A stretch of DNA of 64,000 bases from Clostridiales bacterium. GTDB lineage: Bacteria > Bacillota > Clostridia > Lachnospirales > Lachnospiraceae. The position numbers and the translations under genes were made by a program. This document shows, piece by piece, positions 1-64,000 of this stretch. Below the pieces are notes generated by a model. That model made no database searches and was not told where the DNA came from. It saw only the letters and a list, made by a program, of their open reading frames with translations. The stretch covers positions 62,001-126,000 of the forward strand of contig JAATFT010000091.1 in assembly GCA_015655075.1 (NCBI GenBank). Reading direction: 5' to 3'. How positions within the stretch are numbered: position 1 is the first letter of the stretch; each line of letters begins with the position of its first letter.

Positions 1-417
1 GCTTTGGTATTCCCTTATTTTCAAGGATTTGCACCTTTGGGACTGATTATCTGCCGCAGTTATTTCGAAGACCTGCCGGATGAATTAATGGAAGCAGGCA
101 GGCTGGACGGGTGCGGTAATCTCCAGGTATTTGTAAAAATCATGCTTCCGTTGTCAAAGCCCATCGTGGCAACCATGGCAATCCTTTCTTCCATGCAGGT
201 GTGGAATGAATATTTATGGGCGCTGACTTCCATTACGGATCAGGCTAAATACACCCTTTCCGTTGGTATCGCCCTGTATAACAAAAAAACGGAAACCGTA
301 GGATATACACCGGTATTTGCCGCATTGTCCATCAGCGCATTGGTAATTGTAATCATTTACTTGCTTTTGCAGAAAAACTTTGTAAAATCCATTGCGGCCG
401 GTGCGGTTAAGGGATAA
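1..417 (+). CDS. Carbohydrate ABC transporter permease, MalG/UgpE-like, C-terminal part (5' end outside window)
   Basis: EAA-loop motif (LPDELMEAGRLDGCGNLQVFVKIMLPLSKP) and hydrophobic C-terminal helix; ORF open to window edge. Confidence 0.88.
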   Translation, partial: ALVFPYFQGFAPLGLIICRSYFEDLPDELMEAGRLDGCGNLQVFVKIMLPLSKPIVATMAILSSMQVWNEYLWALTSITDQAKYTLSVGIALYNKKTETVGYTPVFAALSISALVIVIIYLLLQKNFVKSIAAGAVKG

Positions 418-429
418 GGAGAAAAAATA

Positions 430-3400
430 ATGGATTTTTTAGAAAAATTTCAAAACCCGGATAAAAAATACAGTGTTCTGGCATTCTGGTTCCTAAACGG
501 GGAACTGGATGCTGCTAAACTGAAACATCAGATCGATGAAATGGTGGAAAAAGGGGTATACGGCGGATTCATGCATCCCAGAGCCTATCTGAAAACCCCT
601 TATCTGGAAGAAGAATGGTGGAAAGCCATTTCGGCTTGCATTGCCGAAGCTAAGGAGAAAGGCTTTGCGCCGTGGCTGTATGACGAATACGCCTGGCCCA
701 GCGGAACGGCGGGAAGTACCTTTGACTACGGATACCAGAAGCCTTCCCGAATCCTCGCGAAAGGTCCGGTTAATATGGCCAAAGGGCTTTACGCCAAAGT
801 TTTTGAACAGGAACAGCAATATGGAATCCGGGCGCTAAAAGAGCCGGAACAGCCGACTCAAGCGACTTGCGTTACAAAACCATCCCAATTGCCGGAGACA
901 GAAAAAATAGAAAATCCCTTGGTTCAGGCAGCTTACGATATAAAACTATTCCAATTGCCGGAAACAGAAAAAGAACAGGATCCGTTAATTCAGGTAGTTG
1001 AAAGGAATGGAAAGTATTACGCCTTTTACCTGAAAATCTTTCCGAAAGCAGTGGATTATTTAAATCCCGAAACGATTTCAAATTTCATTGAATTAACCCA
1101 CGAGGAATATAAAAAGCGGTATGGCGGGGAATTCGGCGGTCTCATTCCGGGCATTTTTTTTGATGAGATTTATATGATGGGAAACCCCATTCCCTGGACA
1201 GAGTCCCTTCCTGCCAGGTTTAAAGAAAAGTATGGCTACAGCCTTATGGATGAATTGCCAAGCTTAATAGACGGAACGAAGGAACACGATAAGCAGGTAC
1301 GAAAGGACTATTTTTCCCTGATTGCCCGGATGTACGAAGAAGCCTTCTTTCAGCAGATTTCGGATTGGTGCGGGAAAAATCATCTGCTATTAACGGGACA
1401 TACGGAAGAATTTTTATGGGAACATCCCAGACGTCAGGGCAATTATTTTAAAACCATGAGGCATCTCATGGTGCCGGGTTCCGATTGTCACGATTACCGG
1501 TACCGCTATCCAAGACGTATTACCTACTGTGAGCCGAAATACTCCGTATCCGTAGCAAGGGCCTACAATAAAGAACGTGCCATGTCGGAAGCCATGGGAG
1601 GCGCAGGCTGGAACTGTACCCTGGAGGAATTTAAAAAAGGAATTCATACCTTAGCCGCCATGGGTATTAATATGTTCATCCTTCATGGATTCTACTATGA
1701 ATGTGAACATCAGGGTTCCCAGTCCGACTGGCCTACCAGTTTTTTCTACCAGAATCCCTACTGGAAATATTTCAGAGAATTTGCCGGATATGTACAGAGA
1801 ATCTGCTATATGAACAGTATCGGCCGTCCCGTTGTAAACTATGGGATTCTATACCCCATTGAAGATATGTACGAACATATGCTTAATGGGGAGGAGGACC
1901 GGAAGGGGAGGTTAATCAGCAATAAATTCCACGATGCATTGAATATCATGCTGGAAAATCAGCTGGACACCGATATGGTGGATTCCCAGTGTCTGATGAA
2001 CGGAAAAATCTCTGGGGGAGAACTCTGCATCGGGCAGCAAAAGTTTAAACTACTGCTTCTGCCCCAGGGTACCAGTCTGAGCAGGGAATTAGAGACAAAG
2101 CTTTCAGACTGGATGGAACAGGGCGGTAAGATTCTATTCTATAAAACGGATGGGCAAAGCGAACTGCCGGAAACTTTTAAAGCCTGCGGACTGTGCGAAA
2201 TACCAAGGCTTCCCAAAGAAGCTGCCGGACTGGTTCCGCCGGATGCAAGGGTGGTTGACAAAAACAGGGAGAATATTTTTATCAATCACAGAGAACTGGA
2301 AGGATATCATTATTATTTTCTTTCTAACAACAGAGAGGAAAAGAAACGGTTTACGATGGAATTTCCCCATTCTAAAATACCGTCAGTCTTAAATATAGAA
2401 ACAGGAAATACAGAAAGTACGATATGGAAGGCCGTTCCAGACGGAATAGAAGTCGCATTGACACTTGAAGCCAATGAAGCTGTTTATCTAATCTTTGGGT
2501 TACAAACTGTCAGCGATGTGGCAAAGGATAATTTTGCAGTAGAACCCATGGTTAAGCGGGAAGTAGTAAAAAATGCCTTTGCAACAGAATCCATGGTTAA
2601 GCAGAATATAGTGAAAGATGTTTTCACGGCAGATTCCATGGTTGAACGGGAAGAGTTGATTACGGGAAAATGGAGCTTTCTTCCGTTATCCCCTGATTTT
2701 GATCATAAATGGAACATTGATGCAAAGGAAACTCAACTGGAAATTCCTTTAGCCGGTTTTACAACCGATTTATGGGAGGATTATTCGACAATACGGGTCT
2801 GCAATACCACACAGGAACCCGGAAGCTGCGACAGACATGTCAGCTTATGGAAGGGCAGGTGGATTACACGCAGGCCCAGCTGGAATGATGCAATGAATTC
2901 CTCTGATTTATATTTCAGAAAACTGCTGTTTATAGAAGACGGGATTGAATCGGCAGATTTTTGTATGGCGGCAATTGACTCTTTTGAAGTGTTCATAAAC
3001 GGAAGTAAGGTCTTTCAGGAAGAAAGCAACGGCCGGCCCGTTAACTTTTCCTTAAAGCCGTATCTGAAGCCGGGTATTAACTTAATAGCAATGCACGTGA
3101 TCAATCACAATCCGTTAAATGACGTCAATGTCTGCTCCGCAGAAAATCTGCCGAAAGACAGACTCATCTCCTTGCTTTTACAGGGGACCGTTAAAACCGC
3201 GGGCAGGGACATTTCCGTAATCAGCGACCATACCTGGATTGTCAATGATATCCGGGAAGAAGGCTGGAATCAGGCAAAACGGGATATAGAATCCGAAACG
3301 GTTGATTTTGATGTTCAGAGGATAAAAAATTTCAACAAAAAAACGGCGGAGCATGTATGGATTCCCGCATGGGAAAGAGGCAAACCCCCGATTAAGCCCT

Positions 3401-4074
3401 GGGGAGATCTGCCCCTGTTTGGAGAAACCGTATCCTATCCTGTAAAACTGTATTATACGGTTATCATTCCGGCAGGTACTTACCGGATATTTAAACCCAC
3501 AGTTTCGGGTGCGGCAAGATTTTTCCTGGACGGCAAAGAAATAGTGTGGAACAAGGTCGTCAAAGAATTAGAAAGGAATGATCAGATCCATACCTTGACA
3601 ATCCAGGTTACGGCCGGGGAAGGAAAGGACGGATTACAGAAACCGGTACGCATCGCCATGAAACCTTTCAAGGTAAATTTAACGGACTGGAGGCAGTTTG
3701 GATTACCCTGGTTTTCCGGCAGGTGTATGTATACCAATACCTTCCATGCCGGCTTAAAAGGACAGAGATATACACTGGACCTTGGCAAGGTCAATTTTTA
3801 TGCTGAAATCTGGATTAACAGAAAGCTTGCGGCTGTTAAAATATGGCCCCCGTATCGTATTGATATCACAGATTTTTTACAGAATGGAGAAAATAAAATT
3901 ACGGTTATAGCCGCTAACTCAGCCGGAAATGCCCGAAGGCATATGCTTGTGGACGAGGGCATGGCATTGGGATGGAACCGGTACTGGAATGAAGATAATA
4001 TGGACAGGGATTGCCAGAACTATGTTTCAGGCTTACTTGGCCCCGTCAGACTTTTATCTGAAAGATATGAATAA
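430..4074 (+). CDS. Large glycoside hydrolase, GH106/alpha-L-rhamnosidase-like with C-terminal beta-sandwich domains
   Basis: 1214 aa; N-terminus FWFLNGELDAAKLKHQIDEMVEKGVYGGFMHPRAYLKTPYLEEEWW and PGIFFDEIY typical of GH106-like proteins; starts 12 bp after the permease. Confidence 0.75.
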   Translation: MDFLEKFQNPDKKYSVLAFWFLNGELDAAKLKHQIDEMVEKGVYGGFMHPRAYLKTPYLEEEWWKAISACIAEAKEKGFAPWLYDEYAWPSGTAGSTFDYGYQKPSRILAKGPVNMAKGLYAKVFEQEQQYGIRALKEPEQPTQATCVTKPSQLPETEKIENPLVQAAYDIKLFQLPETEKEQDPLIQVVERNGKYYAFYLKIFPKAVDYLNPETISNFIELTHEEYKKRYGGEFGGLIPGIFFDEIYMMGNPIPWTESLPARFKEKYGYSLMDELPSLIDGTKEHDKQVRKDYFSLIARMYEEAFFQQISDWCGKNHLLLTGHTEEFLWEHPRRQGNYFKTMRHLMVPGSDCHDYRYRYPRRITYCEPKYSVSVARAYNKERAMSEAMGGAGWNCTLEEFKKGIHTLAAMGINMFILHGFYYECEHQGSQSDWPTSFFYQNPYWKYFREFAGYVQRICYMNSIGRPVVNYGILYPIEDMYEHMLNGEEDRKGRLISNKFHDALNIMLENQLDTDMVDSQCLMNGKISGGELCIGQQKFKLLLLPQGTSLSRELETKLSDWMEQGGKILFYKTDGQSELPETFKACGLCEIPRLPKEAAGLVPPDARVVDKNRENIFINHRELEGYHYYFLSNNREEKKRFTMEFPHSKIPSVLNIETGNTESTIWKAVPDGIEVALTLEANEAVYLIFGLQTVSDVAKDNFAVEPMVKREVVKNAFATESMVKQNIVKDVFTADSMVEREELITGKWSFLPLSPDFDHKWNIDAKETQLEIPLAGFTTDLWEDYSTIRVCNTTQEPGSCDRHVSLWKGRWITRRPSWNDAMNSSDLYFRKLLFIEDGIESADFCMAAIDSFEVFINGSKVFQEESNGRPVNFSLKPYLKPGINLIAMHVINHNPLNDVNVCSAENLPKDRLISLLLQGTVKTAGRDISVISDHTWIVNDIREEGWNQAKRDIESETVDFDVQRIKNFNKKTAEHVWIPAWERGKPPIKPWGDLPLFGETVSYPVKLYYTVIIPAGTYRIFKPTVSGAARFFLDGKEIVWNKVVKELERNDQIHTLTIQVTAGEGKDGLQKPVRIAMKPFKVNLTDWRQFGLPWFSGRCMYTNTFHAGLKGQRYTLDLGKVNFYAEIWINRKLAAVKIWPPYRIDITDFLQNGENKITVIAANSAGNARRHMLVDEGMALGWNRYWNEDNMDRDCQNYVSGLLGPVRLLSERYE
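886..1017 (+). repeat. 66-bp in-frame tandem duplication within the glycosidase gene
   Basis: caattgccgga(g/a)acagaaaaa at 886 and 952; protein QLPETEKIENPLVQ / QLPETEKEQDPLIQ. Confidence 0.8.
2524..2658 (+). repeat. 45-bp in-frame tandem repeat, 3 copies, within the glycosidase gene
   Basis: DNFAVEPMVKREVVK / NAFATESMVKQNIVK / DVFTADSMVEREELI; shared ccatggtt with ATG at 2548, 2593, 2638. Confidence 0.85.
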
Positions 4075-4097
4075 TTTATAACGGTATAATCAAAAAA

Positions 4098-4167
4098 GGT
4101 GCCGCCGTAAAACAGCCTTAATAACCCAATCCTTTTAAGAATAAATTAGGCTATATCAGACGTGGCC
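4098..4167. repeat. ~70-bp MITE-like repeat, copy 1
   Basis: aggtgccgccgtaaaacagcctt...aggctatatcagacgtggcc aligns along its length with 18280-18352. Confidence 0.6.
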
Positions 4168-4186
4168 AAAAACGAAGCAGGGCATT

Positions 4187-5047
4187 TTACATTATAATCG
4201 GCGGTGAAAATACAGCATCTAATTTCTCTCTTAAAAATTTATTTGCAAAAATTAAATCTTCCTGCCAATTATTCGAACCTTGATACCAGAATTCTCCCAC
4301 AAACATTTTTACATTAAAATCCCTCAGTAATGTTAAGGGTGCAATATAGTCTGTGTGGCCGGTACCGAATGGAATATTTCTGTAATGCCCAGGCAATGTC
4401 TCTTTTAAATGTGCAGCGAATATATGTCCTTCCCCGGTACGGATATCTTCCGCTACACTTTTGCCATATATCAGGCCTGCATTGGTAAGATTTCCGATAT
4501 CCGGATATATTCCCAGATATGGGCTGTTAATCAGTTTCACATATTTCATAGCTTTCTCCACTGTATCCATAAATGGAGTCTCCATTGTCTCAAAACCCAT
4601 ATTAATTCCTCTGGAAGCAGCCATTTTACTCGCTTTCTTTAAGTTTTCCGCAAACATCTGTCTTGTATCGTCTGTCCCTTCTTCATAATATACATCATAT
4701 CCGGCTAATTGGATAATTCTGATTCCCATATCAGCAGCTAAATCAATTGCTTTCTCCATAATTTCCAGGCCTCTTGCCCTTATATTATTATTTATGCTTC
4801 CAAAGGGATATTTTCTATGACCGCTTAGGCACATAGAACAGATTGGCATCCCGATTTCATACATTGTCTCTCTTATACAGCACCGTTCTGCAGCAGACCA
4901 ATCCAGTCTTCCAAGCTTTTCATCGGATTCATCTATACTGATTTCCAGATAATCAAAACCCGCTTTTTTCCCAATGGATAATTTCTCCGACCATGACAGG
5001 ATTCCCGGCATGGATTTTTCATATAAACCTAAATTATATTCCTTCAT
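4187..5047 (-). CDS. ulaE: L-xylulose/L-ribulose-5-phosphate 3-epimerase, UlaE-like
   Basis: MKEYNLGLYEKSMPGILSWSEKLSIGKKAGFDYLEISIDESDEKLGRLDW; AP-endonuclease-2/TIM barrel family; internal Met chosen as start. Confidence 0.85.
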   Translation of the reverse strand: MKEYNLGLYEKSMPGILSWSEKLSIGKKAGFDYLEISIDESDEKLGRLDWSAAERCCIRETMYEIGMPICSMCLSGHRKYPFGSINNNIRARGLEIMEKAIDLAADMGIRIIQLAGYDVYYEEGTDDTRQMFAENLKKASKMAASRGINMGFETMETPFMDTVEKAMKYVKLINSPYLGIYPDIGNLTNAGLIYGKSVAEDIRTGEGHIFAAHLKETLPGHYRNIPFGTGHTDYIAPLTLLRDFNVKMFVGEFWYQGSNNWQEDLIFANKFLREKLDAVFSPPIIM

Positions 5048-5136
5048 TAGAACCTCCTCCAGCACAGCCGACGTTTGCACGGCATTAAAACAATCGGCAC
5101 TCTTTCCGTTTTAAATCCTCGTACATAAATTACCTC

Positions 5137-6183
5137 CTAATTTTCTGTAAAATAATACAGAGCAGCTTCGTTTCTCGTATGATTTGCAGCAATCAGAATA
5201 TCCCGATCCCCCTGATGCACAACAGCGACATTGGCTGTGCCCGCACCTTTTTCAATAATCGTCAAATCATATTCACCAGATTGTCCGTTATACTTAACGT
5301 AATACAGATCACAATTTTCACGGCGGTTACCTACCACCGCAACCGGTGTCTTACATAATTTTCCTGCCCATAAGGCGTGTGCAAAATCATTGTTACGGTC
5401 ACACTGCCAGACAACTTTATATCTGCCGTCAATAAACTTATGAATCTTTACTTCTTTTCCATGGAAGGGTCCGATAGTAACCAATTCATCCACTCCGTCT
5501 CCATCTAAATCAAATACTGCCACATCGCTGGTTGGTTCCTCCAAAATCGCAGCAACTATCCAATCTTCTCCGGATGCTTTCGGTGGTGTAACTGCAAAAA
5601 CTCCTTCCTCACTGGTTACAAATCCACTTTCCCTTCCTTTATAAGTACCATGCCAGTATCCATGATTTTTATTCAAACCTTCTTTTAACACTCTTAACTC
5701 CAATTCTTGATTTAGATCTGACGGCATGGGTGCTACATAGATCTTCCCCGGATCCGACCAGTCATTGCGGTCTTTTTTGGAGCCGCATAAGGTTGCGCCT
5801 ATAAAATAAAGTGTTCTATCGGACTGCAATAAATCAAAACGGTGTAAATAAGGTAATTTCAGAAAATCCTGATATACATACCTGTTATTTTCGTAACGCA
5901 CCCATACTACTTTGGATTCTAAAGAATTAAATCCCGGAAAAAAATTCTGGGTTGCAAGAAATTCTCCACTGCGGCCTGGAATTTCTACCATGCTCATAGT
6001 CCCGCCATCCCTCTCCCAAACCAGCTGCTTCTTTTCAAAGTTTTCACCGCTATATGCAAAGCAGGGTCCGCCAATTGCTTCACTTGCCAGCAATATATGA
6101 GGCTCCCCCTTTACATTTACACAAGACGTGGAATAGCATCTTTCCATATTATCTAAAAATTTTTTTTCAAATTTCATATCCAA
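5137..6183 (-). CDS. FG-GAP/VCBS repeat-like protein of unknown function within the ula cluster
   Basis: VAVFDLDGDGVDELVTIGPFHGKEVKIHKF motif; 348 aa. Confidence 0.6.
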   Translation of the reverse strand: MDMKFEKKFLDNMERCYSTSCVNVKGEPHILLASEAIGGPCFAYSGENFEKKQLVWERDGGTMSMVEIPGRSGEFLATQNFFPGFNSLESKVVWVRYENNRYVYQDFLKLPYLHRFDLLQSDRTLYFIGATLCGSKKDRNDWSDPGKIYVAPMPSDLNQELELRVLKEGLNKNHGYWHGTYKGRESGFVTSEEGVFAVTPPKASGEDWIVAAILEEPTSDVAVFDLDGDGVDELVTIGPFHGKEVKIHKFIDGRYKVVWQCDRNNDFAHALWAGKLCKTPVAVVGNRRENCDLYYVKYNGQSGEYDLTIIEKGAGTANVAVVHQGDRDILIAANHTRNEAALYYFTEN

Positions 6184-6468
6184 TATTACCTCCTTAAATT
6201 TAATTGGAATTTAATACAAAAGCTTCTCTTTATCATCATTAAGAATATATCGATTTTTTTGAAGCCAATTATCCATAATTGTTCATTTAATATCATTTGT
6301 TTCATTTTCAGTTTACATAAACATCTATATATTAATATGTTTACGTTCATTATATCATTATAAATGAGTTGTTTCAATCACTTATTAGGATTTTTTATGA
6401 TTGTTTTACTGGCATTGTTCATATAACGCATAAATCTCCATACCCTTTACAGTGCACTGGTATGGAAA

Positions 6469-6548
6469 GAGGCTGTTACAAAATTAATAAATTTACCAGG
6501 CTCGGGTCTCCCCCAAGTAAGATAGATTTCAAATTTTGCAACAGCCCC
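6469..6548. repeat. ~80-bp MITE-like element with inverted termini
   Basis: gaggctgttacaaaatta ... aaattttgcaacagcccc; termini resemble those of the 4098 and 18280 elements. Confidence 0.55.
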
Positions 6549-6626
6549 TACAGCTAATAGTTTTAATAGGGCAAGATAGTTATCCATGGTGACATTATAC
6601 GGGATTAAGAATTAACAACCGCCCGA

Positions 6627-7493
6627 TTATATCGTTTCTCCTCTTGATCCTAATATATATTGGCTGATAAACCATGCGACACCGTTTTCTTCATTGCTTT
6701 TCGTAATATAGTCTGCAACCGCTTTTGTTTCGGGCAATGCATTTCCCATAGCAACTGACATTCCGGCCTTCCTTAACATGGGTATGTCATTATCGTAATC
6801 GCCGATTGCACATACCTCGTCCGGCTTTAAATCTAAAAATTTCATTAATACATCTATACCGGTTCCTTTATTCACATTCTTATTCATGACATCCAATTGG
6901 TTAGCTTCAGAAGATGTGCAGCAGGTCTTCTTAAAACTATTTATGTTGGATGCCGCCTCCGCAAGCTTAAACGGATTTGATGAATAAATCAGCATCTTAT
7001 AAATATTTAAATCTTTGGTAAAGAAAGGACTGTCTTCCATTACGGATAATTTCATCTGCTTCATATTACTTTCTCCGGAGATTTTGTTATATAATAAGAA
7101 ACGTTTTATCAAATAATTATTAAGGCTAAAATAATTAACATCCAAAGTTAACGCGCAATACTCCAAATTTCGAAAACGGCAGTATTCTGTAATTTCCCTT
7201 GCTTCCTCCGTATCAATGGGCTTATGGGTAATTATTTCTTTTTTAACAGGCTCCCAGACTACCGCCCCATTCGTCGTAATAACCGGTATATCAATCCCTA
7301 ACATTTTCACATACGGTTCAATCATGGTAGCAATCCTGCCTGTACAGAATGTAAATAATATATTTTGCTCTTTTGCTTTATTAATTACTCTTTGATTGAC
7401 GGCAGATATTCTTTTATCCGTTCCCAGCAAAGTACCGTCCAGATCACTGACAATTAATTTTATCTTTTTTCCGGCGTCCGTTAAGTTATTCAT
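6627..7493 (-). CDS. Cof-type HAD-IIB family hydrolase
   Basis: KLIVSDLDGTLLGTDKRIS, VITTNGA, GIDVLMKFLDL, AIGDYDNDIPML. Confidence 0.9.
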   Translation of the reverse strand: MNNLTDAGKKIKLIVSDLDGTLLGTDKRISAVNQRVINKAKEQNILFTFCTGRIATMIEPYVKMLGIDIPVITTNGAVVWEPVKKEIITHKPIDTEEAREITEYCRFRNLEYCALTLDVNYFSLNNYLIKRFLLYNKISGESNMKQMKLSVMEDSPFFTKDLNIYKMLIYSSNPFKLAEAASNINSFKKTCCTSSEANQLDVMNKNVNKGTGIDVLMKFLDLKPDEVCAIGDYDNDIPMLRKAGMSVAMGNALPETKAVADYITKSNEENGVAWFISQYILGSRGETI

Positions 7494-7568
7494 ATATGAT
7501 ACCTCTGCCAAACCTCTCAGACAGTAAATGGACTGTGTAAAAACAACAGACCCATTTGACCGTTTCTA

Positions 7569-7865
7569 TTATTTATCCAACAAACCTGATTCTTTCAGCT
7601 TTTCTTCCATCTCTTTTGGCGACAATACATTTTTCAAACCAATAATTACAGTTCCGGAAGCTTTTGCATCTTCAAACATATTTGCAAAATTCAACGGGCA
7701 AAAGACAACATCGAATTGTCCTGCCATGCCCTTTCCTTCTGAAAGCGAACAGTGATGTATCCTGCCAATGGATACATTAAGTGCCTTAAAAACTTTTTCC
7801 GCCGTCAGTTTTGCCATTAAACTTGTTCCTGCGCCGTTTGCACACGCAACTAAAACATTTAACAT
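7569..7865 (-). CDS. ulaB: PTS sugar transporter EIIB, ascorbate (UlaB/SgaB) type
   Basis: MLNVLVACANGAGTSLMAKLTAEKV with catalytic Cys loop; adjacent EIIC. Confidence 0.82.
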   Translation of the reverse strand: MLNVLVACANGAGTSLMAKLTAEKVFKALNVSIGRIHHCSLSEGKGMAGQFDVVFCPLNFANMFEDAKASGTVIIGLKNVLSPKEMEEKLKESGLLDK

Positions 7866-7894
7866 TTTTATGCCTCCTAATTATATTCTAAAGA

Positions 7895-9388
7895 TTATAT
7901 ATTGTTTGTTTTTGTTCTTACCTTATATTCTTCATAATCATCCGTAATTAAGAAATAAGTTGCTTTGTTTTTTCTGTATTGGATTTGAGGAATTGCAATT
8001 AAAGCCAGTACAACAAGTACAACACCCGCATAACTTAAATACTTCATTACAACTGTAAATACAGGCCATACAACTGCCCAGTCCCACATACCTAAGTATC
8101 CGCCATATGCCGACATTCCTACAAAACTGGCGATGAAAGCCGAACCAAACACCTGACATATCCCGGAGATAAACGGCAATATTAATGTTGCTTTCAGACC
8201 GCCTTTATTATTCGCATATACCCCAATCGTTGCATTATCAAAAAACATAGGTACAAATCCCGAAATTAAAACAACCGGACTCTTAAGCAAAATTAATAAC
8301 GCGATGGATAGGAATTGGCCTGCCGCACCGGTTAAAAATCCAATCGTAACAGCATTGGGAGAACCAAAACCATAGGAAACCGCACAATCAACCCCAGGAA
8401 CAGCTCCGGGTAATATCTTATTGGAAATACCCTGGAATGATACGGTAAGTTCCGATACAAAAGTACGGACGCCTAACTGTAGTATAGCCAGATATACGGC
8501 AAAATTTAAACTTGTCTTTAAAATATAGAAGAAAAAACTGTCCGTTTCTGCCATAAATCCGCCTTCAACCAGATATGGCTTGCCTAATATTAAAAGGATT
8601 ATTCCAAAGAAGATATACATCAATATCGATGTTGCCACCATGTTCTCATTAAATATGGACAGCCATCCGGGAAGCTTAATATCTTCTAATTTCTTAGACT
8701 CTTTATTTCCCTTTTTATTTCCCATCTTTTCTGCAATTTTAGAAAAAATTGCAATGCCGAACATTTGCTGATGAGCAATACAAAAGCCCGCACCGTCCGT
8801 TAATTCCTGTGTGGCCTTAATTGTTAAGTTACTGCCCACTGCCCAATATAAACCAAGTATAACCGCCATAACAATCAGAATCCAGGTATCGCTGTCTGCT
8901 AATTGCGGCAGGGCAAACAGAATCAGCCAAAAAGCAGTCGAAGCCTGCTGGACCTGTACATGTCCCGTTGTAAATACCGCCCGCAGTTTTGTTACTTTTC
9001 TAAAACGAACCAATATAATATTAACTATAAATGCAATCAGCAGTAACCACATAACTCCTGAAAATGATTTTCCAAATGTTTCTTCAACCCCGGCTGTAAC
9101 GGCATTCTGCCCAAAGTACGGATCAATTACCATTGCATCTAAATTAAAACGATCCTTTAATCCTACAAGAATAGGCCGGAAATTAGAAACCAGGCCGCCG
9201 GAGCCTACGGCTAATATCATATACCCCACAATAGCTTTGATGCCGCCTGCCAGAACTTCATACCATGGTTTTATTAACAGTATGTAACCTATAATTACAA
9301 TAAGTCCGATAAAAAATGCCGGTTGTGTTAAAATGTTATTTGCTACGAACGTCCAAATTTTCAATAAAATCTCCATAATACCTCCCAT
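7895..9388 (-). CDS. ulaA: PTS ascorbate-type transporter EIIC (UlaA-like)
   Basis: 497 aa polytopic protein; LAGGIKAIVGYMILAVGSGGL, TGAAGQFLSIALLIL. Confidence 0.85.
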   Translation of the reverse strand: MGGIMEILLKIWTFVANNILTQPAFFIGLIVIIGYILLIKPWYEVLAGGIKAIVGYMILAVGSGGLVSNFRPILVGLKDRFNLDAMVIDPYFGQNAVTAGVEETFGKSFSGVMWLLLIAFIVNIILVRFRKVTKLRAVFTTGHVQVQQASTAFWLILFALPQLADSDTWILIVMAVILGLYWAVGSNLTIKATQELTDGAGFCIAHQQMFGIAIFSKIAEKMGNKKGNKESKKLEDIKLPGWLSIFNENMVATSILMYIFFGIILLILGKPYLVEGGFMAETDSFFFYILKTSLNFAVYLAILQLGVRTFVSELTVSFQGISNKILPGAVPGVDCAVSYGFGSPNAVTIGFLTGAAGQFLSIALLILLKSPVVLISGFVPMFFDNATIGVYANNKGGLKATLILPFISGICQVFGSAFIASFVGMSAYGGYLGMWDWAVVWPVFTVVMKYLSYAGVVLVVLALIAIPQIQYRKNKATYFLITDDYEEYKVRTKTNNI

Positions 9389-9730
9389 TTAGTTAAGCCT
9401 TATTCCATTTGTTTTTAGTTTTTCTGTACTAAATACTTAAACTGATAATGAATCCGCTTCTCCTTTCGGTAATATTAAACAAATTATTGTTTGATACGAT
9501 TGGATTTTTATTATAATTGTATTATATTACTTATATATGGTTAAGTCAATATAATTATATGATAATTAGCATATTTATATGAACGTTTTAAATTTTTATT
9601 TACTTTTTTTAAACTATTAATACATATATTTAGTATTTTCATGATTGTTTTATTTAAACGTTCATATTGTAATTCACTCTTCTTCGATCGCAATCTATTT
9701 TTTCCAAACGACCTAAAACCTGCCTAAAAA

Positions 9731-9775
9731 TAATAAAGCTTACTTTTCGGTCATTCTCAATAAATTGCCGAAAAG
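9731..9775. repeat. Inverted repeat/hairpin
   Basis: aagcttacttttcgg-N17-ccgaaaagcaagctt. Confidence 0.6.
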
Positions 9776-9805
9776 CAAGCTTCTCCTCTAATTATATTTT
9801 AGACC

Positions 9806-9885
9806 GAGGATGCGCATAGTGCCTGTAAGGTATCATGCCGCAAAGCGGCCAAGCATCAGCGAAGAGTTTGCTTTGCAAACTCTTC
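9806..9885 (-). repeat. Dispersed structured repeat 'GCGCAT-AAGCG', copy 1 (ends in a perfect hairpin)
   Basis: gaggatgcgcatagtgcctgtaaggtatcatgccgcaaagcggccaagcatcagc then gaagagtttgc-ttt-gcaaactcttc; reverse complement aligns with 11390 and 42415 copies. Confidence 0.75.
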
Positions 9886-9897
9886 CTGTAATCTGTT

Positions 9898-10677
9898 TTA
9901 AAATACGTCATCTTTTGAAACCTGATGTACATTTATACCCATAGAACGAAATGTATTAACGATACTTTCATCTGCTTTTTCATCTGTTATTATATTTTTA
10001 ATGCGATTAACCTTGCAACTGACAAAACTGCTATTCTTACCCAATTTCGTGTGGTCAGCCAGAATATATGCGGATCCGGTAACTCTGCGAATCATGAGCT
10101 GGTTGATATTTACCTCATTCATAATTTCCGTTGTCATACCGCTTTCAACAGACAGACCGCTGCATCCTAAAAAGCTCTTCTTTGCGGACACTCTTTCCAG
10201 GTTATTAATCGCAAATTCCCCAACCATGGCTTCCTTTACATCTCCTAATTCCCCTCCGGTAAGAACTATGATTACTTGGGGAGAATGTTCCGAGCAGATC
10301 GCCTTTCCATTATTGGTAATAGCAATAACCCTTTTATCATTAATGTAGTTTAACATTTTTAAAGCCGTTGAGCTTGAATTAATAAATATAGTATCTCCGT
10401 CTTCCACTAAAGATGCCGCATAATTGGCAATAAGTTTACGGTATAAGGCAACTTCGTCCTCTTCGTTTGTAAATTGCTTATCATTAATAATAGAGGCTCC
10501 CCCATAAAATCGTTCCAGCTTCTTATTTTTTTCCATATACTGTAAATCTCTTCTTATAGTAAGCGGTGACACGTCAAACTCTTCCGCTAAATCTCCCACC
10601 TTAACATGTCCGTTATTTTTCAATATTTCAAAAACTTTATTCCTTCTGCTTTCAACCAGTGCTTTCTTTCTCTTCAT
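9898..10677 (-). CDS. DeoR-family transcriptional regulator (UlaR-like position)
   Basis: N-terminal HTH VGDLAEEFDVSPLTIRRDLQYMEKNKKLERFYGGA; DeoR sugar-sensing C-domain. Confidence 0.88.
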   Translation of the reverse strand: MKRKKALVESRRNKVFEILKNNGHVKVGDLAEEFDVSPLTIRRDLQYMEKNKKLERFYGGASIINDKQFTNEEDEVALYRKLIANYAASLVEDGDTIFINSSSTALKMLNYINDKRVIAITNNGKAICSEHSPQVIIVLTGGELGDVKEAMVGEFAINNLERVSAKKSFLGCSGLSVESGMTTEIMNEVNINQLMIRRVTGSAYILADHTKLGKNSSFVSCKVNRIKNIITDEKADESIVNTFRSMGINVHQVSKDDVF

Positions 10678-10880
10678 AGTTCCTCATTTCTTTCCTATAT
10701 TCCCTATTTAATTATAATTCATGATTAAGTTAATACATATAATGAAGTATTTATGATTACACTTTTAATTATATGAACAATTTGTCAAGATGTCAATCAT
10801 AATTATGCAGAGTATAGGACAAATGCAAGAAGGAAAATAATCCCATGACCGGGACAGCTTCGGGATTCTGCAATTCATTA

Positions 10881-11342
10881 TTATTCATCGGAATATTTAG
10901 AATCAATTGCCAACAGTTCTTCCGTATTTCTGGCTTGTAATAATTCACCAACTAACTCTTCATTCATCAATAATGTTGCTAATTTCTCCATATTCTGAAG
11001 ATGTATATTGTGATCAACTGACGCAAGAACAAAGAAAATACGTGCATCTTTTTCCGGATTGCCTTCTTCAAAATGGACTGGTTCTTCCACTTTCATAAAA
11101 CTAATTGCTGTATCGTTTACCCCTACCGCGCCTTCCTGTGAGTGAGGCATTGCAACATCAGGAATTAGCACAATATACGGGCCGTATTTTTTTACACATT
11201 CAATGATAGAATTAACATATTCCCGCTCAATTGTCTTATCCTTAATAAGCGGTTGACAGGAAGCTTCGATTGCTTCCTCCCATGTATCAAATTTCTGGCG
11301 AAAACATACTCTGTTCTTTTCAACAATTTCTTTAATTAACAT
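10881..11342 (-). CDS. ulaC: PTS EIIA, ascorbate/mannitol (UlaC) type
   Basis: YGPYIVLIPDVAMPHSQEGAVGVNDTAISF; start set at MLIKEIVEKN because the upstream ORF extension lies in a dispersed repeat. Confidence 0.85.
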   Translation of the reverse strand: MLIKEIVEKNRVCFRQKFDTWEEAIEASCQPLIKDKTIEREYVNSIIECVKKYGPYIVLIPDVAMPHSQEGAVGVNDTAISFMKVEEPVHFEEGNPEKDARIFFVLASVDHNIHLQNMEKLATLLMNEELVGELLQARNTEELLAIDSKYSDE

Positions 11343-11389
11343 GCTTATTCCTCCCACAGCTATAAGAAAGAGACCGGCAAGCCAGACTC

Positions 11390-11494
11390 TGGCGCTTGGT
11401 CGCTTCGCGGCATGATACCCTGCAAGCGTCATGCGCATCCCCCGGCGGAGCGTATTTTATGCAATAGGATACAATCTTCTATTGCATAAAATAC
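11390..11494 (+). repeat. Dispersed structured repeat 'GCGCAT-AAGCG', copy 2, plus perfect 16-bp inverted repeat
   Basis: ggcgcttggtcgcttcgcggcatgataccctgcaagcgtcatgcgcatcc; then gtattttatgcaatag-N11-ctattgcataaaatac. Confidence 0.75.
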
Positions 11495-11496
11495 AC

Positions 11497-12555
11497 TTAT
11501 AATATGGACCGATAAGGAACATTGGGTTCGTCGGTAAAGCAGTCCTCAAAGCCTCTGCGATAATGATATTGCAGTTTATCCTTATCATCCGGATATACAA
11601 ATTTACCGCCTACATCCCAAAGAAAAGGTTTAAACTTATAATTCAAAACATATTTTTTACAATTATATAATAACATAATTTCCGCGGGATCGGCTTTAAA
11701 ATTAGTCCACACATCATAATGCAACGGAATAACCACTTTTGTCTGTAATGCTTCTGCCATTCTTAATATATCAACAGAAGTCATCTTATCCTGGTTCCCG
11801 ACAGGATTCTCACCATATGACCCGAAAGCAACATCTATGTCATAATCCTTGCCATGCTTAGCATAATATACCGAATAATGGGAGTCGCCGCTATGATATG
11901 CATTACCGCCCGGCGTTTTAATCAGATAGTTAACTGCCTTTTCATCCAAATCGGTCGGGCATATGCCTGCCAGAGGTTTATCAGAGGTTACCAGGCACGT
12001 ACGGTCAAAAGAATCCAAAACAACAATTTCGACATCCTTAATCTTTATAACATCCCCCGGCTTCACAGTGATACAACGTTCTTCCGGGACGCCATAATCC
12101 AGCCACTTCTTAACACTTTCTCTTGGTCCAATAAAAGGAACATTACTGTCGCAATTTTTCAAGACAGCTGCAGCAAAATACGGATCAATATGGTCATTAT
12201 GAAAGTGTGTAGACAGAACTGCATCCACCTTCGTTACTGCAAAGGGATCATATACAATCATTGCAGCTCTTAAATTAGGCTGGGTTAATCTGCCTCCTGT
12301 CATATTTCTCATTTGATGATACTCATCCATATATTTATTCTTCTGGGTTCTCTTTCCATTTCCGAACCATAAATCAACAGCAATATTCGTATTATTTTCA
12401 GTTTTAAGCCAAATTGCAGTACAGCCTAACCACCACATAGCAACGGTCCCTTTTTCAACAGCCGTCCCATCAATCTCTTCGTTTAACCATGTTCCCCATT
12501 CCGGGAAGGCGCCCAGAATCCATTTTTCTCTTGTTATTTCATCAATTTTACTCAT
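11497..12555 (-). CDS. ulaG: L-ascorbate-6-phosphate lactonase (UlaG), MBL fold
   Basis: [78 protein letters not shown]. Confidence 0.92.
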
Positions 12556-12854
12556 AGAATCTTCCTTTCTTAAAATTCATTAAAAGTTCATTTATTAATA
12601 TATTTTGAATTATTTATAGCATTAAACATATATTACAATATTTTATGATTTATTTCAATATGTTTTTATGAACATTAATCAATTTATATGATTTTTTATT
12701 ATCATTTTAATAAATGCATCAATAAGGGCTACCGTACTTTCTGGAAATAAGTCTCATCGGCAGCCATCTGAAGGGAAATGTTGATGTTATACAGGTTCTT
12801 TAAAACCTGCGAAGTTTTCAGAAGGGCAAAGGTCCGTTTTGAATTTCTGATATT

Positions 12855-13140
12855 TGGGAGAATGGCTGTCATCAAAGGCCCGCTGCTTGAGAGGGATATA
12901 TTTAGCCATAAAGATTGAAATGCCCGAAGGCATATGCTTGTGGATGAAGGCATGGCTTTGGAATGAAATGTGCTTACAGACAATGGGCATGCCGATATCG
13001 CGTAATAAACTGCTTTATCAGAACCAATGCCCATCCTGGCTATATGAAATAGAAGACGGCTGTACAAAAATTAAAATAATTATTCCGGCAAATGGCTTGC
13101 AAAACATATCCCGTGCCAGAAGGTTCCGTGTTCAAAGTTA
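12855..13140 (+). pseudogene. Decayed fragment(s) with short match to the GH106-like glycosidase C-terminus
   Basis: aaatgcccgaaggcatatgcttgtgga(t/c)ga(a/g)ggcatggc(t/a)ttgg(g)a matches 3931-3973 (NARRHMLVDEGMAL); stop follows. Confidence 0.55.
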
Positions 13141-13186
13141 GGTCAGTATATAGTAATCTACCAATGAAAAAGCAATAACTCTAGGT

Positions 13187-14290
13187 TTAAGCGTACCTAT
13201 GTTTTCTTAAACTTCTCAGAAAGTTTTCTGCAACTTCTCTCATTGCGTCCTCCGCCTGGGGATACAATCCTATTTTATCCATAAATGCATGATCCATACC
13301 GTTATAACGAATCATCCGAACCGGTACGCCGGCCTCCTTCAGCTTTTTGCCATAGGCTTCTCCTTCCACTCTTAAGTAATCATATTCGGCGGTAACGATT
13401 AACGCCGGAGGAAGCAGGGACACATCATCCGCAAATATGGGAGAAACATATTCATTTTCAGCGAGTTCTCTATTTCCGTTTAAATACAATCCAATGATAA
13501 GGTCCGCACTCTTTCCCAGAGCCGTTACCGATTCCGTGATTAATTCATCTCCTCCTTTTATGCAATAAGAATCCATACACCATTCGTATCCGGGCCGCAG
13601 CATGCCAATGTCCACCACCGGATAGAGCATTGCCTGGAATTTTATCATATTGCTGCCTGAATTCTTATCTTTTAACGCACACACAGCCGCTAAATTTCCT
13701 CCGGCACTGTCACCGCAGACACCGATTTTTTCTTTGTCAATATTTATTAAATGACTATTATTATATACCCAGGATACGGCATCAAAGCAGTCCTCAAAGC
13801 CTTGGGGAAAAGGATGCTCCGGAGCCAGACGATAGTCTACGGAAACAACGGCCGCCCCGGCGTATTGGGCGATACATTTGCAGGGGTTTTCCACACATTT
13901 AAGGCTGCCTCCGAAAAAACCTCCGCCATGAAAAAATAGAATACACGGTCTTTTCTTATCTTCCTTGGGAATATAGATTTTCACAGGCAGATTTCCATTT
14001 TTCCCCTGGATTGTTCTACCCATGCTTCGAATCGTGCCGTCTGTCACATCCTTGTTAGGCCATCCCATACCGGCTCTGATATCCACAATGGTTCTCTTAT
14101 AATCAAATTCCGTATTGATTTCTTTCTCCCTTTTTCTTACTTCCAACACCCGGGGATCAAAAACTCCTTCTTCTTCAAGATCGGGTATTCTCTTTACCAT
14201 AATCTCCAATCCTTGTTCGCAGATTATTCTTGTCTCTTTTTTCAATCTGTTTAATAATTCCTGATAGTTTTTCTCCATGTGGGCACACAC
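13187..14290 (-). CDS. Alpha/beta hydrolase, HSL-type esterase/acetyl-hydrolase
   Basis: LFFHGGGFFGG oxyanion motif, GVCGDSAGGNLAAV nucleophile elbow, DHAFMD. Confidence 0.9.
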   Translation of the reverse strand: MCAHMEKNYQELLNRLKKETRIICEQGLEIMVKRIPDLEEEGVFDPRVLEVRKREKEINTEFDYKRTIVDIRAGMGWPNKDVTDGTIRSMGRTIQGKNGNLPVKIYIPKEDKKRPCILFFHGGGFFGGSLKCVENPCKCIAQYAGAAVVSVDYRLAPEHPFPQGFEDCFDAVSWVYNNSHLINIDKEKIGVCGDSAGGNLAAVCALKDKNSGSNMIKFQAMLYPVVDIGMLRPGYEWCMDSYCIKGGDELITESVTALGKSADLIIGLYLNGNRELAENEYVSPIFADDVSLLPPALIVTAEYDYLRVEGEAYGKKLKEAGVPVRMIRYNGMDHAFMDKIGLYPQAEDAMREVAENFLRSLRKHRYA

Positions 14291-14390
14291 CTTTCCTATA
14301 TAGCGCAGCTAATCCTTTACGGTAATTAACCTGGCCAGAAGCCGGTCCAAACTATCTCTTTTTGTTTATTATATTTACAAGCAGAAAGAG

Positions 14391-15395
14391 TTACGCTGCG
14401 ACTACAACATTTTTCTTGCTCTTTTTCGTTTTTACCGCCCTTTGATATTTGTCAAACCCGATCGCCGCAAGCAGTACCACACCTTTTACAATATATTGAA
14501 TATATTGATTCCATCCGGCAAGCTGCATACCGTTTTCTATTATCGCCAGGATAAAAACACCTACAACAAGTCCCCACATCTTTCCTTCCCCGCTGTTGAA
14601 GGAGATACCGCCCAGAATCGCCGCCGTCATACCTGTCATTTCAGTTCCCGGACCAACCGTTGAATTCGTGGTTCCCTGCTTGGATATCAGAATAAATGCG
14701 GCGATTGCAATAAACATACCGCTGATCACAAATGTAGATATTCGCATAAAATGCGTGTTTATGCCTGCAAGACGTGTGGCCTCCGGGTTTCCTCCCATTG
14801 CTTTGACAAACCTTCCATAATAGGTAAAATTATAAACTATGCTGGCTATCAGCACCGATATAATTGCCAGCCAAACATCCGTGTTAATTCCTAAAAAGGC
14901 AGATTTCGTAATCAACCGAAAGCTTTCCGGAAAGTTTGAGTACGCGCTCCCTTTGGAAATCAAATAAGAAACGCCTTGGAATACCGTAGTTGTTGCGATT
15001 GTAACAACCAAAGCATCGATTTTTAAAATTACCGCAACCGTTCCGTTGATAAAGCCGAACAGCATGCCAAGTAATATACCGCAAAGCATTGCGGCAATGG
15101 GGCTGAAGCCTTTTGTGGTCATGAGCAACGCCGTTAAAACACCTACAGCCGAGATCTGATAACCTACCGATAAATCCAATGAACCGCTCATCATTACGAA
15201 GGATAATCCCACCGCAACAATTATGACATGGGAATTCTGTATAATTAAATTTTTAAGATTCAGCAGTGTCAAAAAGGAAGGCGCAATCATTGTAAAGATA
15301 ATCATTAATCCGATTAATACAAAAAACATGGCATATTTTTTCACAATTCCGGTAAATTTATTTTTAATCATTTCTTGTTTATTAATTTGATTCAT
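14391..15395 (-). CDS. Sugar ABC transporter permease, RbsC-like
   Basis: MMSGSLDLSVGYQISAVGVLTALL, GRFVKAMGGNPEATRLAGI, LGGISFNSGEGKMWG. Confidence 0.92.
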   Translation of the reverse strand: MNQINKQEMIKNKFTGIVKKYAMFFVLIGLMIIFTMIAPSFLTLLNLKNLIIQNSHVIIVAVGLSFVMMSGSLDLSVGYQISAVGVLTALLMTTKGFSPIAAMLCGILLGMLFGFINGTVAVILKIDALVVTIATTTVFQGVSYLISKGSAYSNFPESFRLITKSAFLGINTDVWLAIISVLIASIVYNFTYYGRFVKAMGGNPEATRLAGINTHFMRISTFVISGMFIAIAAFILISKQGTTNSTVGPGTEMTGMTAAILGGISFNSGEGKMWGLVVGVFILAIIENGMQLAGWNQYIQYIVKGVVLLAAIGFDKYQRAVKTKKSKKNVVVAA

Positions 15396-15406
15396 TCAAA
15401 TCCTCC

Positions 15407-16888
15407 TTATAATCCTGAAGCCAACTCCAATATTCTGCTTTGTGAAAACTCTTCCTTTTTTAATTCTCCTTTGATTTTTCCTTCATAGAGCACTAAAATG
15501 CGGTCACTCATTCCGATAAGCTCTTCCATCTCCGATGTAATCATAATAATACCGTTGCCCTGTTGTGCAAGCTCCGATATAATACGGTATATCTCCTGTT
15601 TGGCGCCCACATCGATTCCCCTTGTAGGTTCGTCAAAAATAATTATTTTACATTCGGCCGCCAACGTCTTTCCTAATACAACTTTTTGTTGATTCCCGCC
15701 GCTTAGATTACCGACTATTTGTTCCGTACTTGGGGTTTTTATTCTGAGTTTTTCTATATAGTAATCCGTAATACGATTTTCTTCTCTTTTATTAATAATT
15801 CCGAATCTGGAAATTTTTTTCAAGCAGGAAAGCGATATATTGGTTTTAACTGACCTGCCCATTAAACATCCCTGCTGCTTTCTGTCCTCCGGGATCAAAC
15901 CGATGCCGTATTTGATTGCCGCCGCCGGGGAATTTATTTTTACTTTTTTACCATAAATGTAAATATTGCCGGATTCCATTTTATCCGCGCCATAGATCAA
16001 TCGGATCAGTTCTGTTCTTCCTGCTCCTACAAGTCCTGCCAGGCCAAGAATTTCACCCCGGTTTACTTCGAATGAGATATTATTGTCTCCGTTGCCGCAG
16101 ACTCCTTCCGCTTTTAACAATACTTCCTGCCGACGCCCTTCTCGTACGGGAAAGCTTTCTTTTAATTCCCGGCCAATCATATGATGCACCAGCACTTTCC
16201 TGTTTGTCCCTGCTGTTTCCAGAGTTGTAATATATTTTCCGTCTCTCATAATTGTAACTTTATCGGAAATCTGAAATATTTCTTCCATTCTGTGGCTGAT
16301 ATAAATAATTGCAGTGCCTTGCTGCTTTAATTTTTCTATCACTTTAAACATCTTTTCCACTTCGGAAACAGACAGCGGCGCGGAAGGCTCATCCATAATT
16401 AGAATCCTGACATTTCTTGAGATAGCCTTGGATATTTCAACTATCTGCTGCTTTGAAGACGGCAAGGTATATACAGGCGCATTGGGGTCAATGTCAATGT
16501 CAAATAATTTAAATGCTTCCGTCGCTTTTTCTCTCATACGTTTATAATTTACTTTCGCTCCATACCTTTCGCCGAAACAGATATTTTCTGCAACCGTCAG
16601 GCAGCCGATCAGATTAAACTCCTGGTAAATAACCTCAACCCCGTATTCTTTCGCAATTTGAGGTGTTAATTGAGAATAGACTTTACCATCCTCAAAACTG
16701 ATTTTACCACCCGGGTCAGGAGTAATCGCACCTGCAATTATTTTAATCAAAGTTGACTTGCCCGCACCGTTTTCCCCTAACAGGGCATGAACTTCCCCGG
16801 CATAAAATTCTATGGGAAAATTATCCAGTGCCAAAACTCCGGGATATGTTTTAGATATATTATTTAGGCTTAATACTTTCTTTTTCAA
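15407..16888 (-). CDS. Sugar ABC transporter ATP-binding protein, RbsA/MglA-like (tandem NBDs, canonical motifs)
   Basis: GENGAGKSTLIKI, NLSGGNQQKVVLGKTLAAECKIIIFDEPTRGIDVGAKQEIY; TTG start after GGAAAGAGGG preferred over upstream ORF start. Confidence 0.92.
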   Translation of the reverse strand: MKKKVLSLNNISKTYPGVLALDNFPIEFYAGEVHALLGENGAGKSTLIKIIAGAITPDPGGKISFEDGKVYSQLTPQIAKEYGVEVIYQEFNLIGCLTVAENICFGERYGAKVNYKRMREKATEAFKLFDIDIDPNAPVYTLPSSKQQIVEISKAISRNVRILIMDEPSAPLSVSEVEKMFKVIEKLKQQGTAIIYISHRMEEIFQISDKVTIMRDGKYITTLETAGTNRKVLVHHMIGRELKESFPVREGRRQEVLLKAEGVCGNGDNNISFEVNRGEILGLAGLVGAGRTELIRLIYGADKMESGNIYIYGKKVKINSPAAAIKYGIGLIPEDRKQQGCLMGRSVKTNISLSCLKKISRFGIINKREENRITDYYIEKLRIKTPSTEQIVGNLSGGNQQKVVLGKTLAAECKIIIFDEPTRGIDVGAKQEIYRIISELAQQGNGIIMITSEMEELIGMSDRILVLYEGKIKGELKKEEFSQSRILELASGL

Positions 16889-16949
16889 TTGAATAGTACC
16901 CTCTTTCCTGTCAAGAGGTTGCCAAAGGACAACCTCTTTTGTAGTCTGT

Positions 16950-18182
16950 TTATTCAAAAAATGCAGAAGTTTCAGGCAATTCATTGTTATATAATGTCTG
17001 AACCGTATCCGTTTGGTCCTCATTAAGCGTTAAATATCCTAAATCTTCCCATTGCTGCAGCGGAACTTCTTCCCCCTTTGCCGATGCGGATACTGTATCA
17101 ATGATTGTTTGTACAATATTACCATTTGTCATAACACCGCGTACCAATGAAGTATTATCGGCACTTTGCTTAATACGTTCCACATTACTATCCGTTAAGT
17201 CTGCGCCAAACACAGCCAGTTTGGATAAATCTTCCTTGATAACACCGCTGCTTACAAGACCCAGCATTTTTTCGCTTGCTCCTACGGCCGCTGACCCTGC
17301 ATAGCACATTACTGCTTTTACATCCTGATTTACCCCGTTATCTGCCGTTACCAGTAAATCAAGTGCATCTTGAGCGTCAATTTCCGCACCGATTGTTCTA
17401 TTGCTGATTTCGATTAACTTAACTTTTTCATTATAAAACGGGTTTAATTGTGCTTTCCCATTGTCATCCAGAATCAGTCCGCCGGTAGGCTCATCAACCG
17501 CTTTTTCCTGTCCGTCCTTATCCGTATATGTCACCGCATCCCCTTCCGTCTTTACATATTTTCCGGTTGTTAAATCTACTTTTCTCAAAAACCTTTCTGC
17601 TATGATTTTCATGCCTGCGGAGCGTTTTACCATATCCGGAATAAGGCTTTGCTCAAAAACAGCCACCTTGATTTCACCTTTACCGGCATCAGGAAACGTT
17701 TTATCAACCCAGGCACTAACCATGGGCGCCATCATGGTACCCATTATAAATTCATCACACTGAACAAAAGCCGTGGCCGTTCCTTCCCCTGTATTATTAT
17801 GGCTTACAACCGTCTTAATACCGGAATCCGTTGCCTGCTGCATTACATCATGAAAGGCTGCGGCATCTCCGGCGGGGAATACGTACAGGATATCCACCCC
17901 CTGAGTGGTAAAGTTCTGAATCTGCTTAACCATGGTCTGCGTATCATCATTGGCATTTGTTACCTGCACGGAATAGCCTTCCTCTTCCAGGGCTGCCTGC
18001 ACCTGGTCTCCTATCAGCAGAAAAAATTCGCTTCCCTCAGGTATGCAAATCCCTGCCGTTTTTTTGCCGTCATCCTTTTTTGCCACCGCTTCCGATGAAC
18101 TCCCATCGTCAATTTTTGTGCATGCAGACAGTATCGTCAGGAGCATCACAAAAGCCATGGCAACCGAAATCTTCCTTTTCAT
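16950..18182 (-). CDS. Sugar ABC transporter substrate-binding lipoprotein, periplasmic-binding-protein type 1
   Basis: MKRKISVAMAFVMLLTILSACTK lipobox; EEGYSVQVTNANDDTQTMVKQIQNFTTQGVDILYVFPA. Confidence 0.9.
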   Translation of the reverse strand: MKRKISVAMAFVMLLTILSACTKIDDGSSSEAVAKKDDGKKTAGICIPEGSEFFLLIGDQVQAALEEEGYSVQVTNANDDTQTMVKQIQNFTTQGVDILYVFPAGDAAAFHDVMQQATDSGIKTVVSHNNTGEGTATAFVQCDEFIMGTMMAPMVSAWVDKTFPDAGKGEIKVAVFEQSLIPDMVKRSAGMKIIAERFLRKVDLTTGKYVKTEGDAVTYTDKDGQEKAVDEPTGGLILDDNGKAQLNPFYNEKVKLIEISNRTIGAEIDAQDALDLLVTADNGVNQDVKAVMCYAGSAAVGASEKMLGLVSSGVIKEDLSKLAVFGADLTDSNVERIKQSADNTSLVRGVMTNGNIVQTIIDTVSASAKGEEVPLQQWEDLGYLTLNEDQTDTVQTLYNNELPETSAFFE

Positions 18183-18279
18183 AAAATCCCTCCTAGAATT
18201 TATTTGTATGATAATAATATCCTTGAAAGCTTTTTTATACAATGCAACAGATTACAGAATGTGTGCAAAAAATACAGAT

Positions 18280-18352
18280 AGGGCCGTTGCAAAACAGCTT
18301 CAACAAACCCTATCCTTTTCCGGGATAAATTAAGCTATTTTTCAGCAGCCCC
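18280..18352. repeat. ~73-bp MITE-like repeat, copy 2; overlaps the 3' end of the 18335-19795 gene
   Basis: agggccgttgcaaaacagctt ... aagctatttttcagcagcccc, imperfect inverted termini of ~21 bp; aligns with 4098-4167. Confidence 0.65.
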
Positions 18353-19795
18353 ATAAAAAAATGTCTTAAATTCACTCATATTATATTTACCTTTTATCCT
18401 GCCGTCCGATATAAACATAAAGCTGTCCGCTATGATTTGCACTCTGTTCATATTTGAGGCAAATATACCTATTGACATACCATTTTGCGCAAGTCTTTTT
18501 AGCTGGTTTTCAATTAGCAGATAGTCATTATAATCAACAACTTCCTCCGGATTTTTGCATAGTAACACTCTTGCCTTTTTGAGTTCAATTTCATATAAAA
18601 GCATATTAATCTTTTCCTTTTGGCTAAGATGCCTGCAGCTGTCCGTATCCCCCCAGCCGCCGGCCCATTTAAGAAAATCATTTTTAACAAACTGAACCCT
18701 GGATTTTTTGATAAAGCCAAAAACAGAGAATTTTTTGTGCTGGGATAAGCACAGATTATCACTCAGACTAAGACATTCGACAATTTTATTTTCCGTATTA
18801 AAGTCTTCGGTAAGTAGGAAATTAGAATTTTTTTTCGTTCGTTTGTCATACAGATTATCATTAATATAAATATCCGCGCTAAAACATTTATTCTCATTGT
18901 TAAACCATTGAAACAGCAGTTGGTTCGTGTCTTTTAAAATATCTATAATCAATACAATTTCACCTTTATTTATTTGTAATTGGCTGTTCTTAAGGCCTTC
19001 TCCATGCAGGTCCATAACCTTAAACTGGACATTATCGCATTTAAACTTCTCTGTGGGGTAATGGAAATTTAATCTTGAGTCTTCAAACAAAATCTTTTGC
19101 GGATCGATTTGATTACGCCTCATATTCTTAATTACTTTTACCGATTTACCGTTTACGAGAAAAATAATCCGGTCCGCATACATCTGAATCTTTTCCACCT
19201 GGTAGCCTGAGATGATAAACGACACGCCTTTCTTACGTAATTTCTCAATGATACGTATTAAATATATATATTCTTCGTTGGGATAACCCGTCAAAATATC
19301 ATCGATAAAAATAACCTTTGCACCCAGTATGTATGCCTTTATAATTTCAATAATATAGTGCCCTTCTTCTGTTAATTTACCTACTTTAGTTAATGGTGAT
19401 ATAGAAATGCCCAGTTCTTCGAAATTCTGAACCACTTGTTTATAAATGGGTCCTTGTTTAAGCCATACTTTTTTCTGATTATGTTTCTTAACAACAAATA
19501 TATTGTCTAAAATGGATAACGTATCAATCAGGGCAGAGTTTTTTTGCACTAAAAAAACTTTGCCCTGTTTATTTAATTCTCTCATATCTGCTTTCTTCTC
19601 ATTAAAAAATATACTTCCTTCTGTGGGAGCTTCCTTACCGCTTAATATATTCAGCACCGTAGATTTCCCGGAATCATGAAGTCCGATAATTCCCATAACT
19701 TCACCTTCATAGAGATTCATATTAAAATCTTTCAATACCTGGAAATCCTCATAGCTTTTCCTTAAATGCGATGCTCTAATTATTTCTTTTCTCAT
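18335..19795 (-). CDS. Degenerate RbsA-like tandem ABC ATPase; likely regulatory pseudo-ATPase
   Basis: NBD1 keeps GLHDSGKST but has LTEEGHYIIEI for the signature, VIFIDDILTG for Walker B-Glu, and SG for the H-loop SH; NBD2 has no Walker A and LSQKEKINM/RVLLCKNPEEVVD. Intact 486-aa ORF. Confidence 0.75.
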   Translation of the reverse strand: MRKEIIRASHLRKSYEDFQVLKDFNMNLYEGEVMGIIGLHDSGKSTVLNILSGKEAPTEGSIFFNEKKADMRELNKQGKVFLVQKNSALIDTLSILDNIFVVKKHNQKKVWLKQGPIYKQVVQNFEELGISISPLTKVGKLTEEGHYIIEIIKAYILGAKVIFIDDILTGYPNEEYIYLIRIIEKLRKKGVSFIISGYQVEKIQMYADRIIFLVNGKSVKVIKNMRRNQIDPQKILFEDSRLNFHYPTEKFKCDNVQFKVMDLHGEGLKNSQLQINKGEIVLIIDILKDTNQLLFQWFNNENKCFSADIYINDNLYDKRTKKNSNFLLTEDFNTENKIVECLSLSDNLCLSQHKKFSVFGFIKKSRVQFVKNDFLKWAGGWGDTDSCRHLSQKEKINMLLYEIELKKARVLLCKNPEEVVDYNDYLLIENQLKRLAQNGMSIGIFASNMNRVQIIADSFMFISDGRIKGKYNMSEFKTFFYGAAEK

Positions 19796-19826
19796 ACAGT
19801 CCCCTTTTTACACGCCGGCCTGTAAT

Positions 19827-20597
19827 TCATTGTACCAATAAAAACGGGAAATGTATCTCAACATCCGTTCCTATACCCTCCAGGCTGGAAATGGTAAGTC
19901 CGTATTCATCACCATAGAACAGCTGTATACGCCGGTTAATATTATACAGTGCAATCCCATTACTTTTTTCATTGTTTTTAAGATTTTCAGCATCCTGTTT
20001 CTTAAGCAGATTATTACAGAGGCTTTCCAGCTTCTTCCTGTTCATTCCTATACCGTTATCGGAAATAAGCAGATTAATATGACGAATAGTTTTAATAATT
20101 TCAATTTTGATAAAAGCATTTTTTCTGGTTCTTTCAAAACCATGGACAATCGCATTTTCGATAACAGGCTGGAGGGTAAGCTTAGGAATCAGTGCGTCAA
20201 ATACTTCCTGTTCCTGCTCGTCATAAAGGACTTCAATCTGAAACCTGTTGTGAAAACGGTATTGCTGTATTTTAACATAATTGTTGACATTTTCCAGCTC
20301 TTCACGAAGCGTTACCACATTGCTTTTTGTGTTAATACTGTAACGGAAAAATTTTGATAAAGCCTCCGTTGTATCAGCTATCTCGGGCACATCGTAGATT
20401 AAAGCCTGTCCCCTGATACACTCCAGCGCATTATATAGAAAATGCGGGTTAATCTGACCCTGCAGCATGGTTATATCCATATGTTTCTTTAACAGTTCCT
20501 GCTCCAATTCATGATTGAGCTTAGATTGCTCCTGCATCTGTTTTTCCTCTATCAGTTTATTTAATTTTTGTTCCGTGAGAATGAAGATTTTTTTCAT
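19827..20597 (-). CDS. Cytosolic LytS/His_kinase-family sensor kinase core without sensor or TM region
   Basis: MDITMLQGQINPHFLYNALECIRG phospho-acceptor box; ENAIVHGFE and ISDNGIGMNR; 256 aa; ATG lies 3 bp after the RR stop. Confidence 0.88.
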   Translation of the reverse strand: MKKIFILTEQKLNKLIEEKQMQEQSKLNHELEQELLKKHMDITMLQGQINPHFLYNALECIRGQALIYDVPEIADTTEALSKFFRYSINTKSNVVTLREELENVNNYVKIQQYRFHNRFQIEVLYDEQEQEVFDALIPKLTLQPVIENAIVHGFERTRKNAFIKIEIIKTIRHINLLISDNGIGMNRKKLESLCNNLLKKQDAENLKNNEKSNGIALYNINRRIQLFYGDEYGLTISSLEGIGTDVEIHFPFLLVQ

Positions 20598-20600
20598 AAA

Positions 20601-22217
20601 TCACCCATATATTTTTCTATATTCCGTAGGTTTAATGCCAACAATTTTCTTAAAAACCTTGCTAAAATATCTTGAATCTTCGTACCCTGTTTCCTGAGCA
20701 ATTTCATTAATATTTTTGGAACTGTTTTTTAATAAATCCTTTGCCACCTCCATTCTATAATTAGCTAAATAATCCGTAAAATTTTCACCCGTTTCTTTTT
20801 TAAAGATATTGGAAAAGTATACGGGATTCAAATCAACAACACCGGCAACCTCTTCTAACCCAATAGGGCTGGAATAATTTTTTTCTATATAATGAATTGC
20901 CATACGAATCGGCTTTTTATTAATTTTTTCTAAATAGGCCGCTAAAAACCTCATTGCATCAGCCATTGGCTCAACAACACCTTTTTCTAATTCGCTGATA
21001 TTGGTAGCATACTCCATGTTAAAATTTATCTGCTTTCTTATAAAATCCTCATTATCGATGTCCTTTGCGGCATTCCTATAATATTCAAAAAATATCCCCT
21101 GAACCAGCCGGCACTCTTCCAACATTTTCAGACAATTGTAAGGATTCTTCGGCAGTCTGAATATTCGCTTTATATTATATACAAAATTCCCAATATCTAA
21201 AATTTCAATATCCTTTTTTATTTGGGGAATCCAATTTTTGTTTTCCAATACCTCATACATTTTCTCCGAGGACTCTATCTTATTCCAGAATATGATTTTA
21301 TTCGTGCCTTCAACGATTCTGCAATCAATAGCTTTATAGGCTTCCCCAACCGACTGCTTCAGCTGTTTCACCTCCTGATAAGCCTTTCCGATTCCCATTG
21401 TTATGGACAAACCCATAAATAAATCCATTATATTCATAAGATAATCAAAATAATCACTGAATTTTATGTTGATGGAAGAACTTTCCGAATTCGGATAATT
21501 TAAACCCATGAGAATTTTATTCGTTTCCACATCAATGAGTATCTGGCTGCATACCGGCATAAATCTCGTCTCGAATATATTTATAATCTTTTTTTGAATA
21601 GATCCGAAGTTCTCGTCAAAATTTTCGGTTTTCTTAGTAATATCAATTTTAAAGCAAACGGCCTGATATAAGCCTTTTTTAAATGAAATGCCATATTCCT
21701 CTTCAATTTTTTCCACATTAAAAAAGCTTTCATCCATTTCCCAAATAAGGCGGCTCATAAAAATTTTTTTAAGTACTTTACTGTTTCTCTGCGTATTTGC
21801 TATTGTCTTTTTATTCGCATCCGTCGTTTTAAAACGTTCCATTTCATTTTTTATTCTGCGGATTGCGTCATTTAGTTCTTTGGCGTCAATGGGTTTAAGA
21901 ATATAATCTTCCACATTGTATTTTAAGGCGTTATGAGCATATTCAAATTGGCGGTAGCCACTGACAATTATAAATTTACACGGAATATCGTCATATTTAA
22001 CCCTTTTAATCAATTCTAATCCGTCAATCTCCGGCATGCAGATATCCGTAATTACAATATCGGGCCGTTCCGATTTTACAATTTCATATAAATCGCTGCC
22101 ATTATGGGCAATTCCTGCCAATGTTAAGTTAAGCTCTTCCCATAAAATAATTTTCTTCATTAAGGAGCAAATTAATTCTTCATCATCGGCAATCACAACT
22201 TTACATTTATTCTCCAT
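20601..22217 (-). CDS. Response regulator, REC plus AraC-type HTH
   Basis: CKVVIADDEELICSLMKKII, DIVITDICMPEIDGLELI; C-terminal NPVYFSNIFKKETGENFTDYLANYRMEVAKDLL...GYEDSRYFSKVFKKIVGIKPTEYRK. Confidence 0.93.
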   Translation of the reverse strand: MENKCKVVIADDEELICSLMKKIILWEELNLTLAGIAHNGSDLYEIVKSERPDIVITDICMPEIDGLELIKRVKYDDIPCKFIIVSGYRQFEYAHNALKYNVEDYILKPIDAKELNDAIRRIKNEMERFKTTDANKKTIANTQRNSKVLKKIFMSRLIWEMDESFFNVEKIEEEYGISFKKGLYQAVCFKIDITKKTENFDENFGSIQKKIINIFETRFMPVCSQILIDVETNKILMGLNYPNSESSSINIKFSDYFDYLMNIMDLFMGLSITMGIGKAYQEVKQLKQSVGEAYKAIDCRIVEGTNKIIFWNKIESSEKMYEVLENKNWIPQIKKDIEILDIGNFVYNIKRIFRLPKNPYNCLKMLEECRLVQGIFFEYYRNAAKDIDNEDFIRKQINFNMEYATNISELEKGVVEPMADAMRFLAAYLEKINKKPIRMAIHYIEKNYSSPIGLEEVAGVVDLNPVYFSNIFKKETGENFTDYLANYRMEVAKDLLKNSSKNINEIAQETGYEDSRYFSKVFKKIVGIKPTEYRKIYG

Positions 22218-22699
22218 ATTATCTACGCCCTATTAAGAATATTAAAGCCCGACTTTCACAATTAGCTTAAAGTCTTATTCACAAACACATTAACCAACTT
22301 TTTTCAAAAAAAAATTTTGTTTTTTTATACATTTGTATATTTTCCTATATTGTAACATAAGTTCTTATTTTTTACCAGATTAAATGTTTACTTTACACCT
22401 CCAACCACTTTTGCCTGAGAATATAATGTCCGGTATTAGAATGGTGAATTGAGATGCAAATATTGAGAGATTCCGATGAAAATTGTGAAAAATTATATGA
22501 AATAAAGTGTGAAATAATATGTAAAATAAGCAATGGTATGAAAAACAAAAAGCAAAGAATAATAAGCAAAAATTATAAGTAATGCACAAAATATAATATT
22601 AAATATGGTAAATAATATACAATTTACATTTAGAATAATATATGATACTATGATACTATAAAATGAAATAAGAAAAATTTTTCATAAAAGAGGAATAAA

Positions 22700-23698
22700 A
22701 TGACCATAGAAGAAATCGCAAAAAAAGCTGGAGTATCGAAAGCAACTGTTTCACGTGTAATTAATAATAACGGGTATGTAAGCGAAGAAAAAAGGCAGAA
22801 GGTGCAGGCAATACTGGAAAAAATTGAATATAAGCCATCTGCAATAATACGAAAGACAGGAATAAAAAAAGTTCATACAATAGGAATTATTGTATCAGAG
22901 ATGACGAATCCATATTTTTTACGCGCTTTTGAAGGAATATCATCAATTGCGGATCAATATGACATAAACCTGATATTTTATAATTCGGATAGGAAGCCGG
23001 AAAAGGAAATTAAAGCATTAAAGTGCCTGGATGATATAAATGTACAGGGAATTATTATAGCTCCTACATTGGATTTTGATAATTTAGAAAGCTCTATAAA
23101 GTTTGGGCACGTTTTGAATGAAATAAAAGTACCAATTGTATTTATGGATGCAACTGTGGAATTAGATTATAGAGACGGGGTGTTCTTCGATAATTTTGCC
23201 GGGGCATATAAAGCCGTAGATGCGATGATACAGGCCGGACATAAAGAAATCTCAATTTTAACAGGTGATAGGAATATAAAGACTGTTAGGGATAGGTATC
23301 GCGGTTATTGCAAAGCCTTAGAAATGAATGGAATCCAGATAAAGCAGGAGCTCGTTTATGAAGGGGATTTTACAAAGGCAGGAGCATATAAAGTTATAAA
23401 GAAAATAATAAGGGAAGGCAAGCTGGCGCAAGCTGTTTTTACAAGCAATAATTTTAGTACGGAAGGATTTTTACAGGCAATTTTAGAAGAGAAACTTGAA
23501 CTAGGTAAAGATGTTTTTTGCATGGCATTTGATAGGCTGGATGGATATGATATGTTTGAATTAAAGTATAACTATTTAGAGCGAAATCCATGGGAAATGG
23601 GTAAGACTGCAATGGAAATGCTGCTGGAGCGACTGAAAAATCCGGCAATATTATGCACCAGAAAGATTATACCTTTTAATATTGTAATGAATGAATAA
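22700..23698 (+). CDS. LacI-family transcriptional regulator
   Basis: MTIEEIAKKAGVSKATVSRVINNNGYVSEEKRQKV. Confidence 0.93.
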   Translation: MTIEEIAKKAGVSKATVSRVINNNGYVSEEKRQKVQAILEKIEYKPSAIIRKTGIKKVHTIGIIVSEMTNPYFLRAFEGISSIADQYDINLIFYNSDRKPEKEIKALKCLDDINVQGIIIAPTLDFDNLESSIKFGHVLNEIKVPIVFMDATVELDYRDGVFFDNFAGAYKAVDAMIQAGHKEISILTGDRNIKTVRDRYRGYCKALEMNGIQIKQELVYEGDFTKAGAYKVIKKIIREGKLAQAVFTSNNFSTEGFLQAILEEKLELGKDVFCMAFDRLDGYDMFELKYNYLERNPWEMGKTAMEMLLERLKNPAILCTRKIIPFNIVMNE

Positions 23699-23834
23699 TT
23701 AAGAAATGCCACTCATCTACTTGCACTAGACAAGTGGCTTAGTACAAAAAGGCACTCTATTGGCATAGGGCTCTATTTGTGTACTTCTTTTTTATACCAT
23801 ATTTATGAAAAAATAACAAGGGGGAAATATCGGA

Positions 23835-24503
23835 ATGCAAGAATTTATTATAGTAGGGACTTTAGATTATAAGACATATAAGGGGGACTATGGATTACAT
23901 TTATTAACAGTAGATACAGAGAATGGACAATTAACTAAGCTGGATTCCCATTATGATGGATTTAATTATACCTATGTAGCTGATAACGGTAAAAGAAATA
24001 AGGCATATATAGTAAGCGAACGTTTGGACGAAGCCTGGATAGCCGCATATTCCGTAGATTTGATGAAGAAAAAGCTTGACTTGGAATCTAAGATAAATAT
24101 AAATGCGGCCGGGGGAGTGTATATAGTAATGGATAAGACAGGGAAATTTTTAATAATCCCCTGCTGGAAAAGTGCTAATGTAATTGTTTGTTCTTTAAAG
24201 GCGGATGGAAACTTAAACAAGGTTGAACATATTTTAAAAATGCCTGAAGGACATGGCAAAAGAAGACGTCAGACACAGTCCAATCCACATCAAATTGTAT
24301 TTGAACAAACAGGAAGATATTTTGCGGTGCCTGATTTGGGATCTGATGCAATTCATATGGTGCGATTTAATAAAACGACCGGGAAAATGGAATTGATACA
24401 AACAGAACATGTGGATGCCGGTGACGGACCAAGGCATGCCGTATTTGCTCCAAATAATAACCGGTTATATGTATATACGGAATTAGATAAAGCAAAGTAT
24501 TAA
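23835..24503 (+). pseudogene. Lactonase family protein (7-bladed beta-propeller), C-terminally truncated
   Basis: 222 aa; NPHQIVFEQTGRYFAVPDLGSDAIHMVRF...GDGPRHAVFAPNNNRLYVYTEL; the intact homologue in this window (27865-28941) is ~358 aa. Confidence 0.75.
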
Positions 24504-24840
24504 ATTTCTTTCAGGGGGAAATCAACAAAAGGTCCTACTGGCAAGGGGCCTGGCAACAGAACCTAAAATCGTAATTTTGGATGAACCGACAAGAGGTATC
24601 GACGTGGGAGCCAAGCAGGAGATTTTGAAATTGATTCAGAAGATTTCGCTGCAGGGTATTGGGGTCATTTTCATATCTTCGGACTTATCTGAATTAATTA
24701 GCATCTGTGACAGAATAACGGTATTTCGGGACGGAGTGACCAGAGGCGAATTTACCGCCGATGATATTACCCAGGAAAACATTATGGATATGATTGCAGC
24801 CGATCCAATCCTGGATAAGGAGGAGACAGGCAATGATTAA
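24502..24840 (+). pseudogene. 3' fragment of an RbsA-like ABC ATPase (starts at the second signature motif)
   Basis: KFLSGGNQQKVLLARGLATEPKIVILDEPTRGIDVGAKQEILKL read in frame from 24502; N-terminal ~400 aa absent. Confidence 0.8.
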
Positions 24841-25780
24841 GATGAATAAAATTAAGAATATACTTTCTACTCCGTTGATCTTTGTCCTGCTTTTTATATT
24901 TAATTGCCTTTTTACTAATAATTTTGCTAGTTGGTATACTGTAAAAAGTATAATAACGCAAAGTACATCACTTGCATTGGTTGCTGTCGGAGCTACATTT
25001 GTAATAGCGGCAGGCGGTATTGATATCTCTCTGGGCAGCGGTTTTGCCTGGAATGCAGTATTATTTGCGTTAGTTTTGCAGTGGACGGAATCTTTGCCGG
25101 TTGCAATGCTGGCTGCGCTGTGCTCCGCAGGTCTGATAGGTTTAATTAATGGCATCAATGTAGTAAAATTTCGAATTCAACCCATGATTGCCACCATGGC
25201 GATGATGTATATTTTAAGAGCCTTTGCCAAGGTCATCACAAACGGAGCAACTGTAAGAATTCATAGCAAATGGCTGAAGGAATTTTGTTATACCAGCTTT
25301 TTCAACGGTATATTGCCAATTCACTTTTTTATCATCATAATTCCTCTTGTCGTGGTAATGATTATAGTGAAAAAGGCGCCCTTCGGCCTTTATATCGAGG
25401 CATGCGGTGACAATTTAGAGGCGGCTAAAACGGCGGGAATCAGAGTGGTTTTTAATACGGTCATTGCCTATATGATTTGTAATGTCTTAACTGCCATCGG
25501 AGGTATTTTTGATGCGGGAAGCGTATCCAGTGCCGATCCTATGGCATTGGGCATCCTTGTTGAAATGGATGCAATTGCAGCCACCGTTATTGGAGGTACT
25601 TCAATAACCGGAGGAAAACCCAATTTCATTGGCACAATATTTGGTGTATTTATCCTGCAGATCATTACAATCATGATCAATATGAATAATATATCGGAGC
25701 AATGGTCATACGTCGTATCGGCGGTAATTATTATAATAGCCGTTGTTATTCAAAACATAAAAAAGATAAGAGGTGCATAA
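24833..25780 (+). CDS. Sugar ABC transporter permease, RbsC-like
   Basis: VIAAGGIDISLGSGFAWNAVLFAL, VIGGTSITGGKPNFIGTIFG. Confidence 0.9.
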   Translation: MIKMNKIKNILSTPLIFVLLFIFNCLFTNNFASWYTVKSIITQSTSLALVAVGATFVIAAGGIDISLGSGFAWNAVLFALVLQWTESLPVAMLAALCSAGLIGLINGINVVKFRIQPMIATMAMMYILRAFAKVITNGATVRIHSKWLKEFCYTSFFNGILPIHFFIIIIPLVVVMIIVKKAPFGLYIEACGDNLEAAKTAGIRVVFNTVIAYMICNVLTAIGGIFDAGSVSSADPMALGILVEMDAIAATVIGGTSITGGKPNFIGTIFGVFILQIITIMINMNNISEQWSYVVSAVIIIIAVVIQNIKKIRGA

Positions 25781-25784
25781 GGAT

Positions 25785-26771
25785 ATGAAAAATGAGATAA
25801 AGCATTCTTTATTAGGAAAGATAAATATTTCATCAGGTCTGATTGCGCTGATCGCCGTTATTTTGGTCGGAATATTATTCAATCCCGCATTATTTTTAAG
25901 TTACCAAAACATACAGAATATATTAAGGCAGACAGTAACAAATGCCCTGTTGGCATATGGGATGGCGTTTGTCATTATATGCGGTTCCATTGACTTAAGT
26001 GTGGCAACCACTCTTGGATTGTCGGGATATATTGCCATGAGTCTGCTGCCGTATTCTTTTCCCATGGCATTTATAGTGACTATGCTGTTTGGCGTAGTAG
26101 TGGGGGCCATGAATGGATATTTAATTGCCAAGATTAATTTTCCCCCGATGATAGCAACCTATTCGATGCAGTTGCTGATTAAAGGAATAATTCTTGTGAT
26201 TACTAATGGAATAACCCTTAAGCCGCAGGCTGACAATCTTATAGTAAAGTACTTTGGCCATGGAATGGTCCTGGGATTTCTTCCGCTTGGCTTTGTGGTG
26301 TTGGTAGTTCTATATAGTATTTGCTCATACTCTCTAAAAAATGTTCCATTAATCCGTAATATATATGCGGTAGGGGGCAATGAGGAAGCAGCGAAGATGA
26401 TGGGGGTTAATGTTTTTAAGACAAAAATAACAGCCCATATTATATGCAGTGTTCTAGCGTGCTTAGCGGGGGTGAATGTAGCCGCGAGGACTGGAGCAGC
26501 CACCGCAGGGGCCGGCGATGGGTATGATATGTTAGCCATAGCATCCGTGGTAATAGGTGGGATATCAATGAGCGGAGGCAGAGGAAAGTTTTCTGGATGT
26601 ATGTACGGAGCCATGGTAGTTGCCATTTTATCCAATATATTTAAATTGCAGAATTTTTTGAATGCGTATTGGGAACGGGCAATTATAGGGATGGTATTGT
26701 TAGCGGTGCTCTTAACTCAGGTAATTATAAATCAAGATGGGTTAAAGAACAGATTAAAAAAACATATTTAA
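25785..26771 (+). CDS. Sugar ABC transporter permease, RbsC-like
   Basis: VIICGSIDLSVATTLGLSGYIAMSL, IYAVGGNEEAAKMMGVNV, VIGGISMSGGRGKFSG. Confidence 0.9.
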   Translation: MKNEIKHSLLGKINISSGLIALIAVILVGILFNPALFLSYQNIQNILRQTVTNALLAYGMAFVIICGSIDLSVATTLGLSGYIAMSLLPYSFPMAFIVTMLFGVVVGAMNGYLIAKINFPPMIATYSMQLLIKGIILVITNGITLKPQADNLIVKYFGHGMVLGFLPLGFVVLVVLYSICSYSLKNVPLIRNIYAVGGNEEAAKMMGVNVFKTKITAHIICSVLACLAGVNVAARTGAATAGAGDGYDMLAIASVVIGGISMSGGRGKFSGCMYGAMVVAILSNIFKLQNFLNAYWERAIIGMVLLAVLLTQVIINQDGLKNRLKKHI

Positions 26772-26891
26772 AAGAGGAGGAAGTGAAATTTCTTCCTCCA
26801 TTGTTTGAGATGCTGCAGGGCGGCATTATATCGGGAAGGTTGGAAGAAAATATAAAAAGGGAAAGGATGCCACATGCGGATTCTTTCAACC

Positions 26892-26909
26892 TGTGAAACT
26901 TGTTTCACA
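26892..26909 (+). terminator. Possible terminator/attenuator hairpin (TGTGAAACTTGTTTCACA + T-rich tail)
   Basis: Perfect 8-bp arms with 2-nt centre followed by TTTTTATTTT. Confidence 0.35.
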
Positions 26910-26978
26910 TTTTTATTTTGTGGCAGTACCGCAGGTTGTCCTGCGGTATGCAACTGCAAATTGCAATGGGTGTAAAAA

Positions 26979-27848
26979 ATGGATGAGAAGAAAAAGGCTA
27001 TTGTCAGCGGGGGAGGAAGAGGAATTGGTGCAGGTATTTCTTTAAAGCTTGCCGAAGAAGGGTATGATGTCGCTATCAGCTATGCGAATAATTCCGAAAG
27101 TGCAGAGAAAACAGCCAGTATAATGAAGGAACAATACGGAAGGCAATGCTACATATTCCAGTCTTTTTTTGAGGAAGAAGGAGCCGCTGAAACATTTGTT
27201 CATGAAGCAATAAAAAAATTGGGGGGACTGGATTTACTTGTCAATAATGCAATTAGACCAGGCCTTGGGGCAAGCCTTCTGGATATCGATACGGATGAAT
27301 TGGATAAGTTAATGAGGACCGACTTAAGAGCAACTATTTTATGTTCAAGGGAAGCGGCAAGATATATGGCAAAATACCAAATTAAGGGAAATATAATTAT
27401 GATTTCATCTATGCGCGCAGAAAGAGCTATGCCTAATGCCGGCTTATACAGCGGTTTTAAGGCAGGGATTAATCAAATGGCTAAATGTTTTTGCTTAGAT
27501 CTTGCCCCCTTTGGTATCCGTGTAAATTCGATTGAGCCTGGAGCCATTGCTGTAAGAACAAAGGAGGAATTATTGGCATCAGGTATGAAAAAGGAACTGG
27601 TTGAGGCAAAGGAAAAATTTTCAGAAAGAATTCCTCTGGGACGAAAGGGAAGTCCTGCAGATATTGCAGAAGCAGTTGCTTTTCTGGCATCAGATAAGGC
27701 GGGCTATATTACTGGTTCCACCTTACTGGTTGATGGAGGATTGACGATACCGGGCTTCCCTGAGAGGGTGGGAGAACCAGGTACCGATGCATATAGTTGG
27801 GGATATATAAAAAAGAAAAGTGAATGGAAATGGTCTGATAACTATTAG
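26979..27848 (+). CDS. SDR family NAD(P)-dependent oxidoreductase
   Basis: VSGGGRGIGAGISLKLAEEGYDVAI, NNAIRPG, YSGFKAGINQMAK, RVNSIEPGAI. Confidence 0.92.
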   Translation: MDEKKKAIVSGGGRGIGAGISLKLAEEGYDVAISYANNSESAEKTASIMKEQYGRQCYIFQSFFEEEGAAETFVHEAIKKLGGLDLLVNNAIRPGLGASLLDIDTDELDKLMRTDLRATILCSREAARYMAKYQIKGNIIMISSMRAERAMPNAGLYSGFKAGINQMAKCFCLDLAPFGIRVNSIEPGAIAVRTKEELLASGMKKELVEAKEKFSERIPLGRKGSPADIAEAVAFLASDKAGYITGSTLLVDGGLTIPGFPERVGEPGTDAYSWGYIKKKSEWKWSDNY

Positions 27849-27864
27849 AAAAAGAGGGATAATA

Positions 27865-28941
27865 ATGTATTTATTGTTTGTTGGAACTTATACCGGCGGA
27901 GATAACAGTGATTCTCCAATTACCGGAAGCAAAGGCATTTATTCGTTTCGTATGGATGAAAAAACGGAGAGCCTGTTAGAAAACGGGGTATATGGTAACC
28001 ATGAGGTAGACCCTGGTTTTTTAGCGGCAAAGGGAAAGCTGCTTTTTGCTGAAAATGAAAGAAAAGATATAGGGATTATACGTTCATTCATTATTAATTC
28101 TAATGGTAGCCTGACATTCGCAGATGAGATTGGAGCTAAAGGTTCAAAATGCGCGCACGTTTGTCTGGACAAAGAAGAAAACTATGTTGTAGGCGCTGTT
28201 TATGCAAGTGGTAATGTACTGGTTGCAAAATATAATTCAGAAGGTAAATTATCATTAAAAGACAATGTATTTCATCATGGCAGGAGTATAATTCCAAACC
28301 GACAGAAGGGAGCGCATGCGCATTCGGCTAGTTTTTCTCCAGATGGTAAGGAGATCTTTGTACCTGATTTAGGTATGGATAAGATTGTTAATTACAAATT
28401 TGACAGAGAGAATGGAAAGTTATGCCTTAATGAACTGCAGCCTTACATTGGTACAGATGCTGGAGAAGGGCCCAGACATATACGTTTTCATCCAAATAAT
28501 AAATTTGCATATTTGTTGACGGAGATAGGAAACAATATATATGTGTACAGTTACTTAACAGAAACAAGAACTTTAAAACAAATACAAAAAGTACATGTTT
28601 TGCCCAAAGATTTTCAAGGAACCAGTTATGCAGCGGAACTTATTATTTCATCGGATGGTCAAAACCTTTATTCCTCTAATAGAGGACACGATACCATCAG
28701 TGCATTTCACATTGATGATAAGACAGGGATACTCCTCCTTATTGGGCATTACCATTCTGGCGGATGTGGACCCAGGCATATTTGCTTCGGGGTTGACGAA
28801 AAATATATCGTGTCGGCAAATAAGGATTCTAATAATGTTTGCCAAATAAAACGAAATGTAAAAACTGGTGAACTCTTAAACGTTGTGGACGATGTATTTG
28901 TTCCATCACCGGCTTGTATTTTAATGACTGAAACAGAGTAA
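27865..28941 (+). CDS. Lactonase family protein (beta-propeller, 6-phosphogluconolactonase-like)
   Basis: MYLLFVGTYTGGDNS; HAHSASFSPDGKEIFVPDLGMDKI; GPRHIRFHPNNKFAYLLTE. Confidence 0.9.
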   Translation: MYLLFVGTYTGGDNSDSPITGSKGIYSFRMDEKTESLLENGVYGNHEVDPGFLAAKGKLLFAENERKDIGIIRSFIINSNGSLTFADEIGAKGSKCAHVCLDKEENYVVGAVYASGNVLVAKYNSEGKLSLKDNVFHHGRSIIPNRQKGAHAHSASFSPDGKEIFVPDLGMDKIVNYKFDRENGKLCLNELQPYIGTDAGEGPRHIRFHPNNKFAYLLTEIGNNIYVYSYLTETRTLKQIQKVHVLPKDFQGTSYAAELIISSDGQNLYSSNRGHDTISAFHIDDKTGILLLIGHYHSGGCGPRHICFGVDEKYIVSANKDSNNVCQIKRNVKTGELLNVVDDVFVPSPACILMTETE

Positions 28942-28952
28942 GAAGTGAGAAG

Positions 28953-29711
28953 ATGATTAATAATATAATTAAAAAGAAAATCAAAAATAATCAGGAAATT
29001 ATTTGCGCTTTTATGAGAATTCCCGAACCAACTGTAGCCGAGGCTTTGGCTTTGGGGGGTGTGGAGATGATTGTTATTGACAATGAGCATTATATATTTA
29101 ATGAAGAAAGTATTGTTAATATAATCAGAGCGGCGGAATTATATGGAAGTACGTGCCTGGTCCGCGTGACAAAGGTTGATAGGGGTAGAATTTGCAGGCT
29201 TTTGGATGCAGGGGCCGGTGGTATCCTGCTGGCAGATGCAAGGGACTCTTCGCAAGTGATAGAGTTGGTGCAGGCAGTAAAGTATTTTCCGGAAGGAAAC
29301 CGAGGAGTAAGCACTGATTCGCGAAATACTCATTATGGATCTGCAATTAACGATTTGGCAAAGTTTCCAAGTCAGCAAAATCAGAATACTATAATTGGGG
29401 TGATCGTAGAAACAGAAACTGCAGTAGCTGATTTGGAATCCATTCTAAATATTCCCGAGTTGGATTTTGTGTCAGTTGGTACGATGGATTTGACATACGC
29501 CCGCAAAGTGCCTGGAGATCTCCTACATCCCAAAGTTCAGAAATTAAAGGATGATATTTATAAAAAAATTATAAATTCAGGTAAAGTTGCCTTAGATAAG
29601 GCCTTTACAAAAACAGAAGTAGAAATGGCACGTAATAGAGGCATAACATGTCTGTATGTGGCATCAGACATGTTATTAATTAGAAATGGCCTGAAACAGG
29701 TAATGGATTAA
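28953..29711 (+). CDS. HpcH/HpaI-family aldolase
   Basis: EMIVIDNEHYIFNEESIVNIIRAAE, LLDAGAGGILLADARDSSQVIELVQAVKYFPEGNRGVS. Confidence 0.9.
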   Translation: MINNIIKKKIKNNQEIICAFMRIPEPTVAEALALGGVEMIVIDNEHYIFNEESIVNIIRAAELYGSTCLVRVTKVDRGRICRLLDAGAGGILLADARDSSQVIELVQAVKYFPEGNRGVSTDSRNTHYGSAINDLAKFPSQQNQNTIIGVIVETETAVADLESILNIPELDFVSVGTMDLTYARKVPGDLLHPKVQKLKDDIYKKIINSGKVALDKAFTKTEVEMARNRGITCLYVASDMLLIRNGLKQVMD

Positions 29712-29735
29712 AGTTTATAATCTAAGAAATACAAT

Positions 29736-30632
29736 TTATATTTCCTCCCGAGACGGGATTGACGATTGCGCTCCCTTTCTTGTTACTGCTATGGAAGCGA
29801 CCCGTTGTCCAAAATGAATTGCTTCAACAATTGTACGGCCCTCGGATAAAGCTGCCGCCATTCCCGCAATAAACGAATCCCCCGCGGCAGTTGTGTCCAC
29901 TACTGTCACCTGAATTCCGGGAAATAATTCCTGAATGCCATTATCTAAATCTGCATAGATACCTTTTTCTCCCAAGGAAAGAAGAACATTTTTTACCCCC
30001 TTATGTCTTAAACATTTACATATTTGTACATAGTCCGTACTATCCATACCTGTCAATATACCGGCTTCGGTTTCATTTGGTTTCAGAATATCCACGCATT
30101 CTAAAATATCATTTTCTAACAAAACAGCAGGCGCCGGATCTAAAATAATACATTTTCCTAACTTTTTTGCAATTTTCACAACATATTTTACTGTTTCAAC
30201 CGGTATCTCCAGCTGCAGTATTATTATTTCCGCAGCTTTTATAAAATCCATATTTTCATCAATATATGATTTATCAACTTTATCATTTGCTCCGGGAATT
30301 ACGGTAATACTGTTGTTTCCTTTCCTGTCAACAATTATCCAGGCCGTTCCGCTATTTATTCCATCGTATTTACGAATACGGCTTGTATCAACACCAACGG
30401 ACATTAAATTGTTTAAAATATATTTTCCCGAGTCATCTTTACCCACTGCCCCCAGCATTGATACAATTCCTCCTAATTTCGCAATTGAATACGCCTGGTT
30501 TGCACCTTTTCCGCCCGGTACTTTACTTATGTCCCCCGCTAAAATGGTTTCACCGGTTACCGGAATATGATCCGCATTTACAACCTGGTCCATATTTAAA
30601 CTTCCTATAACAACTATCTTTTTCATTTTCAC
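29736..30632 (-). CDS. rbsK: Ribokinase-like PfkB carbohydrate kinase
   Basis: VVIGSLNMDQVVNADHIPVTGETILAGDISKVPGGKGANQAYS; VVDTTAAGDSFIAGMAAAL. Confidence 0.9.
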   Translation of the reverse strand: MKMKKIVVIGSLNMDQVVNADHIPVTGETILAGDISKVPGGKGANQAYSIAKLGGIVSMLGAVGKDDSGKYILNNLMSVGVDTSRIRKYDGINSGTAWIIVDRKGNNSITVIPGANDKVDKSYIDENMDFIKAAEIIILQLEIPVETVKYVVKIAKKLGKCIILDPAPAVLLENDILECVDILKPNETEAGILTGMDSTDYVQICKCLRHKGVKNVLLSLGEKGIYADLDNGIQELFPGIQVTVVDTTAAGDSFIAGMAAALSEGRTIVEAIHFGQRVASIAVTRKGAQSSIPSREEI

Positions 30633-31090
30633 ACCATACCTCGCTTATGCCGTTTTCAGTATCAAATATTCTGTCAGTAAATCCTTGAAAATTTACCAGA
30701 TGCCGTGAAAAACTATGCGCACCAATTTCTGAAAGCATTCTTATCCCTACATAATAGTTTATCTTCCATATTTTCTTCAACAAAAGCTTACGCTGCTTAA
30801 AAGTAACTCCAACTTCCTTATCAAAACATTCCAAATAATGAAACATCTCATGTGCCAGAAATAATTGCTTAATTTTATCAAACTCTTTTGTATTTAATAC
30901 CTCGCTGTTAGGTCTGATAAAATTTTCAATAATACAGTTTTTATTTAGGATTATTTCATTTCTGTTTTTATAAAACTCACTGAAAATCTGCCTTGCACCG
31001 TCTTCGCGAATCTGCACATTAATTTTGTATTTGGACTGGAAAGCGCTTACCATTGATGGATTCGTCAGGCTTAAAATGACCGGGGTTGCT
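30626..31090 (-). pseudogene. Truncated putative zincin (HExxH: LAHEMFHYLE) protein; both ends compromised
   Basis: QLFLAHEMFHYLECFDKEVGVTFKQRKLL; ORF runs into the ribokinase 5' end and its N-terminus abuts a kinase fragment. Confidence 0.45.
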
Positions 31091-31092
31091 GC

Positions 31093-31320
31093 TATGAGTT
31101 ATTCAACAGATGTCTTTTTGGTGTGGCATACAATATTATGGAAAAGAAATATGACCAAGGCATTTTAAAAATAATGGGCATTCGCGAAGATATCATGCCT
31201 GATATGTATCCTTGTGAAAAAATTGTCGGAGAGCTTACAAAGGAAGGTGCGAAAGCAACCGGATTGGTATCTGGAATACCGGTCTGTGCGGGACAAATAG
31301 ACTGTAATACCGGATCAAAG
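31093..31320 (+). pseudogene. Fragment of a FGGY-family carbohydrate kinase
   Basis: YELFNRCLFGVAYNIMEKKYDQGILKIMGIREDIMPDMYPCEKIVGELTKEGAKATGLVSGIPVCAGQIDCNTGS resembles the central FGGY kinase region. Confidence 0.7.
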
Positions 31321-31516
31321 TTTCACCTGGTTATACAATATGGGGAACGGAATAGACAAAATCTAAATTTAACGAGCCAAAATTTAATACTTTCAACTGT
31401 TTCCCTCCATTCGAAGGTATTCTTGAACCATAGTATAAAGAATTATAGTGACTATTCAATCACTTCAATACACTCCGTGTGCCGATGCCAGCTATTCAAC
31501 CCACAAATATTCATAC

Positions 31517-31552
31517 AACACCGATACAAGCAAGATTACTTGCATCGGTGTT
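31517..31552. terminator. Hairpin downstream of the DapA-family gene
   Basis: aacaccgatacaagcaa-gatta-cttgcatcggtgtt. Confidence 0.4.
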
Positions 31553-31582
31553 AATATATGTATATCTTTGTATTATAATCAA

Positions 31583-32488
31583 TTAGTCCATATCTGCAAG
31601 TAATTTCTCGATTTTCTTCTTATTTGCAGCGTCTAATTCTCCAAGCGGTTTACGGGGTAATCCAACATCTAAACCCTGTGCCTGTAATGTATATTTACAT
31701 ATCTCCTGCCAATGAGGCACTTCGTTTACTTTATCATAGAGGAAATAATCTGTGAATGGTTGAAGATTATATTGTGCCTTAATAGCTGCATCAACATCCT
31801 TAGCGAAACATGCATTTTGAAGGGCTCGGCATTGTTTCGGAAGAATTGCAGGAAATCCTGACAGCCATCCATCAGCTCCAACCAAAAGTCCTTCCAGGGC
31901 TGCATAATCATGCCCATAAAATACCGTCAATTTATCGCCTAAGTGATATTTCAATTCATGAATTCTATTTGGATCACCATGTGCCGATTTTATTGAATTT
32001 ATTGTGCCATCTTCTACCAAGCTAGTTATTTCAGGTACGCTTAATTCATAACCTGCAAACCATGGATTATTATAAACCATAATTCCTACGTCAACTGCCG
32101 CTCTTATATCCCTGAAATGCTGCAATACTGCTTTTTTATGAGGTTTCAAATAAAATGGCAAAATCACCAATAAAGCGTCAGCACCATGCTCTTGTGCAAA
32201 TAGACTCATTTTAATCGTATTGATTGTATCATACCTGCCTGTTCCAACTACAAACGGAATTTGCCCACCTAAAAAACCCGAAATGTGTGCAATGATTTCT
32301 CTTTGTTCTTCCATGTTCATAGCAATATTTTCACCTGTACTGCCACAAATAGAAATAGTTTGCGCTCCGTTGTCGATTAGCCATGTGAGATACTTCTCCA
32401 TCCCTTTCTTGTTGTAAGTCTGATCCTCATTCCAGATAGTCATTGTTGCCGGACAGATACCATAAACTTTTTTTAATCCCTCTCTCAT
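31583..32488 (-). CDS. Dihydrodipicolinate synthase (DapA) family aldolase
   Basis: ISICGSTGENIAMNMEEQREI, MVYNNPWFAGYEL, SIKSAHGDPNRI. Confidence 0.9.
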   Translation of the reverse strand: MREGLKKVYGICPATMTIWNEDQTYNKKGMEKYLTWLIDNGAQTISICGSTGENIAMNMEEQREIIAHISGFLGGQIPFVVGTGRYDTINTIKMSLFAQEHGADALLVILPFYLKPHKKAVLQHFRDIRAAVDVGIMVYNNPWFAGYELSVPEITSLVEDGTINSIKSAHGDPNRIHELKYHLGDKLTVFYGHDYAALEGLLVGADGWLSGFPAILPKQCRALQNACFAKDVDAAIKAQYNLQPFTDYFLYDKVNEVPHWQEICKYTLQAQGLDVGLPRKPLGELDAANKKKIEKLLADMD

Positions 32489-32761
32489 AATGTTCGTTCT
32501 CCTTTCAGATGTTATCGATAATAATTATCGATACTTTTACATTTTGCTGCGTATGCCAGTATTAAAACTAAATAAAATATTTTTTATTTTTTATTAAATT
32601 TAGAATACCATATTCATTTATTTTTGTCAATAAGTATATCTAAATTTTTTATTTAAAATTTTTATAGTCATTTTATATAAATATCAAAATATTCTATTGC
32701 AATATTTATAACTATTATGGAATCTATCGCTCATTCTATTCGCATGAAACAAAAAATTTTA

Positions 32762-33472
32762 TCATCCTCCCAAATATGCTTTTATAATCGCATCGCTTAC
32801 AATTAATTCATCACTTGAACCAGAGATTCGAATTGATCCGTTTTCCATGACGTAGCAACGGCTAGAAATACTAAGGGCTATATAAGCATTTTGTTCTACG
32901 ACGATAATTGGCATTTTTTTCTCTTTATTAATTCTAACAAAAGTATCAAACACTTCGTCAACAATAACAGGAGCCAGACCTAAAGATGGTTCATCACACA
33001 TCAGTAATTCCGGATCGCTCATTAGGCCTCTGACAATCGCCAACATTTGCTGTTCACCACCACTTAAAGAACCGGCTTTTTGACTTTTACGCTCTCTTAA
33101 CCTTGGAAATAAATCATACATCTCTCCTATTTTGGCTTTCATTTCACTTTTGCTTCTTTTTACACTGTAGCTTCCCATTTCCATATTATCTAAAACCGTC
33201 ATATTCGGGAAAATCTCCCTGCCTTCTGGAATTTGTACAATCCCAGAACGCATAATTAAATGTGTTTTCATAGAGGAAATATCTCTGTCCTTATAAAGTA
33301 TCTCTCCTTTTCTAACAGGCAGAATTCCCATGATGCAATTCATAAGTGTTGTTTTTCCTGCTCCATTGGATCCTATAATTGAAACTATTTCTTGTGGTCC
33401 AACTTCCAGGGAGATATTTTTTAATGCCTGAACATTGCCATAATATGCATCAATTCCTTTTATTTTTAGCAT
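32762..33472 (-). CDS. LivF-type ABC transporter ATP-binding protein
   Basis: GSNGAGKTTLMN, AGSLSGGEQQMLAIVRGLMSDPELLMCDEPSLGLAP. Confidence 0.93.
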   Translation of the reverse strand: MLKIKGIDAYYGNVQALKNISLEVGPQEIVSIIGSNGAGKTTLMNCIMGILPVRKGEILYKDRDISSMKTHLIMRSGIVQIPEGREIFPNMTVLDNMEMGSYSVKRSKSEMKAKIGEMYDLFPRLRERKSQKAGSLSGGEQQMLAIVRGLMSDPELLMCDEPSLGLAPVIVDEVFDTFVRINKEKKMPIIVVEQNAYIALSISSRCYVMENGSIRISGSSDELIVSDAIIKAYLGG

Positions 33473-33474
33473 TC

Positions 33475-34269
33475 TTAGACCTCCCCGCTAACTTTTTTCT
33501 TCGTAACATATTTGTTGCCAAGATATGCTTTAATAACTTCTTCATTGTTCTGAACTTCCTTTGGTGTTCCTTCCGCAATTTTACGTCCAAAATTTAGAAC
33601 AGTAATATAATCGCTTATGTTCATAACAACATCCATATTATGTTCAATCAGAAAATAACTGAAGCCTTCCCTATGTGTTTTCGTAATGACTTGTATCAGC
33701 TCGGCACGTTCTGAAGGATTCAACCCGGCAGCCGGTTCATCCAATAGAATTAATATGGGGTCATTCATCATGGCTCTTCCTATTTCAGAAATCTTTTGAC
33801 GTCCGTATGGCAGGTTTTTCATTAATTTATCCTTTAATTCATACATTCCAATCTTATTCAGAATTTCTTCCGCTTTTTCTCTTAATTTTTTTTCTTCTGC
33901 TTTCGAAGCTTTGAAATCGAACACTCCTCGTACTAATCCTAATTTTGCCTGTTCATGGCCTCCAACCATGATATTTTCCAATACCGTCATGCTGGAGAAT
34001 ATTTTAATATTTTGAAATGTACGGCCAATTCCAGACCGTGCAATTTTATAAGTTGGCAGACCGGAAATTATTTTTCCATCGAACTCGACGCTTCCCGATG
34101 TCAAATCGTGTACCCCGGTGATTAAATTTACAGTTGTAGTCTTACCGGCACCATTTGGTCCAATCAAGGAATGAATTGTATTATCTTTCATATCAAAATC
34201 CAAATCATCCACGGCCACTAATCCTTTAAATTTTTTTGTAACATTTGATGCCTTCAATATACTGCTCAT
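33475..34269 (-). CDS. LivG-type ABC transporter ATP-binding protein
   Basis: GPNGAGKTTTVNLITGVHDLTSGSVEFDGKII; LLDEPAAGLNPSERAELI. Confidence 0.93.
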   Translation of the reverse strand: MSSILKASNVTKKFKGLVAVDDLDFDMKDNTIHSLIGPNGAGKTTTVNLITGVHDLTSGSVEFDGKIISGLPTYKIARSGIGRTFQNIKIFSSMTVLENIMVGGHEQAKLGLVRGVFDFKASKAEEKKLREKAEEILNKIGMYELKDKLMKNLPYGRQKISEIGRAMMNDPILILLDEPAAGLNPSERAELIQVITKTHREGFSYFLIEHNMDVVMNISDYITVLNFGRKIAEGTPKEVQNNEEVIKAYLGNKYVTKKKVSGEV

Positions 34270-35258
34270 CTACTCACCGCCTTCCCGTTCTCCGCTCTTT
34301 TATCTGAAATAATATTTATTGTTTTTTTACCCAACCTGACTACGGCATCTACCCAACCGTTCGGAAAGAAAATTGCTCCAAGCAAAACAATGATAGAAAA
34401 AGTAATCAAATAATAATCATCCAAAAATCTTAACATCTCCGGAAGTATAGTTACGATAATCGCACCAAAGATGTTGCCGATAACCGATCCCAGCCCACCA
34501 ATCAATAACATAATTACAAAATTAGTGGACATATCAATTGTAAAAGTAGATGGATTAATGTATCCCATAAAGTGGGCATATAGCGCACCTGCTACCGCAC
34601 CATAAATCGCACAAATCGTAAATGCCTTGATTTTTACATCGGCAATGTCAACACCACTCATTTCAACGGCTTCTGCATTATCACGGAGTGATTTAAACAC
34701 TCGCCCCCATTTTGAATATACAATTCTCCATGCGATAAAAAATCCAAAAGCGGTGATAACAAAAAATAAATAATACATTTTTCCCTGTGTGTCAAACTTG
34801 AATCCAAAAAGGCTGTATGGTTCAATATTTCTCATCCCTTGTGTTCCACCTGTAATGTCAGTTAAGTTGGAAAACATCAATCTTATTACTTCTGCAAATC
34901 CTATGGTGGTCAATGATAGATAGACCCCTTTTACACGTAGGCTAGGATACCCTAGACATTGTCCAATCACCCAACCTACCGCTATCGCAAGAAGCAGGCC
35001 AACCCAAGGAGATATATTGGCATATCTTGTTATTAATGCTGATGCATACGCTCCCAAAGCAAAAATACCTGCCATGCCTAGATTCATCTGACCAGTTAAC
35101 CCAGTAATAAAGTTAAGTCCCAAAACCACAATAGCATTAATTAGAATTCTATTAAAAACCAATAAATAATAATTGTTCTTAACAAAAAGCGGAACGACAA
35201 GAAGGGCTATCAGCAAAATAATTATTTCTGCAATTCTTATTTTCATCTTTTTTGTCAT
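34266..35258 (-). CDS. LivM-type branched-chain amino acid-like ABC permease
   Basis: GLTGQMNLGMAGIFALGAYASALI; VYLSLTTIGFAEVIRL. Confidence 0.92.
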   Translation of the reverse strand: MTKKMKIRIAEIIILLIALLVVPLFVKNNYYLLVFNRILINAIVVLGLNFITGLTGQMNLGMAGIFALGAYASALITRYANISPWVGLLLAIAVGWVIGQCLGYPSLRVKGVYLSLTTIGFAEVIRLMFSNLTDITGGTQGMRNIEPYSLFGFKFDTQGKMYYLFFVITAFGFFIAWRIVYSKWGRVFKSLRDNAEAVEMSGVDIADVKIKAFTICAIYGAVAGALYAHFMGYINPSTFTIDMSTNFVIMLLIGGLGSVIGNIFGAIIVTILPEMLRFLDDYYLITFSIIVLLGAIFFPNGWVDAVVRLGKKTINIISDKRAENGKAVSR

Positions 35259-35270
35259 ACTGTTCCTCCC

Positions 35271-36143
35271 TTATGCTCTTTTGCCCAATAAACCAGTCGG
35301 TTTAACAAGTAAGAAAAGAATTAAGAGCACAAATGATACCACGTCCTTATAGACCGCCGGTAAAACCATTACAGCTAAATTCTCAACAATACCAATTATG
35401 ATACCGCCAATGATTGCACCGGGCAGATAACCAAAGCCACCGATAACGCCTGCCGAAAATCCTTTTAAACCAATGCTGTTTGACATAGTAGTTGAAACAT
35501 TGAATAAAGGAATGATTAAGATACCTATAATACTGCAAATAATTGCGCTGACAGCTGTGGTAATGCAAATATTTTGTGTAACATTTATACCCATCAATGC
35601 CGCTGCTTTTTTATTTTGTGCAACGCATCGCATTGCTTTTCCTGTTTTCGTAAAGTTCAAAAACAATTGTAAGCCGATTACAACCAGAAGCGATACAAGG
35701 CAAATAATAATATTTGCATTAGAAATAGAAATTTTTCCTATTCTGATGTTTCCGGACAGCCAACCCGATATAGCAAAAGGCGCAGGCCCCCAAATTAACC
35801 TGCATGCCTCTTTAATAATTCTTCCTAATATCATGGTTCCCATAACAGCAAAAATCATAGATTGCATAGTTCTCAATGGATTAAAAATACCATTTGCTAT
35901 CAAAACACCTATTAATCCCATAATCACAAATGCCAAAACAATAGCTAATGGATTGCTGAATCCCATACCCAACACAAAAGTTCCGCCAAATAAGTATGCA
36001 CCAAGCATAATCAATTTATCGTGGCTAAAATTCAATAATCCGGTTGAATTCCAAACTAATGTATATTCAATTCCAACCAGGGCATAAATAAATCCCATAG
36101 CTAAGCCACTAACCAAAAGCTGGACTAAAACAGCTGCGTTCAT
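35271..36143 (-). CDS. LivH-type ABC permease
   Basis: GLAMGFIYALVGIEYTLVWNSTGLLNFSHDKLIMLGAYLF; KAMRCVAQNKKAAALMGIN. Confidence 0.92.
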   Translation of the reverse strand: MNAAVLVQLLVSGLAMGFIYALVGIEYTLVWNSTGLLNFSHDKLIMLGAYLFGGTFVLGMGFSNPLAIVLAFVIMGLIGVLIANGIFNPLRTMQSMIFAVMGTMILGRIIKEACRLIWGPAPFAISGWLSGNIRIGKISISNANIIICLVSLLVVIGLQLFLNFTKTGKAMRCVAQNKKAAALMGINVTQNICITTAVSAIICSIIGILIIPLFNVSTTMSNSIGLKGFSAGVIGGFGYLPGAIIGGIIIGIVENLAVMVLPAVYKDVVSFVLLILFLLVKPTGLLGKRA

Positions 36144-36165
36144 TTTGCCTCCTCCTTTTTCATGT

Positions 36166-36200
36166 CACCGGTTCCTAACCGCAAAGGATAGGAACCGGTG
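36166..36200. other. Intercistronic hairpin between the binding-protein gene and livH
   Basis: caccggttccta-N11-taggaaccggtg, perfect 12-bp arms. Confidence 0.65.
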
Positions 36201-36225
36201 TTAACATTATATTGTGCCAATTGTA

Positions 36226-37422
36226 TTACTCAACACTGATAGACTTAATGAAAACAGGTTCTTTGTTAATAATTTCAGCCACATTGACACTATGTACCAA
36301 ATTATTTTTGTCGTCACATTCTAAAACACCAACCGGTGCCGACAAATCAGATGTTTTTTTAAGTGCTTCCATGACAGCTGTTCTGTCTGTTGTTCCTGCT
36401 GCTTCGATTGCTTCTATTAGGACGAGCGCCGCACCATAGTAGGATGCAGAATATAATTCGGTATTTATTCCATATTTCTCACTGAATTTCTTATTAAATT
36501 CCTGAACCGTCTCATCAGTGCTTGTAAAAACGTAATCAGTTACCCCCTGCCAGCCTTCAATATATTCCGGTTCACACATATCAATAACCTGCTGCATTGT
36601 AATACCTGGCGAAGACACAACTTTAGCTTCTAATCCAAGTTCATAAATCTGACGTGCATGGATTGCCAGTTCAGAATCATGTGTCCAAATAAGCAACGCG
36701 TCAACCCCCTCTGTACCCATCTTAGTAATTTGAGCTGTAAAATCAGTATCGCCTGTATTATGGCCTTCTGATACATAACCAATCCCATTTGCTTTACAAT
36801 ATTCCGCAACAATTTTTTCTGCGCCTGCACCATAGTCGTCACTGTTATACAACATACCAATTTTCTTGGCACCAAGCTCATCTACGGCATATGCTGCAGC
36901 GACAGAAGCAAATATTTCATCCGATGCGCGAATCCTAAACAGATAGTCGTTCCCCAATTCTGAAATGGAGGGTGAAGTACCTCCGGTCAGTGTCGGAACA
37001 CCCGCCGTTGCAACAGTTGCTTCTACTGCAAGAGCATTGGTGCTTCTATGAGGTCCAATAATTCCAACAACTTCCTCAGAGATTAACTTTTCAACGCATG
37101 TAACGGCCATATCCTGCAATGTCTGGTCATCTTCTACCAACAACTCAATTTCTCTTCCCCCCAATATGCCGCCTGCTGCATTGTACTCATCAATAGCTAA
37201 CTGAACTGCCTGCTGCATCCTCTCACCATTTAGCGGATTATCCCCTGTAAGCATAGCAACCAGTCCAATTTTAACCGGTTCGCTGGTACTTGTGGCTTCC
37301 TCTACCGTACTATTTGTACTTTCTGACTCACTTGTCTCATCAGGATTGCTGCAGGCAACCAAAGATAAAACCATTGCAACCATCAGTACTAACGATAAAT
37401 ACTTCCATAAACCTTTTTTCAT
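36226..37422 (-). CDS. LivK-type ABC substrate-binding lipoprotein
   Basis: MKKGLWKYLSLVLMVAMVLSLVACSNPDETSESES lipobox; IGLVAMLTGDNPLNGERMQQAVQLAIDEYNAAGGILGGREIELLVEDDQ. Confidence 0.92.
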   Translation of the reverse strand: MKKGLWKYLSLVLMVAMVLSLVACSNPDETSESESTNSTVEEATSTSEPVKIGLVAMLTGDNPLNGERMQQAVQLAIDEYNAAGGILGGREIELLVEDDQTLQDMAVTCVEKLISEEVVGIIGPHRSTNALAVEATVATAGVPTLTGGTSPSISELGNDYLFRIRASDEIFASVAAAYAVDELGAKKIGMLYNSDDYGAGAEKIVAEYCKANGIGYVSEGHNTGDTDFTAQITKMGTEGVDALLIWTHDSELAIHARQIYELGLEAKVVSSPGITMQQVIDMCEPEYIEGWQGVTDYVFTSTDETVQEFNKKFSEKYGINTELYSASYYGAALVLIEAIEAAGTTDRTAVMEALKKTSDLSAPVGVLECDDKNNLVHSVNVAEIINKEPVFIKSISVE

Positions 37423-37459
37423 AAAAATACCTTCCTTCTCTCTTAATTTTTTATAACTA

Positions 37460-38572
37460 CTACACGATATACCTAATACCATCCTTGATTTTATTAAATA
37501 ATACCATGTCGTTTGCGATTGTTTTCTTATGAATATAAAGAATCAATTCTTCCATCTTTTTCTTGTCATTCGGAAACCCTACCGCCGCCAAGCTTGTAGG
37601 ACACCCGATTTTAGCCATGAAGCTTTTACATTCATTGATTTCTTCCAGTGTTCCTCCATTCACGGCAATCTGTAACGGCAAGGCCATTCCGACAATCTCA
37701 CCATGCAGATATTCTGCTCGAATCTCCTTGTGGAGGCAGCAAATCGCATCGTATAAATTATGTGCAATCGCCAATTGCTTTCCTCCTGTAGAAAGGTTCG
37801 AAACCATTCCCGTCAACATGATGTTCATGCAGACAATGTCATCTAATAGTACCGTATCTTTCTTTCCCTTAAACTCTCGTATTGCCTGCAGCCCTTTTGC
37901 TATATACTTTGCATATGTATAACCTGCAATCGAGGTTGCTATATCCGAAGTTACTGTTCTGCCTTCGTCTCCTAAATTTAACATTGTAAATAAAAATTCT
38001 GGTTTCTTAGCCATTGCATCGGCTATGCCGGATGCCAGATATCGAACCGGACAATCATATACCACAATATCGGTATCTACAATGACAGCACTAATCTCAT
38101 GTTTAAGAAAGCCGCTTTTTTCAACGGAACCGTCTTCCCCATATACGACATACAAAATTGCATAGGCGGCACAAGTTGCTGCAGATGTAGGTACTGTTAT
38201 GATTTTGGCATTTACTATATCTCCTGCAGCTTTTGCAATATCAAGTATTCTTCCGCCACCGACCCCAATAATAACATCCGTGTCGTATTCCTTTACTTGA
38301 CCTGTAATATAATCAAAGCTTTTTTGTGTGGATGGTCCCGAATAAATCATAGTCTTGTATTCGATTCCTACTGTATTTAAACTTGCTGATAATTTTTCCA
38401 TTACCTTTCCCGAAACAAGTTCATCGGAAATTAGCAAAAATGCACGTCTTCCAAAATATGCCGCCTCTGAACCAAGTTCCTTTATTGCCCCATGATGTTG
38501 GATATATCTTCCTGCACCCACTTGGATGTGTGATTCGTTAAACAAATAATTTCCTCCCTTTTTAAAAGACAT
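37460..38572 (-). CDS. Iron-containing alcohol dehydrogenase, glycerol dehydrogenase-like
   Basis: IGVGGGRILDIAKAAGDIVNAKIITVPTSAATCA; LHGEIVGMALPLQ. Confidence 0.88.
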   Translation of the reverse strand: MSFKKGGNYLFNESHIQVGAGRYIQHHGAIKELGSEAAYFGRRAFLLISDELVSGKVMEKLSASLNTVGIEYKTMIYSGPSTQKSFDYITGQVKEYDTDVIIGVGGGRILDIAKAAGDIVNAKIITVPTSAATCAAYAILYVVYGEDGSVEKSGFLKHEISAVIVDTDIVVYDCPVRYLASGIADAMAKKPEFLFTMLNLGDEGRTVTSDIATSIAGYTYAKYIAKGLQAIREFKGKKDTVLLDDIVCMNIMLTGMVSNLSTGGKQLAIAHNLYDAICCLHKEIRAEYLHGEIVGMALPLQIAVNGGTLEEINECKSFMAKIGCPTSLAAVGFPNDKKKMEELILYIHKKTIANDMVLFNKIKDGIRYIV

Positions 38573-38652
38573 ATAAATTTAATATAATAAATAAAAAATA
38601 TTTTATTTATTTCTATAAAAAAGCATATGATATGAACTATAATGAAGCTTCC

Positions 38653-39744
38653 CTATGCTCCCAGATATTTTTGTTTATCCAATCCTGCCTCAGCCGCAAT
38701 GGCTTCTAGTTCCTCATATGTCTTGCCATTAATATAGAATCCATTCATTTTCCGGTCGTTGAACTGGCTCAGTTCCCGTTCGCCGTGAGTATAGATTCGA
38801 GTTTCACCCTCTGACTTATTAGAAGCTCGAACTAACTCCATATAAGCACTCATATGCTTTTCTACGTCTTCTTTATTTCCAAACATCGCATAATCGATTG
38901 CCATGAACATATGGCAACACCTTTCCTTGATTGTATCTCTTCTGACATAATAACTGGTGCAACCGCCGCTTAAGATGCCCGTCATCAGTTCAACCATCAT
39001 GGAAAGTCCGTAACCCTTATGTCCGCCATGGGTCTCTCCGGTACCTCCCAGGGGGAGCAGACCTCCGTCCGTTTTATTTTTACGAATATTTATGAAGTCT
39101 TGTGCAACTGTAGTGTTTTTCCCTTCTGCATTCAGTACCCATCCTATCGGGATAGCCTTTTGTTTTTTATTATACACCTCAATCTTACCAGCTGGCACGA
39201 CACTAGTTGCCATATCGATATGAAACGGATAAGGCTTTGCAGGCATAGTCAAAGCAATCGGATTCGTCCCCATGACCGGGGTTCTACCAAATGTAGGAAG
39301 GACTAATGCTTCTGAATTGGTCATGGATATACCCAGCAGCCCTTCTTTAGCCGCCATCATGGAATAATATCCAGCAATCCCATAATGGCTTGAATTCTTG
39401 ACTAGCACCATTCCTATTCCTGCTTCTTTTGCCTTTTGAATCGCCAGTTTCATCGCTTTGCCACCCACTATCTGCCCATATCCTTCATCGGCATCAATTA
39501 CGGCAGATACCATGGTTTCCTGTATGATTTTCGGTTGGGCATTTGGATTTATCCGACCAGCCTTACTCCCATCATAATACATTTTCAATCTCTGCAGACC
39601 ATGTGACTCAATCCCCATCAAATCACTGGTAAGCACTACATCTGCAATCTGTTGGCTATCCTTCTTTGGGATACCCAAATATTCAAATACAAGGCAACAG
39701 AATTCATAGCCTCTATCATATTCTATCTTCTTGTAATCATCCAT
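38653..39744 (-). CDS. Ldh family (malate/L-lactate/ureidoglycolate-type) NAD(P)-dependent oxidoreductase
   Basis: GIESHGLQRLKMYY, VKNSSHYGIAGYYSMMAAKEGLLGISMTNSEALVLPTFGRTPVMGTNPIA. Confidence 0.92.
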   Translation of the reverse strand: MDDYKKIEYDRGYEFCCLVFEYLGIPKKDSQQIADVVLTSDLMGIESHGLQRLKMYYDGSKAGRINPNAQPKIIQETMVSAVIDADEGYGQIVGGKAMKLAIQKAKEAGIGMVLVKNSSHYGIAGYYSMMAAKEGLLGISMTNSEALVLPTFGRTPVMGTNPIALTMPAKPYPFHIDMATSVVPAGKIEVYNKKQKAIPIGWVLNAEGKNTTVAQDFINIRKNKTDGGLLPLGGTGETHGGHKGYGLSMMVELMTGILSGGCTSYYVRRDTIKERCCHMFMAIDYAMFGNKEDVEKHMSAYMELVRASNKSEGETRIYTHGERELSQFNDRKMNGFYINGKTYEELEAIAAEAGLDKQKYLGA

Positions 39745-39879
39745 CGTAAAACCCTCCTGTTAAATCAATAATCCTTCGTATCTTCCCATTGAAAAGGTAC
39801 GTAACAGCTATAGAAAAATAAAACAGCCATTCAGCGTTATATGCTTCATCCCCATGGCATTAAGGATTCAATAATGGAA

Positions 39880-40515
39880 TCATTGTGCAAATGACATTTG
39901 ATTGTATATATTGTAAATGTGATTTTCAATAACAGCTTTCGCATTATTGAGATCTCTTTTTTGCAAGCAATCCATCAAACGAGAATGTTCTTCCACGGCT
40001 TTTATCTGGTCTCGGGATTCAGGCGGTAATACCAGATAACTTGCAACTAAGTATTTCCCTTGTACCTTTCTATATATATCCGACAAATATGCATTTTGAG
40101 CACCACTGATTAATATCCTATGGAAATGTAAATCCTCTTTTGACATTTCCAAATATTTTTTATTGCTGTATTCTTCGCAAAGCAAGGCGCTTTTTTCTAA
40201 TTCCTTAAAAATCACTTTATTATCTGGATCAATCATATCTAATGCATTCTTTTCTAATAATAATCTTACTTCCACGATTTCTTTTACTTGTTGGTCATCA
40301 AAGCTAGGCACATATAGACGCCCATTGGATTTGATTTCTAATATTCCATCCATATTTAGCAACTTTGCGGCCTGACTAATTGGGGTGCGGCTCACATTGA
40401 ATTTCTCTACCAGATCGTCTAAAAGTATTTGCTGGCCCATAACATATTCGCCGGCAATTAAGCTATCAATAATTTTTTCATACAATATAATATCTAAGTT
40501 CTTTTTAATTCCCAT
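39880..40515 (-). CDS. GntR-family regulator (FCD/FadR-like)
   Basis: LLDDLVEKFNVSRTPISQAAKLLNMDGILEIKSNGRLYVPS; FCD-like C-domain. Confidence 0.9.
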   Translation of the reverse strand: MGIKKNLDIILYEKIIDSLIAGEYVMGQQILLDDLVEKFNVSRTPISQAAKLLNMDGILEIKSNGRLYVPSFDDQQVKEIVEVRLLLEKNALDMIDPDNKVIFKELEKSALLCEEYSNKKYLEMSKEDLHFHRILISGAQNAYLSDIYRKVQGKYLVASYLVLPPESRDQIKAVEEHSRLMDCLQKRDLNNAKAVIENHIYNIYNQMSFAQ

Positions 40516-40692
40516 ATTTCCAATTTCCTTCCGCTTAAAAAATTTAATATTTTTTATATTTTTATTATAGAACATTGTTATGCAAATTGCAATATAATTC
40601 AAATATTAATCAATTATTTTTAATGTATTTTTATCTATCTTATAAAATTTTACAATTATGTTTGTTAAATTTTAGTCAATATGTATATTTAT

Positions 40693-41973
40693 TTAATTAA
40701 TGAATCCTCCTTTTTCATCAAATTGTAATATTGCCGGTTCGTTTTCTATTTCAAGTTTCGGATGTGATTTGGAAATGGAATAGTATGCTTCTGACAGCAT
40801 AATATGCTCCAAGTGAAGAGTATTCGCAATTCTAACAATTTTTATATTCTTCGTATCTATTCCGACGCATGTCTTAATGCACATTTGTATTGCTTCTTTT
40901 TCATTTTCAACGATACATGGGATTTTGGAAGATACTAATGCCGTAGTTGTGATTGCATTCAGGTACATAGCCTCCAAATCCAAATCGTAAAATACTTTTT
41001 GGGGAATTACATCGCACATCCCAATCCCAATGCCGTTCCCCTTCGTCTCATCACTTAACGCAAGTACCGCAACACGCTGGGATTTGATTCCACCGTTGGC
41101 GTAAGGTGTGTCAAAAGTTCCTGTAATATTGGGATCCATACCGCTCCCACTATAATTCTTGCCTATCTCATCTACGATCAACACGTCACATTCATCCAGA
41201 TATATTCTGGGCATGAATCCATATGCCTCCTTTAACAGCTGCGGCTCTTTTTTCTCAATTTCGTCTGAATTCAAGGCGACGATTTTGCATGTCTCATCAA
41301 ATGCGTTCTCCAATGCTGCGACGGCAAATAATATGTTGGATTGCTCGATAATAGCCTTTCCGAATAAATACACGTTTTTTGCCATGTTTTCAAACCCTTG
41401 TGCATGGCAAGTCTCGGCTCCTTTTCGTTTTCCCAAACCGATTGCCATCATTTTCATAATTCCACTTTCATATGGCCCGCAAAATGAAGTATGGGGTTTG
41501 ATTCGATTAAATACAATAATTCCATCTGCCTGAGCGGCATGCTTGTCAATCCAGACATCGAGCCCTTCTTCATTTACACCGATTTTAACTACCTCCATGG
41601 AGGAAATGATAGGGCAGCCACAAAATTCTTTCGTTACTCCATAGGATTCCAAAATCTTCTGCTGACCTTCTGCCAAAGAACTTCCATGGCTTCCCATTGC
41701 AGGTACAATAAAGGGGAAAGCTCCCTTTTTGCGGACAAATTCAGCGATGGCTCTGATAATAACCGCCAGATTCGCGACTCCTCGACTTCCGGCTGTAATG
41801 GCAATCTTCATGTCTTTTTTTATTTGATTCGAAAATTTCTCTTCTGATAAAAGGGCAACAATTGTTGCAGGAATGGTATCAATCTCAATTCTGGAACATT
41901 CAAACTTTTGCCTTACGCAAAACATTTTTGGAATTTCAACATCCCTTAACAATTCCGAAATTCTTCCCCTCAT
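40693..41973 (-). CDS. LarA-like (DUF2088, nickel-dependent lactate racemase family) protein
   Basis: IAITAGSRGVANLAVIIRAIAEFVRKKGAFPFIVPAMGSHGSSLAEGQQKILESYGV; NRIKPHTSFCGPYESGIMKMMAIGLGKRKGAETCH. Confidence 0.8.
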   Translation of the reverse strand: MRGRISELLRDVEIPKMFCVRQKFECSRIEIDTIPATIVALLSEEKFSNQIKKDMKIAITAGSRGVANLAVIIRAIAEFVRKKGAFPFIVPAMGSHGSSLAEGQQKILESYGVTKEFCGCPIISSMEVVKIGVNEEGLDVWIDKHAAQADGIIVFNRIKPHTSFCGPYESGIMKMMAIGLGKRKGAETCHAQGFENMAKNVYLFGKAIIEQSNILFAVAALENAFDETCKIVALNSDEIEKKEPQLLKEAYGFMPRIYLDECDVLIVDEIGKNYSGSGMDPNITGTFDTPYANGGIKSQRVAVLALSDETKGNGIGIGMCDVIPQKVFYDLDLEAMYLNAITTTALVSSKIPCIVENEKEAIQMCIKTCVGIDTKNIKIVRIANTLHLEHIMLSEAYYSISKSHPKLEIENEPAILQFDEKGGFIN

Positions 41974-42000
41974 TATAAAGTCCTTCTTTCTTATATTATT

Positions 42001-42133
42001 TTACTCGGATTCATTAATCATACCAAGGTCAAAGACCTGCTTAATTCTTTTCATAGTCAGCATCTGGGTATTGCCAAGCCGTCCCTGCAGATATGGTTTC
42101 AGGGCCTTGTTTAATACAGACTAGGATTTTCAT
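42001..42133 (-). pseudogene. Deletion relic: EtfB N-terminus joined to a GlcD/LDH-like C-terminus
   Basis: AGAGGAG-N5-ATG, MKILVCIKQGPET (EtfB start); another frame LKPYLQGRLGNTQMLTMKRIKQVFDLGMINESE* resembles FAD-oxidase C-termini (..lMrrIKqafDP.gimNPGk). Confidence 0.55.
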
Positions 42134-42408
42134 AGGTATGTCTCCTCTTATTAACCATGCAATTCTATTATGCAATATTGAAGTAACTATCTATATCCAA
42201 ATTATATTTTTATTTATTCTGTATATATTTTTTTATTTTTTTCTATTTTATTATAATATTCATATAAAATTTTGTCAATATATTTTAAATTTTTTATTTA
42301 AAATATATTTTAAGAAGCATTGGACAAAACATATACGATGATTACTTACTTCTTTTACCTGCAATTATTTTATTTAATTATTCTGAGTTTCCAATTATCA
42401 TATTCTAG

Positions 42409-42512
42409 AAACGCAAACTCTGCGCTGACGCTTGGTCGCTTCGCGACATAATTCCTTACAAGCGTCATGCGCATCCTCACGGAGTGTTTTTTATTGTATA
42501 GGACAGCATTGT
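42409..42512 (+). repeat. Dispersed structured repeat 'GCGCAT-AAGCG', copy 3
   Basis: gcaaactctgcgctgacgcttggtcgcttcgcgacataattccttacaagcgtcatgcgcatcctc; nested stems gacgcttg/caagcgtc and gtcgc/gcgac. Confidence 0.8.
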
Positions 42513-42600
42513 AGAGTAGTCCAGAGGTCGTAAGACCTCTTTTCCCTCATCAAACCGTACGTGAAGTTTTCCCTCATACGGCTTTCCGACATTCTTCTTT
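42510..42600 (-). mobile_element. Group II intron 3' remnant (domain V + domain VI)
   Basis: Reverse strand 42585-42552 = AAAGCCGTATGAGGGAAAACTTCACGTACGGTTT, 34 nt, DV-like with AGC triad; followed by AGAGGTC-TTAC-GACCTCT (DVI). Confidence 0.75.
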
Positions 42601-42768
42601 CTACAGCTTTACGTCATGCAGTCATTTTCTGCAAACCTTTTTCTTTCAATATCAGATTAATTTTACTTAGTCCTTTCAAACTTCTGCTTCTCTGATGTTT
42701 GTCAATCAGGAAGCATTCGGGAAGAATCAAACAGTTCCCGCAAAATCTCTTCCGCAATGCATGCCTCG

Positions 42769-43061
42769 CTATTTTGAAAGTAAATCCTGATCCCAGCCCA
42801 CCTTAATAAAATATCCGCCGAACTGGTCATTAAATACCTTTTCTGTCTCCGGTGTCTGGAAAGCCTGTACTACTTTCTTATATCTTTCAACTTTAGACGA
42901 ATCCTCAAGGTCAGCACTTCTGGCTGCTATCAGATTCCAATAATTCTCTTCCATAAGACTTGTTATCCGCAAATATCGCATCCTGTGTCTTAACTCCGAA
43001 ATCAAGTGCATAATTACCGTTTATAATGGCTGCAGTCACATCCGGAAGGGCTGACAGAATG
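42769..43061 (-). pseudogene. MetQ/NlpA-family lipoprotein C-terminal fragment with frameshift
   Basis: ALPDVTAAIINGNYALDFGVKTQDAIFADNK then, in another frame, YWNLIAARSADLEDSSKVERYKKVVQAFQTPETEKVFNDQFGGYFIKVGW. Confidence 0.8.
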
Positions 43062-43103
43062 GTCGAGTAGACGAGCCCTTTACAGGGCACGTCTACTCGA
43101 CCA
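43062..43103. repeat. Long near-perfect palindrome
   Basis: ggtcgagtagacgagccc-tttaca-gggcacgtctactcgacc; 18-bp arms with one mismatch. Confidence 0.85.
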
Positions 43104-43291
43104 AAAATTATCCTTGCTTATAAAGGATAATTCTTTGTTTGTTTCTGACGAAATGTTTTCACCCCTCCTCAAAGTACGCGGAAGTACCAGAAAGCTGACA
43201 TCGTTAATAAACCGTTCGTTTTGTTCCTCCGCTTTGCAATCTGACTGATTTTGCGCTGATTTAGCCGATTTTTCCACTACTACCACTCTCT

Positions 43292-43362
43292 CAAAATCGC
43301 TCCTTGCCTCCCACAAAGTGGAGCATCCAGCCCGGCATAAGCATTTTTCAAACACACTCTAG
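43292..43362. repeat. MITE (TAGAGYGTGTTTGAAAAAT terminus), well-preserved half, copy B
   Basis: caaaatcgctccttgcctcccacaaagtggagcatccagcccggcataagcatttttcaaacacactcta; one mismatch to 60812-60881. Confidence 0.85.
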
Positions 43363-43489
43363 ATAAGGCGTGCCGAAGATACAATTATGCATGAAGATAT
43401 GCTAAGGAGTAAAAAGAGCAAAGAAGTGCAAAAGAGCAATTTTTAGAAAAAGGATAGGAACGTACGAACCTAAGAGAGATAGCTATGTG

Positions 43490-43640
43490 GTGGATTTTCT
43501 TGCTAAGAATCAGGTTTTCAAAATAGTCCTGTATGCTTTTAAACATAACGGACTTTTTGTAAACGGCATCCAGGCCCAGACCGATACACAACTGGCGGTA
43601 GAATTCCGTCGTGGTTACGGTGGACAGGCAGATATATCAG
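43490..43640 (-). pseudogene. Fragment of a transposition-associated AAA ATPase (ExeA/TniB-like)
   Basis: TTTEFYRQLCIGLGLDAVYKKSVMFKSIQDYFENLILSKKIHHIAI. Confidence 0.55.
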
Positions 43641-43686
43641 AAATTTATCCTGTGTACTCCATTTATCTGACGTCTTATATATTACT

Positions 43687-44241
43687 CTATTCCATCGGAA
43701 TAGAAAGAATCAGTTCAGGCTCATGTGCATTGAGTGCATAAATCGGGAGACTAATGTTTTCCTCTTCTAATAACTCACCCAGTACTTGATATAAAATTCC
43801 CGGTTTTTGCTTTCGTTTGCATTGCCCTACTACCGAAAGCCAATCTTCACGATTACTCATTGATCCGCCCCAAGGACCACTGCATGTATATTTCACACCA
43901 CAACTTGGGCTTCCATCGATCCCGATAAAACCTAAAACTTCAAAGCGTTCCGGTTGACTGATATATTCTTTTACCTCCATTAGGACAGGCTGCAATTGTT
44001 TTTTGCAGTGCTGTCTAAAAAATGGGTTATCGAACTGATCGCTTACATGCCCCCAACGACGTGCACCATACAGAGTAAATTCGGGACATGGAAGCTGCAC
44101 AAATTGTATTCCTTTTACTATTGCTTTCGAAACAAACTTCCGGCGCAATTCTTCTTCTGCCTTTATTTCCTTTTCATCATACATTACAACTTTAGCTGCA
44201 GTATTAAGAATACAATGACTGACAAATAGTATTTTTTGCAT
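43687..44241 (-). CDS. TudS-related (DUF523-like) putative desulfidase, CD3072-type
   Basis: SHCILN, QLPCPEFTLYGARRWGHVSDQFD, GIDGSPSCGVKYTCSGPWGG. Confidence 0.8.
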   Translation of the reverse strand: MQKILFVSHCILNTAAKVVMYDEKEIKAEEELRRKFVSKAIVKGIQFVQLPCPEFTLYGARRWGHVSDQFDNPFFRQHCKKQLQPVLMEVKEYISQPERFEVLGFIGIDGSPSCGVKYTCSGPWGGSMSNREDWLSVVGQCKRKQKPGILYQVLGELLEEENISLPIYALNAHEPELILSIPME

Positions 44242-44332
44242 GTCCGTTCCTCCATTTCATTACGTGCTCACTATCTTGGGAAAGCTCTTGGTATCCAATG
44301 CATATGCCTGCAAAAACTTACAACATACTATA

Positions 44333-45082
44333 TTATTTACTTGCTTCATCCTGCTTAATTAATTCACGCAAAGCATCACAAGCTACTTCAATTGTTTCGC
44401 TGTTCATTTCACCATAAGCCATAATTGCACCCGCACGGCACTTGCGGATTTGTGAAATAATAAAGAGTGCTGCTGTTTCCATTTCCGATGCCATTACATT
44501 ACCTTGTCTCCAAGCTTCCCAGCGTTCATTCAGCCGAGCAGCAGCCGGCATACCATTGGGATCATGTTGTCCGTAGAAGGAGTCTTTTGACTGCGCAATT
44601 CCCTCAGCAAAATTGAATCCAGCGTTTTTGGCAGCCGCTGATAAGGCAGCTGCAATATGACGGTCTGCGATTGCCGGGTACTCAATCGGAATATAATGAA
44701 TGGTGGTACCCTCATCACGAACTGCTCCCGTTATTACTACTCCATTCAATTTTTCATCCATGCTGTCATCACAAACACGCCCACACGTTCCAATACGAAT
44801 AAAAGTATCCGCTCCACAATGAATTAATTCCTCAACCGCTATTGCAGTTGAGGGACATCCCATACCAGTCGAAGTAACTGACACTTTCACTCCATTTAAA
44901 TATCCTGTCCATGTTTTGTGCTCACGATTATGTGCAACGAGATCCGGATTGTCCAAATGTTGTACAATGATATCAGTTCGAAAAGGATCGCCTGGAAGTA
45001 AAACATATCTTCCAATATCTCCTTTTTTACAGCAGATATGAAACTGCTGTCCGTTTTTGTTAAGTATTTCTTGACATTCCAT
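44333..45082 (-). CDS. udp: Uridine phosphorylase family nucleoside phosphorylase
   Basis: YVLLPGDPFRTDIIVQHLDN, VTSTGMGCPSTAIAVEELIHCGADTFIRIGTCG, ASEMETAALF. Confidence 0.9.
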   Translation of the reverse strand: MECQEILNKNGQQFHICCKKGDIGRYVLLPGDPFRTDIIVQHLDNPDLVAHNREHKTWTGYLNGVKVSVTSTGMGCPSTAIAVEELIHCGADTFIRIGTCGRVCDDSMDEKLNGVVITGAVRDEGTTIHYIPIEYPAIADRHIAAALSAAAKNAGFNFAEGIAQSKDSFYGQHDPNGMPAAARLNERWEAWRQGNVMASEMETAALFIISQIRKCRAGAIMAYGEMNSETIEVACDALRELIKQDEASK

Positions 45083-45096
45083 ATACGTCTTCTCCT

Positions 45097-45909
45097 TTAG
45101 CATTTTATAGTTTTAGCCAAAATATCTACCGCTTGATCAAGTAATATAATATTTTCATTAATATCAAGATTTTTACACAATCGGCTTACATAGGGTTGTT
45201 TTAACATGGCTTTTTCTAAAGCCTGAAAATCCCAGAAAATCTCTTCAGGTGCCCCGCTTTTTATTATTTTTTTATTTGCCATTACAATAACACGGCTAAA
45301 ATTATTAACTACAAATTCCATATCATGCGAAATTGTAATTACTGTTTTTCCTCTTTTATAAAGTTCCTCTAATATGATTGCCAACCTCTTGTTACCAATC
45401 ATATCCTGCCCTGCTGTTGGTTCATCAAATACCATAACCGGACAATCAATTGCAACAATTGCTGCAATTGTGATAAACTTACGCATTGACAGCGGAAGAT
45501 TAAATGGATTTTCCTCAGCATAAATATCCATTCCGGTTATTTCTAAGGCAAAAGCCACTTGTTTTTTAATTTGTTCGGCTGGAAGTTTCATTTTTATTAA
45601 TCCATATTCTACTTCCCCACGAACCGACGAATGAAAAATTTGATCATCCGGATTTTGAAATACATATCCAACCACACGGGAAACCTGAGCTGTTGTATGG
45701 TCTTTCGTATTCATATCTCCAATCATTACATATCCCTTTGTAGGATATAGTAATGCATTCAGCATTTTAACCATAGTCGTTTTTCCAGCACCATTTTGCC
45801 CGACAATTGCAACATTTTCGCCTTTTTCTAATTCTAGATTAACACTATCAACTGCTAAAAAACCACCAGGATATTCATAGCTCACATCTTTAATACTAAT
45901 ATATGCCAT
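45097..45909 (-). CDS. ECF transporter ATPase
   Basis: GQNGAGKTTMVKMLNALLYPTKG; VFQNPDDQIFHSSVRGEVEYG. Confidence 0.92.
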   Translation of the reverse strand: MAYISIKDVSYEYPGGFLAVDSVNLELEKGENVAIVGQNGAGKTTMVKMLNALLYPTKGYVMIGDMNTKDHTTAQVSRVVGYVFQNPDDQIFHSSVRGEVEYGLIKMKLPAEQIKKQVAFALEITGMDIYAEENPFNLPLSMRKFITIAAIVAIDCPVMVFDEPTAGQDMIGNKRLAIILEELYKRGKTVITISHDMEFVVNNFSRVIVMANKKIIKSGAPEEIFWDFQALEKAMLKQPYVSRLCKNLDINENIILLDQAVDILAKTIKC

Positions 45910-46775
45910 TATTGAATACCCTCCTTTTTCTTTATAATTTTTTGCAGAACTTCCGTTGCCTGTGCTTCTGTAATCGGAGTAACAGGTAAACCGATACCCA
46001 ACTGTTTCAATTTATTACTCAAAATCGCCATTTGTGGTAATTGAATACCTTGTTCCATTAAAAAAATATCAGATAGCACCTCTTGCGTTGAACCTTTTTT
46101 TATCAATTCTCCATTTGCCATAACAAGGATTTCATCTGCGGACTCTGCCAATAAGTCAACCTTATGTTCAACAAGTATAATCGTTTTTTGTTCCTTCTTC
46201 ATCGCCTTAATAATTTCAAATATACTCTCTGTTCCTTCCGGATCCAATTGCGAAGTTGGTTCATCTATTACAAAAATATCTGGTCCCAGAACTAATATAG
46301 CTGCCAACGCTACTCTTTGCTGCTGTCCGCCGGAAAGTTCAAAAGGGTTTTTTTCGGCTAGATGAAGTATATCTGTCTTCTCCATGATAGTTACAACCCG
46401 CTCTTCAATTTCTAGCGGTTCAACGCCTAAATTTTCAAGACCATATGCAATTTCTTCAAATACAGAATCCTTAACTCCACTGATTTGATTAAAAGGATTC
46501 TGAAACACATATCCAATTCGTAATGCAAGTTCACCATTTTCATAATCAATTGTAGATTTCCCGTTTACTAAAACCTGCCCACTTAATTCACCCTTATAAA
46601 AGTCAGGTGCAAATCCCCGCATCAAAGCACAAAGCGTTGTTTTACCAGACCCATTTGCACCAATTACACCGTAAAACTTGCCCTTTTCGATTTTAAAGCT
46701 CAAATTTTTAACGGCGGGTGTTTTCGTTAACGGATAACAATATGTTACATCTTTAAACTCTATGGCAGTATCCAT
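45909..46775 (-). CDS. ECF transporter ATPase
   Basis: GANGSGKTTLCALMRGFAPDFYKGELSG; FELSGGQQQRVALAAILVLGPDIFVIDEPTSQLDP. Confidence 0.93.
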   Translation of the reverse strand: MDTAIEFKDVTYCYPLTKTPAVKNLSFKIEKGKFYGVIGANGSGKTTLCALMRGFAPDFYKGELSGQVLVNGKSTIDYENGELALRIGYVFQNPFNQISGVKDSVFEEIAYGLENLGVEPLEIEERVVTIMEKTDILHLAEKNPFELSGGQQQRVALAAILVLGPDIFVIDEPTSQLDPEGTESIFEIIKAMKKEQKTIILVEHKVDLLAESADEILVMANGELIKKGSTQEVLSDIFLMEQGIQLPQMAILSNKLKQLGIGLPVTPITEAQATEVLQKIIKKKEGIQ

Positions 46776-47554
46776 AACAATACCCTCCCTATAGCAACTA
46801 TACTTGTAATTATTATACAGATTACCATTGCTAATGTTTCATTACCACTATATTCTACATTTAAAATGTGCGTCTTTTTACACTTTATTTCAAATCCCTT
46901 TGAGGAAAGTGCAAGTGCACGATCATCACTGCTAATAATTGCACTTAAAATCAAAGGCACCATGGACGGAAAAAATGCTTTGGCACGGACAAATAGATTA
47001 CCTTGTGTCTCAACGCCACGTGCTCTCTGTGCATTCATAATTATTTTCGAATTACGACCCATCAGATCAATCATCTGCATCGTGGAAAGGAGTATATAGG
47101 AAGCCTTGTAGTTCATCCCTTTGTCTTCTAGGGCTCGCGAAAGCTCTTTCATTTCTGTTGTCTGGAACAGCCATACAAAAGCGCCTGCAATATTCAATAT
47201 GGATACACTGAGGCTTACTCCTGTATGTAATCCATCTGAATAAATATAAAGAATTCCAAAATGGAATAGCAAATCACCACCAGGAATAATAAATGTCTGT
47301 ACTAAGAAAATAAAAATAGCGATTATTGCCGCTTTTTTCATAGCCTTGAGAAATTGTGATATAACACCGCTTAGCGTTGCCAATATTGGGAGTACTAAAA
47401 ACCAAGGTATAATTAAAAGCGGTATCCCCATGATATTAACTGTTGATAATAACAGTGAGCATACAGAATAGAAAAATACTATCCACAACTTTGTAGTTGG
47501 ATATAGTGCTGCTACCCTATTTGTTTTTTTAATTTGAAATTTTTCAATCCACAT
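46760..47554 (-). CDS. ECF transporter transmembrane (EcfT) component
   Basis: ILLSTMQMIDLMGRNSKIIMNAQRARGVETQGN coupling-helix motif. Confidence 0.88.
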   Translation of the reverse strand: MWIEKFQIKKTNRVAALYPTTKLWIVFFYSVCSLLLSTVNIMGIPLLIIPWFLVLPILATLSGVISQFLKAMKKAAIIAIFIFLVQTFIIPGGDLLFHFGILYIYSDGLHTGVSLSVSILNIAGAFVWLFQTTEMKELSRALEDKGMNYKASYILLSTMQMIDLMGRNSKIIMNAQRARGVETQGNLFVRAKAFFPSMVPLILSAIISSDDRALALSSKGFEIKCKKTHILNVEYSGNETLAMVICIIITSIVAIGRVLLWILP

Positions 47555-47627
47555 TCTATTTTGCTCCTTATGGAGGTTTGGCTCTGGTTAAGTAAAGCCA
47601 AAGCCAAAACCTATTATTCCAATCATT

Positions 47628-48233
47628 TTACTTTTTCTTAATAAAGTTCTCTCCACATCCAAATTTAATTACTGTACGCTCAGGAACAACCTTAATGACA
47701 AAATAAGAGATAAAGAAGGATATAATTCTGTCAATTACTGTAAATATACCGTCGCTGCCCATCACTGAGAGCCATATATTAGTACCTGTAGCCATTAATG
47801 TTGCCGTAACAATGGATGTTCCACCACCGGTAACACCGCCATATACCAAAACGATAATAGGTGCAGCAGTAATAATTGATGTAGCTGCCATTAATATCAT
47901 GGCAATAAGCCACCTCCACCATGTGCTAAACATATTTCTACGGGATAGGTAGCCTGTAACCAAACCACATGCAACATTCACCGGAATAAATGCAAAATTT
48001 ACAGGGTTTGCAATACCAGTTACTAAGTTAGTTACCAGACCAATCACTGCTCCTACCCAAGGTCCGCATAACATAGCTCCAAAAATCGTACCAATTGTGT
48101 CCAAATAAAATGGTAGCTTTAACAGGCTTGCTAACTGACCTCCAACAAAGTTCACTGCAACAGCGACCGGAATAATCAGCAGCGCCAGTAATGTGAAATC
48201 GTCCTTAATGGAATGTTTTTTCTTTTCGGTCAT
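47628..48233 (-). CDS. ECF transporter S component (CD3073-like)
   Basis: LLKLPFYLDTIGTIFGAMLCGPWVGAVIGLVTNLVTGI; six-helix protein. Confidence 0.85.
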   Translation of the reverse strand: MTEKKKHSIKDDFTLLALLIIPVAVAVNFVGGQLASLLKLPFYLDTIGTIFGAMLCGPWVGAVIGLVTNLVTGIANPVNFAFIPVNVACGLVTGYLSRRNMFSTWWRWLIAMILMAATSIITAAPIIVLVYGGVTGGGTSIVTATLMATGTNIWLSVMGSDGIFTVIDRIISFFISYFVIKVVPERTVIKFGCGENFIKKK

Positions 48234-48440
48234 AATAAATACCCTCCTTAAATTATTTTGTGGATGTTTGATTGTTATACAAAAGAGCTTACTTTTTACA
48301 TTTTTGTATATTAAATCAAATCATTCCTATATAATTCTTTGCAAATTCTCTATACCCATTAATATGCATGTTTTGCAAAGTAATTATTAAATGGTGTCCA
48401 ACACTGCCATAATTCTGTTTTATAAACTTTATTCCCTTCC

Positions 48441-49601
48441 TTAATGTGCCTTTACATTTCTTCTTTGTTCTAATTTTTGAACAGTAAATGACATTACTGA
48501 GAGAATCCCACAGAGTATAGCAATAACGGCATAAACTTTAGTAATTGAATCATTTCCCGAAACTTCACTAATAATAGGCTGTGAAATAACGCCACCAAGA
48601 TTTGAAGAAAACGTAATTAAGGAAAAAGCCGCTCCAATATTTAGAGGAAAGAACACGCTGGCCTTAAACCCAAGTGTTGGATATATTGGAGCAAACGCCG
48701 CTCCAACAATCAGCAAACCAAACAATTTCAAATATGGGTTCGGCATAAGCAGCAATATAACAACACCAATTGTTGCACTGATAAGACACGGCAGAATAAT
48801 CTTCCTTGTGTTTGCAATGCGGCTACAGGTAAACCGTCCTAAAATACTTGCAAACCAATAGACTGATAAAGCAATTGCGCCTAAACCTGCAGCTCCTATT
48901 GTCTTAAAATAAACCCTTGTCCAGTAAGTCAATGCACTTTCGCTTCCGGTTATAATAATAATCGACATCATGTAAAACAGCATTAACGGATTACCTATTA
49001 ATCGCAACAACGAAACTTTATGTTTTTCTTTAACCTGTGTAACAGGCTTTTTTTCTAAACCATCCCTGATAAAAAAGAGAAGTGTTATGAATGCCAATAC
49101 AAGAATAATAAAATAAACTATTTTGTATTTATCTGTCCGCATAGCATTCGAAATAATAACGGGAGAAATCATCGCACCAATGCTAAATAAAGCTTGGTTA
49201 ACCAGTAAATGCTGTCCTGACTTTTCACCATTTTCATCTGAGGTAATTGCAAACAATACACTTTCTGTTCCTCCGATACCGGCTCCATATATAACAAATC
49301 CAATGATTATATGTGAAATTCTCTGAGATGTGAATACAATCAATGCGCCAAGACACACCATCAGTATCGCTAACGCTACACTTCGGTTTCTGCCCACACG
49401 ATCCGAAAATTCACCAAAGAATAACACCATTAGCATTGGCCCCGCATACAAAGCACCAATCATCATTGCCATTTGTGAATCAGTGGCCTGAAATGCCTCG
49501 GTTATATTATTAACCAGCAATTGATTGGCTGCATAGAAGCATCCCATAAATAAGAATATGCAGTGAAGGAGCATATTTATTTCACTTGTATTTTTCGTCA
49601 A
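48441..49601 (-). CDS. MFS transporter
   Basis: GEFSDRVGRNRSVALAILMVCLGALIVF; about 12 TM helices. Confidence 0.9.
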   Translation of the reverse strand: MTKNTSEINMLLHCIFLFMGCFYAANQLLVNNITEAFQATDSQMAMMIGALYAGPMLMVLFFGEFSDRVGRNRSVALAILMVCLGALIVFTSQRISHIIIGFVIYGAGIGGTESVLFAITSDENGEKSGQHLLVNQALFSIGAMISPVIISNAMRTDKYKIVYFIILVLAFITLLFFIRDGLEKKPVTQVKEKHKVSLLRLIGNPLMLFYMMSIIIITGSESALTYWTRVYFKTIGAAGLGAIALSVYWFASILGRFTCSRIANTRKIILPCLISATIGVVILLLMPNPYLKLFGLLIVGAAFAPIYPTLGFKASVFFPLNIGAAFSLITFSSNLGGVISQPIISEVSGNDSITKVYAVIAILCGILSVMSFTVQKLEQRRNVKAH

Positions 49602-49616
49602 GTCTATCCCCCCGGT

Positions 49617-50459
49617 TTAAGTTAATGTAATATGGTCAAAGCCATTACTTCTTGCAATTGCTTCCATAGAATGCATTTCTTTCTGAGAAGGGGTTCCTAA
49701 TTCTAAAAATTGTTTCCTTACACCAAACGGTCTAAATGCAATAATTCTATAGTGGATATCAGTGGTTGCTAGATACGGTGATAATAACTTCGTAATTTCG
49801 TAAACAGTCTTTGCATTATCTATTTCGTTTTGTGCAATAACAGTACGTATTTCGGTGAGTTTACCTATGCTTGCCAGGTACAATGCATTTCTTAATACCA
49901 ATTCATTCTTTTGGCCTGTCAGTGCTAGGTGCTTTTCCGGATCAAAAGCTTTGATGTCCAACATTACTCCGTCTGTAACATCCATTAAACTTTGTTCTTC
50001 TTCAAAACTAATTACGCTGCCATTGGAATCCAATAAACAATTTAAGTCATTTTCTTTCATCCTGCGGAAAAAGTGTACGATAAATTCTGACTGCAAGGTA
50101 CACTCTCCTCCGGAACAGGTTACGCCACGAATAAACGGTATATTGCGGATTACTCTGTCTGCCAATGCCTCCACTGTCATCCATGATATCTTTGGTGATG
50201 CTTGGTGCGAACAAACCTTGATGCATGTATCACAGTTTTTACAGATTGCAGGATTCCATACTACTTTTCCTTGCGTAAGAGACAATGCTCCAACAGGACA
50301 TTTTTCAACACATTTTCCGCATGCGGTGCACATATGCAGCGTTTCGGGATTGTGGCAATATTTACAGTTAAAGTTACATCCCTGAAAAAAAACTGCAGTC
50401 CGATTGCCAGGTCCATCTACAACTGAAGTATCGATAATTTTATTCACGGGCGCCAGCAT
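49617..50459 (-). CDS. yjjW: YjjW-family glycyl-radical-enzyme activase (radical SAM)
   Basis: DGPGNRTAVFFQGCNFNCKYCHNPETLHMCTACGKCVEKCP...CKNCDTCIKVC; GVTCSGGECTLQ. Confidence 0.9.
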   Translation of the reverse strand: MLAPVNKIIDTSVVDGPGNRTAVFFQGCNFNCKYCHNPETLHMCTACGKCVEKCPVGALSLTQGKVVWNPAICKNCDTCIKVCSHQASPKISWMTVEALADRVIRNIPFIRGVTCSGGECTLQSEFIVHFFRRMKENDLNCLLDSNGSVISFEEEQSLMDVTDGVMLDIKAFDPEKHLALTGQKNELVLRNALYLASIGKLTEIRTVIAQNEIDNAKTVYEITKLLSPYLATTDIHYRIIAFRPFGVRKQFLELGTPSQKEMHSMEAIARSNGFDHITLT

Positions 50460-51988
50460 TATATACTCCTTACTTTTCTTCGCAGAGTACCGTCATACTC
50501 CTTCGCATTATATGATCCTCTGACTGTTTCATTAATAACTTGTTTCCCCTCTGCATAAGCCTGAATATCTGATTTCTTAACAAGATATCCGGTAACACGT
50601 ACAAGTTCACTATCCGATGAATAGGTAGAAATATATCTGATTCCTACTTTGAAAGCTCCTTTAAAGACATCTAAAATAGCTGCCGGATTCTTGCTGTAAG
50701 TTGTATCAAAGGGGAAAATATCTCCTACTCCCGTTGGGAAATATTTATGATATAATCCTGCTTGGCGTAAATGGTCATATAACGGAAGTTCCTCTCCGAT
50801 TGCAATACGTGCACCCGGGCTTGTTCCTTCATCTCCTGCTGCACCGACTTGCGCATGCAACATAAAATGATGGTCCCAATCCGGTGAATACTTAGACTCA
50901 AAGCTTTCAACATGTTCTTTAAGAGCGTCCATAACTTTTACGCCTAATTGATTTGCTTCTTCATCCTTTCCGTAGCGCTCCGTCTTTCCTTGAAGCTTCA
51001 TTAACTGATTGACACACTCGCAAAGGCCAGCCATTCCAAATAGTCCAACAAAATTATCTTGGCGTATAAAACCTTCATTTACCAAAAAATGTGTTGAGAA
51101 AAATGGTGTTTCTTCAACTATGAATCTTGTCTTTTCTTCCATAAACTGGCACAATGTTCGAACAGCATGAGGCAGTGTATCGTCAAAGAAGTCACTGACA
51201 GAAGTAGAGTTATTTGCTAATTTATTTAGCCGAAGCCTGGAAAGCGTAAATGCACCACCGCCTATGGGCAAACCATTATAGCAGCTGGCAATGCCAAACG
51301 GACGTCCTTTGAAGTCGACATCATAAGCTGGTTTGTATGCAAATGCAGGATTAGCGCTAGCAAGAGCTGTTTCTATTGCTAATTCTGCGAAATCGTCTGG
51401 AGTAATTTTCGGATCATAAATTAATGTCATATTAGGGACAGAATTTTTCAATTCACTCTCAAGCTCTAGAACAATCCAGCCAGCTCTAGATGCTTTAGGA
51501 CCCAAATTCATATGGCAAAAGCTACTTCCAAACGTACGATCACAATGGATTAGAAATCCTCGGATCATTTTTTTTGCTTCCTCTGTGTCTTGTATAAATG
51601 GTTCAAGCAAGTAATCAATATTCCCCATATATACCGGGAAATGGGTGATTGATGGAACATGTCGATAAAAAATGAGCAGTGTATTCAATGCTTCAAATAA
51701 ATCTTTCGGCAGATCTAATTTCAAAAACTTACACCCGTTTTTCATTAATTTGTCATAATCCGGTAGAATATAGCGCGCCGTGTAGGGTGCATGTCCTTCA
51801 TCCAAATCACATATAATCCCTTTATCATACAAGGAGTAAAAATCTTCTGGTGTTCCATCAGGGTAGGGCAGCAAGTTTTCCGCTAATGTCGCAAGTGCCA
51901 TCATTGTTTGTTCATGCGTATTCTTGGGGTTCTTCAGTATTTCCAGTACCTCTGCCCGTGATGCTTCGATATTTTTTTGAGCTTTCAT
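50459..51988 (-). CDS. yjjI: YjjI-family glycine radical enzyme
   Basis: 509 aa; IASCYNGLPIGGGAFTLSRLRLNKLA (Cys loop) and C-terminal ELVRVTGYLVKKSDI (Gly radical site); ends at the yjjW start. Confidence 0.9.
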   Translation of the reverse strand: MKAQKNIEASRAEVLEILKNPKNTHEQTMMALATLAENLLPYPDGTPEDFYSLYDKGIICDLDEGHAPYTARYILPDYDKLMKNGCKFLKLDLPKDLFEALNTLLIFYRHVPSITHFPVYMGNIDYLLEPFIQDTEEAKKMIRGFLIHCDRTFGSSFCHMNLGPKASRAGWIVLELESELKNSVPNMTLIYDPKITPDDFAELAIETALASANPAFAYKPAYDVDFKGRPFGIASCYNGLPIGGGAFTLSRLRLNKLANNSTSVSDFFDDTLPHAVRTLCQFMEEKTRFIVEETPFFSTHFLVNEGFIRQDNFVGLFGMAGLCECVNQLMKLQGKTERYGKDEEANQLGVKVMDALKEHVESFESKYSPDWDHHFMLHAQVGAAGDEGTSPGARIAIGEELPLYDHLRQAGLYHKYFPTGVGDIFPFDTTYSKNPAAILDVFKGAFKVGIRYISTYSSDSELVRVTGYLVKKSDIQAYAEGKQVINETVRGSYNAKEYDGTLRRKVRSI

Positions 51989-52049
51989 TTTTTCTCCTTT
52001 CGCTATTTATCCTTGCATTCATCTTATCATTAATGTACAATATAAAAAA

Positions 52050-52061
52050 TGACATTTGTCA
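52050..52061. promoter_or_regulatory. Candidate operator palindrome TGACATTTGTCA between yjjI and the divergent Crp-family gene
   Basis: TGACA-TT-TGTCA in the divergent intergenic region. Confidence 0.35.
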
Positions 52062-52100
52062 GTTTCTGTTGTGATTTTTTGCATAAATAAGGAGAAGCTA

Positions 52101-52811
52101 ATGAATAATTTATTAAATAATTATATAAAATTGGCAATTGCATATGCTTTCCATGGTGATCTTTCACGAAAATCATCCATGGAAATATTTAGTAAGATGC
52201 TATCAGGCAGAAATATTTGTAAAGTTGCTCCAAAGAAAACTATTATTTATCGTGATGATAAAATCACTCATGTCTATCTATTGGTAAAAGGCCATGTATC
52301 AATTATCAATATTAATCCTCTTGGACTTGATATTCTTATAGACGAAATGAATGCGCCACAAATTTTTGGGCTGGTTGAAACATTGAATCATGTTGATGTA
52401 TTTAGTGCTTATGTTATCTCTGACACAGATTGTGTTTATCTAAAAATACCCACTCTTGAATTTATTTCATGTATCAAAAACGATCACGAATTATGCTTTG
52501 AAATACTTGAGTATGTGAATTGTCTTGCATTACGTAATATGGATAGTACAGAAATTAAATCGCTTATCCATCCTAAGGATATTCTTGGAAACTTTCTTTA
52601 TCGCTTAACAATTAATCATACGCTGCCTTATACTTTAAAGGATACACGAGCTAAGCTATCTGAAACTTTTCATATCAATTTGCGCACTTTATATCGGTAT
52701 GTTAAAGAGTTTGAAGGGAAGGGCATGCTAACGCTAACGCATGGAAAAATTGTAATTACTAAGGAGAATTTCGAAAAGCTTAGCCAGAAATATGATGAGC
52801 TGAATTTGTAA
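52101..52811 (+). CDS. Crp/Fnr-family transcriptional regulator
   Basis: cNMP-like fold (YLLVKGHVSIININPLGLDILIDEMNAPQIFGLVE) and HTH (TRAKLSETFHINLRTLYRYVKEFEGKGMLTL); AAGGAG before ATG 52101. Confidence 0.88.
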   Translation: MNNLLNNYIKLAIAYAFHGDLSRKSSMEIFSKMLSGRNICKVAPKKTIIYRDDKITHVYLLVKGHVSIININPLGLDILIDEMNAPQIFGLVETLNHVDVFSAYVISDTDCVYLKIPTLEFISCIKNDHELCFEILEYVNCLALRNMDSTEIKSLIHPKDILGNFLYRLTINHTLPYTLKDTRAKLSETFHINLRTLYRYVKEFEGKGMLTLTHGKIVITKENFEKLSQKYDELNL

Positions 52812-52824
52812 GAAGTCTCAAACC

Positions 52825-52862
52825 AAAAAGCCGTCTGTTCTGTTAAGAACAAACGACTTTTT
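52825..52862 (+). terminator. Intrinsic terminator after the Crp-family gene
   Basis: aaaaagccgtctgttct-gtta-agaacaaacgacttttt. Confidence 0.7.
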
Positions 52863-52872
52863 ATAATCGCAT

Positions 52873-53010
52873 TTCATTGAACGGTTAATCCAGCATATAC
52901 CCGAAAAGCATTTTAAGATGATCCGTTATTACGGTGTCTATGCCAGACATCGGGACAGTGACAAAAAACTCTATCGTCTTAAAGCCGTGCCTTCCAAATC
53001 TAGCATGGCT
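52873..53010 (+). pseudogene. IS91-type (Y2) transposase fragment
   Basis: FIERLIQHIPEKHFKMIRYYGVYARHRDSDKKLYRL. Confidence 0.65.
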
Positions 53011-53077
53011 TTTTTTTGCCTTGCCCTGCCGGAGCAGTTTCTTATTAGGACGTATTTCCTAATCGATAAAAAAACTA

Positions 53078-53114
53078 CTGGGTGTCATGGGTCGGGAACC
53101 CATGCCACCCAGTA
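53078..53114. repeat. Palindrome
   Basis: actgggtgtcatgggt-cggga-acccatgccacccagt. Confidence 0.75.
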
Positions 53115-53219
53115 ATCTTCCGATAAGTTTATTATGGATATATAGAGGAGATATATAGAGATACAAAGCATAATTACCTAATGCTTTTTCCAGACATATC
53201 AAGAATAAAATAAGCCTGT

Positions 53220-53897
53220 TTATAGCCCTGTTCCCTCTGTTAACAGGCCGGAAGACATGGTCAGCACTCTATTTCCAAATTCCACTGTGTCCAATTCATG
53301 GGTAACGATCAGAACCGTTGTACCGCTTTTATTTATCCGTGAAAAAAGCTCCATAATATCTTTCGTCGTTTCAATATCCAAATCTGCCGTGGGTTCATCC
53401 GCAATCAAAATATCCGGCTCGTTCATCAGTGCCCTTGCAATCAAAACACGCCGCAGCTCTCCGCCCGAAAGCTGAGAAGGATACATGGGGGCAAGAAAAG
53501 ATATGCCAACCTTATCAAGAAGAAAGGAAGCTCTTCCGGATGCATCCCCCGATCTCTTGGAAAGATAATAGGGAAGCCTCACATTATCAAAAACGGTCAA
53601 ATTAGACAGGGCTGCGGCCCCCTGGGGTATATATCCCAACCGTGAGTTTCTGTACTCCGATATTTTCCTGTCCTTCATAGAGCAGATGTCCGCACCCTCC
53701 AGCCTGATATTACCTGAAGTGGGTGTCGAAAGTCCGGCAATCATATTGAGAAGGGTGCTCTTTCCACTTCCCGAACGGCCGACGATGCTTATAAAATCAC
53801 CGCGGCTTATGGATAAATCTACGCTGTCAACAGCAAAGAATACTTTTTCCCTGCGTTGATACTGCTTGCTTAATTTTTGGATTTCTAAAAACATCAT
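53220..53897 (-). CDS. LolD/MacB-type ABC transporter ATP-binding protein
   Basis: GRSGSGKSTLLNMIAGLSTPTSG; PSQLSGGELRRVLIARALMNEPDILIADEPTADLD. Confidence 0.93.
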   Translation of the reverse strand: MMFLEIQKLSKQYQRREKVFFAVDSVDLSISRGDFISIVGRSGSGKSTLLNMIAGLSTPTSGNIRLEGADICSMKDRKISEYRNSRLGYIPQGAAALSNLTVFDNVRLPYYLSKRSGDASGRASFLLDKVGISFLAPMYPSQLSGGELRRVLIARALMNEPDILIADEPTADLDIETTKDIMELFSRINKSGTTVLIVTHELDTVEFGNRVLTMSSGLLTEGTGL

Positions 53898-55105
53898 TCA
53901 TTCTCCCTCATAACGGTATAAATTTCAAAACCCCCGATTTTAATCGCAAAATAAGCCGAGGCAAGAGGGCCTGCGAGAAAGGATAGCAGGAAACTCATAG
54001 CCGCCACTACGAATACGGTTGCGTACGACGGCTGTAAATAAGGAAGCCCCACCAGCGAAGCAATATAGGTACTGAAAGGAAAAACAACGAGGGCAGCCGC
54101 TACGATTCCGGCCACGGTGCCGAAAAGACTGATTAACGAGGATTCACAAAGGATTAGTTTTACCAGTTTATTCCTGGGCGCACCCAGAGTTCTGAAAATG
54201 CCGAATTCTCTTTTACGTCCGTTTAAAGTGACCGAAAATACGACAAGGAGTACACTAACCGCCAAAACCCACAGAACTCCTGCCAGTATATAGATATAGG
54301 CGGTAAGTCCCCGCAGGTTTCCCGAAATGTCGCTTAGCATATTTTTAGTAACTACCACATGTACACTTTCTTTGGCATAAGCCTGGAGGATATTATTCGC
54401 AACGTCTTTTACATCATAACCGTTTTCAATTTTAATCATGACAGAGGAAATCAGGTTCTCATTCTCTGCCACCGGATGGGCTTTCAGTCTCTCAGAATCC
54501 CTGGCCACCTGGTTTGCCGTGGAAAGATTCATGAACACGGATGTATCAAATCCCATTCCGGTTTTGTCTAAACGGGCAACCACCAAAAAAGTCCGGTCAA
54601 AAAATTTGAGTTTTTGTCCCGCTTCGGCGTTGATGCTGTTGCCCACCACGATTTCGCCATCCCCAAGCAGATGATCCAACGAATTTGTCAGCCACGGCTG
54701 AATGATGAAATCTGTCTTGGGCTCAAAACCTATCAGCTGTAGAGGATAAGCGCAGCACCCAGCATTCAGTGTAGCAATATATAGCTGCGGGGATACGTCT
54801 TTAACACCCTCCACACCTTTAACCTTTTCTGTTATGCCGGCATCAAAATAAAAGGTGCTGGGCTCTCCCCTTAAAAGAGCGCTTTGGATATCCGCTTCAT
54901 AGCCATATGGCACCGCAAGGATATCCGCACCCATTCTTTTTGAGAGATTATTCATACCGTTTTCGAGGCTTTTCGATAACACCGTACCGCCAAAAAGCGT
55001 GAAAGCAAATAGCGATACAAGAAATATGAGACCGGCCGTCCGAAAGGGGTTGCGCTTTAAGTTTTTAACAGAGAGGTTAACGGTCGTCAACGGCTTATTA
55101 TCCAT
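53894..55105 (-). CDS. FtsX-like ABC permease
   Basis: N-terminal TM, large extracellular domain, C-terminal GRKREFGIFRTLGAPRNKLVKLI. Confidence 0.9.
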   Translation of the reverse strand: MDNKPLTTVNLSVKNLKRNPFRTAGLIFLVSLFAFTLFGGTVLSKSLENGMNNLSKRMGADILAVPYGYEADIQSALLRGEPSTFYFDAGITEKVKGVEGVKDVSPQLYIATLNAGCCAYPLQLIGFEPKTDFIIQPWLTNSLDHLLGDGEIVVGNSINAEAGQKLKFFDRTFLVVARLDKTGMGFDTSVFMNLSTANQVARDSERLKAHPVAENENLISSVMIKIENGYDVKDVANNILQAYAKESVHVVVTKNMLSDISGNLRGLTAYIYILAGVLWVLAVSVLLVVFSVTLNGRKREFGIFRTLGAPRNKLVKLILCESSLISLFGTVAGIVAAALVVFPFSTYIASLVGLPYLQPSYATVFVVAAMSFLLSFLAGPLASAYFAIKIGGFEIYTVMRENE

Positions 55106-55538
55106 TGGTTTTCTCCTGTATTTTTTTATTCTGTCTCCAGAGATAAATCGCGTTTCCAGAAGAAAATGCCACCACTAAGACACATAAAACAATCAATGCG
55201 GGGAAGGTGGTCATTCTGCACGGCATTGTATCCATCTTGCATCCGCCGATTAACACGATGGGAACCAGAATTCCTAAAACACCGGTCAAAGCCGCCATCA
55301 TACTAATTCCGAGCCTTATCAGCGTTGATTTAAAAATAACAAGCAGCACTCCGCCGCACAGGATTAAAAGACCCACTCCGATTTCAGCCCGTCCCGACCA
55401 GAAGCATTTCATGGGAACCGTGCCGCCCGACGCGGTTTCAATCATTTTTGTGCAGGTTGGAAATATGCAGAGCGGCACAAGTAAAATAACCAACCCTAAA
55501 ACAGCAGCAACTATACCGGAAAAAAATCTATTTTTCAT
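55098..55538 (-). CDS. DUF4418-like membrane protein
   Basis: CIFPTCTKMIETASGGTVPMKCFWSGRAEIGVGLLILCGG ... GGCKMDTMPCRMTTFPAL. Confidence 0.8.
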   Translation of the reverse strand: MKNRFFSGIVAAVLGLVILLVPLCIFPTCTKMIETASGGTVPMKCFWSGRAEIGVGLLILCGGVLLVIFKSTLIRLGISMMAALTGVLGILVPIVLIGGCKMDTMPCRMTTFPALIVLCVLVVAFSSGNAIYLWRQNKKIQEKTNG

Positions 55539-55665
55539 AATAATTCCTCCTAAATCTATTGAGTATAATGATAACTCAATGCTTTTCTTTTGAATCAATT
55601 CAAATATTAAGTTACGTTCCGGATGTGCAAACGATATGTCTGTCCGAAATTATTAAAAAATCATA

Positions 55666-55684
55666 TTTTTTCAAACACGCTCTA
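55666..55684. repeat. Solo MITE terminus, copy C
   Basis: attttttcaaacacgctcta. Confidence 0.5.
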
Positions 55685-55710
55685 AGGCAAACCTCCGCCA
55701 CGGATGGGGA

Positions 55711-56154
55711 TCATTGTTTTGCTTCCTCCAGCGCGTTATTAACGGCTTCCGTAAATTGATCGTAGGAAATCGTAGCGCCCGCTATAACATCCACCTCCTT
55801 AAGTTTCTGAACTTCAATAAGCTTTTCTGCATATTGCTCCATAGCGTTTACAGCAAGCTGCGCCTTGTCATAATAATCCTGATTTGATATTTCACCGTTT
55901 ACCTTTCCATAATTCTCATCCTTGACCGAGCCGTCTTTCTGCCATGTGATATAATTGCAGTCCGTAATTTTGTTGTCATCAATAATGAGTGTGACCTCTG
56001 CGTAAGCGCCCTGGTCATCTTCACTGCTTTTCCCGGTATAAGTGCCGTCTTGATAGACAATCTTACTTGAGTTATGACTACATCCCGGAAATAGCAGTAA
56101 TGGGAATATCAAAGTGAAAACAACGGAAATAATCTTTTTTTTCACCAAACGCAT
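55711..56154 (-). CDS. FMN-binding domain lipoprotein
   Basis: LIFPLLLFPGCSH lipobox; YQDGTYTGKSSEDDQGAYAEVTLIIDDNKITDCNYI; DVIAGATISYDQFTEAVNNAL. Confidence 0.88.
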   Translation of the reverse strand: MRLVKKKIISVVFTLIFPLLLFPGCSHNSSKIVYQDGTYTGKSSEDDQGAYAEVTLIIDDNKITDCNYITWQKDGSVKDENYGKVNGEISNQDYYDKAQLAVNAMEQYAEKLIEVQKLKEVDVIAGATISYDQFTEAVNNALEEAKQ

Positions 56155-56163
56155 CCCCCTTAT

Positions 56164-56829
56164 TCATTCTTTATTTGGTACAATTCTCGCAACCCGCCCA
56201 TGCTCCAGCACAACGGTCCGCTGGGCTTCCTCGGCAACCTCGGGATCATGGGTGACAACGATGATGGTAATGCCTTCCTTATGAAGCTGTTTGAAAATAT
56301 CAAGCACGATACCCTCATTTGTTTCATCCAAATTTCCTGTAGGTTCATCCGCCAGAATCAACTTAGGATAGTTTATCAGGGCGCGGGCGATGCATACTCT
56401 TTGCTGCTCGCCGCCTGAAAGCTGACTGGGTAAATGCTTGGCCCGATCTCCCAGACCAACACGCTCCAATGCCTGCAAGGCTTCCTTTTCATCCGGCATA
56501 CTGTGATAATACTGAGCCACCATCACGTTTTCCAGAGCGGTGAGATAATTTATCATATGAAATTGCTGAAAGATCAGCCCTATCTTGTCACGTCGGACAT
56601 TGGTCAGACTTTTTGCACTTTCCTTTGAAATATTCGCACCATCCAGTATAACGGAACCGTTGGAAGGCTTGTCCATGCATCCGATGATGTTTATCATCGT
56701 GCTTTTTCCAGAACCGGACGGCCCCATGATTGCCAGCCATTCACCCTGTGAAACCTGCAGATTAATATTCTGCAATGCCTTTACACTGCCATAGATTTTT
56801 GATATATCCTTAAGCTCCAATATATTCAT
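56164..56829 (-). CDS. LolD/MacB-type ABC transporter ATP-binding protein
   Basis: GPSGSGKSTMINIIGCMDKPSNG; PSQLSGGEQQRVCIARALINYPKLILADEPTGNLDE. Confidence 0.93.
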   Translation of the reverse strand: MNILELKDISKIYGSVKALQNINLQVSQGEWLAIMGPSGSGKSTMINIIGCMDKPSNGSVILDGANISKESAKSLTNVRRDKIGLIFQQFHMINYLTALENVMVAQYYHSMPDEKEALQALERVGLGDRAKHLPSQLSGGEQQRVCIARALINYPKLILADEPTGNLDETNEGIVLDIFKQLHKEGITIIVVTHDPEVAEEAQRTVVLEHGRVARIVPNKE

Positions 56830-56869
56830 AACTTCCTCCTTTCTTTATTGGAGTACTCTATTGAGCACT

Positions 56870-58021
56870 CTATTCGCCGCGCAAAACAATTGCCGGATCT
56901 ACGTCCGTTGCGCTTCTGACAGGTAAAAGACAGGCAAGTGCGGTTATGGCAATGGAAACGGCAAGTGTCACCGGTATCAGCAGAGGCTGAAAGGATATGG
57001 AACGACTGAAAACATTCACGCTGATTGTCTGGGCAAATACAAATCCCAGGACAACGCCCAGCAAGCCCCCCAGTCCGCCTAAAAACAGGCATTCACCCAG
57101 GAATTCCATGACGATGCTCTTGTTAGCGGCCCCTAATGCTTTTTTCAGGCCGATTTCTTTACGCCGTTCCGCGACGACCGCCATCATCGTGGTTGCGACA
57201 CAAATCATGGTGAGCAGCAGCACAATCACGGTAACAAGGTAAACTAAAGCCTGAAGCTTGGTTAAGACGGTTCCTTCCGATTGTGTAACACGCTTAACAA
57301 GGCGGGGAGTAACGCCTTCGACATTTTCCGTTATTTGCTTAACAATATCATCCAGCACTGTCTGGGAAGCGGAAATGCTGCATTCCACAACATCAAGTTC
57401 ACCCTCGTTTCCCATCAGCCCCTCTAAATCCGAAAGAGACAGAAATATAAACCCTTCCTCTGTTCCTCCGGTCTGAACGATCCCGGATACGATGAAGTCA
57501 CGGCTGAAACTCTCATCCTTTATGTCCGTGCCGGTCACCGTAAAAGTATCGCCGGGAGAAAGCCGGATATAGTCTGCCACTTCCTGTCCGACGAGTACCG
57601 ATCCATCATTTTCGGGCCATTCTCCGGAGACAAACCAATACGGGCTCGTCTTTTTTACTTCTTCCATATCTGTACCCGCCGCCATAAACGGCTGCTCATT
57701 GATTTTAACTGTTTCATAGCGATAGGGAGCCATGCCCACAATATCATCTGCGGGAATAAAATCCGCCGCCGCATCTGCCGCATCCATGCTCAGTGCCGAG
57801 CCGTCACCGGAGGGAATAAATATAAGGTTTGCTCCATAGGAACGAAATTCCTGACCCATCTGCCGGGGAATATCATAATAAATAGTGACAAGACCGGACA
57901 GAACCGTTGCGCCGATGGCCACTGCCAGTAACGCTACAAGCATTCTGGAGCGGCGGCGGATGAGCGAGCTGGTTACCATCCTAAAATACATTGTTTGTTT
58001 TTTCATAGGATCACCTGCCAT
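56870..58021 (-). CDS. FtsX-like ABC permease
   Basis: SLIRRRSRMLVALLAVAIGATVLSGLVTIYYDIPRQMGQEFRSYGANLIF; ERRKEIGLKKALGAANKSI. Confidence 0.92.
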   Translation of the reverse strand: MAGDPMKKQTMYFRMVTSSLIRRRSRMLVALLAVAIGATVLSGLVTIYYDIPRQMGQEFRSYGANLIFIPSGDGSALSMDAADAAADFIPADDIVGMAPYRYETVKINEQPFMAAGTDMEEVKKTSPYWFVSGEWPENDGSVLVGQEVADYIRLSPGDTFTVTGTDIKDESFSRDFIVSGIVQTGGTEEGFIFLSLSDLEGLMGNEGELDVVECSISASQTVLDDIVKQITENVEGVTPRLVKRVTQSEGTVLTKLQALVYLVTVIVLLLTMICVATTMMAVVAERRKEIGLKKALGAANKSIVMEFLGECLFLGGLGGLLGVVLGFVFAQTISVNVFSRSISFQPLLIPVTLAVSIAITALACLLPVRSATDVDPAIVLRGE

Positions 58022-59294
58022 GTAAAACTTCCGCCGGGCGAAGCGAGAGCAATAGTCTGATAGACGGAATACTTCCCGCCAAGGTTACGAGGAATACTAA
58101 AACTGCCACAAGAGGTATAACCATGGGCTTTATATCAATAGCCGACCCGAAAACCGATTGTCCGATGATTTGAGCAAAGCCAAGTCCGGCAAAATACCCT
58201 GCGGTGCCGCCCACAACCGCGGTAACGAGAATCTCCGTTAAAACAAGCCATGAAACGGGAGAATTATGAGCGCCTATCGCCTTCAGCAATCCAAACTCAC
58301 GGCTGCGCTCCATCACACTGGCCGTAACAAGATTTGAAATACCCAGCGCAGAACCCACAAGGCTCAAAATGGTTATTAATAGCATAAGGAGCTGGGTCTT
58401 TTCAAGGATTGCGCCTTCCGATTCCGCCACCTGCCGAATGGGCTTTGCAACCGAATCCGTGATAACTTCCTGTATTTGATAGGATATTGAACTGACATAA
58501 GCCGTGCAATACCAGGTTTCCCATTCTTTAATAGAAAGGCCGTCGGGATTTTGCGCCGCCCTGCGAGAAAGCTCATTATCGGGTGTTGTTAGGGCGCTTA
58601 CCTCCACACTGCTTACAAGCCCTTCATGCTCTGCCAGCTTTTGCGCAACCTGTAAAGGGACGTAGATTGCTTCGTCCTCGTCGCTTCCCGCATTGAAAAT
58701 ACCCTTAACCGTCAGCTCCTTTGTTTTCCCTTGAAATTCAATAGTAATGACGTCGCCGGCTTTAATATTGTTCCTTCCTGAAACAAGACTGCCCACCATG
58801 GCGGAATTCTCGTCCTGATCAGTCAGCCAGTCGCCGGACACCTCCCACCAGTTCTTCATGTTTTTCATCCCCGTATCCAGAGACTCGCCCGTAGGAAGCT
58901 CCAAGTGGTGATTGAACCATGTCCCTACAAGCTTTACCTCACTATCCCCCGAAATTAGCTTTACTTTTGTATCAAAATAGGGAGTAAAATCTACAATATT
59001 AAAAGCCCAAAAAATCGTTTTGATATTGCCAAGCTCCGCCTCCTTCAAATATTGATCCGACACACCGGAGTCTTTTTCAACACCGTAAAGATCGTCGAGC
59101 AAAGAAGCCTCCTTGGGGACAACATTGATATTGGCACCGTAAGTCTTCAGTTCCTGATTTACCTTATCGCCGACATCCAGCATGACATTGAGCATGGCAG
59201 TGGCAAGAGAGGCTCCTAATGCAATTGTAAATGCAATCATAAACATCTTCCCCTTCTGCCGGAAAAAAGCGCCTCTCACCATTCTCCAAAACAT
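58011..59294 (-). CDS. FtsX-like ABC permease
   Basis: GKMFMIAFTIALGASLATAMLNVMLDVGDKVNQELKTYGANINVVP; SREFGLLKAIGAHNSPV. Confidence 0.92.
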   Translation of the reverse strand: MFWRMVRGAFFRQKGKMFMIAFTIALGASLATAMLNVMLDVGDKVNQELKTYGANINVVPKEASLLDDLYGVEKDSGVSDQYLKEAELGNIKTIFWAFNIVDFTPYFDTKVKLISGDSEVKLVGTWFNHHLELPTGESLDTGMKNMKNWWEVSGDWLTDQDENSAMVGSLVSGRNNIKAGDVITIEFQGKTKELTVKGIFNAGSDEDEAIYVPLQVAQKLAEHEGLVSSVEVSALTTPDNELSRRAAQNPDGLSIKEWETWYCTAYVSSISYQIQEVITDSVAKPIRQVAESEGAILEKTQLLMLLITILSLVGSALGISNLVTASVMERSREFGLLKAIGAHNSPVSWLVLTEILVTAVVGGTAGYFAGLGFAQIIGQSVFGSAIDIKPMVIPLVAVLVFLVTLAGSIPSIRLLLSLRPAEVLHGR

Positions 59295-59307
59295 ACCATC
59301 ACCTTCT

Positions 59308-60558
59308 TTATTCAAATCTGTTTTTTTCGTTTTCCAAATCCTGTATCTGTATTACCATACTGCCGCCGTTAAGGGTGTAGGCCAGCGGCACAGGATTGCA
59401 TCCGCCCTTAAAGCCTATCGTTGAGATATTCATAACAACATCACAAAGCTTACAGACTACCTCGTCTTTACGTTCATAGTAGCCTGTCGGACCGCAGATA
59501 TCACAAGCGTCAAGTCCAACGCCAAACGCCCCCGCATTCTTTTTGATAACGATAAACCGGACCTCGATACCGTCCGAGGCCGTATATACAAAACGGTGTA
59601 GATGACCATCATTAACATCCTCAAGGGGTATAACAATCTCACTGCCAACGATGTTCATCGGTTCGGCAGGGGAAAGGACAATCTCCCGCTCACTGTATGC
59701 TTTTACAACCGTCTGACTTAAAACCGCAAGGATGTATCCTGTCAGAACAACAAGGCACCAATGCCTTTGCCTACGCGATGCCGCCCGGATTTTCCGGTGT
59801 TGCGCGGGATTGGTATACGTTTCCTTGGGATGCAGGCTTTTTATCCACAGCACCAGAGGCAATATAGCCGTGGTAACCATAATAGCGTAAAGAAAATATT
59901 CGTTGTAATTGATGACTGGTTTTATGAGCGCAAAAAGCCATTTCGACATGGCTATAATACGTCTCGCCAGTAAAAACTGAATAATGGTCGCGATCTGATT
60001 CACCATATTAACGCCAAGCCCAATAGTCAGCAAAATGCGCACCAGCTTAAAAGATAAGCCCTTTCCGGCTTTGTAAAGAGCAAACCCTGAGAGTACCACA
60101 ATCAGCAAACCGACAAGATACCCAATTATCTTAAAAAGAAAATCCGTGCTGAATACGCTTTCACCCGATATCAAAAACTCTGTGGGGTACAGGAAAATAT
60201 CGGGCAGGCAATACAGCAGCAGCGAAGCCGTTAAAATAGCATTTATAACATTCCATATCCTTTCACGCACTCCGGATATTCTTTTTTGAAGAAGACCCCA
60301 CAAAAACATATAGAAGAGAATTTCCACAAGGATTGCAACAGATAAAATACCGATATTAAAGTATTCTCTGTTGATCAGTACGGTCGTAGACTTGAGAACG
60401 GATAATATAAGTGCGGATCCAACACCCGCAATAAAGCCCCAAAGCGACCATTTTTTCTGCTTTGGGTTGCCGCCGATATGCACAAGCGTAAACAGCATTG
60501 CTAAAAGAATTCCAGTGGTAAGGGAATTCTGCACAACCTGAATGAGATATTTCAGCAT
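59308..60558 (-). CDS. DUF2318-domain membrane protein (FetM/Cj1660-like)
   Basis: GVGLDACDICGPTGYYERKDEVVCKLCDVVMNISTIGFKGGCNPVPL; N-terminal multi-TM region. Confidence 0.85.
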   Translation of the reverse strand: MLKYLIQVVQNSLTTGILLAMLFTLVHIGGNPKQKKWSLWGFIAGVGSALILSVLKSTTVLINREYFNIGILSVAILVEILFYMFLWGLLQKRISGVRERIWNVINAILTASLLLYCLPDIFLYPTEFLISGESVFSTDFLFKIIGYLVGLLIVVLSGFALYKAGKGLSFKLVRILLTIGLGVNMVNQIATIIQFLLARRIIAMSKWLFALIKPVINYNEYFLYAIMVTTAILPLVLWIKSLHPKETYTNPAQHRKIRAASRRQRHWCLVVLTGYILAVLSQTVVKAYSEREIVLSPAEPMNIVGSEIVIPLEDVNDGHLHRFVYTASDGIEVRFIVIKKNAGAFGVGLDACDICGPTGYYERKDEVVCKLCDVVMNISTIGFKGGCNPVPLAYTLNGGSMVIQIQDLENEKNRFE

Positions 60559-60717
60559 GGAGTTACCACCTCCCTGTAAGGGTTAAGTCAAAGCGGATAT
60601 TCCGAGTCCGCTTATGCTGCTTGCTCATAATCATGAGGCTGTCGCACTAAACATTTAACTACCATATATAGCGCATAATTGACTTAACAAACTGCTAAAT
60701 ATGGTAAAGAATAGCGT

Positions 60718-60881
60718 TAGAGCGTGTTTGAAAAATCATCGCACCGTTCTGAACGCTCCACTTTGCGGCATACTGCGTCGCGATTTTGGGAGCGTAGTAC
60801 CACTACGCACCCAAAATCGCTCCTTGCCTCCCACAAAGTGGAGCATCCAGCCCGGCACAAGCATTTTTCAAACACACTCTA
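60718..60881. mobile_element. Complete ~164-bp MITE, copy A
   Basis: TAGAGCGTGTTTGAAAAAT ... ATTTTTCAAACACACTCTA inverted termini; internal arms gctccactttg/caaagtggagc and gcgattttggg/cccaaaatcgc. Confidence 0.85.
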
Positions 60882-61067
60882 GAGCGGCAGCCCCTTCAGT
60901 CGGAGCCCATTCTCCGGCTAAAACAAGTAAGTCCTAAACCCGCCGCTTACGCTTTGTAAGCAGGGGAGTCAATTGTAAAGTTAAAACGTACCATAACAGC
61001 CTCTCGCCTGCACGCGAACTAATCATGGCACGTATCATATTTCCTAAAAGCTTATAAATCGAACAAA

Positions 61068-61730
61068 TTACCAAACCCTGGGAACATAATCAAAATCCCA
61101 TTCCGCCACAAGGGGTTCCGTCCAAAAGCTCCCTGTAACGCCGGTTTCCTTATCAACATGAAGGAGAAATCCCTGTGCCTCAGGATTTTCAATAGTAAAA
61201 CGGACTTTATAGGTGCCGGCTTCACCAAGCTTAATATTTGCGCCATAATGGGGGCCGTCACTGGCATTCATGGGCATAAAGGTTCCCTCCACCTTTGTTT
61301 TTTCATCTTCACTCGTGATCTCATAATCGACCGTTAAATTGGGGACAAAATCACCCACGCCATAGCCCAGGTCGTTTTGCAATGCAGAAATATCCGCCTC
61401 TATATGCATGTCGGATTCGGAAGCCGGAAGGCCGGCATTGGCGGTCGGTTCCATATCCACCGGCTGGAAATACACGGCGGCCACATTCAAAGGTGCAAGT
61501 TCTATGTCGTCACCGATAGGAAATTCCTCAAAGCCGGCCACCTCGCCGGGCGCCGCCGCGCCGCCGTCATCACTTGTGTCTTCTCCCGTACCTCCCGCCT
61601 TGGTATCGGTATTGTCCGTATTACCGGCTGTATCGCTGTCACCATTGTTTTTTGACGAGCAGCCGGCAAGGCCAAGGGCCATAATCATCGCCAGCGCAAA
61701 AACAAAAATTGGCATCTTTTTTAATTTCAT
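61068..61730 (-). CDS. P19/Tpd-type iron-transport-associated lipoprotein
   Basis: MALGLAGCSSK lipobox; EEFPIGDDIELAPLNVAAVYFQPVDMEPT..ESDMHIEADISAL; MPMNASDGPHYGANIKL. Confidence 0.9.
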   Translation of the reverse strand: MKLKKMPIFVFALAMIMALGLAGCSSKNNGDSDTAGNTDNTDTKAGGTGEDTSDDGGAAAPGEVAGFEEFPIGDDIELAPLNVAAVYFQPVDMEPTANAGLPASESDMHIEADISALQNDLGYGVGDFVPNLTVDYEITSEDEKTKVEGTFMPMNASDGPHYGANIKLGEAGTYKVRFTIENPEAQGFLLHVDKETGVTGSFWTEPLVAEWDFDYVPRVW

Positions 61731-61803
61731 TGTTATACCTCCTGAAAGTTTTTTCAATTACCGCCATATTCTTTTCAGAAATCAGGCTATCCCAATCTGA
61801 TTA

Positions 61804-63045
61804 CTAAGATTTGCTATCTGTTTGCCGAATGTCGGGCCCTCCCCCGGCGGCCGCCTTCAAAATGCGCGCTTTTTTCCATTTCCTGATCTGGATCACAAAT
61901 GTGGCAATTGTCACCGCGAGCAAAACAGCCTGGGGAATCAGCGTCTCCAGTGTAGGATATATCCCCAAAATATCTATAGAAGAAAGCCCCGATACCGGTG
62001 TGACTCCTATCAGGTTGCCCTCCTGCAATTCCTTAATACCGGAACCCACAAATGTAATAGACATGGCAAACATTAATATGCTGGTACCAAGGAAAAACGG
62101 TTTCAGCGGCAGCTTAATACTCATGAAACGAATCAGCAGATAAATGATCACAAGTCCTACGCACCCTACCCCCAGACCGACCCAAACCATATTAACATAG
62201 GTCTTGGTACCTGCTAATAATGCCTGATAAAATAAGATTGTTTCGGCACCTTCGCGGAAAACCGCAAGAAAAGCGGCGAAAGCAAGGGAAAATACGCTCC
62301 CCTTTGTAACCGAGCTTTGAACCTTCCCTTCGATGTAATTCGTCCAGGCGGCCGACTCTGACTTGGAAACCATCCAGTTGCTCACATAAAACAGTACGGC
62401 AACGGCAATGAGCATGGTCACACCCTCGGTAATCTCCTGGTTTGCGCCGCTTGCACCCGACAGGCCGTTCAGGATAAACGCCATCAGAACGCTTGCTCCC
62501 AGGGCAATCACTGATCCCCAGTAAACCGCAGCCGTTTTTTGCTTATTCCCCGATTTTACCAGATAGGCGATAATCGCACCCACAATGAGGATGGCCTCAA
62601 ACCCTTCTCTTGTTATAATGAGAAACGAACTAAGAAAAACGCTCATAGCGCTTTCTTTTTTACCGTCCAGCTGATTTGCGTCTTCACGAAGCAACTGGAT
62701 TAACTCGTCGAGTGAGGCCCTGACTTCCTCGTTTGACTTACCGGCGTTAATGGCCTTTTTGGCAAAGCTGAACTGATATTCAACCTTAGCTGTACGGTCG
62801 CCCGATATATATGCCATCACTGTTTTTTCAAAACCCAGCTTCTCATAGTATGAGTAATATGCAACATCAACCTGTTCTTTGGCGGCTTTTGCATCCCCTG
62901 ACACATATATATCATAAGACTCGTCCAAAATGGATTCCATATCGTCCACGACATCATTCCAGGTTTCATGAGCGGCAGCAAATGCTGTCATAGAGTACAT
63001 GCTGACAATAATCATCAGTATTACTGCAACAAACGCTTTACGCAC
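61804..63045 (-). CDS. FTR1/EfeU-family iron permease
   Basis: LIITREGFEAILIVGAIIAYL and AVFREGAETILFYQALL (REGxE motifs); signal peptide; GTG start after GGAGG. Confidence 0.92.
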   Translation of the reverse strand: MRKAFVAVILMIIVSMYSMTAFAAAHETWNDVVDDMESILDESYDIYVSGDAKAAKEQVDVAYYSYYEKLGFEKTVMAYISGDRTAKVEYQFSFAKKAINAGKSNEEVRASLDELIQLLREDANQLDGKKESAMSVFLSSFLIITREGFEAILIVGAIIAYLVKSGNKQKTAAVYWGSVIALGASVLMAFILNGLSGASGANQEITEGVTMLIAVAVLFYVSNWMVSKSESAAWTNYIEGKVQSSVTKGSVFSLAFAAFLAVFREGAETILFYQALLAGTKTYVNMVWVGLGVGCVGLVIIYLLIRFMSIKLPLKPFFLGTSILMFAMSITFVGSGIKELQEGNLIGVTPVSGLSSIDILGIYPTLETLIPQAVLLAVTIATFVIQIRKWKKARILKAAAGGGPDIRQTDSKS

Positions 63046-63100
63046 CTTTATACCCTCCTTTCCACAATTGACAGCCAACCTTTAATGGGCTATACCTATG

Positions 63101-63119
63101 TTAGTGTAAGCTAATTCAT
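63101..63119. promoter_or_regulatory. Candidate DtxR/IdeR-like operator upstream of the FTR1 gene
   Basis: ttagtgtaagctaattcat versus TTAGGTTAGSCTAACCTAA-type consensus; partial match. Confidence 0.3.
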
Positions 63120-63215
63120 ACTGCAAGAGCCAGTTATACAAATCCATGTGGCTCCAAGGAATTTTTTGAAAGAGAGAAACAGCCATGTAACAAAGCTAAA
63201 ATGAAATAAAAAATT

Positions 63216-63257
63216 ACGGCTGATATCCGTCCGGTAATTCGGACGGATATCAGCCGT
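63216..63257 (-). terminator. Intrinsic terminator between feoA-like and FTR1 genes
   Basis: acggctgatatccgtccg-gtaatt-cggacggatatcagccgt, perfect 18-bp arms flanked by A- and T-rich runs. Confidence 0.85.
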
Positions 63258-63421
63258 TTTTCAGTGTCGCAATAACTGCTGAATCAATTGAACAATATAT
63301 CATCAGCGAACTTTCCGTACAATGATTCGGATAATTTCTGTACGGTTTCTTTTCCCACGATACAATAAATGGTTATTTCTGCTATGCCGCTGTCATTCAG
63401 CGTAGTATATCACCTGCCCAT

Positions 63422-63643
63422 TCACACTATAATTTTACGCGCTAATTCTTCGTCTATGACAATACGTTTGTCTTCAACACCCACAATCATGGCATTGTCA
63501 TATGTTTTTAGCAGCACGCATACCTTACTGTCCACTGTAAGTCCAGCGGCTTCAAGACAATTTCTTATTTCCTCTCCGCCCCAAACGGCTTTGATTTGAT
63601 TCATCTCGCCAATCGGCGCCAATGATAATAGCATTGATACCAA
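63422..63643 (-). CDS. feoA: FeoA-domain protein
   Basis: SLAPIGEMNQIKAVWGGEEIRNCLEAAGLTVDSKVCVLLKTYDNAMIVGVEDKRIVIDEELARKIIV. Confidence 0.75.
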   Translation of the reverse strand: MVSMLLSLAPIGEMNQIKAVWGGEEIRNCLEAAGLTVDSKVCVLLKTYDNAMIVGVEDKRIVIDEELARKIIV

Positions 63644-63717
63644 TCCTTCATATATTATTTAGACAATCAGTAATCTACGGTGATAACTATTTTGCCCATA
63701 ACATATTCTAGAATTAA

Positions 63718-64000
63718 CTAACGCAGGACACAAGAACCAGCATTACAGTCCTTCATGGCTCCAGACTTATTGTTAAGCCATGCCTGCCTAAGCAGCTTGA
63801 TCGCAGCAGGGATATGTTCCAATACCATTCCGCCATAATTTAGAAGCACCAAATTGTCCTTCTCATTTTGAGAGCAGCTCCAAAAGTCCGATATTGGCTG
63901 CACTCCCACACCGGCTTTATATGCGCTGCTTATGAGTTCCTCCTGGGTTACAGGCCACTTTACCTGCACCAATAGGTGAAGGCCCGCCTGTGTTCCCAAA
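63718..64000 (-). CDS. C-terminal part of a MocR-like PLP aminotransferase-domain regulator (5' end outside window)
   Basis: GTQAGLHLLVQVKWPVTQEELISSAYKAGVGVQPISDFW...LLNYGGMVLEHIPAAIKLLRQAW. Confidence 0.75.
   Translation of the reverse strand, partial: LGTQAGLHLLVQVKWPVTQEELISSAYKAGVGVQPISDFWSCSQNEKDNLVLLNYGGMVLEHIPAAIKLLRQAWLNNKSGAMKDCNAGSCVLR

Follow-up and report, generated by a model that had tools for sequence, protein, structure and literature searches.

A probable remnant of a second etfB-etfA-glcD operon lies upstream of a group 22 nickel-pincer-cofactor isomerase gene in a Clostridiales genome

The 133 bases at 42001-42133 (minus strand) of the window, by which we mean the whole 64,000-nucleotide stretch of DNA that was analysed, join the start of EtfB to the end of GlcD/LctD. 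They are the remnant of an etfB-etfA-lctD operon and not a working member of that family. Very probably, a second, paralogous etfB-etfA-glcD operon of the flavin-based, lactate-dehydrogenase type lost about 3.2 kb from its interior by deletion and left this scar. The elements of the scar and the genes that follow it are:

42095..42133, minus strand: EtfB N-terminal remnant of 13 codons (MKILVCIKQGPET) behind the ribosome-binding site AGAGGAGA, recognised by the EtfB HMM and resembling the bases of etfB in a congener
42001..42105, minus strand: C-terminal remnant of a GlcD/LctD-type FAD oxidase, in a frame different from that of the EtfB piece and with its own stop, recognised by the GlcD HMM
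42095..42105, minus strand: putative deletion junction zone, which reads as EtfB (CCT GAA ACC) or as GlcD (CTG AAA CCA), with GAAACC as candidate microhomology
40693..41973, minus strand: apparently intact nickel-pincer-cofactor isomerase, group 22 (LarA superfamily), with its own ribosome-binding site, 27 nt after the stop of the scar
39880..40602, minus strand: GntR/FCD-family regulator, downstream of the isomerase

The ATG of the scar occupies 42133-42131, after AGAGGAGA, and opens a frame that reads MKILVCIKQGPETISAGTAWQYPDADYEKN and reaches its stop after 30 codons. The minus-strand bases from 42133 (ATG AAA ATC CTA GTC TGT ATT AAA CAA GGC CCT GAA ACC) encode MKILVCIKQGPET. A second minus-strand frame reads LKPYLQGRLGNTQMLTMKRIKQVFDLGMINESE up to a stop at 42003-42001; within it, GlcD code is recognisable from about 42105 and reads ALKPYLQGRLGNTQMLTMKRIKQVFDLGMINESE. 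The EtfB homology proved slightly longer than the initial annotation had stated, extending to MKILVCIKQ-x-PET, so that the two halves have a few bases in common where they meet. The EtfB and GlcD pieces abut and etfA is absent between them. The catalytic parts of the lost oxidase are deleted, and the scar encodes no working enzyme, at most a meaningless peptide of 30 residues.

Two profile HMMs, one built from 31 N-termini of EtfB and the other from 24 GlcD-type C-termini, all taken from related genomes, were used to assess the homology of the two halves, and the 64 kb window was scanned with each in all six frames. The EtfB model matched codons 1-13 of the scar with 24.2 bits (E 4.1e-6) and the GlcD model matched 42105-42016 with 28.8 bits (E 1.6e-7), and neither model had another significant match in the window. 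The scar itself had been the query that brought in one of the EtfB and five of the GlcD training sequences. As this made the comparison partly circular, the HMMs were rebuilt without these six. The rebuilt EtfB model gave 24.0 bits at 42133-42095 (E 4.8e-6; next match in the window, 4.7) and the rebuilt GlcD model 25.5 bits at about 42105-42001 (E 1.6e-6; next match, 6.2). By comparison, 40 random windows of similar dinucleotide composition scored at most 10.4 and 12.7, respectively, so a chance resemblance was rejected. These independent models bear out what had initially been read from the letters, namely an EtfB start behind a ribosome-binding site and ATG and, in another frame, the C-terminus of a GlcD/D-lactate dehydrogenase. 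The two halves are EtfB and GlcD, in this order and on the minus strand. When the GlcD tail was searched in 299 genomes of the family, five matches were obtained beyond the scar site; they were individually weak (E 0.006-0.09), and each of the five lay at the end of an open frame (475-500 aa) matching GlcD. The bare tail of 33 residues had no match in plasmids, Pfam or PDB, as expected for such a short query.

A complete GntR-etfB-etfA-glcD cluster, with the gene order that the scar requires, is present on contig C13 of the same genome, which also holds both of the PF01012 matches in the genome. The GlcD of this cluster aligned over its full length with LctD from the lactate dehydrogenase complex of known structure (7qh2 chain C; 668 bits), and most congeners likewise carry etfA followed by glcD. 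The tail of the C13 GlcD (KKSYLLEAMDPAAVEIMRGIKRAFDPKNILNPHK) is clearly different from that of the scar, indicating that the scar is the remainder of a second operon. For the same reason, the possibility that it represents a collapsed or duplicated copy of the C13 operon was disfavoured. Since an intact LctBCD-type operon is kept on C13, the organism did not lose its only copy.

Given the order and strand of etfB-etfA-glcD, one internal deletion is a simple account of the join. We infer a single event that would have run from about codon 13 of etfB to about 35 codons before the end of glcD, so that the promoter, ribosome-binding site and start codon of etfB now stand directly before the glcD end, which is in a different frame. 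When the C13 operon was used as a ruler, the points equivalent to the ends of the scar were 3247 bp apart, from which the size of the deletion is estimated. Its endpoints were possibly short repeats containing GAAACC. Where the halves meet, the bases CCTGAAACCA agree with etfB of congener G002 and are equally readable as GlcD code, so that the deletion may have taken place at short repeats, with a candidate microhomology at the join. The initial annotation had proposed the internal deletion of an lctBCD-like operon; the ends, order and orientation of the scar fit the operons of C13 and of the congeners, while the accompanying link to lactate racemisation was not supported, as described below.

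The same join could in principle have arisen by recombination between two operons, with etfB coming from one and glcD from another. The GlcD tail of the scar is nearer to GlcD proteins from other genera (e.g., G035, 55% identity) than to the genome's own C13 copy, and the parent operon has not been seen, both of which would suit such an exchange. However, order and strand are exactly those expected from an internal deletion of the common etfB-etfA-glcD arrangement and recombination would demand one extra event, making this origin unlikely.

Intact relatives of the operon were sought at loci of the isomerase family. An etfBA-glcD set preceding the isomerase was found in none of 80 loci with flanks of up to 6 kb, some of which end at contig edges, and in none of 29 further loci with about 1.5 kb of flank. 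The ancestral operon was not recovered at the scar site by DNA search of 60 relatives, nor by isomerase searches of the genus, the family and a GTDB species collection, nor by the GlcD-tail search of the 299 family genomes. With no intact operon found in the available flanks of about 109 homologous loci, the ancestral arrangement is unattested. Altogether, the internal deletion is well supported as the probable origin of the scar, and it would represent ordinary genome decay.

A separate internal deletion is present in the lct operon of congener G006, where etfB is intact, etfA breaks off at about codon 261 and only the last 125 codons of glcD follow:

G006:C1:4934000-4944000 (locus L135), 3511-5475: lctBCD operon with an internal deletion, truncated etfA joined to the glcD end

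In several congeners (loci L109, L110, L114, L115 and L116), etfA and glcD appear to lie 60-290 bases further apart than in other congeners, and something may have been inserted between them; the 84-base repeat found in the window and listed below had no match in these five loci.

On its upstream side, the scar is flanked by 1.6 kb that amount to a graveyard of genes. The features recognised upstream of the scar are:

42250..42278, minus strand: consensus sigma-70 promoter sequence TTGACA-17-TATAAT (12/12 matches), upstream of the scar, with a putative promoter function
42511..42586, minus strand: 3′ end (domains V-VI) of a truncated group II intron in the decayed flank
42769..43011, minus strand: C-terminal fragment of an NlpA/MetQ lipoprotein, a weak match just under the Pfam cutoff
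43060-43103: 20-nt inverted repeat
43279-43362, minus strand: dispersed 84-base repeat with about 40 further matches in the genome (89-99% identity)

No second copy of the intron stretch at 42511..42586 was found in the genome. The coding part of the intron seems largely lost, and what may be a leftover of the C-terminus of the intron protein was noticed by eye at about 42600-42770. Some copies of the 84-base repeat are paired nearby in opposite orientation. A rarer second repeat, at 42410-42504, has one counterpart on contig C36 (about 89% identity) and another on contig C74 (75%).

An eroding flank makes the deletion of the operon a more natural reading, and it also bears on whether the join could be an assembly artefact. 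The genome is a draft of 98 contigs with an estimated completeness of 79% and the join is not present in any second genome, as an artefact would predict. Nevertheless, neither half of the scar is close to the intact C13 copy, so the scar is not a chimera of the C13 operon, and other remnants lie beside it, as expected in a region that is really decaying. An artefact is thus very improbable.

The promoter sequence at 42250..42278 probably belonged to the old operon. After the deletion, it would read through a leader of about 270 nt directly into the isomerase operon, covering the isomerase, the GntR regulator, an Ldh_2-type dehydrogenase, an iron-containing alcohol dehydrogenase and an ABC transporter. 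Based on this arrangement, it is likely that the promoter now transcribes the isomerase operon. That the 30-residue ORF starting with EtfB works as a leader peptide or small protein is scarcely credible despite its promoter-like sequence, ribosome-binding site and ATG all being in place, as past residue 13 it consists of out-of-frame GlcD code and it was found in no other genome searched.

The gene following the scar had been described initially as a LarA-like racemase. It scored 523.5 bits against the NCBIfam model NF052515, 'nickel pincer cofactor-dependent isomerase, group 22' (cutoff 400), and 17.8 bits against the lactate racemase model, below its cutoff of 460, and its assignment as a lactate racemase LarA was therefore rejected. 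The isomerase looks intact. Residues H96, H161, K174 and H190 were invariant in 77 sequences and, taken by position, would correspond to the two catalytic histidines, the cofactor lysine and the nickel ligand. The 27-nt gap that separates it from the scar is operon-like. Of the proteins that make the nickel-pincer cofactor (LarB, LarC and LarE), a LarE-type gene is encoded in the genome; LarC was not found in this assembly, which is about 79% complete. The isomerase was absent from the other genomes of the genus searched, and the texts searched on the LarA superfamily contained nothing on group 22 under that name.

Regarding the genomic context of the isomerase homologues, their neighbours resemble, with names assigned by eye, polyol dehydrogenases and relatives of altronate dehydratase or tagaturonate reductase, together with TRAP and branched-chain-type ABC transporters. 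No Etf or GlcD genes were found near them in the 80 loci with flanks of up to 6 kb or in the 29 loci with about 1.5 kb, indicating that the isomerase and the lost oxidase need not have been functional partners. A closer relationship, in which the lost operon encoded an Etf-coupled 2-hydroxyacid (perhaps sugar-acid) dehydrogenase that partnered the group 22 isomerase and the deletion rewired its promoter onto the isomerase, is rather doubtful; this association was not seen in the loci examined.

These results add another case in which a redundant operon for an Etf-linked dehydrogenase apparently disappeared through internal deletion and a paralogue was kept, and they caution that the isomerase next to the scar should not be taken for a lactate racemase. 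Otherwise, the locus illustrates routine genome decay.

Among the known systems, gut Anaerobutyricum and Anaerostipes carry lct clusters in which Etf genes, an FAD-type lactate dehydrogenase and a LarA-superfamily gene occur together, listed in the order permease-lctD-lctB-lctC-lctG-lctF, and whose racemase is described as a lactate racemase (PMC8914356, PMC7702098). This order cannot yield the scar by one deletion. In contrast to the lactate racemase of those clusters, the gene adjacent to the scar is a group 22 isomerase (NF052515), a group whose usual neighbours look by eye like sugar-acid and polyol enzymes and transporters. The LctBCD operon of Acetobacterium woodii, which encodes an electron-confurcating lactate dehydrogenase, shares with the scar its first and last gene products and has the same etfB-etfA-ldh order. 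The C13 copy in the genome that carries the scar is a close relative of Acetobacterium LctBCD, whereas at the scar about 13 codons of etfB and about 35 codons of glcD are left of such an operon and etfA is gone.
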